In this document: positions 1 through 51,763 of the stretch, piece after piece
Layout: the number at the start of each line of letters is the position of its first letter
Numbering within the stretch: the stretch's first letter is position 1
Assembly (NCBI GenBank): GCA_017467275.1
Contig: JAFTSN010000022.1
Coordinates: 1 to 51,763, forward strand
Direction: 5' to 3'
DNA from: Clostridia bacterium
Lineage (GTDB): Bacteria; Bacillota; Clostridia; Christensenellales; Borkfalkiaceae
Length of the DNA: 51,763 bases
The notes under the pieces: model-generated
What the model was told of the DNA's origin: nothing
Database searches by the model: none
What the model saw: only the letters and a program-made list of their open reading frames with translations
Program-made: the position numbers and the translations under genes

Positions 1-465
1 AGGGATATTGAAGGACGTATTCAAGGGATGCAGGTTCGATTAGATGAAACGGATAGAAGAAAGTTTCGCTGGGTATCCAGTAGTGAAAGAAAAGACGGGT
101 GTAGAGCGGAAGGATGGACACATCTTGCAGGGCCTATAAAGGAAAATATAATCATTACGGAAGGGCCTATGAAAGCGGACGTAATTCATGCGCTTACGGG
201 AGAAACGGTTTTATCTGTTCCAGGCGTTAATTCACTCTCACACTTACAAAAGACGTTGGAAAAGTTGCAAGAAAAAGGATTGAAACGGGTAATGACCGCG
301 TTCGATATGGATTTTTGCGCGAATTTCCACGTTCAAAACGGGTTTAATTCGTTATTATGCCTTCTGGACGATATGAATTTGAGGTTCGGGACTTATACGT
401 GGGATCCACGATATAAAGGCTTGGATGATTTTGTCTGGGAATATATGATGAATAAACAAAGATGA
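1..465 (+). CDS. DUF3854 (Toprim-like) protein, 5'-truncated by window edge
   Basis: The frame is open from base 1 and ends at TGA 463-465, so this is the C-terminal ~154 residues of a longer protein. Visible: an ARDI-like start region leading into GMQVRLDE, then IIITEGPMKADV (the Toprim-type glutamate signature) and a later acidic stretch AFDMDF. These are the features of DUF3854, a primase/Toprim-like domain common in replication or mobilisation proteins of integrative conjugative elements. It is probably intracellular and acts on DNA. It is AT-rich like the genes that follow and is closed by a strong terminator, so it is the last gene of an upstream mobile-element unit. Family call from motif recognition; the N-terminal domains are not visible. 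Confidence 0.75.
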   Translation, partial: RDIEGRIQGMQVRLDETDRRKFRWVSSSERKDGCRAEGWTHLAGPIKENIIITEGPMKADVIHALTGETVLSVPGVNSLSHLQKTLEKLQEKGLKRVMTAFDMDFCANFHVQNGFNSLLCLLDDMNLRFGTYTWDPRYKGLDDFVWEYMMNKQR

Positions 466-467
466 GT

Positions 468-505
468 AATAGGCAAGGATTTCCTTGCCTATTATTTTTG
501 TTTTT
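468..505 (+). terminator. Intrinsic terminator after DUF3854 gene
   Basis: A 12-bp perfect stem (AATAGGCAAGGA / TCCTTGCCTATT) with a 2-nt loop, followed by ATTTTTGTTTTT. It separates the upstream mobile-element operon from the regulatory unit that starts at 561. Confidence 0.9.
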
Positions 506-560
506 GATGTTTTTCGCTAAACAAAGACCTTATACGACAATCTTTTTGGTTCTAGATATA

Positions 561-589
561 TTGAAGGCATTTATGCAGAGTGTTATAAT
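561..589 (+). promoter_or_regulatory. Sigma-A promoter of the ICE regulatory unit
   Basis: TTGAAG (561-566), 17-nt spacer, TATAAT (584-589). Transcription would start near 596 and run through the leader peptide and the hairpin at 808-856 into the sigma-like gene at 948. Confidence 0.75.
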
Positions 590-682
590 ATTATTTGTCT
601 AATATAAGAGAAAAATTGATTTCATTGTAGAAAATGTTTATACGCAATGTCTTTATATGATGTCATTGCGGGAGGGGGATTA

Positions 683-742
683 ATGTTGATTGATTTTATT
701 AGGCGAAACTATTATATTTCAATCAAGAGAGATGAGGGGTAG
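683..742 (+). CDS. 19-aa leader peptide of putative attenuator
   Basis: ATG at 683 sits 8 nt after a very strong GGGAGGGGG ribosome binding site and encodes MLIDFIRRNYYISIKRDEG, ending at TAG 740-742. It lies between a consensus promoter and two hairpins, the second a strong terminator, upstream of a Tn916 Orf7-like gene. Tn916 itself has a short leader ORF (orf12) whose translation controls read-through towards the element's regulatory genes; this is laid out in the same way. The peptide sequence probably matters less than ribosome position over the downstream hairpins. Too short for homology support. Confidence 0.55.
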   Translation: MLIDFIRRNYYISIKRDEG

Positions 743-746
743 TTTG

Positions 747-773
747 GAGTTGTAGTATCCAATGCTACAACTC
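747..773 (+). other. Leader hairpin 1 (no U-tract)
   Basis: GAGTTGTAG (747-755) pairs perfectly with CTACAACTC (765-773) over a 9-nt loop, 4 nt after the leader peptide stop codon. There is no U-run, so it fits a pause or anti-terminator-type element better than a terminator. Confidence 0.5.
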
Positions 774-807
774 TGCATCTATAACATTATATATAATATA
801 TAGACGA

Positions 808-856
808 AAAGCGTTCATAATGGATTATCGGAAATCCATTTATGGGCGCTTTTTAA
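808..856 (+). terminator. Attenuator-type terminator before the sigma-like gene
   Basis: A long stem (AGCGTTCATAATGGATT with AATCCATTTATGGGCGCT, one bulge and two G-U pairs) is followed by TTTTTAATTATTTC. It lies downstream of the leader peptide and upstream of 948 with no intervening promoter that I can see, so transcripts must read through it to express the regulatory genes. Confidence 0.75.
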
Positions 857-947
857 TTATTTCAATCGACATTTTTCATTTCTTTTCGACAATACGTGGC
901 CCTCCAAATATTCTCTTTTTTCAGAATATTAAAACGGAGGATATGAC

Positions 948-1355
948 ATGGATAATTTTGATGTTGAAAATGAAGTTCAGTATAGATTTACAGCATGGCT
1001 TCAAAAATTGGTGAAAAGGGCACGTATTGATTACTTAAGAATGAAACGTAATCATAATAGAGAAGAATCTCTCAGTGATTATTCTGGAGTAAATAATTTT
1101 ACATACGAAATGAAGCTTATACCTGCTAAGAATTTGGAGAAGGGTGAGTATGATTTTGAAAGAGAAGATATAGCGCATGCGTTTTCATTATTAAGTATTA
1201 CCAAAAGAAAGGTTTTACTTTTTTTGTTTGTAGAAGAATTAACACCAAAAGAAATAGCGAAATTACTATCTTGCTCAGAACAATCGGTGTCTAACTTAAA
1301 AAGAAAGGCCTTAAATAAGTTGAAGGAATTATTGGAGGAGAATAATGAATTTTAA
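948..1355 (+). CDS. Sigma-70 region-4-like regulator, Tn916 Orf7-like
   Basis: A 135-aa protein with a C-terminal helix-turn-helix typical of sigma factor region 4 (ELTPKEIAKLLSCSEQSVSN, about residues 98-117), preceded by a region-2-like basic helix. Size and domain match the Orf7-type sigma-like protein of Tn916-family conjugative transposons, which drives expression of element genes. The start is set by GGAGG 8 nt upstream (aacggaggatatgac). It overlaps the next gene by 11 nt, as orf7/orf8 pairs commonly do. It lies under the leader/attenuator at 561-856. Confidence 0.82.
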   Translation: MDNFDVENEVQYRFTAWLQKLVKRARIDYLRMKRNHNREESLSDYSGVNNFTYEMKLIPAKNLEKGEYDFEREDIAHAFSLLSITKRKVLLFLFVEELTPKEIAKLLSCSEQSVSNLKRKALNKLKELLEENNEF

Positions 1356-1527
1356 TCTAATCCTGGAAAAAGCTATAAATGGTGACGAAGAGTCTATACA
1401 AAAAATTTTAAAGATTTATGAACCAATGATAAAAAGTAATTCAAAATGGAGGGGAATACTGGATGAAGATTTAGAAGAATACATAATCATCCGAATAGTA
1501 AAAAACATATCTAAATTTAAAATTTAA
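1345..1527 (+). CDS. HTH_16-type small protein, Tn916 Orf8-like
   Basis: A 60-aa protein beginning MNFNLILEKAINGDEES, the typical opening of the small helix-turn-helix proteins encoded next to Orf7 in Tn916-like elements: a repeated-helix fold with the pattern A-x-x-G-D-x-x-S and a later DLEEYI. The ribosome binding site (ggaggag) lies inside the end of the sigma-like gene, so the two are coupled. It is thought to be a regulatory partner in element transfer; no experimentally fixed function is known to me. The C-terminus (KFKI) looks slightly short for the family. Confidence 0.75.
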   Translation: MNFNLILEKAINGDEESIQKILKIYEPMIKSNSKWRGILDEDLEEYIIIRIVKNISKFKI

Positions 1528-1774
1528 AAAATTTTTAGAAACTGGTTTAAAATCTTGAAAGTTCATTCGTATTTAATAGTGAAGACATCCCGTCTTTGAC
1601 AACTGAATAGCGTTGGCTTAGGAAGGATACAGGAGTATAAGATAGTGTGCGAAGATAAGAGCTCGCCTTATGCAGAATGATTGCATAGCAACACCTGCAA
1701 AAACGCGGTCAGAGTGAGCGTAGGAACTGGCCTTTTCTCAACGTGCAAAAAATTTAATTTAGGAGGGATGCAAA
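1528..1774 (+). ncRNA. Non-coding, hairpin-rich stretch between orf8-like and int modules
   Basis: No convincing ORF in 247 nt. It contains several potential stems: AAGAC/GTCTT (1582-1596), TATGCA/TGCATA (1669-1687), and GGTCAG/CTGGCC (1707-1732) followed by TTTTCTC, which could terminate transcription. An AGGAGGG at 1761-1767 serves the ORF at 1775. It could be a structured regulatory RNA or simply spacer with a weak terminator; I recognise no known RNA family. Confidence 0.3.
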
Positions 1775-1948
1775 TTGGGAACTGATTATCAGAACGCATT
1801 GACAATTTATGTAAAAATATGGTATAATAGTAATAATCTTAAGTGTGAAATGGACGAGCTTATTTTTGGCTATTCCGAAAAAATTTTGTTTTATTTCTAT
1901 TTGGGAGGAAATGAAGGTTTTTATCTTCAAACATACAAAAGGAGGTGA
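1775..1948 (+). CDS. 57-aa TTG-start ORF translationally coupled to integrase (Xis position)
   Basis: TTG at 1775 lies 7 nt after a perfect AGGAGGG, and the frame runs 57 codons (starting MGTDYQNALTIYVKIW and ending FYLQTYKRR) to TGA 1946-1948. The stop overlaps the GTG start of the integrase as GTGA, the usual sign of coupled translation, and the AGGAGG that would serve the integrase lies within the last codons. Small ORFs in this position in Tn916-like elements encode excisionases, but this sequence does not resemble the Tn916 Xis I know and carries no obvious helix-turn-helix. Function unknown; coding status inferred from signals only. Confidence 0.5.
   Translation: MGTDYQNALTIYVKIWYNSNNLKCEMDELIFGYSEKILFYFYLGGNEGFYLQTYKRR
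1799..1828 (+). promoter_or_regulatory. Consensus sigma-A promoter inside the 57-aa ORF
   Basis: TTGACA (1799-1804), 18-nt spacer, TATAAT (1823-1828). It would give a shorter transcript for the integrase. The surrounding DNA is AT-rich, so chance occurrence is possible, but both hexamers are exact. Confidence 0.55.
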
Positions 1949-3192
1949 AACGACAAGATTTAGCAAAAGTTCTACAGTGTTTAGAACAAATTCCAGACTA
2001 TAAGAGTCGTTCGTTCGCTACAGAGTTAATGCTCAAAGCGGCGAGTGAATCCGTAGAATTGGAAAGAATTAAAAAAACTCCAGCTTATGTGGAAGATAAG
2101 CTGAAGGAAGAAGAAAAGACAGTCACCTATCTTAAATTTACTAAAAAGGAGATAGAAGGAATGTCGGACAACTTAAAAAGATTATTTGCTATTAATGACA
2201 AAATTGTTACGTATCGAATTGTAAGAGGAATGTATCAAGCGAGATTTCGCCGTGATGGGTATTCTATAGAGGTTGCAGCCAAAACTTTTGACACTATGAA
2301 GTTAAAGTTTATGGAGAAGCTCAAAGAAGTTGATGCTGAAAGGAAACATGCAAAATTTCCGCTTTTTAGTGAGTTTGTGGAAGAATGGTTGAAAATTAAG
2401 AAACAAACTGTTAAAGAAAGCACCTTTCATTCTTATACCAACTTGGCAAAATCGACTGTATTGCCGGGACTTGGCGACAAATACATAAACGAAATCACAA
2501 GAAAAGATTTGCAGGAATTTTTGTTTAGTTTGACTGATGCGGGTAAAAACCGTACCGCTCAAAAGTTAAAACAGATGCTTTCGGCGATGTTTGATGTGAT
2601 TTGCGATGACTATCCAAGTATTTCTAATCCGACAAAAAAACTGGTATTAAGCCATTACGAAGTTAAAAAAGGTAGAGCATTTACAAAAGAAGAAGAATAC
2701 GAGATTATCGAATTCTGCAAAGCAAATCCTCATTTTTATGGGAACTCAGCTCTTTTAGTGATGATGTATACTGGAATGCGCGTAGGTGAATTACCGAGTT
2801 TGAAGGTTGAAGGCGATTTTATAACTTGCGTATCATTAAAAACTAGAAAAGGGTATAAAGAGATTGTGAGAACTATTCCAATTTCACCTATGATGCAAAA
2901 AGTTTTACCGCTTATTGATTTTGATAAGGCAAGAGACGCAAGCCAATTTACTTCGCGAGATGCCTTGAAAAGAATATTTAAAGATAGACATATACATGAA
3001 TTTCGTTATACATTCATTACAAGGGCGAAGGAATGCGGTTGTAATCCAGAGGCAGTTATGATTTGGGTTGGTCATGAGTTCGATAAGGACGTTGTGACCA
3101 GTAGAGTTGATAGAGGATATACAACCTACTCGAAAGAGTACTTTAAGTCGGAAATTAACAAAATCGACTACGAATTGGGTCAAAAATGTTAA
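1945..3192 (+). CDS. Tyrosine recombinase / integrase of the mobile element
   Basis: A 415-aa integrase. About residues 82-125 look like the arm-binding domain, 138-197 the SAM-like core-binding domain (FSEFVEEWLKIKKQTVKEST), and 240-400 the catalytic domain with R279 (YTGMRVGEL), H351-x-x-R354 (HEFRYTF), G376-H377 and the probable nucleophile Y392 (RGYTTYS). These residues are as expected for an active phage-type integrase that excises and integrates the element. The first ~80 residues are not recognisable. The start is GTG 1945, overlapping the upstream stop (GTGA); the Shine-Dalgarno sequence overlaps it, so translation probably depends on coupling. The gene points towards a tRNA-Leu 130 bp downstream, the typical attachment-site arrangement. 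Confidence 0.9.
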   Translation: MKRQDLAKVLQCLEQIPDYKSRSFATELMLKAASESVELERIKKTPAYVEDKLKEEEKTVTYLKFTKKEIEGMSDNLKRLFAINDKIVTYRIVRGMYQARFRRDGYSIEVAAKTFDTMKLKFMEKLKEVDAERKHAKFPLFSEFVEEWLKIKKQTVKESTFHSYTNLAKSTVLPGLGDKYINEITRKDLQEFLFSLTDAGKNRTAQKLKQMLSAMFDVICDDYPSISNPTKKLVLSHYEVKKGRAFTKEEEYEIIEFCKANPHFYGNSALLVMMYTGMRVGELPSLKVEGDFITCVSLKTRKGYKEIVRTIPISPMMQKVLPLIDFDKARDASQFTSRDALKRIFKDRHIHEFRYTFITRAKECGCNPEAVMIWVGHEFDKDVVTSRVDRGYTTYSKEYFKSEINKIDYELGQKC

Positions 3193-3259
3193 AAACTAAC
3201 AAAAAAGAGCCAAAAGGACGGTTTTAAGGGTAGATTTCCCGAATAAAAGGCTAAATTTA

Positions 3260-3278
3260 GTTCCCAATTAGTTCCCAA
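3260..3278 (+). repeat. Tandem 11-bp repeats, candidate integrase arm sites
   Basis: TTAGTTCCCAA occurs twice in tandem (3257-3267 and 3268-3278), giving an exact 11-bp period, one helical turn, between the integrase gene and tRNA-Leu. The reverse complement TTGGGAAC is at 1775-1782. Tandem short direct repeats near the ends are typical arm-type binding sites of Tn916/lambda-like integrases. Confidence 0.5.
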
Positions 3279-3287
3279 TGCTAACAA

Positions 3288-3321
3288 AAAAGGGTAAAAC
3301 CCGAAGATTTTACCCTGATTT
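3288..3321 (+). terminator. Terminator after integrase
   Basis: AGGGTAAAA (3291-3299) pairs with TTTTACCCT (3308-3316), followed by GATTTTGG. It closes the integrase transcript before the oppositely oriented tRNA-Leu. Confidence 0.65.
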
Positions 3322-3410
3322 TGGTGCCGCTGGCCGGACTTGAACCGGCACGAAAGGTTAATTTCGATGGATTTTAAGTCCATTGCGTCTGCCTATTCCG
3401 CCACAACGGC
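3322..3410 (-). tRNA. tRNA-Leu(UAA), intact, CCA encoded
   Basis: Cloverleaf on the minus strand: acceptor GCCGTTG / CAGCGGC, anticodon stem ATGGA-CTTAAAA-TCCAT with anticodon TAA, a long class II variable arm, T-arm GCCGGTTCAAGTCCGGC, and encoded CCA. Its 3' end faces the integrase. It lies beyond the terminator (3541-3569) of the neighbouring tRNA operon and has a 40-bp partial copy just upstream, so it may be element-borne. Confidence 0.95.
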
Positions 3411-3430
3411 ATGTGTATGTTAAGTTTTTT

Positions 3431-3474
3431 GTGAATTGTTATCAATTTTGACGCAAGGTGTGAATTTTTATCAA
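3431..3474. repeat. Pair of 15-bp direct repeats between tRNA-Leu and its fragment
   Basis: GTGAATTGTTATCAA (3431-3445) and GTGAATTTTTATCAA (3460-3474) differ at one base and are offset by 29 bp. They fill the 72-bp interval between the intact tRNA-Leu and the truncated copy; they are possible recombinase or excisionase sites. Confidence 0.5.
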
Positions 3475-3482
3475 CGCCAAAA

Positions 3483-3522
3483 ATTTTAAGTCCCTTGCGT
3501 CTGCCTATTCCACCACAGCGGC
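3483..3522 (-). pseudogene. tRNA-Leu(UAA) 5' half, truncated in the anticodon loop
   Basis: 40 bp, identical at 37 positions to the 5' 40 nt of the intact tRNA-Leu (3371-3410): acceptor GCCGCTG, D-arm, and anticodon loop CTTAAAA. Homology stops exactly one base after the anticodon loop. The differences (GCTG in the acceptor, AGGGA in the anticodon stem) show it derives from a different tRNA-Leu allele, not a recent copy. Read as the remnant of the host gene split by integration. Confidence 0.75.
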
Positions 3523-3540
3523 ATAAAATATTTAATTAAG

Positions 3541-3569
3541 AAAAACGCCGAAATTCTTCGGCGTTTTTC
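3541..3569 (-). terminator. Terminator of the Val-Gly-Cys tRNA operon
   Basis: AAAAACGCCGAA-ATTC-TTCGGCGTTTTT, a perfect 12-bp palindrome with T-runs on both strands, just after the 3' end of tRNA-Cys. Confidence 0.85.
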
Positions 3570-3579
3570 CTACTTGCTT

Positions 3580-3654
3580 TGGAGGCGCCACCCGGATTTG
3601 AACCGGGGCATAAAGGTTTTGCAGACCTTGGCCTTACCACTTGGCTATAGCGCC
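3580..3654 (-). tRNA. tRNA-Cys(GCA)
   Basis: Acceptor GGCGCTA / TGGCGCC, anticodon loop CTGCAAA (GCA), T-arm CCCGGTTCAAATCCGGG, CCA encoded. Last tRNA of the minus-strand operon. Confidence 0.95.
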
Positions 3655-3703
3655 GCTTTGCCCTCAAGCACGGGCATTTATGGAAAAAACAGTACGAAAC
3701 TTT

Positions 3704-3778
3704 TGGAGCGGGAAACGAGACTCGAACCCGCGACATTCACCTTGGCAAGGTGACGCTCTACCACTGAGCTATTCCCGC
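3704..3778 (-). tRNA. tRNA-Gly(GCC)
   Basis: Acceptor GCGGGAA / TTCCCGC, anticodon loop TTGCCAA (GCC), T-arm GCGGGTTCGAGTCTCGT, CCA encoded. Middle gene of the tRNA operon. Confidence 0.95.
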
Positions 3779-3805
3779 ATATTAAATTTCGTACTGTTTT
3801 CCTGT

Positions 3806-3881
3806 TGGTGGAAGTTATAGGGATCGAACCTATGACCCTCTGCTTGTAAGGCAGATGCTCTCCCAGCTGAGCTAAACTTCC
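3806..3881 (-). tRNA. tRNA-Val(UAC)
   Basis: Acceptor GGAAGTT / AACTTCC, anticodon loop CTTACAA (TAC), T-arm TAGGTTCGATCCCTA, CCA encoded. First gene of the tRNA operon. Confidence 0.95.
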
Positions 3882-3894
3882 AAAGAGCTTATAT

Positions 3895-3923
3895 ACTATA
3901 TCACATCTCACGCCGAAAAGCAA
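3895..3923 (-). promoter_or_regulatory. Promoter of the tRNA operon
   Basis: On the minus strand TTGCTT (3918-3923), 17-nt spacer, TATAGT (3895-3900), just upstream of tRNA-Val. The following 3924-4092 has no gene; a GC-rich hairpin GCTCGCGCGCTCC / GGAGCGCGCGGGC at about 4048-4085 probably ends the GH42 transcript although it lacks a clear U-tract. Confidence 0.7.
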
Positions 3924-4092
3924 GCGTTTTTTGTGCCTTTCAAAAATTTTTTCAAAAAAAGTTCGCGCGCACTCTTTTCGTTCGTTTTCTTGCCCTTTCC
4001 TATTCCCACCTGTTTATTATATGACGACCGTATCCCAACGTGTTCTAATCGCCCGCGCGCTCCGCTTTACGGGAGCGCGCGAGCCCTGTCTT

Positions 4093-6117
4093 TCAACGCT
4101 TTAAAATACGCATTCCATAGCCATCAACGCCGACGGTTAAAACCTTCTCGCCCGTGAGCATATCCTCATACTCGTTCCCGAGCGCAATATTTTCCTTCCT
4201 TTCCGCCGAGTAATTTTCAATGAACAAATACACGGTATCCCCGTCCGTTCGGGTATGCGCAGTGACGCCTGCGGGCAATTCAGGCACAGCCCCCTCTATC
4301 CCGAGCTCTTTCATGATCGTAAAAAACACACAATCCTTAAATTCGCCCGTGTCGCGGAACGCCTGATAATAGGCTTTCCCCTTTCCGTACTTGTTCACAG
4401 TGTAGGCAGGTGTTCCGTTATAAAATTCTTTCGAATACCGCGCAAGCACTTTTGCTCCACGCTCGTGCAGCACCTCCGCATAGTCCTTCGTCGCATACCT
4501 GGTGCCCCCATTTAAGGTTATTTCCCCTCTCTCCTCGGGATATAACGAGTCGATTTCCTCATTCCAGAGCCCGAACACCTCTTTGAGCTCCGCCGCAGGG
4601 AACCCACCGAGATAGCAAAGATCAGACTCGTTCACCATGCCGAGCATATACGTTGCATAAAACGTCCCGCCCTGCTCCACGTAGGAAGCAATCTTTTGGA
4701 TCATTGCCCGATCGGTCATATACAGCATGGGCGCAATCACAAGATCATAAGCGGAAAAATCCTTTTGCGGTCCGATCACGTCCACCGCGACCCCACGCCG
4801 CCAGAACGGCTTATAATATTCGACGCACGTCTCCTCGTACTTCTTGTCTTTGAGTTGAAATCCCTGACAGTTATCGAGCGCCCACCAATTTTCCCAATCA
4901 AACAAAATCGCCACACGCGCCTTAACCGTCGTTCCCGCCGCCTCGTCGATCTTCTTGAGAATCTCTCCCGTCCGCTTGATCTCGCCGAATACACGCGTTT
5001 GATTCGTCCCCACATGATCTACGACCGCCCCGTGAAATTTCTCAACGCTCCCACGGCTCTTACGCCACTGAAAATACTGCACGGTGTCACTTCCGTGCGC
5101 GATCGCCTGTAACGCCGCCAATGTGTCCATCCCAGGGCGTTTAAGCTTATTATACGACTTCCAATTCGTGAGCCCAGGCGCGCTCTCCATCATCATATGC
5201 GCGCGCCCTTTCAACGCACGGAAATAGTCGTGCCAAAACGCAGAACGGCAAGCTTCGTAATCCCCCCTCGGCGAATGCCAATCGGGATAATTATCCCAAG
5301 ACGCAACGTCGAGCACGTCCTCGAATTTATTATAGTCAAGCCCATAAAACGCGGTCATCATATTGGTGGTCACGGGCATTTCGGGCGTAATTCTTCTTAA
5401 CGGCTCGCTCTCCGAGCGCATAAAATCCACCGTCTGTGCCGTGACGAACCGCTTCCAATCCAGCCGCAGACCAAGAACAGACTCGTCGGTCAACGGCGTG
5501 GGCGCTTCAATCTGCTCGAAATTATCATAATTATGACTCCAAAAAGTGGACCAGTACGCCTTATTGAGCGCCTGAATATCCCCGTTGTACCGCTCCCTCA
5601 AATACGCACGGAACGCCTCTTGACAAAGCGGACAAAAGCACTCGCCGCTATATTCATTAGAGACGTGCCAAGCCACTACAGCAGGGTGTTTGCCGTAGCG
5701 TTCGGCAAGTAAAGCGTTGATTTTTTGCACCTTTTCGCGATAAATTGGCGAAGTCGGACAATGATTGTGCCTACCGCTGAATCCAAAGCGTTCCCGACTA
5801 TCGCTTACCCGCAAAACTTCGGGATATTTTTGCGCGAGCCAACGCGGACGCGACCCCGACGGCGTCGCCAAAACCACACGCCCGCCGTTTTGATATATCT
5901 TGTCTATAACCTCGTCCAAAAAAGAAAAGTCGTAGCGCCCCTCCTCGGGCTCAAGCACCGCCCACGAAAAGATACCCACCGTCATTTCGTTACAGTTCGC
6001 TTCCCGCATCAACCGCATATCTTCGTCCCAAACCTCTTTCACGTCTATCCACTGCTCGGGATTATAATCGCCACCGTGCAAAAAATATGGAAATTTTTCA
6101 TTGATATATTTTTTCAT
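4093..6117 (-). CDS. GH42 beta-galactosidase
   Basis: 674 aa, the usual GH42 length, without a signal peptide, so it acts on beta-galactosides in the cytoplasm. N-terminal TIM barrel (about 1-390) opens with FLHGGDYNPEQW. The acid/base is E155 in WHVSNEY and the nucleophile E311 in MMMESAPG, spacing as in the characterised Thermus enzyme. C120, C160, C162 and C165 match the zinc-cluster cysteines of GH42. A trimerisation domain and a small C-terminal beta domain follow. It is a single-gene unit with its own promoter (6202-6230). The start ATG 6117 has AGGAGAAACGGTT upstream. No linked galactose genes are visible, so the natural substrate is open. Confidence 0.95.
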   Translation of the reverse strand: MKKYINEKFPYFLHGGDYNPEQWIDVKEVWDEDMRLMREANCNEMTVGIFSWAVLEPEEGRYDFSFLDEVIDKIYQNGGRVVLATPSGSRPRWLAQKYPEVLRVSDSRERFGFSGRHNHCPTSPIYREKVQKINALLAERYGKHPAVVAWHVSNEYSGECFCPLCQEAFRAYLRERYNGDIQALNKAYWSTFWSHNYDNFEQIEAPTPLTDESVLGLRLDWKRFVTAQTVDFMRSESEPLRRITPEMPVTTNMMTAFYGLDYNKFEDVLDVASWDNYPDWHSPRGDYEACRSAFWHDYFRALKGRAHMMMESAPGLTNWKSYNKLKRPGMDTLAALQAIAHGSDTVQYFQWRKSRGSVEKFHGAVVDHVGTNQTRVFGEIKRTGEILKKIDEAAGTTVKARVAILFDWENWWALDNCQGFQLKDKKYEETCVEYYKPFWRRGVAVDVIGPQKDFSAYDLVIAPMLYMTDRAMIQKIASYVEQGGTFYATYMLGMVNESDLCYLGGFPAAELKEVFGLWNEEIDSLYPEERGEITLNGGTRYATKDYAEVLHERGAKVLARYSKEFYNGTPAYTVNKYGKGKAYYQAFRDTGEFKDCVFFTIMKELGIEGAVPELPAGVTAHTRTDGDTVYLFIENYSAERKENIALGNEYEDMLTGEKVLTVGVDGYGMRILKR

Positions 6118-6201
6118 AACCGTTTCTCCTGTCTCCGTTTAATGCTATAAAGACTTAATCCAAAAATCCGCTTTTGAGGCGGGTTCGGCTTATTCTTTTA
6201 T

Positions 6202-6230
6202 AGTATAGCACATACTTTCGGATATTTCAA
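6202..6230 (-). promoter_or_regulatory. Promoter of GH42 gene
   Basis: Minus strand TTGAAA (6225-6230), 17 nt, TATACT (6202-6207). A short CCGCC/AAAGCGG hairpin lies in the leader; no clear operator recognised. Confidence 0.7.
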
Positions 6231-6240
6231 GTTTTTGACA

Positions 6241-6275
6241 ACAAAAAACAAACCCCGCCCTAGCAGAGTTTGTTC
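6241..6275 (-). terminator. Terminator of acidic zinc-ribbon gene
   Basis: AACAAACTC / GGGTTTGTT on the minus strand followed by TTTTGTTG, 18 nt past the stop of the gene at 6293. Confidence 0.75.
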
Positions 6276-6292
6276 TTCATAACTGATAGCTC

Positions 6293-6820
6293 TTAAAAAT
6301 CGTCGTCGCGACGGTGTTTCTTGCCCGAGCCCGAACGGGGCGTGGGTGCCTCGTCGTCGTCAAAGGAATCGTCATCGTCGTCATCATCGTCATCGTCATC
6401 GGGGGAATAATCGTCCGCAGAGACGTATTCAAAGTCGTCGATGGTATCTTCGATTTCCTCTTCGTCCTCGTCCTCCTCTTCCTCGTCGTCAAACTCCTCG
6501 TCGGGAAGATTGATGCCCAGATCGTCCGTGTCGTCGTCGAGATAAGAACGCCAAGCGTCGTCCTTATCGGGATCGTCCGTTTCTTCCTCCTCGTACTCCG
6601 TCTTTTTCTTGCACTCGTCGCACATCTTCTCGCCCAAGCGCATATAGTTCTCACCGCAGATGGGGCAAAGCTCGGTTTCCTCCGCGGCTTCCTCCTCCTC
6701 GAGATCGTCCGCAAACGTCTTCGCGCCCTGCATCTCCTTGATACAAACCTCGCAGTATTCCTGCTCCTCCTCGTCAATATAATTGAGCTCACAACGAGGA
6801 CACAAAACGTATTTAGCCAT
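6293..6820 (-). CDS. Acidic protein with two N-terminal zinc-binding CxxC pairs
   Basis: 175 aa. Two CxxC...CxxC knuckles are visible: CPRC (7-10) with CEVC (23-26), and CPIC (52-55) with CDEC (69-72), consistent with zinc ribbons. From about residue 75 the protein is almost entirely Asp/Glu, with an 11-Asp run, and it ends in a short basic patch (KKHRRDDDF). Cytoplasmic, probably disordered beyond the zinc domain; such tails can mimic nucleic acid or bind basic proteins. Single gene with its own promoter (6878-6906) and terminator. The ribosome binding site is agggagaaatac. I recognise no characterised family. Confidence 0.75.
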   Translation of the reverse strand: MAKYVLCPRCELNYIDEEEQEYCEVCIKEMQGAKTFADDLEEEEAAEETELCPICGENYMRLGEKMCDECKKKTEYEEEETDDPDKDDAWRSYLDDDTDDLGINLPDEEFDDEEEEDEDEEEIEDTIDDFEYVSADDYSPDDDDDDDDDDDSFDDDEAPTPRSGSGKKHRRDDDF

Positions 6821-6877
6821 GTATTTCTCCCTTTTCTTATATTTCCTTGCGGCTTCCCACCGCAGTCATTTTGCTAT

Positions 6878-6906
6878 ATTATATTAGTATTTTCCAAGTT
6901 TGTAAA
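6878..6906 (-). promoter_or_regulatory. Promoter of acidic zinc-ribbon gene
   Basis: Minus strand TTTACA (6901-6906), 17 nt, TATAAT (6878-6883). Confidence 0.75.
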
Positions 6907-7014
6907 CTGTTTTTCATGCCTTTTATTCAAATTCCCAAAAAATTTTTCAAACAGCGTTAAAAAACCATACCCCGCCATGAAACGTCCCTGTTTTTTCCAC
7001 GCCTCAACGCAAAA

Positions 7015-7045
7015 AGAAAACCGTTTAGAAAACGGTTTTCCTTTT
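7015..7045 (-). terminator. Terminator of large lipoprotein gene
   Basis: GAAAACCGTTT / AAACGGTTTTC, 11-bp stem with 3-nt loop, then TTTTTG on the minus strand, 15 nt after the gene's stop. Confidence 0.8.
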
Positions 7046-7059
7046 GGTGTTTTCATGCA

Positions 7060-9504
7060 TTATTGTTCTGTGTTTTCCGTCGTTTCAGCAGGCGTTTCTT
7101 CCACAGGTGCCACAGGAGCTTCTTCCACGGGAGCTTCTTCAGTCGCCTCTGTTTCAACCGCTTCAACCGACGTTTCCTCGACCGTCTCGCTTTCCTCCGC
7201 CGTCTCAGTCGTCTCGACCGTTTCCTCGTCGTCTGCATAGACGTCGATGGATTTATCGTCCGTCGTATCGATCTTAGGCTTACGAATAGCCGTTGCTTCT
7301 CTGTCGGCAGCGAGCTTTGCTTTCTTCTTAAGGTGGATCACGACGGGAACGGTGATCGCCGCCGCAACCGCCAGCACACCCGCAACAATCCCGACAACCA
7401 ACCACGCCGTCTTGGAGTTATCCTCTGCCTCCGCTTCCGCAGGCAACGGCTCGATATAGTCTGCCGATCTCCAAACCGCTTCAATCTCTTTCTTATCCGC
7501 ATCCGTCATAACGCCGAGCAGATTGGTATAATAGCTCTCCACGCCGTAATACTTGGACGTATCGTTGGCGTCGTAACCGAACATCGCCGTATAATCGTTC
7601 GCGTCCTCATTCTCGCTCTTGGTGTGCGTCGTGAACGCCTTAAACTCGTTGATCGAATACTCGTCGTAACGGTAGTGCTCCTTATAGCCTTTGGCTTTTG
7701 CTTCGGCGATAAACTCGTCGTAAGCCGTCGTTTCGCCCGTACGGAAGTAATACTTAAGCGCTTTCTGCAACGCCGCGTGATCACTCGAGAATTCGTCGAT
7801 ATACTTATTGACCTCTTCGTATTTCTCGTTGAACTCCTTGAGCTCTTTCGTCGTCATGAGCCCGTTCGCACCGTTCATATCCACCGTGTAGACGTAGTTA
7901 TACGTCTTGGATCCAAACGCCTTCGCATTACTATAGAACAGAATGTTTTCAATCATTTCGGGCTTGTACCAAGCGGAATTCCAATCGACGTCGAGAATGG
8001 TCAAAGCCTCAAACTTCTCGTCCGTGACAGGCGCGTCGTAATCCCCCTTGCTCCCCGTATAATCCACACGGGAAAGATTGTTGCCGTTAGAACCCGCCGC
8101 ATAATAATAGAGGTAGGTCCCGTCCGTATCTAAAAGCGTGACGCTCGTTGCAGAGGGAACAATCCAGAACTTCTCTTTAACGCTGCCTTCCGTCTCCGCG
8201 CCGCCTTTGGCATTCGTTTCGACTTTATAGATTCTGTTCGCCGTCGTGTCGGCATAGATATAGGAGTGCGTACGCACGCCGCTCTCTTCCTTAACCTCGA
8301 AGATTGCCGAAGAGGAAGCTTCAGTCGTATTGAGCGCAACAACGTCGATCTCCGTGCTCGAATTCCCCGCGACGGACTTCCAGCCTTCCGCGTTCTTCAC
8401 GCTATCCGCAAGATAATAGAGCTTGGTGTTCTCCGTATCCGACGACGTTGCGTTCGCGTCCGTACGGGTGTAATAAACGCCGCCGTTTTGATAGCTCTGC
8501 ACCGCATAGGTGTAGCCGTGAGGCGCCTTGGGGGCGGTGTCGTCGTCGTTGAAAACGGTGTCCTTATACGCTTCGCCGTAACCTCTACCGTCCAGCACGA
8601 GCTTACCCAAATTCACGTAGGGATAAGTCGTGTAATCGTCCGCCTTAAAGCCGTCGACGTTATCCTCGAGATACGCTTTATCGAACTCATAGCTCTTATA
8701 GCCCTTGACCTCGTAGCCCGCCTTGCCGCCGCTTACCTTAACCGTTGCCGTCGCGTCTGCCGTGACGGAATAGAGCTGGTTATATTTCACGGTGTAGGAG
8801 TTCGCGGTGTCGATATCCTGCGTGACCCCCATCGTGTAGTAAACCTCTGCGCTCACGGAATCGGAGGAATCGAAATAGTAGGTCTCCGCGCCCTCCACAA
8901 GCAGGGTGTTCTTCCCCGTTGCGGTGTTGAGCGAATAGAGCGAGGTACCGTCAACGTACATGAGATAAACGGTTTTCCCCACCTCCACGTAACGGTATGC
9001 AATGCTGTTGGATTCCGAACGGTAGAAATACTCCTTAATCTCTTTCTCCGTGGAGGAGCCGTCGAGCTTGGCACGCTTGAAGTTCAGCTTTTCGTTGCTG
9101 ATCGAGCCGTCGAACTCTTTTTCCGTCGTGGGCGAAGCAAAATATACGTAATCGCCGTAGATATAAACGCCGCCGTCGTCGTGATTTTGCGAAACGAATA
9201 GCGCGGGAACAACCGTCTCCGCCTTAGCATAATTCTTCGCCTTGAGATCGGCTTTGGAAATACGCATCAACGCGCCCTTTTCCACTTTGCCGTAGGTGTT
9301 CTTCGCCGTGTATTCCTCGCTGCCGTTGATAAAATAAACGTACTCGCCCTTGGTAACGACGAAACCGCCGTTGGAATCAACGTTCCCAGAAATATCTCCC
9401 GCGAGCTTTTTGGGCGTATATCCGCCCGAGCAGCCTGCCGCCGTCGCGCCAATAAGAAGCGCGGCAACAAGCGTGCCTGTCAGTTTTTTGAATGTATCCC
9501 TCAT
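7060..9504 (-). CDS. Large lipoprotein with C-terminal membrane segment (possible DUF5050-like propeller)
   Basis: 814 aa from ATG 9504 (AAGGAG 9 nt upstream; an upstream in-frame start lacks this and would spoil the signal peptide). Lipoprotein signal peptide ends at GATAAGC, so the N-terminus is probably lipidated outside the membrane. The ectodomain has repeated strands such as GEYVYFINGSEE, GDYVYFASP, GTYLYYYAAGSNG and TKLYYLADS, the rhythm of DUF5050-like beta-propellers. A membrane span (AWLVVGIVAGVLAVAAAI) near residue 720 is followed by a basic stop and a long Thr/Glu/Val/Pro-rich tail that would face the cytoplasm. Anchoring at both ends is unusual. Function unknown; single gene. Confidence 0.8.
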   Translation of the reverse strand: MRDTFKKLTGTLVAALLIGATAAGCSGGYTPKKLAGDISGNVDSNGGFVVTKGEYVYFINGSEEYTAKNTYGKVEKGALMRISKADLKAKNYAKAETVVPALFVSQNHDDGGVYIYGDYVYFASPTTEKEFDGSISNEKLNFKRAKLDGSSTEKEIKEYFYRSESNSIAYRYVEVGKTVYLMYVDGTSLYSLNTATGKNTLLVEGAETYYFDSSDSVSAEVYYTMGVTQDIDTANSYTVKYNQLYSVTADATATVKVSGGKAGYEVKGYKSYEFDKAYLEDNVDGFKADDYTTYPYVNLGKLVLDGRGYGEAYKDTVFNDDDTAPKAPHGYTYAVQSYQNGGVYYTRTDANATSSDTENTKLYYLADSVKNAEGWKSVAGNSSTEIDVVALNTTEASSSAIFEVKEESGVRTHSYIYADTTANRIYKVETNAKGGAETEGSVKEKFWIVPSATSVTLLDTDGTYLYYYAAGSNGNNLSRVDYTGSKGDYDAPVTDEKFEALTILDVDWNSAWYKPEMIENILFYSNAKAFGSKTYNYVYTVDMNGANGLMTTKELKEFNEKYEEVNKYIDEFSSDHAALQKALKYYFRTGETTAYDEFIAEAKAKGYKEHYRYDEYSINEFKAFTTHTKSENEDANDYTAMFGYDANDTSKYYGVESYYTNLLGVMTDADKKEIEAVWRSADYIEPLPAEAEAEDNSKTAWLVVGIVAGVLAVAAAITVPVVIHLKKKAKLAADREATAIRKPKIDTTDDKSIDVYADDEETVETTETAEESETVEETSVEAVETEATEEAPVEEAPVAPVEETPAETTENTEQ

Positions 9505-9672
9505 TGTTAAGGACTCCTTGAAAATTACGCGGATTTCGGAAATAACGTGCATTTACCGACAATACCAACGCATATTCTATTATATCTCAATTCGTCAATT
9601 AAAGCAAACAAAAACGCCGCGTTTTTTGCGTTTTTCCGTGAAAAATTATGAAAAAAGGAAAAAAATATCGCC

Positions 9673-9951
9673 ATGGAAAACTTTGGACTCCTTTCCCTCC
9701 TGCGTTCCGCCCTCTTTAAAGATACGTCCGCCGAGCAAAACGGAGGTCTTGAAACGGAAAAAAATCTCCTTTCCGCCCTCTCCTCCCTCCTGCCTAAAGA
9801 CGGCGGCGAAGCCCCTGCGCCCCCGCCGAAAGCTCAAGACCCCCCGCCTAGCGGTGCCCCCACGAGGGAGAGTGCCCCCAACGCCTTTCTCTCGCTCATG
9901 GAACGGCACGAGCGGACGTCGAAGAAGCTCGATGAACAAAAAAAGCGTTAA
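9673..9951 (+). CDS. Small hypothetical protein
   Basis: 92 aa beginning MENFGLLSLLRSALF, with a hydrophobic helix at the N-terminus, a Pro/Ala-rich linker (about 46-68) and a Lys/Glu-rich C-terminal helix (NAFLSLMERHERTSKKL). The ribosome binding site is weak (aaaaaggaaaaaa). It runs opposite to its neighbours and shares a bidirectional terminator with rpsI. The minus strand is also open here (9646-9960) but has lower-complexity composition and no ribosome binding site. I recognise no family; moderately likely to be real. Confidence 0.5.
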   Translation: MENFGLLSLLRSALFKDTSAEQNGGLETEKNLLSALSSLLPKDGGEAPAPPPKAQDPPPSGAPTRESAPNAFLSLMERHERTSKKLDEQKKR

Positions 9952-9962
9952 CCTTTCCAAGC

Positions 9963-9996
9963 AAAAAACCCGACGGCAATAAACCGTCGGATTTTT
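9963..9996. terminator. Bidirectional terminator (9673 gene / rpsI)
   Basis: CCGACGG (9970-9976) / CCGTCGG (9984-9990) flanked by A-run on the left and ATTTTTG on the right. Confidence 0.8.
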
Positions 9997-10017
9997 GAAT
10001 ACATTGTTTTGAAGAAA

Positions 10018-10431
10018 TTATCTCTTCGAGAACTGAGGCGCACGACGCGCTTTCTTGAGACCGTACTTCTTTCTTTCCTTGGCGCGAGGGTCGCGGGTAA
10101 GGAAACCAGCCTTTTTAAGGACGGGACGGCAATCAGGCTCCGCTTCAAGGAGTGCACGAGCCACGCCGAGACGGATAGCGCCCGCCTGACCGGTGTAGCC
10201 GCCGCCGACAACGTTCACGAAAATATCGTACTTCGTTTCCACTTCCAAAGCTACGAGGGGCTGCTTCACGATATACTGAAGAGTGCCCTGAGGGAAATAG
10301 TCCTCAAAAGTTCTGTCGTTAATAACGATGGTGCCAGTCCCTGCGGGAATGAGACGCACGCGGGCAATCGCCTTTTTTCTTCTGCCCGTTCCCCAGAATT
10401 GAAGCTTCTTTTTCAAATTTGTCTTAGCCAT
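10018..10431 (-). CDS. rpsI: 30S ribosomal protein S9 (uS9)
   Basis: 137 aa with the uS9 signatures [14 protein letters not shown] near the N-terminus, [19 protein letters not shown] in the middle, and the basic C-terminal tail [12 protein letters not shown] that reaches the P-site tRNA. Normal length. It follows rplM by 15 nt in the universal rplM-rpsI operon. Start ATG with AAGGAGAGGAAAGAATT upstream. Confidence 0.99.
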
Positions 10432-10446
10432 AATTCTTTCCTCTCC

Positions 10447-10884
10447 TTAATCCACTTTGAGCTCTTCGGGCTTCTGTGCCGCATGGTTATGCTCCGCACC
10501 CTTATACACTCTGAGCTTTTTGATCATTGCTCTGCCGAGGCTGTTTTTGGGAAGCATACCGCGAACGGCTTCATAAACGGCAAGGTCGCTCTTTTCCGCA
10601 AGCATCTTCTTATAGGACACTTCCTTCAAGCCGCCGATATAGCCGGTGTGATATCTGTAAAATTTATTTTCCGTCTTCTTACCCGTAAGCACGACTTTGT
10701 CGGTGTTGATCACGATGACGAAATCGCCGGTGTCGACGTTGGGGGTAAAGGTGGGCTTATGCTTACCGCGAAGCACATGCGCCACACGGGTCGCCAAACG
10801 GCCGAGGGGCAACCCTGCCGCATCAACGACGTACCATTTTCTTTCAACCGTTTGGGCGTTTGCCATATAGGTCTTCATATTCAT
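10447..10884 (-). CDS. rplM: 50S ribosomal protein L13 (uL13)
   Basis: 145 aa with the uL13 pattern: [59 protein letters not shown]. Normal length. First gene of the rplM-rpsI operon; start ATG 10884 with AAGGAGTAAC upstream (an ATG two codons later is also possible). Transcribed from a consensus promoter at 11008-11036 with a ~115-nt leader. Confidence 0.99.
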
Positions 10885-11001
10885 GTTACTCCTTGTTCGT
10901 GTGTATTTTCAATAATGGTGGCAATGCCGAACAAAAGCAAGAAACGTGCGCCTTTCATTAACGGGGAAAAGCGGTGCAATCCCTCTCTTTTTTCAACTTG
11001 C
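10885..11001 (-). promoter_or_regulatory. rplM 5' leader, possible L13-type autoregulatory leader
   Basis: The predicted transcript starts near 11001, giving ~115 nt before rplM. Firmicutes carry an L13 leader RNA in this position; I can see the position and length but cannot confirm the fold by eye. An open frame on this strand here is not convincing as a gene. Confidence 0.35.
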
Positions 11002-11007
11002 CTACTA

Positions 11008-11036
11008 ATTGTATTATTATTCCGAAATTCTGTCAA
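11008..11036 (-). promoter_or_regulatory. rplM-rpsI promoter
   Basis: Minus strand TTGACA (11031-11036), 17 nt, TACAAT (11008-11013): strong sigma-A promoter. Confidence 0.85.
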
Positions 11037-11248
11037 GCTGTTTTGAGTCGTGTTTTTCAAATTTTTCAGGAATTTTTTTATTTTTTTCAAAAAAAGCCCT
11101 TTTCGCGTGTTTTTTCACGGATAAATACCCGAACCTGCCCTTCCTCCTATATATTATAAAGGTATGAACGTCCTTTATATAAATAAACGGACACGCACGG
11201 GTAAGAAGCTCCGTCGAGCAGAAAATCGCTCTATTTTGCGCAAAACAC

Positions 11249-11277
11249 TTTACAAACGCAAATAAAACTGTTATAAT
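11249..11277 (+). promoter_or_regulatory. Promoter of the Wzz/BY-kinase operon
   Basis: TTTACA (11249-11254), 17 nt, TATAAT (11272-11277), 51 nt upstream of the first gene. The stretch 11091-11248 between the two divergent promoters shows no gene. Confidence 0.75.
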
Positions 11278-11328
11278 AATTTAATGGAAATATATTTCCG
11301 CTTAAAATAAAGCAATAAGGGAGAAGTC

Positions 11329-12153
11329 ATGCAAGAAAACACCCCCAAAAAGGATTTGGGCTTTGCCGACGTTATTAGGATCCTGTTCTCCAAGATCGTC
11401 CTCCTTTTGATCGTCACGGTTGCGACGGCGATCGTCGGTGCGCTTTCCTCTTTTGTGTTCTCAAAGGTTAAAGTCAACTACGGCGCATCGGTCAAATACG
11501 ATATTTCCGTCTGTCAATACCGAGCCAGCGATCCAAGCTCGATCGAGCGCAAGGAGAATCTCTCGTTTGAGGAGCGTAATCTTATGGAGATCGTGGACGA
11601 GCTGTCCTCGGGCGCTTTCAACGTCTCGCTCATGGCGCAGCTGAAAAACCCCGTGGTCACCGACCCCGAATCCCCCGATTTTAACGCAAAAGCCTTCGAC
11701 ACCGCGTTCCGTAAATTCAACAAATACGTGACGTATTCCTACGATTCCTCGAAAAACGGCAACGCAATCATTGTGAACGTCTCCGTTCCCAAGAACGAGG
11801 CTCTTGCCAAAGATATCCTCGCCCTTGTCAAAAAGGACGTTCCCGCCTACGTTGCGGAAAATATCACCGTTCCCCTCCCCGACGAGAAAGTGACGGAGGT
11901 TAAGGACGGGAACACCGCAATCGTCGATTGGATTCGCTACACGGCGGCGTGTGAGGAGATCAGCCATTCCTATTGCCACGCACTCAATTCCCACAAGACG
12001 ACCTCCAAAGCCGTGCAATGGGGCTTAATCGCAGGCGTTGCGGGACTTATCGTGGGTTGCCTCGTCGTCCTGATCGGCTATAAGCCCAAGACGGACGAAG
12101 AAAAAACGCCCGAATTAAACAAAGAAGAAACGCCCGAAACGGACGAAAAATAA
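11329..12153 (+). CDS. Wzz-like polysaccharide co-polymerase / kinase modulator, paralogue 1
   Basis: 274 aa with two membrane segments bracketing an extracellular region: residues about 24-45 (IVLLLIVTVATAIVGALSSF) and about 227-248 (WGLIAGVAGLIVGCLVVLIG). This is the chain-length determinant (Wzz) topology seen in CapA/YveK-type modulators. The cytoplasmic tail is a short acidic repeat (PELNKEETPETDEK) and lacks the GVIPR-type kinase-activating segment that paralogue 2 has. It is first in a three-gene operon ending in a BY-kinase. Start ATG 11329 with AGGGAGAAGTC. Confidence 0.8.
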   Translation: MQENTPKKDLGFADVIRILFSKIVLLLIVTVATAIVGALSSFVFSKVKVNYGASVKYDISVCQYRASDPSSIERKENLSFEERNLMEIVDELSSGAFNVSLMAQLKNPVVTDPESPDFNAKAFDTAFRKFNKYVTYSYDSSKNGNAIIVNVSVPKNEALAKDILALVKKDVPAYVAENITVPLPDEKVTEVKDGNTAIVDWIRYTAACEEISHSYCHALNSHKTTSKAVQWGLIAGVAGLIVGCLVVLIGYKPKTDEEKTPELNKEETPETDEK

Positions 12154-12182
12154 AAAATCTTTACGAACAATAAGGAGTTATT

Positions 12183-12971
12183 ATGGAAAGACAAGACCAG
12201 AACGAAATTGACCTTTCTCACGTTTTCCGCGTGATTTTGAAACGTCTTTGGATCGTGATCGTCGCAACCGTCGCGGCTGCGATCGTCGGCGGCGTATTCG
12301 GCTACGTGCGCTATCACGACAAAAACTACTACGGCACGACCATCACCTACGACGTTTCGATCGTCTCCTACGTAGACGGCAATCAGCAGAACGGCACCAA
12401 CTATTCCTACACGGATAAGCACATGACCCGTATGACCGAGCTTTTGAGCGAGGACCTCTTCATGGAGGAGCTCATGAGCGGGATCGACGGCGCACCCAAG
12501 CGCGACGAAGCGGGCTTCGGCGCCTACGTTTCGGCACTCAAGAGCGCGCTGCACTTCTCCTATAACGAGGAGAACTTCAACGGTCTCTACGTGACGATTC
12601 GCGTGCTCAACAACGAAAAATTCGCAAACACCCTTTTAAAACGGGTGGAGGAGGAGGTTCCCCTCTACGTGCAGGAGCACATGATCATTCCCACCTCGGG
12701 CGACACGACGAAATATCAGACGACCTGCGAGGAACAGTCCATCGCAACGATCGGACTGATGAACGGCGGTCAAACGAGAAGAGAGGCGGTCAAATTCGCG
12801 CTCATTTTAGGGGCGGCGGCATTCGTCATCTCCTGCATCGCGGTCGTGATCGCAGACAGCACGGATAAGAGATTGCGCAACTACGAGAAATTCTCCGAAC
12901 GCTACGGTATAACCGTCCTCGGCGTGATTCCCCGCTTGAACGAAAACACGGAAACGGAGGTGCAGAAATGA
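12183..12971 (+). CDS. Wzz-like modulator of BY-kinase, paralogue 2
   Basis: 262 aa, same two-span topology as its upstream neighbour: membrane segments at about 19-40 (IVIVATVAAAIVGGVFGYV) and about 203-223 (FALILGAAAFVISCIAVVIA). The cytoplasmic C-terminus contains YGITVLGVIPRLNE, the juxtamembrane segment that in Firmicute CapA/YveK proteins binds and activates the partner tyrosine kinase. It overlaps the kinase gene by 4 nt (ATGA). Role: sets polymer length or export together with the kinase, at the membrane. Confidence 0.85.
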   Translation: MERQDQNEIDLSHVFRVILKRLWIVIVATVAAAIVGGVFGYVRYHDKNYYGTTITYDVSIVSYVDGNQQNGTNYSYTDKHMTRMTELLSEDLFMEELMSGIDGAPKRDEAGFGAYVSALKSALHFSYNEENFNGLYVTIRVLNNEKFANTLLKRVEEEVPLYVQEHMIIPTSGDTTKYQTTCEEQSIATIGLMNGGQTRREAVKFALILGAAAFVISCIAVVIADSTDKRLRNYEKFSERYGITVLGVIPRLNENTETEVQK

Positions 12972-13720
12972 TTAACTTTTTCAAAAAACTTTCCAAGAAA
13001 TCCTTTGACCCTTCACTGGAAAACGCCCTCCCCACGCTCCTTGACGAAAACGCGCCTTTCCGCGTGAAAGAGGCGTTCCGTAATCTCAAAGTCGTATTGA
13101 CCGTCACGACCCCCAAAAACGAGGGCGGCGCGGCAATCACGGTCACCTCGTCTTGGCCCGCAGAGGGCAAATCGACAATTGCGGTCAACTCCGCGGTTAT
13201 GTTCACGAAATCGAACGCAAAGGTCGTTCTCGTCGACGCAGATCTTCGCCGCGGCAAGCTCGCCAAGCTGTTCTCGGAAAAATCCAAACCGGGCTTGAGC
13301 GATTATATCGTCGGCGACGTGGAATATAGTGATATTATCCGTCCCGTTGCGGCATATCCCGGGCTTTCCTATATCGCCCGCGGCACCAAGACGGACGCCG
13401 CCTACGAGCTTCTCGAGAGCCAAAAAATGAAAGACCTTATCAAGAAGCTCAAAGCGGAATACGACTACGTTATTATCGACACCCCGCCCCTGCTTTCGGT
13501 TTCCGACGCGCTTGCAATCGCCCCCGAAACGGACGGCACGGTGCTCGTTGCACGCCATAAGTTCACAAACGAAAAGGACATCGAGGAGTCCATCGATCTT
13601 TTGAAATACTTCAAAGCGAACGTGCTCGGCGTCGCAGTCAACGACCACGTTGAGGATAAGCTCTCCCGTAAGCACAAATCGGGACTCTACTATTATTACT
13701 CCGACTACACGGCGAAATAA
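12968..13720 (+). CDS. BY-family protein tyrosine kinase (CapB/CpsD-type)
   Basis: 250 aa, cytoplasmic. Walker A near residue 60-67 (PAEGKST), Walker A' VVLVDADLR, Walker B YVIIDTPPLLSVSDA, and a C-terminal tyrosine cluster YYYYSDY that would be autophosphorylated. Together with the membrane modulator encoded immediately upstream it forms the two-part Firmicute kinase that controls capsule or exopolysaccharide synthesis. No glycosyltransferase, flippase or polymerase genes lie beside it, so its target locus is elsewhere. Start ATG overlaps the upstream stop; GGAGGTGCAGA precedes it. Confidence 0.93.
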   Translation: MINFFKKLSKKSFDPSLENALPTLLDENAPFRVKEAFRNLKVVLTVTTPKNEGGAAITVTSSWPAEGKSTIAVNSAVMFTKSNAKVVLVDADLRRGKLAKLFSEKSKPGLSDYIVGDVEYSDIIRPVAAYPGLSYIARGTKTDAAYELLESQKMKDLIKKLKAEYDYVIIDTPPLLSVSDALAIAPETDGTVLVARHKFTNEKDIEESIDLLKYFKANVLGVAVNDHVEDKLSRKHKSGLYYYYSDYTAK

Positions 13721-13734
13721 TCTCCTTAAATTTA

Positions 13735-13773
13735 AAAAACACTCTTCCGAAACAACTCGGAAGAGTGTTTTTA
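13735..13773. terminator. Terminator after BY-kinase operon
   Basis: AAACACTCTTCCGA / TCGGAAGAGTGTTT, 14-bp stem with 6-nt loop, then TTATTTG. Confidence 0.9.
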
Positions 13774-13827
13774 TTTGCAATCAAAAGCCCGACGCAAATC
13801 AACGCCCCCAAAGGCTGTCAGCCGTTC

Positions 13828-14778
13828 TCAATCACCCTTTGCCTCTTGATCCTTTTTGCGCTGATAGCGCACCAAAAGGTAAGAGCCCACCGCCCCAAGC
13901 GCAAACAGAACGATTCCGAGCACAAGCTCCAAGCCGTCCACGCCGTTTTTCGCCCAATCGCGGTACACCGCGAAAATCTCGGGGTTATAGAACATGGTCA
14001 CAATCGACCCAAGCGACAGCCCCACGATCATGGAATACGCCGTATGCCGCGCCTTATTAAACACCGTCGTCAGCAGTTTGGAGAATGTGAACAGCCCCAA
14101 CAGGAACCCGATCCCCAGCCCCGCATACACCGCGAAAATCGCAGGCGTCGCACGCCAAAACGTCATACTCACGCTTCCCATCAGCGCGGTAAACCAACCC
14201 ACCGACATCAAAATCGCGCTTGCACTCAAGCCGGGCACGATCTGCGTCACGCCGACGGCGTAACCGATCGGAAGCGCGAGAACCACCTGCCACCATTCAA
14301 CCCGATCAAACAGCCCCTCGCTCCCGCCTTTTGCAGACAGAACCACAGACGCCACGCCGATTAAAATGGGAATGAGTACGCCGACAAAAAAGAGTACGAC
14401 CCGTTTCGTCGTCCGCTCCGCGCCCTTAATTTCGTCCTTGACGGCGGGGAACGCACCGCTCATTAAGCCCGCAAACAGCCCCACGACGGCAAACGGCAGC
14501 CATTCAAGCAGCTTTTTGACCGTGATAAACCCGAACAGGAGCCCCACGAGGATCCCAAGTCCAATCGGGAGCAGAAAGGTGAAGCATTTTTTAAACCGCT
14601 TGAAAAGATTCCCGATCGCGTAGAGAAATTGATCGTAGAGCTTGAAAATAATCGCGACTGTCGAGCCGCTGATGCCCGGCACAATCACGGCAAGCCCCAC
14701 GAAAAAGCCCAAAAGCGCACTTTTGCACCACGTCTTTTTATTATATTGTATCAATGCGAGCTCAAGATCGTTTTCCAT
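13828..14778 (-). CDS. DUF368 membrane protein, probable undecaprenyl-phosphate transporter (PopT family)
   Basis: 316 aa, about eight to ten hydrophobic spans. The family hallmark is visible at 22-50: GFFVGLAVIVPGISGSTVAI with the repeated PG(I/L)S motif, and a second copy TQIVPGLSASAILMSVGW near residue 200, reflecting the inverted-repeat fold. DUF368 proteins have been shown in other bacteria (PopT) to recycle undecaprenyl phosphate across the membrane for wall and capsule synthesis; assignment here is by family. Second gene of a vanZ-DUF368 pair with a 10-nt gap. The C-terminal tail is basic (RYQRKKDQEAKGD). Confidence 0.88.
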   Translation of the reverse strand: MENDLELALIQYNKKTWCKSALLGFFVGLAVIVPGISGSTVAIIFKLYDQFLYAIGNLFKRFKKCFTFLLPIGLGILVGLLFGFITVKKLLEWLPFAVVGLFAGLMSGAFPAVKDEIKGAERTTKRVVLFFVGVLIPILIGVASVVLSAKGGSEGLFDRVEWWQVVLALPIGYAVGVTQIVPGLSASAILMSVGWFTALMGSVSMTFWRATPAIFAVYAGLGIGFLLGLFTFSKLLTTVFNKARHTAYSMIVGLSLGSIVTMFYNPEIFAVYRDWAKNGVDGLELVLGIVLFALGAVGSYLLVRYQRKKDQEAKGD

Positions 14779-14788
14779 ACGTCAATCC

Positions 14789-15283
14789 TTACCCCTTATT
14801 TTCTCTTTTTACCCGTTTGGCTTGAATTTTAAGCGCGATATAAACGGTCAGCCATGCAAACAACGCCCCGCAAACCGCCCCCGAAAGATCGAGCAAAACG
14901 TCCCAAAAGGAGCTTGCTCTGCCGTCGGAAAAAAGCTGTATAAGTTCGTCCGCACACGCCGTTAAAAAGCAGGTTGCAGGCGAAACCCAAAGCGGGGTGC
15001 TCCCCGCCTGAAAGGACCGCACCAGCCAAAACCACAGCGCCCCCAAAAGGGCGTACTCGGCAAAATGGGCAATTTTGCGAACGACCTTTTCCACCGTCTC
15101 TAATCGAGCCTCGCTCATTTGGTCGGGAGCAACACCGAACAGCCGCAAAAGCACGTTCGTCACGCCAAGACTGGCGGACGAGGACTCCGTCCTACTCTTT
15201 AAGGACTGCGAAAATATAAATCCCGTCGTTGCAAGAATACACAAAACGAGAATACTCCGAACCGCCCAAACGCTCTTTTTCAT
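14789..15283 (-). CDS. VanZ family membrane protein
   Basis: 164 aa from ATG 15283. VanZ features: N-terminal span with LATTGFIFSQS, RKIAHFAEYALLGALWFW, and the conserved DELIQLFSDGRASSFWDVLLD segment followed by a last span. VanZ-like proteins are of uncertain function; some give low-level glycopeptide resistance. An in-frame TTG 12 codons upstream coincides with the -35 hexamer of the promoter, so it is unlikely to be the start. With the ATG start the transcript would be leaderless or nearly so. First gene of a pair with the DUF368 gene. Confidence 0.85.
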   Translation of the reverse strand: MKKSVWAVRSILVLCILATTGFIFSQSLKSRTESSSASLGVTNVLLRLFGVAPDQMSEARLETVEKVVRKIAHFAEYALLGALWFWLVRSFQAGSTPLWVSPATCFLTACADELIQLFSDGRASSFWDVLLDLSGAVCGALFAWLTVYIALKIQAKRVKRENKG

Positions 15284-15290
15284 ATTCAAT

Positions 15291-15319
15291 ATTATACACG
15301 CAATCGCCTTTTTATGCAA
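15291..15319 (-). promoter_or_regulatory. vanZ promoter placing the start site at the ATG
   Basis: Minus strand TTGCAT (15314-15319), 17 nt, TATAAT (15291-15296), then ATTGAAT and ATG at 15283. Normal -10 to start spacing puts transcription initiation at or next to the ATG. Confidence 0.6.
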
Positions 15320-15472
15320 TCGTTTTGAACTTCTTTAAAGAAAAAACGCTTTCCCGTCAAACGTGAAACTATATTTTCCCCAAAAATCCGCTTTTTTCAC
15401 AAAAACCTGTCAAAAAAACACGCCGCGCCGCATATATACTGAAAGGGAAAAATTTCCCACGGAGTGAAAATC

Positions 15473-16519
15473 ATGACTTTTATCAAAAAAATGTGTATTT
15501 TAAGACAGGTCAAGCAAGGCTTTTCGGGCGACGGAAAAACGCTTTCGGGGCTTATTAAGATCGAGCAATACGGAAAAAACGTCTCCGTTGAAGTGTCCGT
15601 GATCAATTTCGCGCCCTTAAAATCCGGGGAATATTACTGCCTAATCGCCGATTCCAAACAGCGAACAGAAATGCTGCCCTTGCGCGGAAAAAGTATTTTC
15701 AATATCCTCACCGAGCTAGATTTTTCAGGCGGGTTCTGCGGCGTGATCTGCTTTGTCAAAAACGGCGTGACCCCTATCGCCTACGGCGTCAACGGTTCCC
15801 GCGTCTACGATTGGCGCACCCTCGTCAAAAACACCGTCGCACCCGCCGCGGACGACGGCGCGGCATTCACGCTCGCCGACGAGCCGATTCAAGCAGCCGA
15901 GCCAAGCCCCGAAAAACCGCCGTTTCCCGAAGAAAGCACGCTCACCGACGCGGAAACTACAGCCAAAAAAGAAAAAAGCGTAAAAAAATACGACGACGAA
16001 AGCGTCGTCACGGAAAATTATTACGAAAAACGGGAGGACGGAGCCGATGAACGCTTCGAGCATGAGAAAGCTTGCGGCAATGCACATTCTGAAAGCGGAG
16101 ATCAAAATAAAAGCGAGAAAGCAGGGCAGGACGCTCAAAAGAATGTCGATGCTGAAAGCGTACGCGATACGTTTAAAACAGAGCCCGACGGCTATTATCT
16201 CGCTGTCAAAAGCGAGATCGACGAGCTGTTTCAGCGTTACCCCGCCGACGGGACGCTAAAAAGCGTTTTCGCCCATTCCGAATGGGTCAGAATTCAGGAA
16301 GAGGGAAAAGCGGAATACCTCGTGGGAGTTATCTATGAGGATCTGCGCGCCAAATATATATGCTATGCGTTACCCACCTCGGATAAAGACAACCCGCCCG
16401 AGGAGATTGCAAGCGTTTGCACCTTCGTCCCCTCCTCGCTGTTTGAGGAAAAAGCGGGGTTTTTCGTGATCTTCCAAAGCTGTGCCACGGGCGAATGTAT
16501 CCGTCCCGAAAGCATTTAA
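15473..16519 (+). CDS. Hypothetical protein with two conserved-looking domains and acidic linker
   Basis: 348 aa from ATG 15473 (ACGGAGTGAAAATC upstream; a GTG three codons earlier overlaps this ribosome binding site). No signal peptide or membrane span. N-terminal domain about 1-120 (RQVKQGFSGDGKTLSGLIKIEQYGK is split here as RQVKQGFSGDGK and SGLIKIEQYGK) rich in beta strands; a long charged, low-complexity linker about 130-240 (Glu/Lys/Ser); C-terminal alpha/beta domain about 245-348 (YYLAVKSEIDELFQRYP ... YICYALPT). The arrangement recalls uncharacterised Clostridial proteins but I cannot name a family. Single gene ended by a terminator at 16542. Confidence 0.7.
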   Translation: MTFIKKMCILRQVKQGFSGDGKTLSGLIKIEQYGKNVSVEVSVINFAPLKSGEYYCLIADSKQRTEMLPLRGKSIFNILTELDFSGGFCGVICFVKNGVTPIAYGVNGSRVYDWRTLVKNTVAPAADDGAAFTLADEPIQAAEPSPEKPPFPEESTLTDAETTAKKEKSVKKYDDESVVTENYYEKREDGADERFEHEKACGNAHSESGDQNKSEKAGQDAQKNVDAESVRDTFKTEPDGYYLAVKSEIDELFQRYPADGTLKSVFAHSEWVRIQEEGKAEYLVGVIYEDLRAKYICYALPTSDKDNPPEEIASVCTFVPSSLFEEKAGFFVIFQSCATGECIRPESI

Positions 16520-16541
16520 CGACGCATCGCCATAAAAGCTA

Positions 16542-16581
16542 CGCACCCCGAAAATCAATCGCGGCTTCGGGGTGCTTTTTT
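16542..16581 (+). terminator. Terminator after 15473 gene
   Basis: GCACCCCGAA (16542-16551) / TTCGGGGTGC (16566-16575) followed by TTTTTTC. Confidence 0.85.
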
Positions 16582-16751
16582 CATATATCATCCAAATCAA
16601 TCGGACAACAAAAGATTGCAGGAAACAAAAATCTCCTTTCCCTTTAACACCGTTTGAGACAAGCGAATCCCGCCTTGATTTCTCTTTTCAAGCGTCTCGG
16701 AAAGCCGACGAGAAAAAAGAGGCTCAATCTGTAAGCCTTTTCCCTTTCCTT

Positions 16752-17345
16752 AAACGGTGCAAAAATCCTTGCACGGCGCTATATAGCGCTTGCAAAAGCG
16801 CAAAAAAGCGTCCGCAACGGACGAACGGAAAAAAGAGCTCGACCGTTTAATTTCCACGCTTGAAAAAGTGCCCGCATTCGGTGCGGAGACACTGTTTGAA
16901 GCCATTCAAAGCTTTATGCTCTTATGGTCGGTCATGTGCTTGGAGCAAGCCCCCAATCCCTTCGCTTTTTCCGTCGGCAATGCGGATAGAATTTTCGAGC
17001 CGTATAGAGCAAAAGAAATGCTCTCCCGCGAAGAATCGGCGGCACTTTTCAAACACTTCCTTTTGTTCTTCAACGTGGGTAGCCGAAGCTGGGCAATCTC
17101 CCAAAACATCTTAATCGGCGGCAAGGACAACGCGGGCAACGACTTAACCAATCCCACGAGCTTTGCCCTGCTCGACGCCTATTACGCAATGAACTTCCCC
17201 CAGCCCATTCTTTCGGTGAAGCTCCATAAAAACACGCCCGATTGTATGTATCAAGAGCTCGGCAGATTTTTCTTTACGCCCGGGTGCCTCACGCCCTCCC
17301 TTTTCAACGACGACGCGGTATTTTCCATGGGCGGTATTTGGCGTT
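16752..17345 (+). pseudogene. Glycyl radical enzyme (pyruvate formate-lyase family) fragment
   Basis: The reading frame from about 16815 to 17345 encodes an internal piece of a PFL-like glycyl radical enzyme: ETLFEAIQSFMLLWSVMCLEQ, SVGNADRIFEPY, ISQNILIGGKD, PQPILSVKLHKNTPD and LTPSLFNDDAVF are typical of the PFL domain. Just upstream, ILARRYIALAKAQKS in another frame continues the same helix, so a frameshift lies near 16810. The N-terminus, the catalytic Cys region and the C-terminal glycyl radical loop are missing. It joins directly to an unrelated kinase fragment. Non-functional remnant. Confidence 0.8.
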
Positions 17346-17838
17346 AGGCTGCGCCCTTTGCGGCGGCTATGCCTACCGCCTTTTAAAGGATTTTTTCAAC
17401 ACCGTTTCAGAAAAGGAAATCACTTATGAAACCATGAATAAATGGGCGGAAAGCGCATTGAACGCACCCCTGCCCACCACCTTGCCTCTTTTTAGAGGCA
17501 CGAGAAGCAATCCCACCTTGCGCGCAAGCATTTGCGCTCTTTCGGAAAACAACTTCAATGCACAGGCGCTCACCCTTTCCACACTCAAAGGAATCAGTCT
17601 CGAATTGAAAGATTTTTACGACGAACTGACCCCTGTCACGGGCAAACGCACCAATTTAATCGGGTCGGGAAACGCGATTCGTATGAATCCCGTTTTAAGA
17701 GGAATCATTGAATCAGACTATGGCTTAAAACTGCAAATTCCCGCGCATACGGAAGAAGCGGCGTTCGGCGCCGCACTCCTTGCCGCGGAAGCACTCGAAA
17801 ACAAAAGCTTAAAAAACTTTGTTCGCTATGCGAGGTGA
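17312..17838 (+). pseudogene. FGGY carbohydrate kinase C-terminal fragment (sedoheptulokinase/rhamnulokinase-like)
   Basis: About 170 residues of an FGGY kinase C-terminal domain: GRYLALGCALCGGYAYRLL, PLFRGTRSNPTLRASI, LIGSGNAIRMNPVLRGII and the ATP-site TEEAAFGAALLAAEAL. The catalytic N-terminal half is absent; the fragment begins in a different frame within the end of the glycyl radical enzyme fragment, showing that a deletion fused the two broken genes. Frame stays open to TGA 17836-17838, 4 nt before manA, suggesting the kinase and manA were once one sugar operon. Confidence 0.8.
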
Positions 17839-17841
17839 CGT

Positions 17842-18909
17842 ATGAATATCGAAAAAATCCTTTCTGAACCCATTTTCTTTAACCGCAACCGCGTGTTCCG
17901 CGTTTACACAGGCGGTATGCCCTATAAAAAGTTTTTCAACGATCCGAACGGCTATGACGACGGAACGGACGGATATTTTCCCGAAGAATGGATCGCCTCC
18001 AACGTGAAAGCCATCAACGAAAAAACCTTCGGCGAACGCGATGGCGTTTCCGTGGTTGCCGACGCCGATTTATTCTTCGACGATCTGTTGAAAAAATATC
18101 CCGAACGGTTGTTGGGAACAAAAAAATACGATTGCCTTGTGAAAATTCTCGACAGCGCGATACGCCTCCCCTTTCAGGTGCACCCCACCAAAGAATATTC
18201 ACGCAAACACTTTAACAGCGATTACGGAAAAACGGAAGCTTGGCTCATTCTTGCGACCCGTCCCAACGCCAAAATTTACTTCGGCTTCAAAGATCGGATG
18301 ACGAAAGAACAAATTGCCGCATTGGAGGAGCAAAGCGAACGGGATAAAGGCGTTTTCGATCACCTTTTATCTTTCGTCGAGCCAAAAGTCGGAGACGTAT
18401 ACCTCATTCGCGCAGGGCTTGTTCATGCGATCGGCGCAGGTTGCACCGTCCTCGAAGTGCAAGAGCCCACCGATTTTACAATCCAACCCGAACGGTGGTG
18501 CGGCGAATATCACTTGAATGAAAGAGAAGAATTTTTAGGTCTTGAAAAGGACGTCGCACTGGATGCCATCGATTTCACGCTCTATGGCGAAGCCGCAAAA
18601 AACAGTGCACTGATCCTCCCCAAGACCGTCATAGAGCAAAACGGCTACAAAAAGGAAGCGTTGATTGATTATAACGACACGCCTTGCTTTGCGGAAAACA
18701 GACACTCACTCTTAGGCGGCTCTTTCGTGCTAGACTCTGCCCCCGCCGTCTATATCTGCGTCCACGGCACAGGCACAATCACGGGAAACGGCTATCAAAA
18801 GACCGTCAAGCGCGGAGATTATTTCTTCCTGCCCTTCGCCGCGGAAAACAAGTTTACCGCCACGGGGAAGGATTTCGTTTTGATCGAATGCAGACCGAGC
18901 CAACAATAA
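17842..18909 (+). CDS. manA: Mannose-6-phosphate isomerase, class I
   Basis: 355 aa cytoplasmic zinc enzyme interconverting mannose-6-P and fructose-6-P. Visible metal and active-site segments: LPFQVHP (Gln and His ligands, residues 112-118), KTEAW (Glu ligand, about 131-135), and AGLVHAIGAGCTVLEVQEPT (His ligand and substrate region, about 191-210). The C-terminal cupin has GDYFFLPF. Normal length. It starts 3 nt after the kinase fragment with ATG preceded by GCGAGGTGACGT, so it may have lost its original promoter and now depends on a read-through or unknown promoter. Confidence 0.93.
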   Translation: MNIEKILSEPIFFNRNRVFRVYTGGMPYKKFFNDPNGYDDGTDGYFPEEWIASNVKAINEKTFGERDGVSVVADADLFFDDLLKKYPERLLGTKKYDCLVKILDSAIRLPFQVHPTKEYSRKHFNSDYGKTEAWLILATRPNAKIYFGFKDRMTKEQIAALEEQSERDKGVFDHLLSFVEPKVGDVYLIRAGLVHAIGAGCTVLEVQEPTDFTIQPERWCGEYHLNEREEFLGLEKDVALDAIDFTLYGEAAKNSALILPKTVIEQNGYKKEALIDYNDTPCFAENRHSLLGGSFVLDSAPAVYICVHGTGTITGNGYQKTVKRGDYFFLPFAAENKFTATGKDFVLIECRPSQQ

Positions 18910-18922
18910 TACTCGCCCAAAA

Positions 18923-18966
18923 ATATAACGGGAGCCTCTCCTTTTTCGGAGAGGCTCCCGTTATAT
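18923..18966. terminator. Bidirectional terminator (manA / PHP gene)
   Basis: ATATAACGGGAGCCTCTCC / GGAGAGGCTCCCGTTATAT, 19-bp perfect stem with a 6-nt loop, AT-rich on both sides. Confidence 0.92.
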
Positions 18967-19916
18967 TAAATTCCGCAGTCCTCTTTAAAGTAGGCGCGCG
19001 TCCAAGCCCTTTTCCCGTTTTGATCTGTCAAAACAAGCCTGAAATGCGGCTCCCACGGTATATCCTTTAGCGCAAGATCCTCCATCATCTCTCTCAAGGA
19101 AAAACTCGCTTCCGTCAGCAGCTCTCCGTCCTTTGCAAAAAGCACTTCTCCATGCCGCCGATCGGTCGCAAAAGAAATCTCTTTCACGGGCGAACAGCGA
19201 ACGTAAACCCTTTCCCCCTCAACAAACAGCTCGTATATTTCAGGCCCCTCCGAGGAGTAAAAATCCCCCCGCTCATAGGCGGCTATCACCGTCTCGTATT
19301 CCAGCCTTTCCGCCTTGACCATGGTAAATCCCCTGAAACATTGTGCGGGCGTATGCGCGTCATCCGTGGCAAGCGGAACCACTCTCTGCCCCCTCCTCAA
19401 TAAATCGACCAGCGGTCTGTCGTTCTCGCCAAGATTCTCCAGCTCGCCCAGCGTGTTATGCACCTCCACGCCCCAAAGCCCTTTCAGTCCGCTGTAATCC
19501 TCATAATCCTGCAACGACCAAACGGGGTGGTTATAGACCACTAAAAAGCCCTCTCGGTTAAATTTCTCAATCAGCCCGTTCGCCCCCTCGACGGAATAGG
19601 GAAAGTCCACCCACGTATATTCGCTTTGCTCTGCCTTGCGGGAAATCAACCCAAAGTGATAGGTTTTCATATGCCTTGACCACGGCCCGTTATCGATTCC
19701 CACCTCCATTGCGGTGATCGCAAGAAAGTTCTCGTCCGTCAGCTCATTGTGGGGAACAAGTCGGAAATGATCGGAAAACGCGACGATCGAATACCCCTGC
19801 GCCATAAACACGGATTTTGTCTCCTCAGGCGTATACTTCCCGTCGGAGACCGTCGTGTGCATATGCAAATTCGCCTTATAAAACCGCCCGCCCTCGGGCA
19901 AAAGATACTTTCTCAT
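18966..19916 (-). CDS. PHP-domain metal-dependent phosphoesterase
   Basis: 316 aa. PHP motif I is at the N-terminus (NLHMHTTVSDG: H18, H20, D25), motif II SDHF near residue 50, then AMEVG, YNHPVW near 155, and ATDDAH near 210; these supply the metal ligands of the PHP fold. Cytoplasmic, no signal peptide. A short beta-sandwich-like C-terminal part (VYVRCSPVKEISFATD) follows. Members include histidinol phosphatase-like and sugar-phosphate or nucleoside phosphatases; the substrate here is unknown. Start ATG with CGGGAGAAACATC. Single gene. Confidence 0.88.
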   Translation of the reverse strand: MRKYLLPEGGRFYKANLHMHTTVSDGKYTPEETKSVFMAQGYSIVAFSDHFRLVPHNELTDENFLAITAMEVGIDNGPWSRHMKTYHFGLISRKAEQSEYTWVDFPYSVEGANGLIEKFNREGFLVVYNHPVWSLQDYEDYSGLKGLWGVEVHNTLGELENLGENDRPLVDLLRRGQRVVPLATDDAHTPAQCFRGFTMVKAERLEYETVIAAYERGDFYSSEGPEIYELFVEGERVYVRCSPVKEISFATDRRHGEVLFAKDGELLTEASFSLREMMEDLALKDIPWEPHFRLVLTDQNGKRAWTRAYFKEDCGI

Positions 19917-19939
19917 GATGTTTCTCCCGTTAGATTTTT

Positions 19940-20138
19940 TTAATCTTCCCAGCCCATCAACTCATGTGGAGTGATATCGAGAATCTTACAAAGCGTAAAA
20001 AACCGTATCCAAGCTCGGTTCACTTTTTCCTCTAATCCATTTTGAAACGGTATTTTGTTTGACATACATAAGTCTTGCCAGACTTGTTTGATTCAAACCC
20101 TTAAATTGCATAGCCTCTTTAATAATTTCTCCTTTCAT
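19940..20138 (-). pseudogene. XRE-family HTH regulator, frameshifted at a T6 tract
   Basis: ATG 20138 (GGGAGGAACTAA upstream) starts MKGEIIKEAMQFKGLNQTSL and runs through a clear XRE helix-turn-helix (SLARLMYVKQNTVSKWIRGK) to a stop after 49 codons. Removing one T from the run of six T in GTTTTTTACG restores the frame as VFTLCKILDITPHELMGWED, the normal end of such proteins, ending at 19940. So a single-base insertion breaks a ~65-aa regulator. It could be decay, a sequencing error in a homopolymer, or phase variation. The remainder of 19917-20289 is regulatory or empty, with an inverted TTATCAC/GTGATAA pair (about 20160-20209) upstream of the start. Confidence 0.75.
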
Positions 20139-20289
20139 TTAGTTCCTCCCGACTTTTATTTTATCACAATCGAGAATAAAAAGCACAAAGTATCTTAAAG
20201 CGTGATAAACTTTTTGTCTGTGGAGGTTTCTTATGAAAAATTTTCAAATTATTATAAATTTCCGTGTAGCGTTTCAAAAAGCAAGACGT

Positions 20290-20544
20290 TTAAATACGTC
20301 CATTCCCGCTATCCGCGCGGTAATCCTCCTCGCGGAATTCCTTTTCCGTCACTTCCCCGAGCTCCTCGGATAAAACGAGCATTTTCTTTCTCGCGCCCTC
20401 CAGCTTTTCGTTGCAGTATTTAACGAGCTTCACAGCCTCGGCGAACACCTCGAGCGATTCGTCCAAAGTCAACTCCCCCGATTCCAGCTTTTCGATCATC
20501 TCGTCCAGCTCTTCCATTGCACTTTCATACGTCCTTTCTTTCAT
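20290..20544 (-). CDS. xseB: Exodeoxyribonuclease VII small subunit
   Basis: 84 aa helical hairpin with the XseB signature: SYESAMEEL-like start (TYESAMEELDEMIEKLESGE), LTLDESLEVFAEAVKL, and YCNEKLEGARKKM. Six small subunits bind each XseA in ExoVII, a single-strand exonuclease. The start overlaps the xseA stop by 20 nt, so translation is coupled. The C-terminal ~12 residues are a variable tail. Confidence 0.97.
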   Translation of the reverse strand: MKERTYESAMEELDEMIEKLESGELTLDESLEVFAEAVKLVKYCNEKLEGARKKMLVLSEELGEVTEKEFREEDYRADSGNGRI

Positions 20545-21682
20545 TTTTTATCTCCTCGATTTGCGTTATTTTCGTTTGTATTTTTCCGTCCGCGAGGCGC
20601 ACCTCTATCTCCTCTCCGACGGCAACCTCTTTCACCGTCTTAACCGCTTTGTTCTCCTTTAGCGCGACCGAATACCCCCGCGACAAAACGGACAGCGGAT
20701 TCAAAGACGTAAGCCGCCCCGAAACGCCCTTGAGCCGTTCCCCTTTCAAGCGGAAAAGGCTCTCGACGTTCGCCCGCGAAAGCCGCTTTAAAAAGCCGTT
20801 CAGCTCGTCCCTGCCCCCTTTAAGCAACGCTTCCTCGGCGCTTATAAGCTTATCCGTCTTATAATCCAGCCCCTGTCTTAAGCTCCTTAAATCGGGCACG
20901 GTCAGCTCCGCGGCAGCAGAGGGTGTGGGCGCGCGCTTATCCGCAACGAAATCGGCAATCGTGAAATCCGTTTCGTGTCCGACGGCGGAGACGATCGGTG
21001 TTTTCGCCCGAAAAATTCTCCGTGCCAACCGTTCGCCGTTGAAGCCCCATAAATCCTCGATCGAGCCGCCGCCCCGCCCTAAAATGATCACGTCCACAGG
21101 GTACCTTTCCTCAAAGCAGTCAATCGCTTTAATGATCGATTCTTCCGTTCCTGCGCCCTGCACCTGCGCGGGGTATAAAACAAGCTGCACGCTCGGACAG
21201 CGGCGGGTGGCAACGTTGATCATATCCCGAACCGCCGCTCCGTTCGCCGAGGTGATCACCCCCACCTTGCTCGGCAAGGCGGGCAACGGCTTTTTATGCG
21301 CCTCGTCAAACAGCCCCTCTGCTAAAAGCTTCCTTTTGAGCGCCGCGTATTGCAAGAACAGATCGCCCACGCCGTCCCGTCGCATCGTGAGCGCATAGAG
21401 CTGATAGTTCCCGCTCCCTTCATACACGGAAATATTCCCCGTGACAAGCACTTTCTGCCCGTTCTCGGGCTTAAAATCAAGCCGCATATTCGCGCCGCGG
21501 AACATGACCGTCTTAATCTGACTCGTTTCGTCCTTGAGCGTGAAATACATATGTCCGCTTCTGTGAAAGATAAAATTGGAAATCTCCCCTTTCACGCAGA
21601 TCTGTTTTAAAAATCCGTCCGACTCGAGCTTATCCTTGATATAGCCCGTCAGCTCGGCAACGGAAACAACGCTTCCCAGCAT
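20525..21682 (-). CDS. xseA: Exodeoxyribonuclease VII large subunit
   Basis: 385 aa. N-terminal OB fold (VSVAELTGYIKDKLE ... VKGEISNF, HMYFTLKDE), then the catalytic domain with GVITSANGAAVRDMI, VILGRGGGSIEDLW, VSAVGHETDFTIADFVADKRAPTPSAAAE split over residues 207-245, and a C-terminal coiled coil ending with LSRGYSVA. These are the conserved ExoVII motifs; length is slightly short of the E. coli protein because the coiled coil is shorter. Middle gene of a helicase-xseA-xseB operon with a 28-nt gap after the helicase. Confidence 0.97.
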   Translation of the reverse strand: MLGSVVSVAELTGYIKDKLESDGFLKQICVKGEISNFIFHRSGHMYFTLKDETSQIKTVMFRGANMRLDFKPENGQKVLVTGNISVYEGSGNYQLYALTMRRDGVGDLFLQYAALKRKLLAEGLFDEAHKKPLPALPSKVGVITSANGAAVRDMINVATRRCPSVQLVLYPAQVQGAGTEESIIKAIDCFEERYPVDVIILGRGGGSIEDLWGFNGERLARRIFRAKTPIVSAVGHETDFTIADFVADKRAPTPSAAAELTVPDLRSLRQGLDYKTDKLISAEEALLKGGRDELNGFLKRLSRANVESLFRLKGERLKGVSGRLTSLNPLSVLSRGYSVALKENKAVKTVKEVAVGEEIEVRLADGKIQTKITQIEEIKNERKDV

Positions 21683-21710
21683 AGCTCCTCCCTATTAAAC
21701 CTCCTCGCCG

Positions 21711-24410
21711 TTATAACTCCTCGCGCGCGTCCCAAAGACTGTTTGCCGAAACGCAATCGGCGGGTATATTCCAAAAATACGGACTCTCCCGTTGCGAATA
21801 TCTGCCCTCACCGAGACTGCGCGTTAAAACCAACCGCTTTTTCGCCCGCGTAATCGCAACGTAGAACACCTTTTTCTCCTCGTCCTCGTTCCCGCTCTGC
21901 CGTGCGGCAAAGCTCGGGAAACGGTTTTCGTCCACCCCTGCGAGAATAACCGTGTCAAACTCGCAGCCTTTCGCCTGATGCACCGTGATCACGGGCACGC
22001 GGTCGAGCTTTTTTATAAGCGTATCCATCTGACTGCCCGAAAGCGACGCGTTTAAAAGATACTCCTTTAAAAACGCCTCGGGGTTTTCCGTGCCCTCGCC
22101 TTGCAGGCTCTCAACAAGATCCCCTAACGCATTCCGATCGGAAACGGGCGTTTTTTCTTTTACTAATCCCATGCGCTCGATAATGCCTTTTATAAGCTCG
22201 GCGGGAGAATACGTCTTTATCTTTTCCTTAAACTCCGCCACGAACGCGTAAAACCGCTCGAACCGCTCCTTATATTTTGCCAAGAGCCTCTGCCGCTCCA
22301 GCGCCGTGGGGATAATATCCTCCAGGATCATACGCACCAGACATTCCCCCGTCGCCTTGATATCCCCGAACGCATTATGCGCGCACTCGTTGACCACGCC
22401 ATAGTGAAAGCACAGCGTTTTAAGCTTAAAATCGGGGAATCGCGCATGGAATTGCCCCGCGATCGTCATGGTGTCGTATTCCGCCCTTATTTCTATCTCG
22501 GGCAAGCCGTTTTCTTTTAATTGCCGCCTTATGAGCGGCGAATCGAAGCGCAGGGAATTGTGTCCGACAAGCACACTCCCTTTCACGAACGCGGAAAACC
22601 GCGCTAACGCCTCTTTCGCCGTCACTCCGCCGTGGGAACGTATGTAGTCAAGATCAAAGCCGTGCGTCTTTTGCGCCTCCGCGCCGATCGGCACGGTCGG
22701 CTCGACCATGATATCGAGCACGTCTTTAATTGCTCCGTCTCGCCCGATTTTGATCGCGGAAATTTGAACGATCTCGTCGCGCATGAGATCAAGCCCCGTG
22801 GTCTCGGTGTCGTAAACGACGATATTTTCCTCGTTGTAGCCCTCAACGAGGCTATGATAGGTGTCGCCGTGTAAATACAGCTCGGGATCGATAAAGGAGA
22901 CGATGGAAACGCCGAGCTCGTTATAGGCGCGCAAAGCGCCGATCGTCCCAACCCCGACGTTTTTCACATACCTTTCCGCAATCCGCTCCATGCTCACGCG
23001 GTCGTCTTTACTTAGGAGCAGTTTTACTACGGCAAGCACGTCCTTGATAACGGGCTTTTTAAAAAACTGACAGTTTTCCTCGACCGTGAAAAAGCGGAGC
23101 CGTTCCCCCTCGTTCGCCTCGGCGTTAAACGCCTCGAAATAACGAACGAGCTCGGCAATATACTTATTCGACCGCGCCATCACGCAGACGTCGGGCTCTC
23201 CCTCGCGCTTGAGCCTAGCAATATATTTATAGATGCGGTAGGCTTCCTCCTCACGGTTATCGAAGCCGTAGCAAAGGATCTTATCCCCCTCGCTTTCGCT
23301 TTTAATTTTCAGCTCCTTGGGGCAATATCTGCCAATAAGCTCGGGATAAGTCTTTTTTAAGTACCCAAACCCCGCCCGCGCAAGCAGTCTCGTGGAGCGG
23401 TAGTTCTCCGAAAGCATATAAGGCACCGCCGAAAATTCGCTGACGTAGTCGGATAAAACCTCGCTCGGCTTGGAGCCCCGCCATTCGTAGATCGTCTGAA
23501 AAAAATCTCCGCACAGCATGACGTTGTTTCCCGAAAACAGCTTCTTTAAAACGGAATATTCCAGCCTGCTCGTATCCTGCATTTCGTCCACAATAATATA
23601 GCGGAATCTCTCCCGCCAACGCGCACAGGTCTCCCCGTCGTTCAAATGCGCCTTGGCAAGCAAAATAAGATCGTCGAAATCCACTTGATTGCTCTGCTTC
23701 AAATGCCGCTCGTACTCCCAAGCAAGCCGCCCGGCAAATCTTTCCATTGCCGCCGCAAACTCGGCGTCGGGACCGCCGTAGTTTAGCGAACAGGAAACAA
23801 GCCTTTCGTATTTTTCCCTTTCGTTCTCTTTCAAATACTCAAACGCCCGCTGAAAATCTTCCTCCTCGTCCTCCGAAAAAAAGCCCTGTGCCTCACGGCA
23901 ATGCTTGAGCCCGCTCAAAAGCTCCCGAAGCGCCCCGCGCTTACGGTAGATAAAGAACTCGCGGGACGACTCCTCCGCCTCCCCCTCGCCCGTTTCCACG
24001 CCTAAAAGCGCCTCCTGCTCCCAAAGCGCGATTCGGGAAGAAAGAATGCTTTTCAAAATCTCCTCTTGATCCACTTCGTCGCAAACCGTCGGCTCGCAGT
24101 ATTTCTCGCTTACCCGTTTGCTTTCCTCGGAGAGCACCTGATGACAAAAGCCGTGAATGGTCTTGACGCGCACGTCCTTTGCCTCCTCGCCGACGTAGCC
24201 CGCAATATCCTCTTTCATCTCGTCGCACGCCTTGATCGTGAAAGTCAGACACAAAATTTCCTCCGCTTTTGCCCTGCCGCTTTTCAGGATATTCGCAACG
24301 CGGTTTGCGACGGTGAACGTCTTGCCCGTTCCCGCGCTCGCGAACAAAATTATGTTGTTGTCGAGCTCGGCGATCACCTTTGCCTGCTCTGCGTTCGGCG
24401 TTCTTGTCAT
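21711..24410 (-). CDS. UvrD/Rep-family helicase with inserted DEDDh 3'-5' exonuclease domain
   Basis: 899 aa. Superfamily 1A helicase motifs: I ASAGTGKT (24-31), Ia LTFTIKACDEM, II DEMQDT (275-280), III GDFFQTIYEWRGS (301-313), IV SENYRST (334-340), V VITVHQAKGCEFD (807-819), VI VFYVAITRAKKRL (848-860). Between motifs IV and V, about residues 528-700, lies a complete DnaQ-type exonuclease with D534, E536 (YDTETTGL), D623 (RFDSPLI), H678 and D683 (HNAFGD). So unwinding and 3'-5' degradation are in one chain. First gene of an operon with xseA and xseB, which fits a DNA repair or end-processing role. Start ATG 24410 with GAGGAACAGGCAAA. Confidence 0.93.
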   Translation of the reverse strand: MTRTPNAEQAKVIAELDNNIILFASAGTGKTFTVANRVANILKSGRAKAEEILCLTFTIKACDEMKEDIAGYVGEEAKDVRVKTIHGFCHQVLSEESKRVSEKYCEPTVCDEVDQEEILKSILSSRIALWEQEALLGVETGEGEAEESSREFFIYRKRGALRELLSGLKHCREAQGFFSEDEEEDFQRAFEYLKENEREKYERLVSCSLNYGGPDAEFAAAMERFAGRLAWEYERHLKQSNQVDFDDLILLAKAHLNDGETCARWRERFRYIIVDEMQDTSRLEYSVLKKLFSGNNVMLCGDFFQTIYEWRGSKPSEVLSDYVSEFSAVPYMLSENYRSTRLLARAGFGYLKKTYPELIGRYCPKELKIKSESEGDKILCYGFDNREEEAYRIYKYIARLKREGEPDVCVMARSNKYIAELVRYFEAFNAEANEGERLRFFTVEENCQFFKKPVIKDVLAVVKLLLSKDDRVSMERIAERYVKNVGVGTIGALRAYNELGVSIVSFIDPELYLHGDTYHSLVEGYNEENIVVYDTETTGLDLMRDEIVQISAIKIGRDGAIKDVLDIMVEPTVPIGAEAQKTHGFDLDYIRSHGGVTAKEALARFSAFVKGSVLVGHNSLRFDSPLIRRQLKENGLPEIEIRAEYDTMTIAGQFHARFPDFKLKTLCFHYGVVNECAHNAFGDIKATGECLVRMILEDIIPTALERQRLLAKYKERFERFYAFVAEFKEKIKTYSPAELIKGIIERMGLVKEKTPVSDRNALGDLVESLQGEGTENPEAFLKEYLLNASLSGSQMDTLIKKLDRVPVITVHQAKGCEFDTVILAGVDENRFPSFAARQSGNEDEEKKVFYVAITRAKKRLVLTRSLGEGRYSQRESPYFWNIPADCVSANSLWDAREEL

Positions 24411-24442
24411 TTTGCCTGTTCCTCATTTTTAAAGACAAGAAT

Positions 24443-24472
24443 ATTATACTATAACCCCACTGCTCCTGTCAA
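24443..24472 (-). promoter_or_regulatory. Promoter of helicase-xseA-xseB operon
   Basis: Minus strand TTGACA (24467-24472), 18 nt, TATAAT (24443-24448), immediately downstream of the previous operon's terminator. Confidence 0.85.
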
Positions 24473-24494
24473 GAACAGACCGAAAAAATTCACG

Positions 24495-24532
24495 CAAAAA
24501 ACAGACGGCAGTTTTTGCCGTCTGTCTCTTTG
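24495..24532 (-). terminator. Terminator of the 18.7-kb surface-glycan operon
   Basis: ACAGACGGCA / TGCCGTCTGT with loop and, on the minus strand, TTTTTTGCG. The same CAGACGGC stem recurs in the terminator at 45663-45706. Confidence 0.88.
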
Positions 24533-24541
24533 CTTTTACGT

Positions 24542-24679
24542 TTAAATCCCCTCGTCTAAAGCGGGCAACACCTGAAAATCTCCGTCGTTTCCAAGGTTAT
24601 CGGCACCTACGTCCGATGTCGTGATAACGTCCGCCGCCACTTTAAAGATTTCCATTTCGGGATGGATATACTGTTTCAT
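24542..24679 (-). CDS. 45-aa acidic peptide, last gene of the surface operon
   Basis: ATG 24679 begins one base after the stop codon of the large secreted protein and has AGGAGGGAG inside that gene's end, so it is translated from the same message. It begins MKQYIHPEMEIFKVAADVIT, then continues TSDVGADNLGNDGDF and ends ALDEGI. It has no Cys, no signal peptide, no membrane span, and is rich in Asp/Gly in the second half. The pattern Y-x-x-P-x-x-E-(I/V) followed by D-V-I-T-T-S is one I recall from many short unannotated Clostridial peptides; no function is known to me. A longer in-frame start upstream lies inside the neighbouring gene and is less likely. Confidence 0.7.
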   Translation of the reverse strand: MKQYIHPEMEIFKVAADVITTSDVGADNLGNDGDFQVLPALDEGI

Positions 24680-24680
24680 G

Positions 24681-27461
24681 TTATGCTCCCTCCTGTGTCG
24701 TTTCAAAATACTTCTTGATCGCCTTTTTCTCATCTTCGGTCAACGAGGCATCCTTTTCATATGCCTCTCTCGCGACCTCGGCAACCGTGCGGGTGTTATC
24801 CCCCGCCACCGCATAGATACGCGCCGACGAGCCGTCCGCATAGGTGATCTCCACATAACCCGTGCCACAATACGCCGTCTCATAGTTTGCCTTATCAATG
24901 TTGACGATAACGCCGTTATAAATCACGTGTTCGGCTTCGCCGATCGTCATTTCCGCAGTATTTATCGCCTCGATATCGAGATACGCCGTGCCGCCGCGGA
25001 CCACCCGCATACCCAGCGTGACGTTCTCCTCGCCGACGAGCGCAACCAACGCCTCGTAATCGGCTTTAACGAGCTCCGCGCGGAAGCGGATCCCCGTGGG
25101 AGCGGTAACTCTCACGCTCGCGCCGTCCTTCATGCCGAAATCGATATAGACGGCCTCAAACGTCATGTTTTCGCTTGCCGAGGTCAGAACGTAATCGCTC
25201 GGATAGAGCTTGCCGTTTGCCTGCCAACCGATAAACACCTTACCTTCTGCCGCCGCGGGCGCCGTAGGCATCTTAATGCCCTCGCCCGTGAAGAATTCGG
25301 AAGAAACCTCCGTTTCGCCGTTTACAAACGTGATCTTGGGCAGGGTGTATTCGCCGTTCAAGCCAAACATAGTGCCCGTCTCCGCGTTGATTAAGGTCGT
25401 CGGGAAGCTCTTTAAAAGCTTTGCATCCGAAATGAGTGCATCCACGTAGGAGCCCGAGGTCACCTTGCCGAAAATGGTACTCGTGACAATCTTCAGCTCT
25501 CCTCTCGAGAGATTTTTAAAGCCAGCACCGCTCAAAGGAATAATTACCTGACCATAGAACCCCGCAGGCACGACGCTCGCAACACCGACGAACGCCTTTC
25601 CGTTCGCGGGCAAAAATAATGCCTTGCCGCCGTTTGCATATCTGTCGGCGCCCCACGAAGCGTCCACTTTTCTGACCTGCACGTAGAAATCCAACGTCAG
25701 ATCTGTTTCGTCGAGATTATATGCGTTATAGGCAAACGCCTCAAAGCCGCTGTAATCAGAAACGGGCGAGTTCGCATCATTGAAATCTTTTTCCACGCTA
25801 CTGCTCTTGATCTGCGGGAAACGCGCCTCGAAAAGGGTAGTTGAGCTCGGCGCAGTGTAATTTCTGCCGATTTCACCCTTGACGACACTCAGCCCAAGAT
25901 ACCCGCTAAAATCTTTCACCTGCGAATTCACGCCGTTTAAAGAAGTACCGAAATCAAACGCTTTTCCAACCTCCTCGGTAAACGTTTCGCTGATGGTGAA
26001 GTCCTCCGCCGCCGCAAGCTTAATGATCTCGCCCGAAACGTTGCGGTAATACATATCGCCGACGAAAACACTCCCCGAGGTCGGGGTATTCGTCACAATC
26101 ACGCCGAGCGCCTTGATTCCGATCGATAAATCAGTCGAATAATAAGAAAGCTCGGAAACCGCCGTATCCTTATCGCCGTAGTTGTTGAATCTGCCTCTGT
26201 AAGCAAATTCGGTCACGGGGATCTCCAAATAGCGGCTCGCGCCCGTGTAAGAAGCCCCGCTCCACTTACCTATCGTCGAATAAGCCGTGCCGTTATCCCG
26301 TTGATAAGTAAGATTTTCGGGCGTTCTTCCGACGCGGTAGTAAAAGCCGTCCGTATGGGGCGGCGTTCCCGAACCCAAGAACTCCATATGTCTGCCGTAC
26401 TGATCGATGATCAAAGGACGAATCTTAACCTCGGGAGACTTGGACGTGCCGACCTGAATAATAATGCTCTCCGCATTCTCTATCTTTCCGTTGAACTGCG
26501 CGTTTGCACCCGTCGGGTCGAGAGAAAATCCCGCGACCTTATATTGAGAATTCTGATAAAGCCGCGCCTGTACGCCGTTAAACGCGGACACCTCTTTCGT
26601 CAAAAGACTTGCCTCGACGTCACTTGTTTGAGAGAGCTTCGTACCGCTGATCGCTGCTTGAAAAACGGTATTCGGCGTCTTATCAGCGCTCGTCGCGGTA
26701 ATTTCCGCCGTGCTTACGGTCAGCTTATCCATATCGACAAGGGAATAAATTCCGTCGTTAGTGCGGGCATAGAACCCGTTCATCGAATACTTAAAGGATG
26801 AAGTGTTCGACGTATAATTTATAAGCCCGACGCCCATAAGCGCGTTGTTTTCATTGAACTCGTCAAACGATTTTCCCGTTGCCGTGGCAAGTGTATTCGC
26901 TTCGGTAAAGTAGTTGCTTGAAGCCACGTAACGCCACATAAAGCTTTCGATCGAAAATTCGTAATAATGCTTGCCTAGCACTCCGCCGACGCTTCCCCAA
27001 CCGCCAATCTCCTTGGTGGTTGCCTCTTCAAGCCCCGCAAGCGTTGTCGCCGTCTTATACTCAAATTTCCCCGATTCCGACGAGGGATTTGTCGCCGCGC
27101 CAATTGCCTGATAATAATTGCCGTACTTATCAAAAATAATCGGGCCAAGCCAACCCACGGTATACTGCTCCACTTCGAGGATAAAGGACGTCACGTTTTC
27201 GGTTGCAAATAAGCCGTCTAAGTTTGCCGTCAAAATTCTAAACTTGTGATTGTCCGCAGCGTTTTCGAACAACACCCCCGTTTTGGTGTAGGCAACCGTG
27301 GCGGTATCGTTATTAGGCATAACGAAATGCGCCTCGAGATCCCCCGACGCCGTTTCTGCGACGACGGGATTGTCGTTTATAAGCGCGCCTGCAAAAGCCA
27401 AAGAAACGGCAAAGCCGAGCGAACATAAACTGACGAGTAGATGTTTGTTTTTTGTTCTCAT
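24681..27461 (-). CDS. Large secreted repeat protein with InlB-type repeat, no anchoring tail
   Basis: 926 aa. Signal peptide about 1-36 (LLVSLCSLGFAVSLAFAGAL ... VVAETA). Then two related beta-sandwich-like modules: about 80-245 (PIIFDKYGNYYQ ... YYEFSIESFMWRYV) and about 310-480 (IRPLIIDQYGRHMEF ... FAYRGRFNNYGDK), a third divergent region to ~700, an InlB B-repeat-like segment (GKVFIGWQANGKLYPSDY, about 745-775), and a C-terminal domain beginning GASVRVTAPTGIRFRAEL. It lacks the Cys-containing tail of its operon partners, so it may be released or bound non-covalently. Likely glycan-binding; no catalytic motif seen. GGAGGTAAAAT precedes the start. Confidence 0.8.
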   Translation of the reverse strand: MRTKNKHLLVSLCSLGFAVSLAFAGALINDNPVVAETASGDLEAHFVMPNNDTATVAYTKTGVLFENAADNHKFRILTANLDGLFATENVTSFILEVEQYTVGWLGPIIFDKYGNYYQAIGAATNPSSESGKFEYKTATTLAGLEEATTKEIGGWGSVGGVLGKHYYEFSIESFMWRYVASSNYFTEANTLATATGKSFDEFNENNALMGVGLINYTSNTSSFKYSMNGFYARTNDGIYSLVDMDKLTVSTAEITATSADKTPNTVFQAAISGTKLSQTSDVEASLLTKEVSAFNGVQARLYQNSQYKVAGFSLDPTGANAQFNGKIENAESIIIQVGTSKSPEVKIRPLIIDQYGRHMEFLGSGTPPHTDGFYYRVGRTPENLTYQRDNGTAYSTIGKWSGASYTGASRYLEIPVTEFAYRGRFNNYGDKDTAVSELSYYSTDLSIGIKALGVIVTNTPTSGSVFVGDMYYRNVSGEIIKLAAAEDFTISETFTEEVGKAFDFGTSLNGVNSQVKDFSGYLGLSVVKGEIGRNYTAPSSTTLFEARFPQIKSSSVEKDFNDANSPVSDYSGFEAFAYNAYNLDETDLTLDFYVQVRKVDASWGADRYANGGKALFLPANGKAFVGVASVVPAGFYGQVIIPLSGAGFKNLSRGELKIVTSTIFGKVTSGSYVDALISDAKLLKSFPTTLINAETGTMFGLNGEYTLPKITFVNGETEVSSEFFTGEGIKMPTAPAAAEGKVFIGWQANGKLYPSDYVLTSASENMTFEAVYIDFGMKDGASVRVTAPTGIRFRAELVKADYEALVALVGEENVTLGMRVVRGGTAYLDIEAINTAEMTIGEAEHVIYNGVIVNIDKANYETAYCGTGYVEITYADGSSARIYAVAGDNTRTVAEVAREAYEKDASLTEDEKKAIKKYFETTQEGA

Positions 27462-27525
27462 ATTTTACCTCCGTATTTTATTTGAAATATATAGAACAGT
27501 GAAAGCCAATAAATCGGAATCTCTT

Positions 27526-29580
27526 TTACCCGTTTTCACGATTCTTTCTCAAAAGTATAATGAGCATCAGTGCCGATAATAAGATCAGCGCACTTCCCCC
27601 CAACGCAGAGCCGCACCCACTCTTTTCTCTGCTTTCTTTCTGTGCCCCGTCCACGACGATCGGAAGCCGATAGGAAAGCGCGAAGCCCCTTGCCGTAAAT
27701 TCGACGTCGATAGAACTGTCGCCCTCCTTCAACGCCTCGTTTTTAGCCAAGACAAACCCGCCATCCACAATCAATTCGCTATTATCATTGAAAATCACGC
27801 GTAGTTTTAACCCCGCAAGAGCGGCGCTCTCCCCCGCGACGTAGATAAGCTTACAGGGAACAACTACGGAAACGCTCTCCACGGCAAGCTCGGTCACCTC
27901 GGGCACTTCCACCACAACGGGTATAGCAAGATACGCCGTCACGCCGTCTACCGTAAGTCCAATCACGACGGCTTTATCCGTCACTTTCAAGGGCTCGTTC
28001 GTCACAACGAAATAGCCGCCCCAAATTTCCTCCAACGATCCGTCCGCAAACTTCTTTTGGATCATGAGCCCCGCATCGTCAAAGCTTTCACCCACCGTAT
28101 AGAGAAGCTTTGTCGGCGGTTTATTGATCTGCAAGCCGACGAGCCTCTCTCCATCCGCATACACGCGTACCTCTCTTTCCAGCACGAGCGAGCCACTCGT
28201 CCAAGTCGCGGTATAAACGCCCGCCTGCGCACTCTCGACGGTATTTTCCGTTAAATTCACGGAAGTGGAAGCCCCGCCCTCTTCAGCGGTGTACACAACC
28301 GAAAGCGTGGCTTTCTCCGCGTTCAAAACGTTATTGGAAACCACTAACGCCTCGGGGAACGAAATGCTCTCCCCCTCGTTTGCCGAGGCGCAAAGCGCAC
28401 CTCTAAGCTCGAGTCGGTCTGCCTTCACGACCTCAAACGCCGCCACGCGGGTATAACTCTTTCCCTGCGCATTCGTGATCGTGAGCTCAAGCGAGTATTC
28501 TCCCGCCTCACCGACTGCGATCGCACCCGTGTTCCAGCCCGTTCCGTTATAGACCTCGGTTTTCGCGTCCTCTTTGATAAGGCTCGCCTTTATGTTCATT
28601 ATATTGCTGTTATAAACGCCGTCGCGCATGATCATGCCGTAAAACTCGGGCATATACCCGGGGGTATTCGTTGCAAATTTGGTGGGATCGACAAGATACG
28701 CCGTGTCGCCCGTAAAGCAAAGTCGGAAACTGGAATTTTCCACGACCGCCGCGTCTTGACGGATTTCGCTGATGTACGGCACATATTCATATGCTGTACC
28801 GCCGTCGAAACGCTGTCCGTTATGCTCCGTTATATAGAACCTGCGCTTGGATTCACCGCCACCCAGATCTCCCCAGAGCTGAATATACGGCTCAAAATAA
28901 ACAGTCGAGGCAAACGTCTCTTTAATGAGCGAGTTAAAGGTCTCCGTCTTTTCAGCGGTAGTCTCGCCTGCCACGTTGGAGCTAAACGCCGATGTGCTGT
29001 AAGTAACCGTATTGAAAATATCCGTTTCCACGGAATTGACCGTGCGGGTGGAAATCATGCCCGCGGCGTTATAATCAAAGCGAACGCCGTATTCGTAAGC
29101 CTCGGTCATATTCCCGATAATTTCCTCGCGGAAGGTGTAGCAATCCGAGCCGATATATAAGAGCACGGAAAAAACGGAGGTGTTGCCCGAACCCACGCTA
29201 TCCCCGAAGTTAAAGCGCAGGGTGTTGTTTTTGTCCTTTAAGGAGATCTGCACGCTCGTGCGGTAGTACTCCCCGTCGAGAACGCCCCCTTCAGCACTAT
29301 AGACGGGGTTGACGAAGGAGAGGGAAAAAGGCTGTTCTTTTAAATGTCTTTGCTTGAAATTGACCCCACTGTTTGAAGGGTTATTCAACTCAAAATACAT
29401 ACCCGCTTCCCGAACCTCGAAAACGTCCGTTTTATTATAAGGGTCGTATGCCGCTTTCAGCTTTTGCGTGTAATCCGCGGGATTTTCACTCTCCGCAGAA
29501 ACCGCCTCGGGCACACAAGCAAGCGCGGACGGAACGGTAAGCGCAAACGCCGCAAATAATGCCGCTATTCTCTTTTTCAT
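27526..29580 (-). CDS. Secreted Ig-like protein with Cys-containing C-terminal anchoring tail
   Basis: 684 aa from ATG 29580, which overlaps the upstream stop as ATGA and has AAGGAGGGCGGAGAG before it. Signal peptide MKKRIAALFAAFALTVPSAL. Middle part is beta-rich and unassigned (about 40-400). Then Ig-like domains, including two bacterial Ig-like (Big_3-type) copies: PPTKLLYTVGESFDDAGLMI and CKLIYVAGESAALAGLKLRV. The C-terminus reads KSGCGSALGGSALILLSALM followed by LIILLRKNRENG: Cys motif, hydrophobic span, basic end. Likely displayed at the cell surface as a glycan-binding partner. No catalytic residues recognised. Confidence 0.8.
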   Translation of the reverse strand: MKKRIAALFAAFALTVPSALACVPEAVSAESENPADYTQKLKAAYDPYNKTDVFEVREAGMYFELNNPSNSGVNFKQRHLKEQPFSLSFVNPVYSAEGGVLDGEYYRTSVQISLKDKNNTLRFNFGDSVGSGNTSVFSVLLYIGSDCYTFREEIIGNMTEAYEYGVRFDYNAAGMISTRTVNSVETDIFNTVTYSTSAFSSNVAGETTAEKTETFNSLIKETFASTVYFEPYIQLWGDLGGGESKRRFYITEHNGQRFDGGTAYEYVPYISEIRQDAAVVENSSFRLCFTGDTAYLVDPTKFATNTPGYMPEFYGMIMRDGVYNSNIMNIKASLIKEDAKTEVYNGTGWNTGAIAVGEAGEYSLELTITNAQGKSYTRVAAFEVVKADRLELRGALCASANEGESISFPEALVVSNNVLNAEKATLSVVYTAEEGGASTSVNLTENTVESAQAGVYTATWTSGSLVLEREVRVYADGERLVGLQINKPPTKLLYTVGESFDDAGLMIQKKFADGSLEEIWGGYFVVTNEPLKVTDKAVVIGLTVDGVTAYLAIPVVVEVPEVTELAVESVSVVVPCKLIYVAGESAALAGLKLRVIFNDNSELIVDGGFVLAKNEALKEGDSSIDVEFTARGFALSYRLPIVVDGAQKESREKSGCGSALGGSALILLSALMLIILLRKNRENG

Positions 29581-31481
29581 CTCTCCGCCCTCCTTTTTTT
29601 CAAAAACACAAAACCGATAAACGGCAACAAAAACACACCGCTCATCACGCTGACGGAGGAACCGCAACCCTTTTCCGCTGCCTTGATTGTCACTTTCGTT
29701 TTCAGCAATTTCCCGCTGTCCACGATATAAGTAGACAACTCGGAGACAATCTGAAAAGTAAACTCATACTCGCCAACCTTATCCTCGTAGGTTTCACTCG
29801 TCCAATAGCCGTAAACGGTGTGTTTCCCGCCGTCTGCGTCGGTAAGCTCTAGCTTTTCGGGGAGCGCCTTACGGATTTCGCCGATGTGCGTACCCACTTT
29901 AAACGTTTTCGCCTCTAATCCTGAAACCGCCGATATCGCAACATTTTCCACCGCTTTCACAATAACCGTGCCCGTCAGGACCTTCCGAACATCGACGACG
30001 TTTTCGGGCAACCCCGCGCTCGGCTTAAAGACCGCCTCGTATATCCCGACCGTCTTTAAATCCACGCTCGAGAAATCCCAAATGCCAACAAATTCATACT
30101 TCGTTCCGTAGTAGTCGGTCGCGTGAATCGTGGAGGGGAAGTTTTCACGGAGCGTTCCCACGCCCGTTCCCAAATAGACCTCCGTTTCCCGATAATCTTC
30201 GTCCGCTTTCACAAGATCGATATTGTCGCTTCCAATAGAGACCAATCCCTTTATATAATTCCCAGCGGTCACAATCCGCCCCGCAAAAATATCCGCTTCG
30301 TTAATTTTCGCAACGCGAATTTCACGGTTAGTTTCTCTGCCCATATCGTAGACAACGATAATATTCCCATCCTTATCAAGCGCCACCGCGGGATAGGATA
30401 CCCCCATCCTTTCGTCCAACAAAAGCTTGGAACTCTCCCACGTCCGACCCTCGTCCTTGGAAATAAATGCCGTCATGAGCTTTCTATCCTCAATCGTGTC
30501 GTGGTTGATCATGACGAGATTGCCCGATCGGGTGTAGATAAAACAGAACTTACTCCCCGGTCCCTTTAAGGGGTATTCCGTGAACGCAAAATCCGTCCAC
30601 GTGTAGCCTCCGTCATAAGAATATGACTCCTCCATTCCCTGCTTGCTCTGCCACTGTATGCGCTTGGTCATCCAAAGAGAGCCGTCTGCCCTCTCCACAA
30701 TACTCGCTTCGTTGTGTGCGGAATATTCGGCAGGCTTATCGGCATACCCCCGATATTTCCAGCTCGTGCCGTAATCGTCGCTCACGATATAAAAACCAAG
30801 CGCCCATTTCACGCCGTGGCATTGGATACTCGCCGCCCACGTGCCGTCCGAAAGCACAGTGATTTTCCAGAAATTCCCGTAACAGGAGAACGTGGGCGTT
30901 TTCGCCGTAACCGTTTCCTTCTCGTCGTTGAAATTTAAAATTTCCGTACGCCAAACGCACTGATAGTTAGTCTGCGTTTCATGATTTTGCGTCCAAAGCA
31001 GAAACAAACGGTTATCCTCGAACACAAACAGAGGGTCGGTCAGCCGCGCTTCGCCTGAAAGCTCGCCCGTGAAGTCAAAAATGAGAACAGGCTCCACCCA
31101 AGTGAGACCGCCGTCGTCACTATACCCCACGGCAAGACAGTTTTCGATATGCGGCTCACAATCACCACCAATCATCCACGCGCACCACATTCTCTCTCCC
31201 GTGACTGCAATTGCGGGAATTGCCGTAAACTCGCGATTATCCTTATATTTCGGGCGCTTATCCTCCTCATCCATCGTGTACCAATTAAACACGGTGGGCG
31301 GGTTCGTATACGAGGGGTCGGAAAAGTCTCGGCTAGCGGTGCCGTGTTCCAGCACGTATTCGTTCCAATCCACGTCCACCCCCGCCGCGCTCGCGCTTTT
31401 CTCCGAAACGATTCCCCCCACGGAAAGAATAAGAAGCGTGCTCAACAACCCCAAAAGGCAAAATTTAAGCTTTTTTAACAC
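29577..31481 (-). CDS. Secreted sialidase-fold (Asp-box) protein with Ig-like domains and Cys tail
   Basis: 634 aa from GTG 31481 (AGGAGGGGAAAGAC upstream). Signal peptide FCLLGLLSTLLILSVGGIV. A six-bladed-propeller-like domain (about 60-400) has four Asp-boxes: SDDGGLTW, SDDYGTSW, SYDGGYTW and SKDEGRTW. The segment that should be the FRIP motif reads FTAIPAI, so the first catalytic arginine of GH33 sialidases is missing; an acidic/aromatic set (YPAVALDKDGNIIVVYD) remains. Two C-terminal beta domains and the tail KGCGSSVSVMSGVFLLPFIG then KKRRAER follow. Probably a surface glycoside hydrolase or lectin whose substrate is not ordinary sialic acid. Confidence 0.82.
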   Translation of the reverse strand: MLKKLKFCLLGLLSTLLILSVGGIVSEKSASAAGVDVDWNEYVLEHGTASRDFSDPSYTNPPTVFNWYTMDEEDKRPKYKDNREFTAIPAIAVTGERMWCAWMIGGDCEPHIENCLAVGYSDDGGLTWVEPVLIFDFTGELSGEARLTDPLFVFEDNRLFLLWTQNHETQTNYQCVWRTEILNFNDEKETVTAKTPTFSCYGNFWKITVLSDGTWAASIQCHGVKWALGFYIVSDDYGTSWKYRGYADKPAEYSAHNEASIVERADGSLWMTKRIQWQSKQGMEESYSYDGGYTWTDFAFTEYPLKGPGSKFCFIYTRSGNLVMINHDTIEDRKLMTAFISKDEGRTWESSKLLLDERMGVSYPAVALDKDGNIIVVYDMGRETNREIRVAKINEADIFAGRIVTAGNYIKGLVSIGSDNIDLVKADEDYRETEVYLGTGVGTLRENFPSTIHATDYYGTKYEFVGIWDFSSVDLKTVGIYEAVFKPSAGLPENVVDVRKVLTGTVIVKAVENVAISAVSGLEAKTFKVGTHIGEIRKALPEKLELTDADGGKHTVYGYWTSETYEDKVGEYEFTFQIVSELSTYIVDSGKLLKTKVTIKAAEKGCGSSVSVMSGVFLLPFIGFVFLKKRRAER

Positions 31482-31493
31482 GTCTTTCCCCTC

Positions 31494-32387
31494 CTATAAC
31501 CCAAATTTTTTATTGATGGCGGTAGCAAGTACGTCGCTCTCCACCAAGGGCAGCAGATAGCGGTGCTTACCGCTCTCGTCGTATTCCATAACCGTCGTGC
31601 CCGTATCCCCGACCCGCACTCTACCGTGGCGGGATCTCACAAACAGCCCATTCTCCCCCTCGACCGCATACATAAGAGCAAGAATATCCCAACTCGGCCG
31701 GTCGCCGTGCGAAAAAATATCGTAGGCATAGCCAACAGGGTCTTTTTCATCCCTGCCGATGAGCCCACCCAAGGTAAGCACGTCAATGCCGAGATAAAAA
31801 TCGGCAAAGACCACCTCGCAAGGAAAGGTCCCGATCGCGCCCTTACTGTCGGAAACAGACGTCGCGATATTGTATTCGGCAAGATATTCCTTGCCCTCGA
31901 AAACGATCTTGCGGCTCCCGAACATACCGCCCATAATAACCGTCTCTTTCACCTTTCTTTCCACGAGCGAAACGCCGTCCTCGCCGTATTCGTCGGCGGG
32001 GCTTTTCAAAAGCTCGTTTGCATTGTTGAGCTGACCAATAAACACAAGCGTAACACTCTTATCCTTGCTCTCGGCAAGCTTGCGACGGATAAGACGTACC
32101 GCCGCCTCCCGTTCCTTTTTCTTTGCAACGCCGAATTTTTCCGCAAGCGCCTTACTGAACGAAACGTCCACGTAAGGAAAGCTCCCCTTATGTACACCGA
32201 TCTCCGTCTCCACACCGTAATAGGACAAAATCGCCTCGGCGCAACAGGGAGAATAGGGGTCGGAGGTGTTGATCGTAATCGCCAAAAGCCGCGCTCTTTC
32301 CTCTTTTACGTAACGACAGGCAAGCGCGATTGCAGCGGCGTCGTCGCAATCGTTGCCAAGGTCGGTATCAATGATCAAATTTACCAT
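31494..32387 (-). CDS. Nucleoside hydrolase (IUNH family)
   Basis: 297 aa. The N-terminal calcium-binding signature is clear (IIDTDLGNDCDDAAAI), followed by TLVFIGQLNNANELL, KETVIMGGMFG and AEYNIATSVSDSKGAI, and a C-terminal SWDILALMYAV that replaces the family's usual Asp region partner. Cytoplasmic: no signal peptide. It hydrolyses N-ribosides to base and ribose in characterised members. It is sandwiched with 12- and 3-nt gaps between two secreted sialidase-fold proteins in the same operon, so it likely processes an imported glycan product or acts on an unexpected N- or O-glycoside. Start ATG 32387 with AGGAAAG upstream. Confidence 0.88.
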   Translation of the reverse strand: MVNLIIDTDLGNDCDDAAAIALACRYVKEERARLLAITINTSDPYSPCCAEAILSYYGVETEIGVHKGSFPYVDVSFSKALAEKFGVAKKKEREAAVRLIRRKLAESKDKSVTLVFIGQLNNANELLKSPADEYGEDGVSLVERKVKETVIMGGMFGSRKIVFEGKEYLAEYNIATSVSDSKGAIGTFPCEVVFADFYLGIDVLTLGGLIGRDEKDPVGYAYDIFSHGDRPSWDILALMYAVEGENGLFVRSRHGRVRVGDTGTTVMEYDESGKHRYLLPLVESDVLATAINKKFGL

Positions 32388-32390
32388 AAC

Positions 32391-35300
32391 TTATTTTTCT
32401 TTCCTCTTTTTGTTCCCGAGGACTGCCCCAACGAGCGTAAGCGCAATTCCTGCGCCCGCGTTAAGCATTGCCGACGAGCAGCCGCTCTTTTTCTTCTTTT
32501 CGCTCTCCGTCGGAGTGCTCGCCTCGCCGCCCCCGCCGTTATTCCCGTCCGAGGGAGGCGTTACAGGCTCATTGGGAACAGCTTCGGGCGCCTCGACCGT
32601 CACCGTCATTTGAAGCAATAAATAGTTATCCTCCAGTCGAGAGGGAAGCTGCGTGACGAATTCAAGCGCGTATTCGCCGACTTCACCCTCCGCGAAATTC
32701 GCGAGCTTCCATGAGCCGGAAAGCACCTCCGAAGGCTTCTGATCGGTTTCAACGGTAATTTCCGTCGGCAAAGAACTTAAAATTTGCTCTTGCGTAACCC
32801 CTTTTTCAAACGAAAGATCAAGCTCCGTAACAACCCTTGTGATCTCGCTCCATGCGGGACTCTTGATCAACAATCCCATTTTCACGGCATTTTCGCTGAT
32901 AAATTTCCCCGCCTTGATATCCTCTTCGTTAAAAATGGCATATCTGATCTCCATTTCCGCCGCTCGCCCGCGATCGTAGGCAATATAGAAATCCCCGTCG
33001 GCAGTAAAGGTCAGATCGGGATAGGAGACCCAATTACGGTGATCGAGCTCGAGCGCATAGGGCCAAGTCTTACCGTCGTCCTCGCTTAAAAGCGCAGTCA
33101 GATGAGATCTGTTGGCGTCGCCCATATTGCCGACGTATAAAATATTCCCGCTTGACAGTTTTGTGTAGACGAATCTCGACGAGCCCGTTTTAAGTCCGTC
33201 AACCAAAACGCCCTGCGTCCACGTGTAGCCGCCGTCCTCGGAATAGCTGATCTCGGGATTAATAATGCCCTTATCCACGCGCTTCAAAAGGCTCAAAGTA
33301 CCGTCGGCATGCTCCACGATCTTTGCTTCGGTAAATCGGAAATCGCTCGCATAGGCAGGATCCGCCGTCGCCGTTCCGATTTTAGTAACGCTTAAGCCAC
33401 CGTCCGTCGATTTAAACACGTGTACCTCGCTCGGATGGTGCTCGGGGAGAGCCGCATTGTAAATATAACTGCCGTCGGAAAGCTTGGTCGGCTTGGAATT
33501 CATTAATCCGTCGAAAAGATAGATCGGCTCCGACCACGTGATATCCTCGATCCTTTCCGCATTGTAGTTGGTGGAGTACCGTCCCCAACAAGTAATATTT
33601 CCAAAGGTAGCGTTTGCCTGCATGGTAAACATCCACAATTTGCCGTCTACCAACCAAAGCACGGGATCGAGCACACGCGCCATGGTTTCATACGGATGAT
33701 CCACCAGCGCATAGGGCTTCATGGTTTTGCCGCCGTCCTCGCTCACGTAACAGATCCCCACGTTATCGATAAGCGGCTCCGTTCTGTCGCCCGTAATTAC
33801 AGCGATAAACATTCTGTTTTCACTCACTTGCTCTACGGCAGGACAACCGAAGAACTTGAAGTTATCGAGAAGATACTCTTCGGGAATATCCTCCCCGAAG
33901 CGGATTTCCGTGGGAACGTGTTTAGAAACAAACTCGCTCTCCTCTCCGTTCACAACGATCAAATACGCGCCGCTGACAGACAGCGTTTCGCCTTTGGTAA
34001 AGCTCTTTTTATAGCCAAACAGTCTACCCTCTATTCCGTCGATAAAGGAGTTGATCGCCAACGCCTTGGTAAAACCGTCCGCCGAAAAATCTTTGTCGGC
34101 AAACACGTAGACAACCCCCGCCTCCTTAATTTCGGCTTCCACCGTCTCGCCCTCGTCGAACAGGATATACTCGCAGGTGTCGTCGATCACGGACGGCACG
34201 TAATCGGTTTGGATCGTGGGCGTGCCCTCATAGAGCCCCGTGCTCTTATAAATCGGATAGGAGTCCTTGAGCTTATAGATATAATTATCGTCTCCGTCCT
34301 TTAATTCGACGGTTGCAAAGGTCTCGGCTGTGCCGACGTTCGTAGGCGCGTCGTCCGTGAGCCAAATGGAATTGACGCCGCGCTTAATCTCGACGCCTTC
34401 TGCCTCGAATACGGCGACGATCTCGGCGTCGGTCATTAAAACGGTCTTGAACAGACTGATTCCGTTATCATGTACGGAGGAAATACCCGTCGTTTCCACG
34501 TCCGTCAATGCACTCACGCTCTGTAAGCCCAGGCGCTCGCCCGCCTCCAACCCGATCACGGGAGAGCCGTTCTCCACGTCCACGAGAATATAGCCCTCGA
34601 AGCCGTCGGGGAGCTTAACGTTCCCGTTCACAGGCGACAACGTTTGCGTTTCGTCAAACACGGAGACCAAAGTCACGGCGCTCGGATAAACAACGTCGTT
34701 TCCGCTCCGATAGGAAAAGCTTACCGTCATATCCTCGAACTTTTCATTGAAAACATAATAGGCGAGCTTCTTTTGCGACGCGCCAAGCGACACGTTTACG
34801 CAAACCTCCCCCGCGTTTTCGGTTGCGTCGAAAATAATGCCCTGCATATCCATATAGCTATAATCCAATTTGGAGCTCACGACGGGCGTACAATAAGACG
34901 TCGAGCCCGAAAGACAGGAGGAGATCGCCTTTCTGCTGTTTGCCAACGTCGTGGCATAGAGCCCGCCGCCGTTCATTAAGACGGTGAAATTATCATAATT
35001 TTGAGTAAACGTACCGCTGAAATAAAAGCACTGACCGAACTCGAAGTCAAAGCCCTTGGATTCGGGCGTATCTAACGTGCCCTGCTGATCGTTGGAAACG
35101 CCTTGCGTCCCCTGCCCCGCAATCGCAAAATACGTCGCGTTCGTCCTTTCAAACATCCAATCTACGGTGTCTAAATCGATGACGATGTATCCGTTGAAGC
35201 GCGCGGGGAATTGAAAGGTGCTCCAGCTCGTGATCGGCTTGATCTCATCGATATATCCGCCGTTTGCGTCAAATAAATACGCGGATTTTCCCCACGCCAC

Positions 35301-36968
35301 GCCCGAGCGGTATTTGACCTCCTTGGAGCTGTCGTAGAAATAAAGATTTACCTGCGCCCCGTTCGCCGAATGGTCGGCGATTCTGAGCGCAAAATAATCC
35401 GCGCCGCTCAAATCGGACTCGTAGCCTTTAACGTATAAATAGCGGAACGCGTTGTCCTCAACGTCTTTTATGCGGAAATTTACGCCGTCGAGCAAGCCGT
35501 ATTCGACGTTATCCCCCGAAGCCCCGCTGTAATTCAAAAGGTGGCTCGCCTTTGAAATAACCACGCCGTGTGCAGTCGGAGCCGTCATGGAAAAACCGCC
35601 GTTAATGCCGTCGGGCGAAGCCTCGTCCGCAAAATCGAAATATACATCCGCACCCGCGATCAACGATTTAAAATCGCTTCTCTCGCTCAAGGCCCCGTCC
35701 GCCACGCGGACGTCGCCCATATCGAAGCTCATTAAGTTGCCGCCGTTCCAGTCCCCGTGCACCCCGATCATTAAATGCATATTCTCCGACCAAACGGGTT
35801 TATCCGCCGTCGAAAGATCGATAACGATATAGCCTACAAAGCCCTGCGGCGGATCGATCGACCAGGAAGCCGTCACCGACTTTACAAGGTCGAAGTCGGG
35901 CGTCACGTAATAAACCTTTGAATTGCCCAACCCGTATTCGTTATTCCCGAGGCAAAGCTTCGGCTCGAACTTCGCGCTGTTATTCCCCCTGTCGTAATAC
36001 TCGAACACAAGGCTCTTATCCTCGAAAGAACCGTCGTAAACGGGAAGCAACAGCTTCTGATAATTACTGTAGGATAAATCGGTCATCCGATAATTAATTC
36101 CCTCGAAATAACCCGCAAAATCCCCGTTTTTGACCGCTTTCAGTCCCAGCCAAGTCCCGAAGCCGTCCGTGGAAAGAGGGGTCAACCAGCCGATTTTGCT
36201 CCAGACCCCTTCCGCGTCGTGCGTGCCGCGATTCGGAAAACAGGCAAGCCACGCCGAATCGGTGTTTTTCGTCATCGTAATCCCGTTTAAAGAAACGTTC
36301 TCCGACTCGCAGATTTTTTCGTATTCGGTTGTTTTCAACCATACGTCGCCGAATATGAAATCCGCGTTATCACTGGAAGCCCCGCTAATTCTCGCGCCCA
36401 CCGAGGAAACGGTAAAACTCTCACCGAGCACCGTTCCGAACTTGGAAACGGCGGCGACGTTTTCTTTATCCGCTCCGTAATTATCAAACGCACAGCGCAT
36501 ATAGAAATCGGAGACGGAAAAGGAGATCGCAACCTTTCCCTTGGAAAGATAGTTTCCGACGCCCGTCCAGTCCTCGGCGGTTTTTGTCGTTCCGTTCTTT
36601 AATAAGGAGAGCGTGGGGGCGTAAACGTATTCGGCGCTAACCCCGTCCGAGGCAACAAACTCGAAATACTCGCCCTTATCGGTGATTACAAACGGGCGAA
36701 TATCTTCCCCGCCGTTGAACTCGAATTCAAAAACGATTTCCGTCGCGCCCGCAAGGGATACCGATTCCTTCAAATTGACGATCAGCGTTTGATCTTGCGT
36801 TTGGTCGTCGATGGAGTCGGCATCTTCAACAAAGACGCGGATTCCGTCGGTATAACGCGTCGTATCTTCAGCCGCCGACGGTACGTGAACGGAAAGGAAT
36901 ATCCCCGCCGATAACAATAACGCGATTATCGGCAAAAATACCCTGAAAATATTTTTTTGTTTTTTCAT
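32391..36968 (-). CDS. Giant secreted multi-module protein with sialidase-fold domain and Cys tail
   Basis: 1525 aa from ATG 36968 (TAAGAGGAGC upstream; an earlier in-frame ATG lacks a spaced ribosome binding site). Signal peptide IFRVFLPIIALLLSAGIFLS. First module (about 60-210) resembles those of the 926-aa protein (DIRPFVITDKGEYFEF ... MRCAFDNYGADK). Three further beta modules each contain GYI(V/L)(I/V)D: GFVGYIVIDL, FNGYIVIDL and FEGYILVDV. A C-terminal sialidase-fold domain (about 1035-1380) has Asp-boxes SEDGGKTM, STDGGLSV, SEDGGYTW, SEDDGKTW but CPAV instead of a FRIP arginine. A Pro/Gly linker and the tail KKKKSGCSSAMLNAGAGIAL end it. Surface glycan binding/degradation is inferred. 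Confidence 0.82.
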   Translation of the reverse strand: MKKQKNIFRVFLPIIALLLSAGIFLSVHVPSAAEDTTRYTDGIRVFVEDADSIDDQTQDQTLIVNLKESVSLAGATEIVFEFEFNGGEDIRPFVITDKGEYFEFVASDGVSAEYVYAPTLSLLKNGTTKTAEDWTGVGNYLSKGKVAISFSVSDFYMRCAFDNYGADKENVAAVSKFGTVLGESFTVSSVGARISGASSDNADFIFGDVWLKTTEYEKICESENVSLNGITMTKNTDSAWLACFPNRGTHDAEGVWSKIGWLTPLSTDGFGTWLGLKAVKNGDFAGYFEGINYRMTDLSYSNYQKLLLPVYDGSFEDKSLVFEYYDRGNNSAKFEPKLCLGNNEYGLGNSKVYYVTPDFDLVKSVTASWSIDPPQGFVGYIVIDLSTADKPVWSENMHLMIGVHGDWNGGNLMSFDMGDVRVADGALSERSDFKSLIAGADVYFDFADEASPDGINGGFSMTAPTAHGVVISKASHLLNYSGASGDNVEYGLLDGVNFRIKDVEDNAFRYLYVKGYESDLSGADYFALRIADHSANGAQVNLYFYDSSKEVKYRSGVAWGKSAYLFDANGGYIDEIKPITSWSTFQFPARFNGYIVIDLDTVDWMFERTNATYFAIAGQGTQGVSNDQQGTLDTPESKGFDFEFGQCFYFSGTFTQNYDNFTVLMNGGGLYATTLANSRKAISSCLSGSTSYCTPVVSSKLDYSYMDMQGIIFDATENAGEVCVNVSLGASQKKLAYYVFNEKFEDMTVSFSYRSGNDVVYPSAVTLVSVFDETQTLSPVNGNVKLPDGFEGYILVDVENGSPVIGLEAGERLGLQSVSALTDVETTGISSVHDNGISLFKTVLMTDAEIVAVFEAEGVEIKRGVNSIWLTDDAPTNVGTAETFATVELKDGDDNYIYKLKDSYPIYKSTGLYEGTPTIQTDYVPSVIDDTCEYILFDEGETVEAEIKEAGVVYVFADKDFSADGFTKALAINSFIDGIEGRLFGYKKSFTKGETLSVSGAYLIVVNGEESEFVSKHVPTEIRFGEDIPEEYLLDNFKFFGCPAVEQVSENRMFIAVITGDRTEPLIDNVGICYVSEDGGKTMKPYALVDHPYETMARVLDPVLWLVDGKLWMFTMQANATFGNITCWGRYSTNYNAERIEDITWSEPIYLFDGLMNSKPTKLSDGSYIYNAALPEHHPSEVHVFKSTDGGLSVTKIGTATADPAYASDFRFTEAKIVEHADGTLSLLKRVDKGIINPEISYSEDGGYTWTQGVLVDGLKTGSSRFVYTKLSSGNILYVGNMGDANRSHLTALLSEDDGKTWPYALELDHRNWVSYPDLTFTADGDFYIAYDRGRAAEMEIRYAIFNEEDIKAGKFISENAVKMGLLIKSPAWSEITRVVTELDLSFEKGVTQEQILSSLPTEITVETDQKPSEVLSGSWKLANFAEGEVGEYALEFVTQLPSRLEDNYLLLQMTVTVEAPEAVPNEPVTPPSDGNNGGGGEASTPTESEKKKKSGCSSAMLNAGAGIALTLVGAVLGNKKRKEK

Positions 36969-36975
36969 GCTCCTC

Positions 36976-38535
36976 TTACCCCCTTTCATTCTTCCTCTTC
37001 AACGCCGCGCCGAGCGCCGCCGCCGATAAGAGGACAAACGCGCTTCCCGTCAACGCGGAGCCGCACCCGCTCTTTTTCTCCGCCTTTCTCACGGCGATAC
37101 GCAAGGTAACCGTTCCCGAAGCGGAGCCGTCCGCGCTCGAAGAGGTGTAAATGACCTTATAAACGCCCTGCGCCGTGGGCTTGAACGAATTTCCCTCGCC
37201 GAGCTCCACTTCCTTGCCGTAGGGGTTTTCCACCTTGACGGCAACCGCGCACTCCGCGCCGTGCTTATCCGTCGCCGAAGCGGCGGGCAAGACGATCTCC
37301 TTTCCCACCGTTCCCTCGATCGTGTCGCCGTCCGAATAGCCCTCCACGCTCAAAAGGAATCCGCGCACCGCCTCGAACTGCGTCTCGGGCGTGGTGTAGG
37401 AATTTCCCGCCTCGTCCGTGACCGTCACGCTGATCTTATGTACGCCGAGCTCCTCGAACACGAGCTTTGAAAAATCGTCGTAGGTGGGATACGTCGTTTC
37501 CTTGCCCGACGGCGCCACCACTTTCGCCGAGAAGGTCAGTCTGTCGTAGCAGACGACGTCGGAGGCGTAATCGCAATAGAAATCCGCTTTGCCCAAATCG
37601 CGGGGACTGCTTTGCACCTCGAGGGAATATTCCTTTTTGATATTGATTTCCTTATTCCCTCTGATCTGCACGGGCGCGACGAACGGCGCCGCGTTATCGA
37701 CGAGAACGCCGTCGCTGTTTGCAAGCGACTGCCCGTTGACCTCGGTAATGATCATCTTGCTCACCGCCTCGGGGTCGTGCTCCACGCATCCGTCCACGGG
37801 ACATTCCGCATACGGACACTGCGCGGAAAGACGGAAATAGACCTGCACCGTCTTGCACTCGTTCCCCTCGGGGTTGAATTTTGCGTTTAAGGACTCTTGG
37901 ACCGCCTGCCCGTTTTCAACCGTTCCGCTTGCAGTGAGTAGAGACGCCTTTTCAGTTGTCCAATCCCCCCAGACCGCCTTGAAAAAGTCGGTGGTGTTAA
38001 AGGAGATATCGAACTCGCTGTTTTCGCGCATCACGCCCTTGACCCAAACGTTATCCGCGACCTCGTTCGGCTTTTCCTCGGGCGTCTTATCGTGCAGATC
38101 GCCGCAGGTGATCTTCGCCGCGACGTTGGTCGAATCCACGCTCTTTCCCGAATCCCCCCAAAGCCGCAAAACCGCCATGCCCGAATTATCGAAGCTCTCT
38201 ACGATCATATCCACGATATATTTCGTGTAGACGCTCCCGTTTTCCGTAACGTTGTTTTCGCTCTCGTTTTCATACACGGGCACCTTGAACTTGACGTTCA
38301 CTTCCTTTCCGTCGGAGACGTCGAAGAACATGGAAAAGCCGCCGCCTTCCCATTGTCCCGCATAGACGGCAAGCCCTTCCTCTTCCCAAGCGGTATAGTC
38401 TGCCCATTGAATGATTTTCGTCGCGTCGCCGTAGACCTCTTTATTCGTTTCCGTCACCGCAGCCGCCGCGTGCACGCCACTAAAGAAAGAGCACGCCGTT
38501 AAAATTAAAGCAACCGTTGCAATCGTCTTTTTCAT
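36976..38535 (-). CDS. Secreted beta-domain protein with Cys-containing C-terminal tail
   Basis: 519 aa from ATG 38535 (AGGTGGGTAAAACG upstream; a GTG four codons earlier overlaps that site). Signal peptide TIATVALILTACSFFSGVHA. An N-terminal ~260-residue beta domain with four Cys (CPYAECPVDGC) is followed by two Ig-like domains (about 285-380, about 385-475) and the tail KSGCGSALTGSAFVLLSAAA then KRKNERG. No catalytic motif seen; probably a surface glycan-binding protein next to the transporter. Tightly packed in the operon (overlaps or abuts its neighbours within 10 nt). Confidence 0.8.
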   Translation of the reverse strand: MKKTIATVALILTACSFFSGVHAAAAVTETNKEVYGDATKIIQWADYTAWEEEGLAVYAGQWEGGGFSMFFDVSDGKEVNVKFKVPVYENESENNVTENGSVYTKYIVDMIVESFDNSGMAVLRLWGDSGKSVDSTNVAAKITCGDLHDKTPEEKPNEVADNVWVKGVMRENSEFDISFNTTDFFKAVWGDWTTEKASLLTASGTVENGQAVQESLNAKFNPEGNECKTVQVYFRLSAQCPYAECPVDGCVEHDPEAVSKMIITEVNGQSLANSDGVLVDNAAPFVAPVQIRGNKEINIKKEYSLEVQSSPRDLGKADFYCDYASDVVCYDRLTFSAKVVAPSGKETTYPTYDDFSKLVFEELGVHKISVTVTDEAGNSYTTPETQFEAVRGFLLSVEGYSDGDTIEGTVGKEIVLPAASATDKHGAECAVAVKVENPYGKEVELGEGNSFKPTAQGVYKVIYTSSSADGSASGTVTLRIAVRKAEKKSGCGSALTGSAFVLLSAAALGAALKRKNERG

Positions 38536-38539
38536 CGTT

Positions 38540-40114
38540 TTACCCACCTATATAGTTTTTCGTATTACTAACAAGCTCTCCACGTATATTCTCCACCTTT
38601 GCACGGCAAAGAAGCCCGTTTTCGAGCGTGACTTTGTTTCCTTCTACCAAGACGGAAGCCCCCGCCTCTTTCCATTCGCCTCCAAAATACGCACCGTAGG
38701 AAAATCCCGAGAAATCGGCGTTTCCAAGCTCAATCGAAGCAAGCTCGCTCGCGAACAGATAGACGTAGCCCTGATAGACGATCGCAAAGCCGACCGCGCC
38801 CGCCGCCGTCTCAAACGCGGCACTAACGCCCGTCGTATTTACGCTCTGAAAACACTCCGTTTCAGGCGTCGATTCCTCCAGATTAAACACGGCGAAATCT
38901 GCCTTATTCCCAAGGAGCACGCAATCCCCCGCACCAACGAGCGCCTTTAAGGTCCGTCGCACGCTCTCCGTGTGCGCCTTATCCGTTCCGTCAGGATTAA
39001 GCACGCCGTGGTCGATCTCCTCCAAGGTAGAATCTCCGCGGTTTTCAATAAAGTGCACCGCCGTGGACAGATCGTAGATAATATACCCCGCCCCGCAATA
39101 TGCCGAGGTCAAAAGCAAGCTCGCCGTATTTTTATAGGATCCCTTATTTTCAGCGCAGTGCGCGAAGTTCCCTGGAAGCTCGCTCTGCAATTCCTTGTGG
39201 AGATTATACGTCCCCCCCACACTCGTGATATACGGATCGTTCCCCACGCAGTCTATGCCGTCGAGATTAAAAAGCCGCACGGCATAATCGGTTGCCCCTT
39301 TCAGTTTGGCACAATTCACGCGGGTAACCACGTTGTATTTCGCCCGCTTGAACGCCTTGCCCGCGTTATCGATTGCCTTGCAGACGTCCGCCCAAGCCTC
39401 TTGAGGCGTGATCGGCTTACCGCCGTCAGAGATCTGTTGTTGCGCCACCCGCCAATTCGGATAGGTGTCGGGCTCGTTATAGACCTGCACGCCGATCAAA
39501 GGATGTGTTTCGCCGTTGTTCAAATCCCATTGATAAACGAAATCCATCAGCTCTCCGATCACGAGCGACTCTCGCTTTAAAAGCGCCTTACTTGCCTTGA
39601 GATAACCCTGCTCGCCGTAGTAGCTCCAAAAAGCCCCTTTGTTGAGAGAATCATATTTGGGATAAGTCTCCTCATCCGTCCAGATATAATCGGGCACCTG
39701 ATAACTATTGCTCTCGCCGCACATATTGATCGAATACCAAAGCAGGTCGAGCTTAACGTCGTATTTAACAGAAAAGCTGAGAAGCGTTCCAACGACGGAG
39801 AAATCGTAGAGTCCCTTTTCAGGCTCCACGTCCCGCCAATCAACGGGCACCGCCAAAACGTTCGCCCCCAGCGCTTTCGCGTTTACAAATTGCGCTTCGA
39901 AATCCTCCACCGTCTGATTTTCGCAGTTCATATACGCGTCCAGACGGGATTCCACGCCGAAATAATGAAAGGGCTTGCCGTCTACCTCGAGATAGGTCAC
40001 ACCGTATTCGTTTGTCGCAATGCGGGAAATGACGTCCACTTCCTCCTTTCCTCCGCACCCGCCGAACGCACACAGCGCCAACAGAGCCGATAAAAACACC
40101 GCTGTCTTTTTCAT
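38540..40114 (-). CDS. Lipoprotein glycoside hydrolase-like protein (clan-A TIM barrel, GH42/DUF4978-like)
   Basis: 524 aa. Lipoprotein signal peptide ending LCAFGGC, lipidated at C20. TIM-barrel segments typical of GH-A enzymes: FHYFGVESRLDAYM, GANVLAVPVDWRDVEPEKG, LLWYSINMCGES, and the acid/base candidate E214 in GVQVYNEPD with nucleophile candidate E322 in HCAENKGS. The C-terminal ~120 residues form a small beta domain. Such proteins resemble beta-galactosidase-like families; the exact substrate is unknown. It lies between the permease and the tailed proteins, so it likely trims glycan outside the membrane before uptake. Confidence 0.82.
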   Translation of the reverse strand: MKKTAVFLSALLALCAFGGCGGKEEVDVISRIATNEYGVTYLEVDGKPFHYFGVESRLDAYMNCENQTVEDFEAQFVNAKALGANVLAVPVDWRDVEPEKGLYDFSVVGTLLSFSVKYDVKLDLLWYSINMCGESNSYQVPDYIWTDEETYPKYDSLNKGAFWSYYGEQGYLKASKALLKRESLVIGELMDFVYQWDLNNGETHPLIGVQVYNEPDTYPNWRVAQQQISDGGKPITPQEAWADVCKAIDNAGKAFKRAKYNVVTRVNCAKLKGATDYAVRLFNLDGIDCVGNDPYITSVGGTYNLHKELQSELPGNFAHCAENKGSYKNTASLLLTSAYCGAGYIIYDLSTAVHFIENRGDSTLEEIDHGVLNPDGTDKAHTESVRRTLKALVGAGDCVLLGNKADFAVFNLEESTPETECFQSVNTTGVSAAFETAAGAVGFAIVYQGYVYLFASELASIELGNADFSGFSYGAYFGGEWKEAGASVLVEGNKVTLENGLLCRAKVENIRGELVSNTKNYIGG

Positions 40115-40117
40115 AGC

Positions 40118-40972
40118 TTACTCCTTTATCCCTGAGGATACGATTCCGCGCACGAATGCGTTCTGTGCCGAGAACAGCACGACGACCATGGGCAGAGAGA
40201 ACATCACGCACCCCGCCATGACCTTGTTCCATTCCATAACGCCGCTCGCGTCTTGGAAATTGTAAAGGCTCAAGGAAAGGGTCTGCAATTCCGCGTCGAG
40301 CAGATAAATGCTCGGTCCGACGTAATCCCCCCAAACGTTATTGAAGCTGAACACAATCAGCGTTGCAAGAACGGGCTTCATGTTGGGCAAAAGAATTTTA
40401 ACGAGAATCCCGAGAGTCGAACAACCGTCGAGCATCGCCGCCTCGTCGAGACTCTTAGGAAGTCCGAGCATAAATTGCCTCAACAAAAAGATATTAAACG
40501 CCGAACCGCCCACTGCAGGAATTATGAGCGGCAAACGCGTCCCAATCCAACCAATATAGCGATAGAGCGCAAAGCTGGGGATCATGGTAATCACCCAAGG
40601 GAGCATCATTGTCGAGAGCAGAAGACTGAACAAAAAGCTCTTTCCTCTCGCTTCAAAACGGGCGAAGCCGTAGGAGACGAGGACCGAGCCTAAAAGGGTG
40701 AGCCCCATGACCGAAACCACGAGCAACAGCGTATTCCCGAACGCGCGGGGAAACACCATGGTCTCGAATGCGTCTTTATAATTTTCAAACCGAAGTTTTT
40801 CGGGAAACACCTTGGGCGGCCACTTGAAAATATCCGACGATTCGGGTTGCAAGGAGCATAAGAGCATATAGAGGAACGGGAGGCAGAACAAAACGGCGAT
40901 CACCCCCGCTCCGATTGTGCCCGCAAGCGCGACGGGTTTGATTTTCTTTTTTAATCCATCATTCGCCCGCAT
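40118..40972 (-). CDS. Sugar ABC transporter permease (CUT1, MalG-type)
   Basis: 284 aa from ATG 40972 (GGAAGGTGTACT upstream; an earlier in-frame ATG gives an unlikely N-terminus). Six predicted spans and the EAA loop DEAAMLDGCSTLGILVKILL (docking site for the ATPase, about residues 180-200) with the LPxxKP continuation. It overlaps the MalF-type permease gene by 14 nt. It imports oligosaccharide with the solute-binding protein and partner permease. No ATPase is encoded in the operon; Firmicute CUT1 systems commonly share a MsmX-type ATPase encoded elsewhere. Confidence 0.95.
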   Translation of the reverse strand: MRANDGLKKKIKPVALAGTIGAGVIAVLFCLPFLYMLLCSLQPESSDIFKWPPKVFPEKLRFENYKDAFETMVFPRAFGNTLLLVVSVMGLTLLGSVLVSYGFARFEARGKSFLFSLLLSTMMLPWVITMIPSFALYRYIGWIGTRLPLIIPAVGGSAFNIFLLRQFMLGLPKSLDEAAMLDGCSTLGILVKILLPNMKPVLATLIVFSFNNVWGDYVGPSIYLLDAELQTLSLSLYNFQDASGVMEWNKVMAGCVMFSLPMVVVLFSAQNAFVRGIVSSGIKE

Positions 40973-41867
40973 AGTACACCTTCCTTTTGCTGGCGACAAA
41001 GAAAACCGCCGTGAGTAGCATGGTTAAAATAAAGATGAGCCATCCCTGCGCAGAAGCATACCCGATGCCATAGGCGTCGAGCGCAAACGCGTTTTCCACA
41101 ACGAGCATTGCCATCGTGACCGTTTCAGACATAGAGCCCGTCAAAAGCTTGACCTCCGCATAGACCTGTATCGCACCGATAAAACCCGTAATCATGGAGA
41201 AAAACACGGTGGAGCTGATCATGGGGAGGGTAATTCTGTAAAACCTGACCGCTGCGTTTGCGCCGTCAATCCTCGCCGCCTCTAAAAGATCCTGTGGCAC
41301 CCCCTGAAGCCCCGCCAAAAGTATGAGCATGGAGGGACCCAGTCCGCTCCAGATATTGATGCCCACAACACTGAAAAGCGCCCGCTCAGGGGAGAGAAAA
41401 TCAGGTTTATCGAGCCCAACCAACGTGAACAGATAGCTGACGATATTCCGATCCTGAAAGATCATGAGCTTCCATAAGAGCGTGGAGCCGACAATGGGAA
41501 TGATCGCAGGCAAATAGATCATGGTGCGGAATATCTTCCTCCCCTTGATCTGCATATTTAAGAGCATCGCGACAAGAAGCGCCAACGCCGTCCCTAAAAA
41601 CACGCGCAAAAAGGAATATAAAAGTGTGTTTCCGATTGAACGGAGAAAGCGGGTATCCTTCGCAAAGACCCAAGTATAATTTTCAAATCCGATAAATTTA
41701 AGCGGCTTCGTCGTCAGCGTCGTGATCTTTGCCGACGTGAAACTCATCACGAGACTGAACGCCATCGGAATCACCGTGAACAGCAAAAACACGATTAGCC
41801 ACGGCGAAACGTAGAGATAAAAATTCACCGTAGATCGCAACTTTGAATTATATTTTTTCGTTCGCAT
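40959..41867 (-). CDS. Sugar ABC transporter permease (CUT1, MalF-type)
   Basis: 302 aa, six spans: first FYLYVSPWLIVFLLFTVIP, typical of CUT1 MalF-like permeases, and the EAA loop LEAARIDGANAAVRFYRITL. Start ATG with GGGGGGATT. Partner of the MalG-type permease with which it overlaps. Second gene of the operon, 11 nt after the binding protein. Confidence 0.95.
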   Translation of the reverse strand: MRTKKYNSKLRSTVNFYLYVSPWLIVFLLFTVIPMAFSLVMSFTSAKITTLTTKPLKFIGFENYTWVFAKDTRFLRSIGNTLLYSFLRVFLGTALALLVAMLLNMQIKGRKIFRTMIYLPAIIPIVGSTLLWKLMIFQDRNIVSYLFTLVGLDKPDFLSPERALFSVVGINIWSGLGPSMLILLAGLQGVPQDLLEAARIDGANAAVRFYRITLPMISSTVFFSMITGFIGAIQVYAEVKLLTGSMSETVTMAMLVVENAFALDAYGIGYASAQGWLIFILTMLLTAVFFVASKRKVYYAGE

Positions 41868-41878
41868 AATCCCCCCGT

Positions 41879-43255
41879 TTATTTCATTCCACGCGAGATT
41901 GCGGCGTTAATCTCCGAAGCGGCAGCATTGAGCGCCTGCGTGAGCGTCATGGGGTTTTGCTCTGCCCAAACGCGCGGGATATAATCGCCTAAAATACTCT
42001 CCACTCTCGATTGATCGATATAGAAATTATACGTGAGCGGCGACGCCTTTTCGAGATATTTAATAAAATAGTTGTTGAGCTGTTTATGATACGCGTCGTC
42101 CACGTTTAAGAAATCGCCGTAAGCGATCGTCTTATTCCCGGGAATATTGTAGCCCGTTCTCACGTACTCTTTCATGCCCGCGGTCATATAATATTCAAGG
42201 AACGCATATGCGATATCGGGATTCTTCGACTGTGCCGAAATCGCATGCGAAATCATGGTCGTGGCGCAATACGCCTCACCGCCGCCGTTCGGGGTGGGAG
42301 GAGGCGCGACACCGATCTCAAAGTTCACGTCATACCAGCCGTAGGACTCGAACGCCCAACGCCCGTTCCAAACCACGCTGATCTCCCCATTCTTAAAGCC
42401 CTCGCCGCCGCCCTCGCTGTTGGTGACGGAAGCCGCCGACTTCGTGTCTCCGCTCTGGAACGAGATAAAATATTCAAACGCCGATTTCACGGCATCCGAA
42501 CCTACGTTGAGATAGTGCATATCCTCCGTGAACAGCGTGTCGCCGCCCATCTGTATCCATTCCATCACGTGCTTCCAAGGCACCTGATCGAGAGTGGTAC
42601 CGTAGCGGGTAATATCCCCGTTGGAATCAAATTTAGTCAAAAGACGGCACATCTTCGTGCATTGCGCCCAGCTCATGGGTACGTCGGCAGAGGGATAAAC
42701 GCCGCTCTCGTCCGTCGGATAACCCACCGCCTCTGCCAAGGACACTGCGTTTTCCTCGTTGTATTTCTCGATGTGCTTTTTGTTGTAGATCATCATAAAG
42801 TCAGGCGTGAGATCCTTGATGACGGCATAGAGCTTCCCGCTCCCCATCTTGCCGTTTGCGGAATCGTAGCGGTAGGAATCGTTCAGTTCCCAAAGATCGC
42901 TTTTATCAAGATTCTCCCCCTTTTCGAGATATTCGTCCAGCTCAAGCAAAAGCCCGTCCTTAATAAAGCCCTCGATCATGCCGCCTTCCATATAGAACAA
43001 GTCGGGCGCATTCCCGCCGCCAAAGTAGGTTTTGAGGTTGTCGTAGTAAATGCCATTTGAGGGCTGAACCTCCACCTTCCATTCAGGGTGCAGAAGCTCG
43101 AAATCGTCGGCAAGCTGCTGAGCCATGGCAATCTCCTCCCGCGAGCCCCATAAATAATAGGTTATACTCTTATCGTTCTCCTTTTTACAGCCCGCCACGC
43201 CTAGCGTCGTTGCCGCTAAAACAAAGCCGAAAAAACAGCTCAAAAATTTTTTCAT
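41879..43255 (-). CDS. Extracellular solute-binding lipoprotein (sugar ABC transporter)
   Basis: 458 aa from ATG 43255 (AAAGGGAGGGTATCC upstream). Lipobox TLGVAGC with C23 as lipidated residue. Family 1 binding-protein features: ITYYLWGSREEIAMAQQLAD, FELLHPEWKVEVQ, and the APDLFYMEGG segment, ending near residue 455 with NAAASEINAAI. First gene of the operon, so probably the highest expressed. Likely binds an oligosaccharide released by the surface enzymes. Confidence 0.95.
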   Translation of the reverse strand: MKKFLSCFFGFVLAATTLGVAGCKKENDKSITYYLWGSREEIAMAQQLADDFELLHPEWKVEVQPSNGIYYDNLKTYFGGGNAPDLFYMEGGMIEGFIKDGLLLELDEYLEKGENLDKSDLWELNDSYRYDSANGKMGSGKLYAVIKDLTPDFMMIYNKKHIEKYNEENAVSLAEAVGYPTDESGVYPSADVPMSWAQCTKMCRLLTKFDSNGDITRYGTTLDQVPWKHVMEWIQMGGDTLFTEDMHYLNVGSDAVKSAFEYFISFQSGDTKSAASVTNSEGGGEGFKNGEISVVWNGRWAFESYGWYDVNFEIGVAPPPTPNGGGEAYCATTMISHAISAQSKNPDIAYAFLEYYMTAGMKEYVRTGYNIPGNKTIAYGDFLNVDDAYHKQLNNYFIKYLEKASPLTYNFYIDQSRVESILGDYIPRVWAEQNPMTLTQALNAAASEINAAISRGMK

Positions 43256-43284
43256 GGATACCCTCCCTTTATAATTTTTTATCA

Positions 43285-43354
43285 ATTATATTATGCAATA
43301 AATTTTATCACTAATGTGGCTAATTTTGCTCTTTTTATTAATTTTTTTGGCTAA
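43285..43354 (-). promoter_or_regulatory. Operon promoter with AraC-type direct repeats
   Basis: Minus strand: TATAAT (43285-43290), 18-nt spacer, poor -35 TTAGTG (43309-43314). Directly upstream, TTAGCCA occurs at 43317-43323 and again at 43348-43354, exactly 31 bp apart, about three helical turns, on the same face. A good -10 with a bad -35 next to an activator site is the pattern of class II AraC activation. Confidence 0.55.
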
Positions 43355-43420
43355 GCTGTTGATTTTTTTAGAGCCCACTCCCCTAAAGAGGGTAAAAAAA
43401 GAAATAATTGTAAAAAAATA

Positions 43421-43449
43421 TTGACTTTATAACGTGTCCGTGATATAAT
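43421..43449 (+). promoter_or_regulatory. Promoter of 43491-44476 pair
   Basis: TTGACT (43421-43426), 17 nt, TATAAT (43444-43449), followed by GATAAGGAGAACGCAT before the ATG. Confidence 0.8.
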
Positions 43450-43490
43450 AAAAAATGTATCAAGCTTAAACGTCGATAAGGAGAACGCAT

Positions 43491-44078
43491 ATGTTTGATT
43501 TTCTTGAAAACAAATTTTTAAGGTTCCTTTTCTACGTGGGAACGATGATTCTTTCCATCGTCATCGCAAACGCCATCGTAGACTTCACAATTTTTGAAAG
43601 CGAGGCGACCGCCTCTTTCATCTGTTTCGGCATTTCCATTTTGCCTCTTTCGCTTGCGCTCGACTTCATGCAAAGCAGTAAAAAGCAAAAATTCAGAACG
43701 GTCGTGTTTATCTTTTCGATCGTTCTTTCCGTGCTTCCTGCGGCAATCCTGCATATCAAAGCGCTTTCCTACTATGCCGATCCCGAAAATTACAACGAAT
43801 TTTATAAATGCTTCGACTTCTTTATCCTGCCCACAGTGGCTATGTGCATTTCGCTTTTTTATATCAACTGTGGCATTTGGGAGTGGAACACCTTCTGCGT
43901 TTGGTTTATCTTCGGGTCGTTTGCCGCTATGATGCTCTTAACCCGTATCGTTTTCGCGATATTTTCTTCCTTTGTCGCTACGGGCGTCTTTATGCTGGTC
44001 GTCGCCTTGATCTGGTTCGCAGTCATCGTGATCCTGCGGCTTAAATACGGCACCGCGTTCGTTCCCAATTATTATTAA
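43491..44078 (+). CDS. Hypothetical multi-pass membrane protein
   Basis: 195 aa with about six hydrophobic spans, for example FLFYVGTMILSIVIANAIV, TVVFIFSIVLSVLPAAILHI, and a long C-terminal pair ending ALIWFAVIVILRL. No charged pore motif or enzyme signature recognised. Start ATG with AAGGAGAACGCAT. It is divergent from the surface operon and followed after 17 nt by a small Ser-rich protein; the two form a transcription unit ending at 44573-44618. Confidence 0.75.
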   Translation: MFDFLENKFLRFLFYVGTMILSIVIANAIVDFTIFESEATASFICFGISILPLSLALDFMQSSKKQKFRTVVFIFSIVLSVLPAAILHIKALSYYADPENYNEFYKCFDFFILPTVAMCISLFYINCGIWEWNTFCVWFIFGSFAAMMLLTRIVFAIFSSFVATGVFMLVVALIWFAVIVILRLKYGTAFVPNYY

Positions 44079-44095
44079 TAAAGGAGACTTGAAAA

Positions 44096-44476
44096 ATGTT
44101 TAAAAAATATGCAACGCCCATGTCCCGCATTCGCAACATGAAATCTTCTTCCAGCGGCTACGATAGCTCGAGCGACGACGATTATGACTACGGCTCGAGC
44201 TCCTCGCAAAGCAGTTTTTCCGACTACGACGCAATTTGCGTGTTTGAAGATCATTCGATCAACCTGCCTTTGGGTGCAAGGGCGAATATTTCCGTAAGCG
44301 GCGGGAGTACCATCTACCTTAACGGCTCGATCGACTTTAACTCGCGTTGGGCTTCGGAATACGATATCAAGAGAGTTCTTAACAGCTACATCAACGAATG
44401 CGCCTCGATCTGCTCCAGACGCGGCTATCCCGTGCGGGTCATTTCCAATATCAGTATCTATAAGTACACCGACTGA
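44096..44476 (+). CDS. Hypothetical small protein with Ser/Asp/Tyr-rich N-terminus
   Basis: 126 aa. Residues 17-45 are a low-complexity Ser/Tyr/Asp segment (SSSSGYDSSSDDDYDYGSSS), the rest (about 47-126) a compact alpha/beta-looking domain (INLPLGARANISVSGGSTIY ... YINECASICSRRGYPVR). No signal peptide or span. AAAGGAGACTTGAAAA precedes ATG. Co-transcribed with the membrane protein upstream; family unknown. Confidence 0.7.
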   Translation: MFKKYATPMSRIRNMKSSSSGYDSSSDDDYDYGSSSSQSSFSDYDAICVFEDHSINLPLGARANISVSGGSTIYLNGSIDFNSRWASEYDIKRVLNSYINECASICSRRGYPVRVISNISIYKYTD

Positions 44477-44572
44477 TTTTTTTCAATAGCTCCGTCACAA
44501 CAAATGGCTGCTTCGTACTCTGCACGATTTGACGAGAAAAAATAACCGAGTGTTTTGACAGAGCCTTTTCAA

Positions 44573-44618
44573 AAAGAACGGGCGAGCGAACCTTAAAGTT
44601 CACTCGCCCTTTTATTTT
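44573..44618. terminator. Bidirectional terminator (44096 gene / araC)
   Basis: GGGCGAG (44580-44586) / CTCGCCC (44603-44609) with an additional GAAC/GTTC inner stem, then TTTTATTTTT; A-rich on the other side. Confidence 0.85.
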
Positions 44619-44629
44619 TGCCAATAAAA

Positions 44630-45454
44630 CTAATCGGAATCCTCGCTTAAAAGATTGAAGGTGTTCACCTGATAGAAAGATTTGCCCTTACTCACCTCGT
44701 TTCGGTATTGAAGCGGGGTCATGTGCATCACGCGCTTGAAATAATTAAAAAAGCAGATATAATTTTTATAGCCGACCTCTTCAGCAATTCGGATCACCGA
44801 CTTTTTGGTAGTGGCAAGCAGCTTAAGCGCCTTATTCATTCTCACACCGAGCTGATACGCCTTAAGTCCCATACCCACCGTCTCAACGAAAATATGTCGG
44901 AAACGACTGTAAGAATAGCCGATATTTTCCGCAAGGATCTCGAAGCGAATGGTGTGGTTATAATGCACCTTAATATATTTTTTGACGGTATTGCACATAG
45001 AGACGAGCTGATCGTCGAGCTTGTTCTGCTGTGCGCTGTAAACGTATTCGACGATATATAAAAGTTCAGACAAAAGCTCCTCGAGCCGTTTATCCGACGT
45101 ATCCCCCTTGGTAATGAAAATTTCCCCCATGTCGCCGAGGATTCCATACATGCGGTTGAACTGCGACGAAAACTTCTCGTCGCGGATTACAACGGGCTCG
45201 GAAATGTCGAAATAATCACTCCCGAACACACAGCATTTGACGGCAGTCTCCACGTAAGTCCTCTCGAAATGCTCGGTGTTTTTAGGCACGATCACAAGCA
45301 CGTCGCCCGAATAACTATATTCCTCGTCACCGAGGGTAAACGCGCCGCTGCCGCCCTTATAGACGATGATTTCCGAATGGTTATGGCGGTGCGGTAACAC
45401 GTTATCGCCCTTACGATGCGTGTAGCTGACCACTTCGTTGACCATATAATACAT
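44630..45454 (-). CDS. AraC-family regulator with cupin sensor
   Basis: 274 aa. N-terminal cupin sugar-sensing domain with HRHNHSEIIVYKGGSGAF (about 21-38), then a C-terminal double helix-turn-helix (about 165-255): FEILAENIGYSYSRFRHIFV and KSVIRIAEEVGYKNYICFFN with FKRVMHMTPLQYR, the AraC hallmark. Cytoplasmic transcription factor. It is transcribed in the same direction as the surface operon 1.4 kb away. Matching TTAGCCA elements upstream of its own promoter and of the operon suggest it controls both. Start ATG with ACAAGGAGGGCGGCGT. Confidence 0.93.
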   Translation of the reverse strand: MYYMVNEVVSYTHRKGDNVLPHRHNHSEIIVYKGGSGAFTLGDEEYSYSGDVLVIVPKNTEHFERTYVETAVKCCVFGSDYFDISEPVVIRDEKFSSQFNRMYGILGDMGEIFITKGDTSDKRLEELLSELLYIVEYVYSAQQNKLDDQLVSMCNTVKKYIKVHYNHTIRFEILAENIGYSYSRFRHIFVETVGMGLKAYQLGVRMNKALKLLATTKKSVIRIAEEVGYKNYICFFNYFKRVMHMTPLQYRNEVSKGKSFYQVNTFNLLSEDSD

Positions 45455-45514
45455 ACGCCGCCCTCCTTGTTTTTCGTTTCCGTCACAATCCGCACTTCGT
45501 GCATCGACGTCTCT

Positions 45515-45581
45515 ATTATAACAGAACCTTTCTAGCTTGTCAACGGTCCTTTCCGAAAAACCCCCTCATCATTTTGGCTAA
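45515..45581 (-). promoter_or_regulatory. araC promoter with upstream TTAGCCA site
   Basis: Minus strand TTGACA (45538-45543), 17 nt, TATAAT (45515-45520), both exact. TTAGCCA at 45575-45581 lies 31 bp upstream of the -35, the same heptamer as in the operon promoter. The rest of 45455-45662 shows no gene. Confidence 0.6.
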
Positions 45582-45662
45582 AATCCCCTCCTCGTTTCAC
45601 TCAAATTAAAAAGCTCCTGCACTGCGTTTTTCAAAAAATCAATCGTGCACCTTGAAAGCACT

Positions 45663-45706
45663 AAAAAAAACAGACGGCTGAACGCCCCCGCGCTCGCCGT
45701 CTGTTT
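45663..45706 (-). terminator. Terminator of ispE-45721 unit
   Basis: CAGACGGC (45671-45678) / GCCGTCTG (45696-45703), with TTTTTTTT following on the minus strand. Confidence 0.85.
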
Positions 45707-45720
45707 CGCTAAATCAAAAA

Positions 45721-46668
45721 TCATTCCTCGTCCGCAAACTCCTCGGGAAGCTCGACCTCCTCCGGCTCAAACGAAATAAGCGCCTCGAAAAACGCCCGTT
45801 CAGCACGAATGGCAAGAAGCTTTTTACCCTCCTCCGTGGAGGAAAGCCGCTCGTTCTTACGGTTGATGCGCCTTGCGTTGTAATACTTATTTGCCGCCGC
45901 GCAGAACGCGATAAACGTCGCCAAAAATCCCACCGCGCAGCCAATCGTCACCCAGACGAACAGGCGGTCGGGACGGGTGTTGATACTCACACCGAAATAA
46001 ACCGTCAAAATCAGCGTGACGAGCGCGGGCACAGCCGTTGCAAAGAACCAAAGCCGCGCGGACGAAAGCCGCTTTTGAATGACCGCCCTGCGTGCCTCCT
46101 GCTTCTCGCCAATCTCCTTTTCGAGCGGCTCGCCCTCAATCTTTAACGTCTCGAGCCGTTTGGCAACCACTTCCTTAAGTCCCTCTTTGATTTCAAGTGC
46201 GGCTTCCTCGCCGACGTCGCCGACAAACTCCTCAAAATCGTCGTTCCGATACGCCTCAAACAGGACCGCCGCGTCCGTATAGCCCGCCGTTCTCGCCCGC
46301 CAATATCCGACGATTGCTTCCGTCGGCTCGGGCGTGAGCTCAGTCGCCTTTTTGTATTTTTCGACCGCTGTCTTGTATTCTCCCGCCTGCGTAAGCGCCT
46401 CGCCCTCTTTCATGAGGACATCGTATTCCTCGGCGCGCTTTTTTGCCTCCTCCGCACGCCGCCTTTTGAGCTCGAGCGCCTCCTCGGGCGTGAGGGTGGC
46501 AAGCTCCTCGTCGTCCTCCTCGAGGTCGGGGAATTCAAAGAGCGCTTCCTCTCCCGTTTCCTCCTCCGTCTCGGGCACCGTTGCGTCCGTGACGTCCACC
46601 TCGCCGTCCTTGGTCTTTTTCATACGGATCCCTCTGCCGTACTCTTCGTCGATAATTCTTTCTTCCAT
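45721..46668 (-). CDS. Tetratricopeptide-like protein with two membrane segments
   Basis: 315 aa from ATG 46668 (AAACGGAGAAAGGCT upstream; longer in-frame starts would overlap ispE). N-terminal ~60 residues are very acidic; about 75-130 carry a TPR-like repeat (GEALTQAGEYKTAVEKYKKA). A helical region (about 150-220) precedes two membrane spans (LWFFATAVPALVTLILTVYF and VWVTIGCAVGFLATFIAFCA), then a cytoplasmic acidic tail. Function unknown; it is downstream of ispE in one transcript. Confidence 0.75.
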   Translation of the reverse strand: MEERIIDEEYGRGIRMKKTKDGEVDVTDATVPETEEETGEEALFEFPDLEEDDEELATLTPEEALELKRRRAEEAKKRAEEYDVLMKEGEALTQAGEYKTAVEKYKKATELTPEPTEAIVGYWRARTAGYTDAAVLFEAYRNDDFEEFVGDVGEEAALEIKEGLKEVVAKRLETLKIEGEPLEKEIGEKQEARRAVIQKRLSSARLWFFATAVPALVTLILTVYFGVSINTRPDRLFVWVTIGCAVGFLATFIAFCAAANKYYNARRINRKNERLSSTEEGKKLLAIRAERAFFEALISFEPEEVELPEEFADEE

Positions 46669-46696
46669 AGCCTTTCTCCGTTTATTTTTTGCCTGT

Positions 46697-47587
46697 TTAT
46701 AATTCCTCGCGCCTTGCGTCCGTTTCGGCGCATACAAGACGGAATTTCCCTCTGTATCGGCTCTTCGCCCAATCGCGCAGCTCCCTAGATTCAAACGCAG
46801 CGAACACCGCACTTCCCGAGCCTGTCATGCACGCCCCGAGCGGCGAAAAGGCGCGCACCTCCTCCATAGCCGTCAAAACGTCGGGATTGAGCGCCGCGGC
46901 AGGCTCAAATAACTCGTTCATTAAATACCTGCCCGCCTCCTGCACTTCGCCGCGAAGAAAGGCGTCAATACATTTTTCCGTGTTTTGATCGCACTGCTTT
47001 GGCTCTGAAAACAAAATTTCGGGGTGTATTTCGTCGTATTTTTTATAGCACGCGCCCGAGGATACCCCCGTCTCGGGGCAAAGGAGCAGAAAATATAGCT
47101 TTTCCGTCACCTTATCGAGATAAAACAAGCGTTCGCCTCGACCCTGCATGCGGCAAAACCCGCCCTGGAGCATATACTTTACGTCGCTCCCCACGCTGTC
47201 CGCGATCTCCCCGACCGCTCGCTCGTCCGTCACGCCATACAGCTTCGCCATGCCCACGAGCACGCCCGCCGCGTCCGCAGACGACCCGCCGAGCCCCGCC
47301 GCCATGGGAATGTTTTTGGAGACGGCGATATCCGCGCCGTCGGTGGAAAAGCGTTCCAAAAACCGCCTTGCCGCAAGATAGGCGGTGTTTTTTTCAAGAT
47401 CAATGGGCTCGCGCACCCCGCGCATAGTGACGTTCACCTGCTTGTCCTTCCGCTTTTTCAGCGTGATCTGATCGGCAAGATCGAGACTTGCCACAAAGGA
47501 ATCGAGAAGATGAAAGCCGTCTCTCACGCCCGTGATTGCAAGCGTGAGATTTATTTTCGCCCGCGCCTTGACCCTCGCCGTTATCAT
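46697..47587 (-). CDS. ispE: 4-diphosphocytidyl-2-C-methyl-D-erythritol kinase
   Basis: 296 aa GHMP kinase of the MEP isoprenoid pathway, phosphorylating CDP-methylerythritol in the cytoplasm. Signatures: ARAKINLTLAITGVRDGFH near residue 8-26, and the ATP-binding PMAAGLGGSSADAAG (about 95-109), plus a C-terminal GACMTGSGSAVFAAF (GHMP motif 3, about 256-270). Normal length. Start ATG 47587 with GGGAGAAGGGC. A 13-bp perfect hairpin lies in its leader. Confidence 0.97.
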   Translation of the reverse strand: MITARVKARAKINLTLAITGVRDGFHLLDSFVASLDLADQITLKKRKDKQVNVTMRGVREPIDLEKNTAYLAARRFLERFSTDGADIAVSKNIPMAAGLGGSSADAAGVLVGMAKLYGVTDERAVGEIADSVGSDVKYMLQGGFCRMQGRGERLFYLDKVTEKLYFLLLCPETGVSSGACYKKYDEIHPEILFSEPKQCDQNTEKCIDAFLRGEVQEAGRYLMNELFEPAAALNPDVLTAMEEVRAFSPLGACMTGSGSAVFAAFESRELRDWAKSRYRGKFRLVCAETDARREEL

Positions 47588-47608
47588 GCCCTTCTCCCAA
47601 ACGCCCGA

Positions 47609-47637
47609 TTTGCGGCGGGAGATTCTCCCGCCGCAAA
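47609..47637 (-). promoter_or_regulatory. Perfect leader hairpin upstream of ispE
   Basis: TTTGCGGCGGGAG-ATT-CTCCCGCCGCAAA, 13 bp, loop of 3, between promoter and ribosome binding site. No U-tract follows, so it is not a simple terminator; its CTCCC arm could pair with the GGGAG of the ispE ribosome binding site. Confidence 0.5.
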
Positions 47638-47652
47638 GGCTTGCTTGATATC

Positions 47653-47681
47653 ATTGTAGCATATTTTTCCCGAAATGACAA
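47653..47681 (-). promoter_or_regulatory. ispE promoter
   Basis: Minus strand TTGTCA (47676-47681), 17 nt, TACAAT (47653-47658). Confidence 0.75.
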
Positions 47682-47731
47682 GATTTTAAAGGGTTTTTCC
47701 CGAAATTTTTACGCGTTTCTCCCGCCCAAGC

Positions 47732-49219
47732 TCACACCTTACGCCGATAGACGAAAATGCGCTCTCCCTTTTTCACAGGAAACTCCAGATCAGGATTGCT
47801 CTTTGCAACCTCCTCGGGCGTACGTCTCAGCTTTTTCGCCGTCTCCCACAAATCGTCCCCCTCTTGAGGCACGTAAATGGAGATCGCGCTGTGGTTTTCC
47901 TCAAACGCTTCCCCCTCCTCGACCTCGGAGATAAACTCCGCCGTCTCCTCTTTAAACAGTTTGACGGTCACTTTCAAGGTCGCTTCCACCTCTGCTTCGC
48001 CCTCCCGCCGCTGTCGCACGCTCAACCCGCATACGGTCGCCTCTGCCTCGGCATACGCCGCGCCGTTGAAGCTGACGGGAAAGAGAAAGGGCAGGGAGAG
48101 CTCTGCGCTCTTATGCACCCCGTCGCCGTCGCACAAAATGACCTCGGCAAACACTGCGCCCTCTGCTTCTCCACCGTTCTCCCCCTGACGGCAAGCAATT
48201 TCCGCTCTGGGCAAAACGGCGGCTTGTAAGCTCGTCGTGTAATCAATGGGCACGGACAGGGAAGCCGTTCCGCCAATCCGCTCGGTAAAGCGCACGAGCT
48301 CGCAGACGTATTTCCCCTCCCGCTTCTCCGTCTTAAACCCGATCTCCGCGGCAGTCGAATAGACGTCCGCCGCCGCAGGCAACTCGTCGCGGACAAACAG
48401 CTCGCACTCTGCGCGTAAAACGAGCTGTGCCGTCATTTTGCACTTGCCGCGATCCTCGTCCGCACCCGCCGTAAGCACCGCCGAAAGCACACTCACCCGC
48501 GCTGAAGCGGGAAGCTTGGGCAGAGACTCGTCGCAGGGGATCTCCATACGGTAAGGAATAAGCCGCTCATAGGAACACAGCGAGGAATCGCTCTTCATGG
48601 CGCAAAGATTCAAGCTCACCTCGCCTGAAAGGACGATTTGCCCCGCTTCCGCGCTCACACTCCCGACCGCGGGCGTCTCGCTGTGCAAGAGGATATCCCC
48701 AACGTAATCAGTCTCGAAATCGTCCTCGAGCTCCGTCTCGCCCGAGCACACGATCGTTTTCACAATGGGCACACTGCCCTTTTTCGTGATCAGCCCCTCG
48801 CCGTCGTAGAGATATTCGGCTTCCGCGTTGCCGTAGACGGTGATTTCCGCGCCGACGATCACGGAAAGATAAAGCGCCGATCCCTCCCGCCGCTTTGTGA
48901 CGTTATCCGCCGTCAGCCGAACGCTCGCAAACGCCGCGGGCACAACACGGGCTTCCTGCGCACGGTGGGTAAATTCCGCTCCGCGCTCCGCGCGGCAAAC
49001 CTTGCGCTCGGAATCCTCGTAAACGACGTTAATGAGCAGCTTTCCGCCGTAACGCACCTCGCCGTCGCCGCAAGTGCACTCGGTGGGCACAGCGTGAGCG
49101 TACACCGCCAAAATGCTGCTAATTTCGCCGCCGGGCAAACGACATTCGACAATCGACTGACTGTTTACCTTGCAAAGTTCCGTCGTATAACGATAAGTTT
49201 CAAAATGCGGTTTGATAGA
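47732..49219 (-). CDS. SipL-like spore coat morphogenesis protein (DUF3794 + LysM)
   Basis: 495 aa from ATG 49219 (GGGGTGGAATC upstream). Two to three repeats of the DUF3794/SPOCS type fill residues 20-440 (for example KVNSQSIVECRLPGGEISSI and DDFETDYVGDILLHSETP). A C-terminal LysM (IYVPQEGDDLWETAKKLRRT ... FPVKKGERIFVYRRK) ends the chain. In Clostridioides difficile SipL has this architecture and binds SpoIVA through LysM to build the spore coat in the mother cell. A sigma-E-like promoter precedes it, as in C. difficile. No signal peptide, consistent with a mother-cell protein. Confidence 0.88.
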   Translation of the reverse strand, partial: SIKPHFETYRYTTELCKVNSQSIVECRLPGGEISSILAVYAHAVPTECTCGDGEVRYGGKLLINVVYEDSERKVCRAERGAEFTHRAQEARVVPAAFASVRLTADNVTKRREGSALYLSVIVGAEITVYGNAEAEYLYDGEGLITKKGSVPIVKTIVCSGETELEDDFETDYVGDILLHSETPAVGSVSAEAGQIVLSGEVSLNLCAMKSDSSLCSYERLIPYRMEIPCDESLPKLPASARVSVLSAVLTAGADEDRGKCKMTAQLVLRAECELFVRDELPAAADVYSTAAEIGFKTEKREGKYVCELVRFTERIGGTASLSVPIDYTTSLQAAVLPRAEIACRQGENGGEAEGAVFAEVILCDGDGVHKSAELSLPFLFPVSFNGAAYAEAEATVCGLSVRQRREGEAEVEATLKVTVKLFKEETAEFISEVEEGEAFEENHSAISIYVPQEGDDLWETAKKLRRTPEEVAKSNPDLEFPVKKGERIFVYRRKV

Positions 49220-49256
49220 CATGATTCCACCCCGATGTGATTTCTTTTGCTCTATC

Positions 49257-49283
49257 ATTGTATGACGCTACCCTCGGGAATAT
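49257..49283 (-). promoter_or_regulatory. Sigma-E (mother cell) promoter of sipL-like gene
   Basis: Minus strand ATATT (49279-49283), 14-nt spacer, CATACAAT (49257-49264), matching the Firmicute sigma-E consensus at both elements. Transcription would start about 30 nt before the ATG. The -35 overlaps the stop codon of the upstream gene. Confidence 0.75.
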
Positions 49284-49702
49284 TACCGCACCGCCTTGTC
49301 CTTTTTTGTCGAATTTACACTCTCTGCCTTCTTTTTAACCGCCTTCCGCTTTTCTTTCAACTCCATAATTTTTCTCCAACGCGCCTCGTCGTAGCTTTTG
49401 AGCGCGCTGTTTCCCTCGCTCTCTTCGCCGCCTATAAGTTCCACGCCGAGCGCTTCCAACGCGGCAAGCAGTCCGTAGCGAAAGCCTACCCTAAATTTAA
49501 ACGCATGCACTTCGCACTCCCCGCCCAAATGCCTTTCCTGATATTCTTCAAATAACGCTCTTTGGTATTCGTCCAAGGTTTCCAAAAGCGCGTCCTCCAC
49601 CATTTTTACACGAGCCTGCTCATATTCCGATAATTCGGGGGCTTGATAATAGGTGTACTCGAAACTACCGCTCCGTATTTCGTCTAAAAGTGAAAATTTC
49701 AT
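49283..49702 (-). CDS. DUF6809-like small protein
   Basis: 139 aa from ATG 49702 (GGAGGCAAAAAAC upstream). Opens MKFSLLDEIRSGSFEYTYY, like short Clostridial DUF6809 proteins, then an all-helical charged domain with LLETLDEYQRALFEEYQE and GFRYGLLAALEALG, then a Lys-rich C-terminal extension (about 105-139). No signal peptide. It has its own strong promoter, divergent from an XRE gene. Function unknown; family call by resemblance. Confidence 0.65.
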   Translation of the reverse strand: MKFSLLDEIRSGSFEYTYYQAPELSEYEQARVKMVEDALLETLDEYQRALFEEYQERHLGGECEVHAFKFRVGFRYGLLAALEALGVELIGGEESEGNSALKSYDEARWRKIMELKEKRKAVKKKAESVNSTKKDKAVR

Positions 49703-49723
49703 GTTTTTTGCCTCCAAATATTC

Positions 49724-49820
49724 CATTTTGGCATAATTATAGGACAAACAAGAACTTTTGTCAAGAAAAAATTGCCGATTTGGCATATTTTATAAATTTT
49801 TTATTCCAAAGTGGTATAAT
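49724..49820. promoter_or_regulatory. Divergent promoters with repeated TTTGGCATA operators
   Basis: Minus strand promoter for the DUF6809-like gene: TTGACA (about 49757-49762), 17 nt, TATAAT (about 49734-49739). Plus strand -10 TATAAT at 49815-49820 for the XRE gene, with poor -35. TTTGGCATAATTATA (about 49724-49738) and TTTGGCATATTTTATA (about 49779-49794) are direct repeats, with an inverted CCAAA at 49806-49810, so the XRE protein may bind here and regulate both genes. Confidence 0.55.
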
Positions 49821-49839
49821 AATTTAAGAGGTAATAATT

Positions 49840-50067
49840 ATGAAAAGATCAAACTTTGCCAAAAACTTATCGGTTGTACTAAAATACAAGGGATACACAC
49901 AAAAACAATTAGCCGATCTTCTGTCGGTAAACCAAGGAACTATTTGTAGATGGCTTAAGGGAACCCGCGAGCCCGATTTAAACACCCTATTGCTTCTTTG
50001 CGAAGTGTTAGACGAATCCCCAAATGAGCTTTTAGGGTTTACCTCTCCTGCAAAAAAAAGCGTTTAA
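49840..50067 (+). CDS. Small XRE-family HTH regulator
   Basis: 75 aa, helix-turn-helix about residues 18-40: GYTQKQLADLLSVNQGTICR followed by WLKGTREP and LNTLLLLCEVLDESPNELLG. Cytoplasmic DNA-binding protein. AT-rich gene with TTTAAGAGGTAATAATT upstream. Closely similar in plan to the frameshifted XRE at 19940. Likely autoregulates through the adjacent repeats. Target otherwise unknown. Confidence 0.85.
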   Translation: MKRSNFAKNLSVVLKYKGYTQKQLADLLSVNQGTICRWLKGTREPDLNTLLLLCEVLDESPNELLGFTSPAKKSV

Positions 50068-50142
50068 AACCGATCCTTACTCCGTATAAAAAACATAGGG
50101 CGAAAGGTGCGATTTGTTTATTAGGAAATCGCGTCTTTTGCC

Positions 50143-50205
50143 TTATTCTTTAACCAGCTCAAACGCGCCGCCTCCGTTGTAACCAATAAAGTCCGCATTA
50201 TTGCA
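50143..50205 (-). pseudogene. Decayed copy of Mrr-type C-terminal segment
   Basis: Between stop codons the minus strand reads CNNADFIGYNGGGAFELVKE. Its ADFIGYNGGGAFELVKE part matches ADFIGYDGGDVFETAKE of the intact endonuclease (51756 gene) at 12 of 17 residues. It lies 660 bp downstream of the intact gene's end with two regulatory genes between. The rest of 50068-50285 has no gene. Confidence 0.6.
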
Positions 50206-50300
50206 TTAGTAATATAATACCGTTTTTATATCGCTTTATCGTTTATTTCAATTGTAATATTTTTGTTTTTATATTATAATTATATATGGAAGTAATTATT

Positions 50301-50621
50301 ATGAAAAAACAACCATTGAAAAGACCAATCAATGAACAAGCTTTCCCTGTATATACAAAGCAAACAAAAGAAAAGCTTCAAGCCTTATTCTTTGATGAAA
50401 ACTTATCTCAAGGAGAAACTTTAAAAGCCATGCGCGAACTTTTGGGATTAACGCAAATAGATTTTGCAAAGCTGTTGCAAATCAGTCAAACGCTCGTTTC
50501 GCTTTGGGAAAAAGAAGAAAAGAAGCCCGATTGCTATATGCTTTTATGGTTGGCGGCACTATATTCCATTCCCGCCGAAACCCTTCTTTTGCAATTCGGC
50601 TATGACGTGCCGATAAATTGA
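50301..50621 (+). CDS. XRE-family HTH protein
   Basis: 106 aa from ATG 50301 (GGAAGTAATTATT upstream; an in-frame ATG five codons earlier has no ribosome binding site). HTH at about residues 49-70: LLGLTQIDFAKLLQISQTLV followed by SLWEKEEKKPD. The layout (N-terminal extension, HTH, short C-terminal region) is common in antitoxins and promoter-repressors; no toxin gene is adjacent. It lies between the decayed copy and the intact Mrr gene. AT-rich, probably acquired. Confidence 0.8.
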   Translation: MKKQPLKRPINEQAFPVYTKQTKEKLQALFFDENLSQGETLKAMRELLGLTQIDFAKLLQISQTLVSLWEKEEKKPDCYMLLWLAALYSIPAETLLLQFGYDVPIN

Positions 50622-50677
50622 TTTCTTCTTTTGTCGTACCGAGCGAAGCAACGAAGTTGCGTAGTCGAGTGTAGCTC

Positions 50678-50717
50678 AAAAAAACGGAAGAGCCGTTGTC
50701 GCTCTTCCATTTTTTTG
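50678..50717. terminator. Bidirectional terminator
   Basis: GGAAGAGC (50686-50693) / GCTCTTCC (50701-50708), A-run before and T-run after. It ends the XRE gene; the Mrr gene's minus-strand end is 90 bp away. Between, 50723-50808 has short remnants such as a minus-strand YWRYDDKGNIAVW but no gene. Confidence 0.8.
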
Positions 50718-50808
50718 CTTTTTTCTTACTTTTTACCAAACTGCGATATTTCCTTTATCGTCGTAACGCCAATAATTCCCCGTAGCCAACGAATGCAGAA
50801 TTTTTCAA

Positions 50809-51763
50809 TCAAACCAACTCAAAGAAAGCTTTTCCGCCCGACAACAGCTTTTCGTCCAAAACCCATTTGCCGTCCTTTTCAATGATACCGAACCCACATT
50901 CTTTCGCTGTCTCGAACACATCGCCGCCGTCGTAGCCGATAAAGTCCGCGCTCATTGAATCGAGGATATCCCGCGCGCCGTCCGTAAAAATAGAGGTCGT
51001 CACGAAAATCCCGCGCGCCTTGCGCTTGCCCTCTTTCGCCTGCTTACACGCCACCGCGCCGATAAACTGCTGTAAAAGGGTTTCCCCGACCACCCACTTT
51101 TCCTTGTCCCCTTTCGTGGGATCCCAGTTCTTACACTGTATGTAGATGGTCTCTCTAAATCCGAATTTATCCGTTAAAACAAGCTCGCCGTCAATGCCGC
51201 CGTCCTTGTCGCCGCCCGAAATACGCAAACCCTCGAGCCGTCTGCCGTTCTTGAGGGAATAACGCTCCAAAAGATACACCGAATAGTATTCAAAGTATTC
51301 CCCGCCGAGCGCCCTCAATCTCTTTAAAAACGCTTCCTTAAGCTCCTCCTCTTCCGTCTTGACTACGACGGTTTTCTGCGCGCCGCTCCTGCCGCCGCGC
51401 GAGCCTCTCGCCGTGCGCGAGCTCTTTTCTGCAAGCGGTTTCTGCTCTGCCCTTGTCTCGCTCTTACGCTCCTTGGCTTCTTCCTTTGCTTCCGCTTTTT
51501 GCGCGGGCTTTTCCTCCGCTTTAGCCTCGCTCTTTGCCGTTTCGCGCGCCTTCACGCCCGCATTCCCAAGGAATGCAAATTCGGGCAACGCCGTCTTTTT
51601 CGGCTCCTCATGCTTTTCCTCTTTAGCCTCGTTCGACTGCGCTATAAGCGGCTCCTCGCTCTTTGCCGCCGCTTTGGGCATAGGCGTACCCTCGGCTTTG
51701 CTCTCCGTTTTCTTATCGGTCTTTTTCTCTGTCTTGCCGCCCAAAAGCAACGTCATATCAAAG
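50809..51763 (-). CDS. Mrr-type restriction endonuclease domain protein, N-terminus cut by window
   Basis: The frame runs off the end of the window; upstream codons F-D precede MTLLLGG, so the first visible ATG (51756) is probably internal. Visible: a ~140-residue Lys/Glu/Ala/Pro-rich, probably disordered N-terminal stretch, then an Mrr-catalytic domain with ISGGDKDGGIDGELVL (the Asp site) and IYIQCKNW (the Q-x-K site), followed by GIFVTTSIFTDGARDIL and SADFIGYDG. Mrr-like enzymes cut modified DNA or act in DNA quality control. The long charged N-terminal region is unusual. No adjacent methyltransferase. Confidence 0.85.
   Translation of the reverse strand, partial: FDMTLLLGGKTEKKTDKKTESKAEGTPMPKAAAKSEEPLIAQSNEAKEEKHEEPKKTALPEFAFLGNAGVKARETAKSEAKAEEKPAQKAEAKEEAKERKSETRAEQKPLAEKSSRTARGSRGGRSGAQKTVVVKTEEEELKEAFLKRLRALGGEYFEYYSVYLLERYSLKNGRRLEGLRISGGDKDGGIDGELVLTDKFGFRETIYIQCKNWDPTKGDKEKWVVGETLLQQFIGAVACKQAKEGKRKARGIFVTTSIFTDGARDILDSMSADFIGYDGGDVFETAKECGFGIIEKDGKWVLDEKLLSGGKAFFELV

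What the first reader, a model, noticed from the sequence alone, without database searches (positions are those of the whole stretch)
27526..38535. Candidate uncharacterised Cys-containing C-terminal sorting signal on four operon proteins
Four different secreted proteins end alike: Lys-rich, then (S)GC(G/S)S, a ~20-residue hydrophobic span, and a short basic end (tails at about 27529-27636, 29580-29681, 32394-32501, 36979-37086). There is no LPxTG. Position and shape match processed tails such as MYXO-CTERM and Synerg-CTERM, where a Cys precedes the span and is thought to be cut and possibly lipidated by a dedicated membrane protease. Here the tail would anchor glycan-active proteins.
Basis: partly seen in the sequence, partly recalled or inferred. 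Interest (0 to 1): 0.82.

Follow-up and report, generated by a model that had tools for sequence, protein, structure and literature searches.

The report
C-terminal lipid-anchor tag with matching enzymes
Many surface proteins of this bacterium end in the same short cysteine-bearing tag, and related genomes carry, in a good number of cases as neighbouring genes, a lipid-attaching enzyme and a membrane protease that could swap the tag for a lipid anchor, which would be a mirror image of ordinary bacterial lipoproteins.

Summary
Four operon proteins end K-rich, (S)GC(G/S)S, about 20 hydrophobic residues, basic end, at the stated places. A profile of these four found 13 more in the same genome, all at C-termini (16 of 17 with GC, one SC). 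The tail recurs in at least four families of the order. The genus almost lacks sortase.

Following the Cys led to candidate enzymes. In 247 genomes of the order one CPBP (Rce1-like) protease clade tracks the tail: 17 have both, 4 only the protease, 5 only the tail. In 43 of 80 loci found with a divergent Lgt (diacylglyceryl transferase), this CPBP gene lies beside it; in 4 of them a tail-protein gene lies directly upstream. All 37 such genomes tested match the tail profile.

Most likely mechanism: an Lgt-type enzyme lipidates the tail Cys and the CPBP protease removes the transmembrane tail. This is C-terminal anchoring of the MYXO-CTERM kind, with a candidate for its unidentified lipidating enzyme. 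Chemistry and cleavage are inferred, not shown. The window's own assembly (79% complete) has Lgt paralogues but not that CPBP clade, and divergent Lgts also occur in tail-less genomes.

The parts
27526..29667 (-). Secreted 713-codon frame (likely Met start inside, MKKRIAALFAAFALT...), C-terminal GCGS tail; no over-cut-off Pfam domain
27529..27636 (-). Tail 1: ESREKSGCGSALGGSALILLSALMLIILLRKNRENG; Cys codon 27613-27615
29577..31481 (-). Secreted 634-aa protein, BNR_2 sialidase-type propeller (E 5.6e-20), GCGS tail
29580..29687 (-). Tail 2: IKAAEKGCGSSVSVMSGVFLLPFIGFVFLKKRRAER; Cys codon 29664-29666
31494..32387 (-). Inosine-uridine nucleoside hydrolase family protein without tail (no signal peptide by eye), between tail genes
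32391..36989 (-). Secreted 1532-aa protein with BNR_2 domain (E 3.9e-17), GCSS tail
32394..32501 (-). Tail 3: EKKKKSGCSSAMLNAGAGIALTLVGAVLGNKKRKEK; Cys codon 32478-32480
36976..38547 (-). Secreted 523-aa protein, GCGS tail; the only one of 21 tail proteins with a strict lipobox pattern (LTAC) in its signal peptide
36979..37086 (-). Tail 4: KAEKKSGCGSALTGSAFVLLSAAALGAALKRKNERG; Cys codon 37063-37065
38540..40114 (-). DUF4978 / GH35-like protein without tail; a loose lipobox (FGGC, by eye; not caught by the strict pattern): probably a classical lipoprotein
40118..43285 (-). Three further genes on the same strand: two that read as ABC transporter permeases (by eye) and a solute-binding-type protein with a strict lipobox (VAGC)
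   Evidence: function by eye

Best explanation
The tail is a C-terminal protein-sorting signal. The protein is exported by its N-terminal signal peptide; the tail's hydrophobic span stops in the membrane with the basic end inside and the GC motif at the outer face (inferred from anatomy). An Lgt-type enzyme, in many relatives a divergent 'GCC-type' paralogue and elsewhere perhaps the ordinary Lgt, attaches diacylglycerol to the conserved Cys (inferred). A CPBP glutamic intramembrane protease then cuts on the C-terminal side of the lipidated Cys (inferred), leaving the enzyme domain lipid-anchored by its C-terminus: an inverted lipoprotein pathway in which Lgt plus CPBP stand where Lgt plus LspA stand for N-terminal lipoproteins. 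Shown here: the tail family, its place and Cys, its co-occurrence with one CPBP clade, the lgt-CPBP gene pair, four loci with a tail gene directly upstream, and conserved residues in both enzymes. In the window's organism the tail proteins include sialidase-type and carbohydrate-esterase proteins, so the anchor probably displays glycan-degrading enzymes.
For: Tail family: 17 of 17 hits C-terminal in own genome. In 54 loci fetched by later searches the best hit is within 12 residues of the stop in 53 and has GC in 53 (some of these tails are in the profile). Protease: a CPBP clade of 15 rows holds 14 of 18 tail genomes and 1 of 12 tail-less ones. In a 247-genome sample of the order the clade (E<=1e-50, a line drawn after seeing the gap to 1e-25) and Cys-tails (E<=0.001) coincide 17/4/5/221 (Fisher 1.9e-18); in genomes not used to define the clade 8/3/4/209 (5.6e-10; the tail profile was not held out). 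EExxFR, H207 and H243 are kept in 58 of 58 clade members. Gene pair: in 43 of the best 80 loci found with the divergent Lgt, the clade's CPBP gene is adjacent, same strand in 42, stop-to-stop frames overlapping in 41; the query held four CPBP-adjacent Lgts of nine, so 43 of 80 is not an unbiased rate. Five tail genes lie directly upstream in 4 of those 43 loci and nowhere else in the 80 (E<=1e-5). Tail-profile matches in 37 of 37 cassette genomes, best E 1.2e-4 or lower (33 of 33 without the four whose tails entered the profile), against 23 of 247 in the order sample with the same profile at E<=0.001. In 25 of the 37 I read the best hit: a C-terminal GC tail each time. Lgt paralogue: PF01790 E 7e-31 to 3e-33 in three; aligned to the solved Lgt 5azb, the Arg of GRLG and of FFR meet Arg residues that are kept in 80 of 80. 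A strict N-terminal lipobox is present in 1 of 21 tail proteins.
Against: No cleavage or lipid was observed. G000 (this genome, 79% complete) has tails and four Lgt homologues but no member of the CPBP clade. Tail genomes G020, G023, G053, G081, G100 and G224 lack it too; G077, G262 and G087 have it without a detected tail (G082 has a weak one). The divergent Lgt is not dedicated: at E<=1e-27 it occurs in 65 of 225 sample genomes without Cys-tail, and G147, G159, G249 and G258 have tails and CPBP without it. The two genes are not adjacent in 5 of 7 genus genomes with the clade nor in the f31 loci read. The clade's resemblance to the NCBIfam myxosortase models is below cut-off and no stronger overall than that of another CPBP of G000 (L049: MrtA 9e-8, MrtS 4e-7). 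Two of 13 genomes with a non-adjacent divergent Lgt, one a Candidatus Borkfalkia, have no tail match. The genomes are related, so the p-values overstate independence.
Confidence: 0.64

Rival explanations
1. The tail is a plain stop-transfer membrane anchor that is never processed; the Cys is conserved for another reason (for instance acylation at the membrane face or helix packing).
For: The shape (span plus KK/RK) fits any C-terminal anchor. At least one long protein in the same genome has a Cys-less tail of that kind (contig C13:28679-31693). G000 lacks the CPBP clade.
Against: GC is conserved on proteins of several unrelated domain types and across families. A plain anchor predicts no link to a protease clade, yet 17/4/5/221 and 37 of 37 were found, nor tail genes next to lgt-CPBP pairs.
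Confidence: 0.15
2. The CPBP and the divergent Lgt serve modification of ordinary N-terminal lipoproteins (as LnsB, a remote CPBP relative, does in Staphylococcus aureus), and the tail association is by descent only.
For: LnsA/LnsB precedent (PMC7387801, passages read). Divergent Lgt also occurs in tail-less genomes. In G000 two Lgt paralogues directly follow a gene for a short secreted protein, Cys-rich in one by eye.
Against: LnsB is described as divergent in the CPBP catalytic motifs, whereas the clade keeps EExxFR, H207 and H243 in 58 of 58. The CPBP clade tracks tails in several families. Five tail genes sit directly upstream of the pair in 4 loci.
Confidence: 0.09
3. The CPBP cuts the tail without prior lipidation, releasing the protein or leaving another anchor; the neighbouring Lgt is coincidental.
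For: G147, G159, G249 and G258 have tail and CPBP but no divergent Lgt at E<=1e-27.
Against: An ordinary Lgt may serve there: G249 has one; the other three were not checked. The conserved Cys and the overlap of lgt and CPBP frames in 41 of 42 same-strand pairs argue for a lipid step.
Confidence: 0.1
4. The tail is an LPxTG-like sortase signal with a degenerate motif.
For: The LPXTG model TIGR01167 matches 24 of 47 tails at E<=1, best 2e-4.
Against: No LPxTG-like motif; PF04203 sortase absent from G000 and from 36 of 37 genomes of its genus, while 12 of 24 other genomes of the order have it.
Confidence: 0.02

Closest known systems
MYXO-CTERM / myxosortase MrtX (Myxococcota)
   Same: Invariant Cys, span, basic end; CPBP protease; N-terminal signal peptide; many surface hydrolases; GCGC form of the motif also seen here. 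[quoted passage not shown]
   Different: Clostridia, where no outer membrane or type II secretion step is assumed (not tested); Lys-rich rather than Arg-rich; TIGR03901 matches only 5 of 47 tails at E<=1; CPBP below the Mrt cut-offs; a divergent Lgt gene is paired with the CPBP gene, which the passages I read do not report for MYXO-CTERM.
Synerg-CTERM / MrtS and JDVT-CTERM / MrtJ
   Same: JDVT-CTERM: Cys-containing tail with a cognate CPBP and a two-gene neighbourhood of MrtJ and target (PMC11980579). Synerg-CTERM/MrtS as the same kind: from the NCBIfam model names and recall.
   Different: Synerg-CTERM model matches 1 of 47 tails (E 3.5e-5), JDVT none among the 25 families listed of 45; MrtJ 21.7-37.4 bits against cut-off 75.
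Classical lipoprotein pathway (Lgt + LspA)
   Same: Lgt-type transferase, Cys at the outer membrane face, intramembrane protease acting next to it.
   Different: Opposite helix direction, C-terminal anchor, CPBP in place of LspA (inferred).
LnsA/LnsB lipoprotein N-acylation (Staphylococcus)
   Same: A membrane protein with remote CPBP homology works on lipoproteins.
   Different: LnsB diverges in CPBP catalytic motifs; this clade keeps them.

Membership tests
MYXO-CTERM (TIGR03901) | Tail scores over the curated model | tested here: inconclusive
   5 of 47 tails match at E<=1, best 4.4e-5; bit scores against the cut-off are not shown in the group table; TIGR03901 is not listed for any of 10 own-genome tails at E<=10
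MYXO-CTERM (TIGR03901) | Cognate protease is MrtX, MrtC or MrtP over cut-off | tested here: not met
   five clade members scanned: Mrt_core 26-32 bits in three against 100; MrtC 19-22 in two against 195; MrtP 19-26 in two against 250; no separate MrtX model was listed
Synerg-CTERM (TIGR04564) / MrtS | Tail and MrtS over cut-offs | tested here: not met
   1 of 47 tails at E<=1; MrtS 24.3 bits in one of five clade members, cut-off 130
Cys-containing, CPBP-processed C-terminal sorting signals (as a kind) | Tripartite tail with conserved Cys on many unrelated exported proteins | tested here: met
   all 20 hits of profile A3 in G000 at E<=0.01 end in a Cys tail, plus L017: 19 of 21 as GC; a hit in a 41-aa frame on C19 and three unlisted hits were not read; 53 of 54 loci elsewhere
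Cys-containing, CPBP-processed C-terminal sorting signals (as a kind) | Co-occurrence with one CPBP clade having the EExxxR and His motifs | tested here: met
   17/4/5/221; 58 of 58 keep EExxFR and both His; tail-only exceptions G000, G053, G081, G100, G224
Cys-containing, CPBP-processed C-terminal sorting signals (as a kind) | Cleavage next to the Cys | not testable with these tools
   needs mass spectrometry or immunoblot
Prolipoprotein diacylglyceryl transferase | Family membership and conserved Arg residues | tested here: met
   PF01790 over cut-off; but TIGR00544 91 bits against 118.9, below NCBI's lgt cut-off; Arg residues aligned with 5azb; that 5azb is from E. coli and that these Arg are essential is recalled
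LPXTG / sortase | LPxTG-like motif and a sortase | tested here: not met
   no motif; 0 sortase in G000, 1 of 37 genus genomes
GlyGly-CTERM / rhombosortase | rhomboid protease | tested here: not met
   none in G000; matches of at most 26.6 bits in the genus against 120-133 bits in three other genomes

The most novel reading that the evidence does not exclude
Bacteria of this order, and other Clostridia-named MAGs, run a C-terminal lipoprotein pathway: a self-contained gene cassette (substrate, Lgt paralogue, CPBP protease) attaches diacylglycerol to a C-terminal Cys and removes the membrane tail, the mirror image of Lgt/LspA. As far as my searches show, it would be the first genetically linked lipidating enzyme for Cys-containing C-terminal sorting signals.
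Probability: 0.56. Interest if true: 0.9.

Novelty: new variant of a known kind. Interest (0 to 1): 0.8.

Why it matters
The 2025 myxosortase paper (PMC11980579, passages read) shows that a CPBP protease cuts MYXO-CTERM but leaves the lipidating enzyme unidentified, with Lgt as leading guess. Here a divergent lgt gene is physically paired with a CPBP gene and, in four loci, with a tail-protein gene. That makes the open question directly testable with a three-gene cassette. It may also explain how a sortase-poor lineage displays sialidase-type and esterase proteins, and it warns that such tails can be confused with LPXTG anchors by the profile models.

Tried and rejected
Sortase and rhomboid as processing enzymes: rejected. 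The two CPBPs of the window's own genome (L048 beside a truA-like gene, L049 beside a sigma factor, both recognised by eye): L049's group is in all 10 genus genomes examined and in three others of the family (G236, G245, and tail-less G077), but not in the tail-rich family f31. It remains a fallback for G000. Exosortase (PF09721) was planned but not searched. The phage search was not useful. One preprint on lipidated peptides (PMC12636315, passages) concerns ordinary N-terminal lipoprotein processing. PMC13393428 (passages) gave nothing on the lipid step. A search for the neighbours of the CPBP (tuf and ABC genes in G027, G036, G026) in the held parts of G000 found only distant matches, so its absence is unresolved. 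Haft 2024, which I recall as the paper defining the myxosortases, could not be read; what I say of it comes from its citation and from recall. That neither tail nor cassette is in print rests only in an open-licence library.

G270's tail hit lacks Cys and was dropped from the count (kept). Five CPBP hits at E 1e-21 to 1e-25 were not counted as the clade. In one search I gave 37 of the 43 cassette loci (left out L248, L249, L250, L263, L272, L308) and 13 of the 37 others; of these 13, 11 had tail matches.
Full report
Observation. The four tails are in frame at the stated places, on proteins with N-terminal signal peptides. The gene run (27.5-43.3 kb, - strand) also holds a nucleoside hydrolase, a DUF4978/GH35-like protein and a solute-binding-type protein (the last by eye). 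The last has a strict N-terminal lipobox (VAGC) and the GH35-like one a looser FGGC; neither has a tail. So two kinds of anchored protein seem to sit side by side.

Genome-wide family. A profile of the four tails found 17 hits in the window's genome, G000 (1.55 Mb, 28 contigs, 79% complete), all C-terminal ends of long frames. All 20 hits of the later profile A3 at E<=0.01 end in a Cys tail; with L017 I count 21 tail proteins, 19 with GC. A hit in a 41-aa frame and three unlisted hits were not read. A scan that used no profile, only hydrophobicity and basic residues, gave GC in 16 of 23 single-span C-termini of the held parts, parts mostly fetched for their tail hits. In 61 genomes profile A2 hits 34 of 37 genus members at E<=1 (26 of 37 at E<=0.01). 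Among the other 24 of the order two are below 0.01, and one of those is not a Cys tail. Tails with the same motif occur in families f1, f18, f28 and f31, with single cases in f10 and f19.

Organism. Contigs of G001, G002 and G007, all of the window's genus, match in length the named records JAQYLE010000027 (Clostridia bacterium), DLQW01000087 ('Christensenella sp. UBA7597') and DVGN01000031 (Candidatus Scatosoma pullicola). I therefore place the window in or near Scatosoma, in an order that is probably Christensenellales; that last step is inference and recall. NCBI puts Scatosoma in Clostridia incertae sedis and Candidatus Borkfalkia, a relative, in Christensenellales.

Cargo. Over Pfam cut-offs, 6 of 21 tail proteins have BNR_2 propellers and 4 of 21 SASA carbohydrate-esterase domains; the rest have LRR, Ig-like, phosphoesterase, repeat or no domains. 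These families are not proof of sialic acid as substrate.

Known sorting systems. No NCBIfam tail model was matched over cut-off. In the 47-tail scan LPXTG (24), NPXTG (17), MYXO-CTERM (5) and Synerg-CTERM (1) models match some tails at E<=1. Sortase: none in G000, 1 of 37 in the genus (a genome with 6% contamination), 12 of 24 outside. Rhomboid: none in G000, weak matches in some of the genus.

Protease. G000 has two CPBPs over the PF02517 cut-off. Over 30 genomes, chosen as 18 with and 12 without tails, a tree separates one clade of 15 rows (support 91/62, inside a 99/96 branch that also holds one other row). It is present in 14 of 18 tail genomes and 1 of 12 others. The missing tail genomes are G000, G020, G023 (79, 74, 82% complete) and G053 (97%). 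In 247 genomes of the order the clade (E<=1e-50) and Cys-tails (E<=0.001) coincide 17/4/5/221. Restricted to genomes not used in defining the clade, with G270 still counted and the tail profile not held out, the table is 8/3/4/209. Relatedness makes the p-values too small, but f1, f28 and f31 each show the pairing. The clade keeps EExxFR, H207 and H243 in 58 of 58. It resembles the myxosortase models below their cut-offs (MrtJ in 5 of 5, Mrt_core in 3 of 5), but so does L049 of G000 to others (MrtA, MrtS), so this does not set the clade apart.

Lipid transferase. In G001, G002 and G245 the gene beside this CPBP is a divergent Lgt, and in G229 too. It has mostly GRxGC(F/L)xxGCC(H/Y)G where the ordinary Lgt has GRWGNF-type. 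G000 has four Lgt homologues, three of the divergent type. A scan of named genomes with this Lgt kept the best 80 of 546 loci. In 43 of the 80 the CPBP of the clade is adjacent, in 42 on the same strand, with stop-to-stop frames overlapping in 41. The query alignment held four CPBP-adjacent Lgts of nine, so this is not an unbiased rate. In L273, L284, L290 and L315 five tail-protein genes end directly upstream of the pair on the same strand; no other tail at E<=1e-5 occurs in the 80 loci. The tail profile matches in 37 of 37 cassette genomes tested (of 43 cassette loci), best E 1.2e-4 or lower, and in 11 of 13 genomes whose Lgt is not beside the CPBP. For 25 of the 37 I read the best hit and it is a C-terminal GC tail. 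The same profile finds 23 of 247 order genomes at E<=0.001.

Limits. The divergent Lgt is widespread: 82 of 247, 65 of them without a Cys-tail, and four tail genomes of f31 with the CPBP lack it. So either it has other jobs as well, or an ordinary Lgt can do the step, as PMC11980579 proposes for E. coli. Some tail genomes lack the CPBP clade and some CPBP genomes lack tails. In the window's genome the protease clade is missing from the assembly.

Mechanism and verdict. The economical reading is lipidation of the tail Cys by an Lgt-type enzyme followed by CPBP cleavage: an inverted lipoprotein pathway. The tail, the association and the gene clusters are shown; the chemistry is inferred. It works like MYXO-CTERM sorting, but its protease is not a member of the myxosortase families by the models tested. 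I rate it a new variant of a known kind, with unusual interest because it puts a lipidating-enzyme candidate in one gene cluster with protease and substrate.

Noticed in passing
L214:2419-4419 (-), L232:3011-5035 (+), L233:2876-4915 (+): In three genus genomes (G027, G025, G028) the divergent Lgt reads in one open frame into a galactokinase-like protein (by eye); in G000 (L211) the two are separate neighbours.
   Followed up: partly
L209:3365-5121, L210:3321-4926 (G000): Two further Lgt paralogues each directly follow a gene for a short secreted protein (Cys-rich in L210, by eye), perhaps a second Lgt-substrate pairing.
   Followed up: no
all 47 tails of alignment A6: NCBI's LPXTG model, with a low cut-off (15.9 bits), matches 24 of 47 tails at E<=1, so some may get annotated as LPXTG proteins although no LPxTG and almost no sortase is present in the window's genus.
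   Followed up: partly
L067:8679-11693 (-), G000: A 1005-aa protein with the same kind of C-terminal span and Lys end but no Cys, near genes with strict lipoboxes: a natural control for an unprocessed anchor.
   Followed up: partly
G053, G081, G100 (family f18): Genomes 97, 93 and 89% complete with GCS/GCK tails but without the CPBP clade; G053 has two other CPBP genes close together on one contig (L116/L142), a possible alternative protease.
   Followed up: no
31494-32387: A nucleoside hydrolase gene without export signal (by eye) is embedded between tail-protein genes.
   Followed up: no
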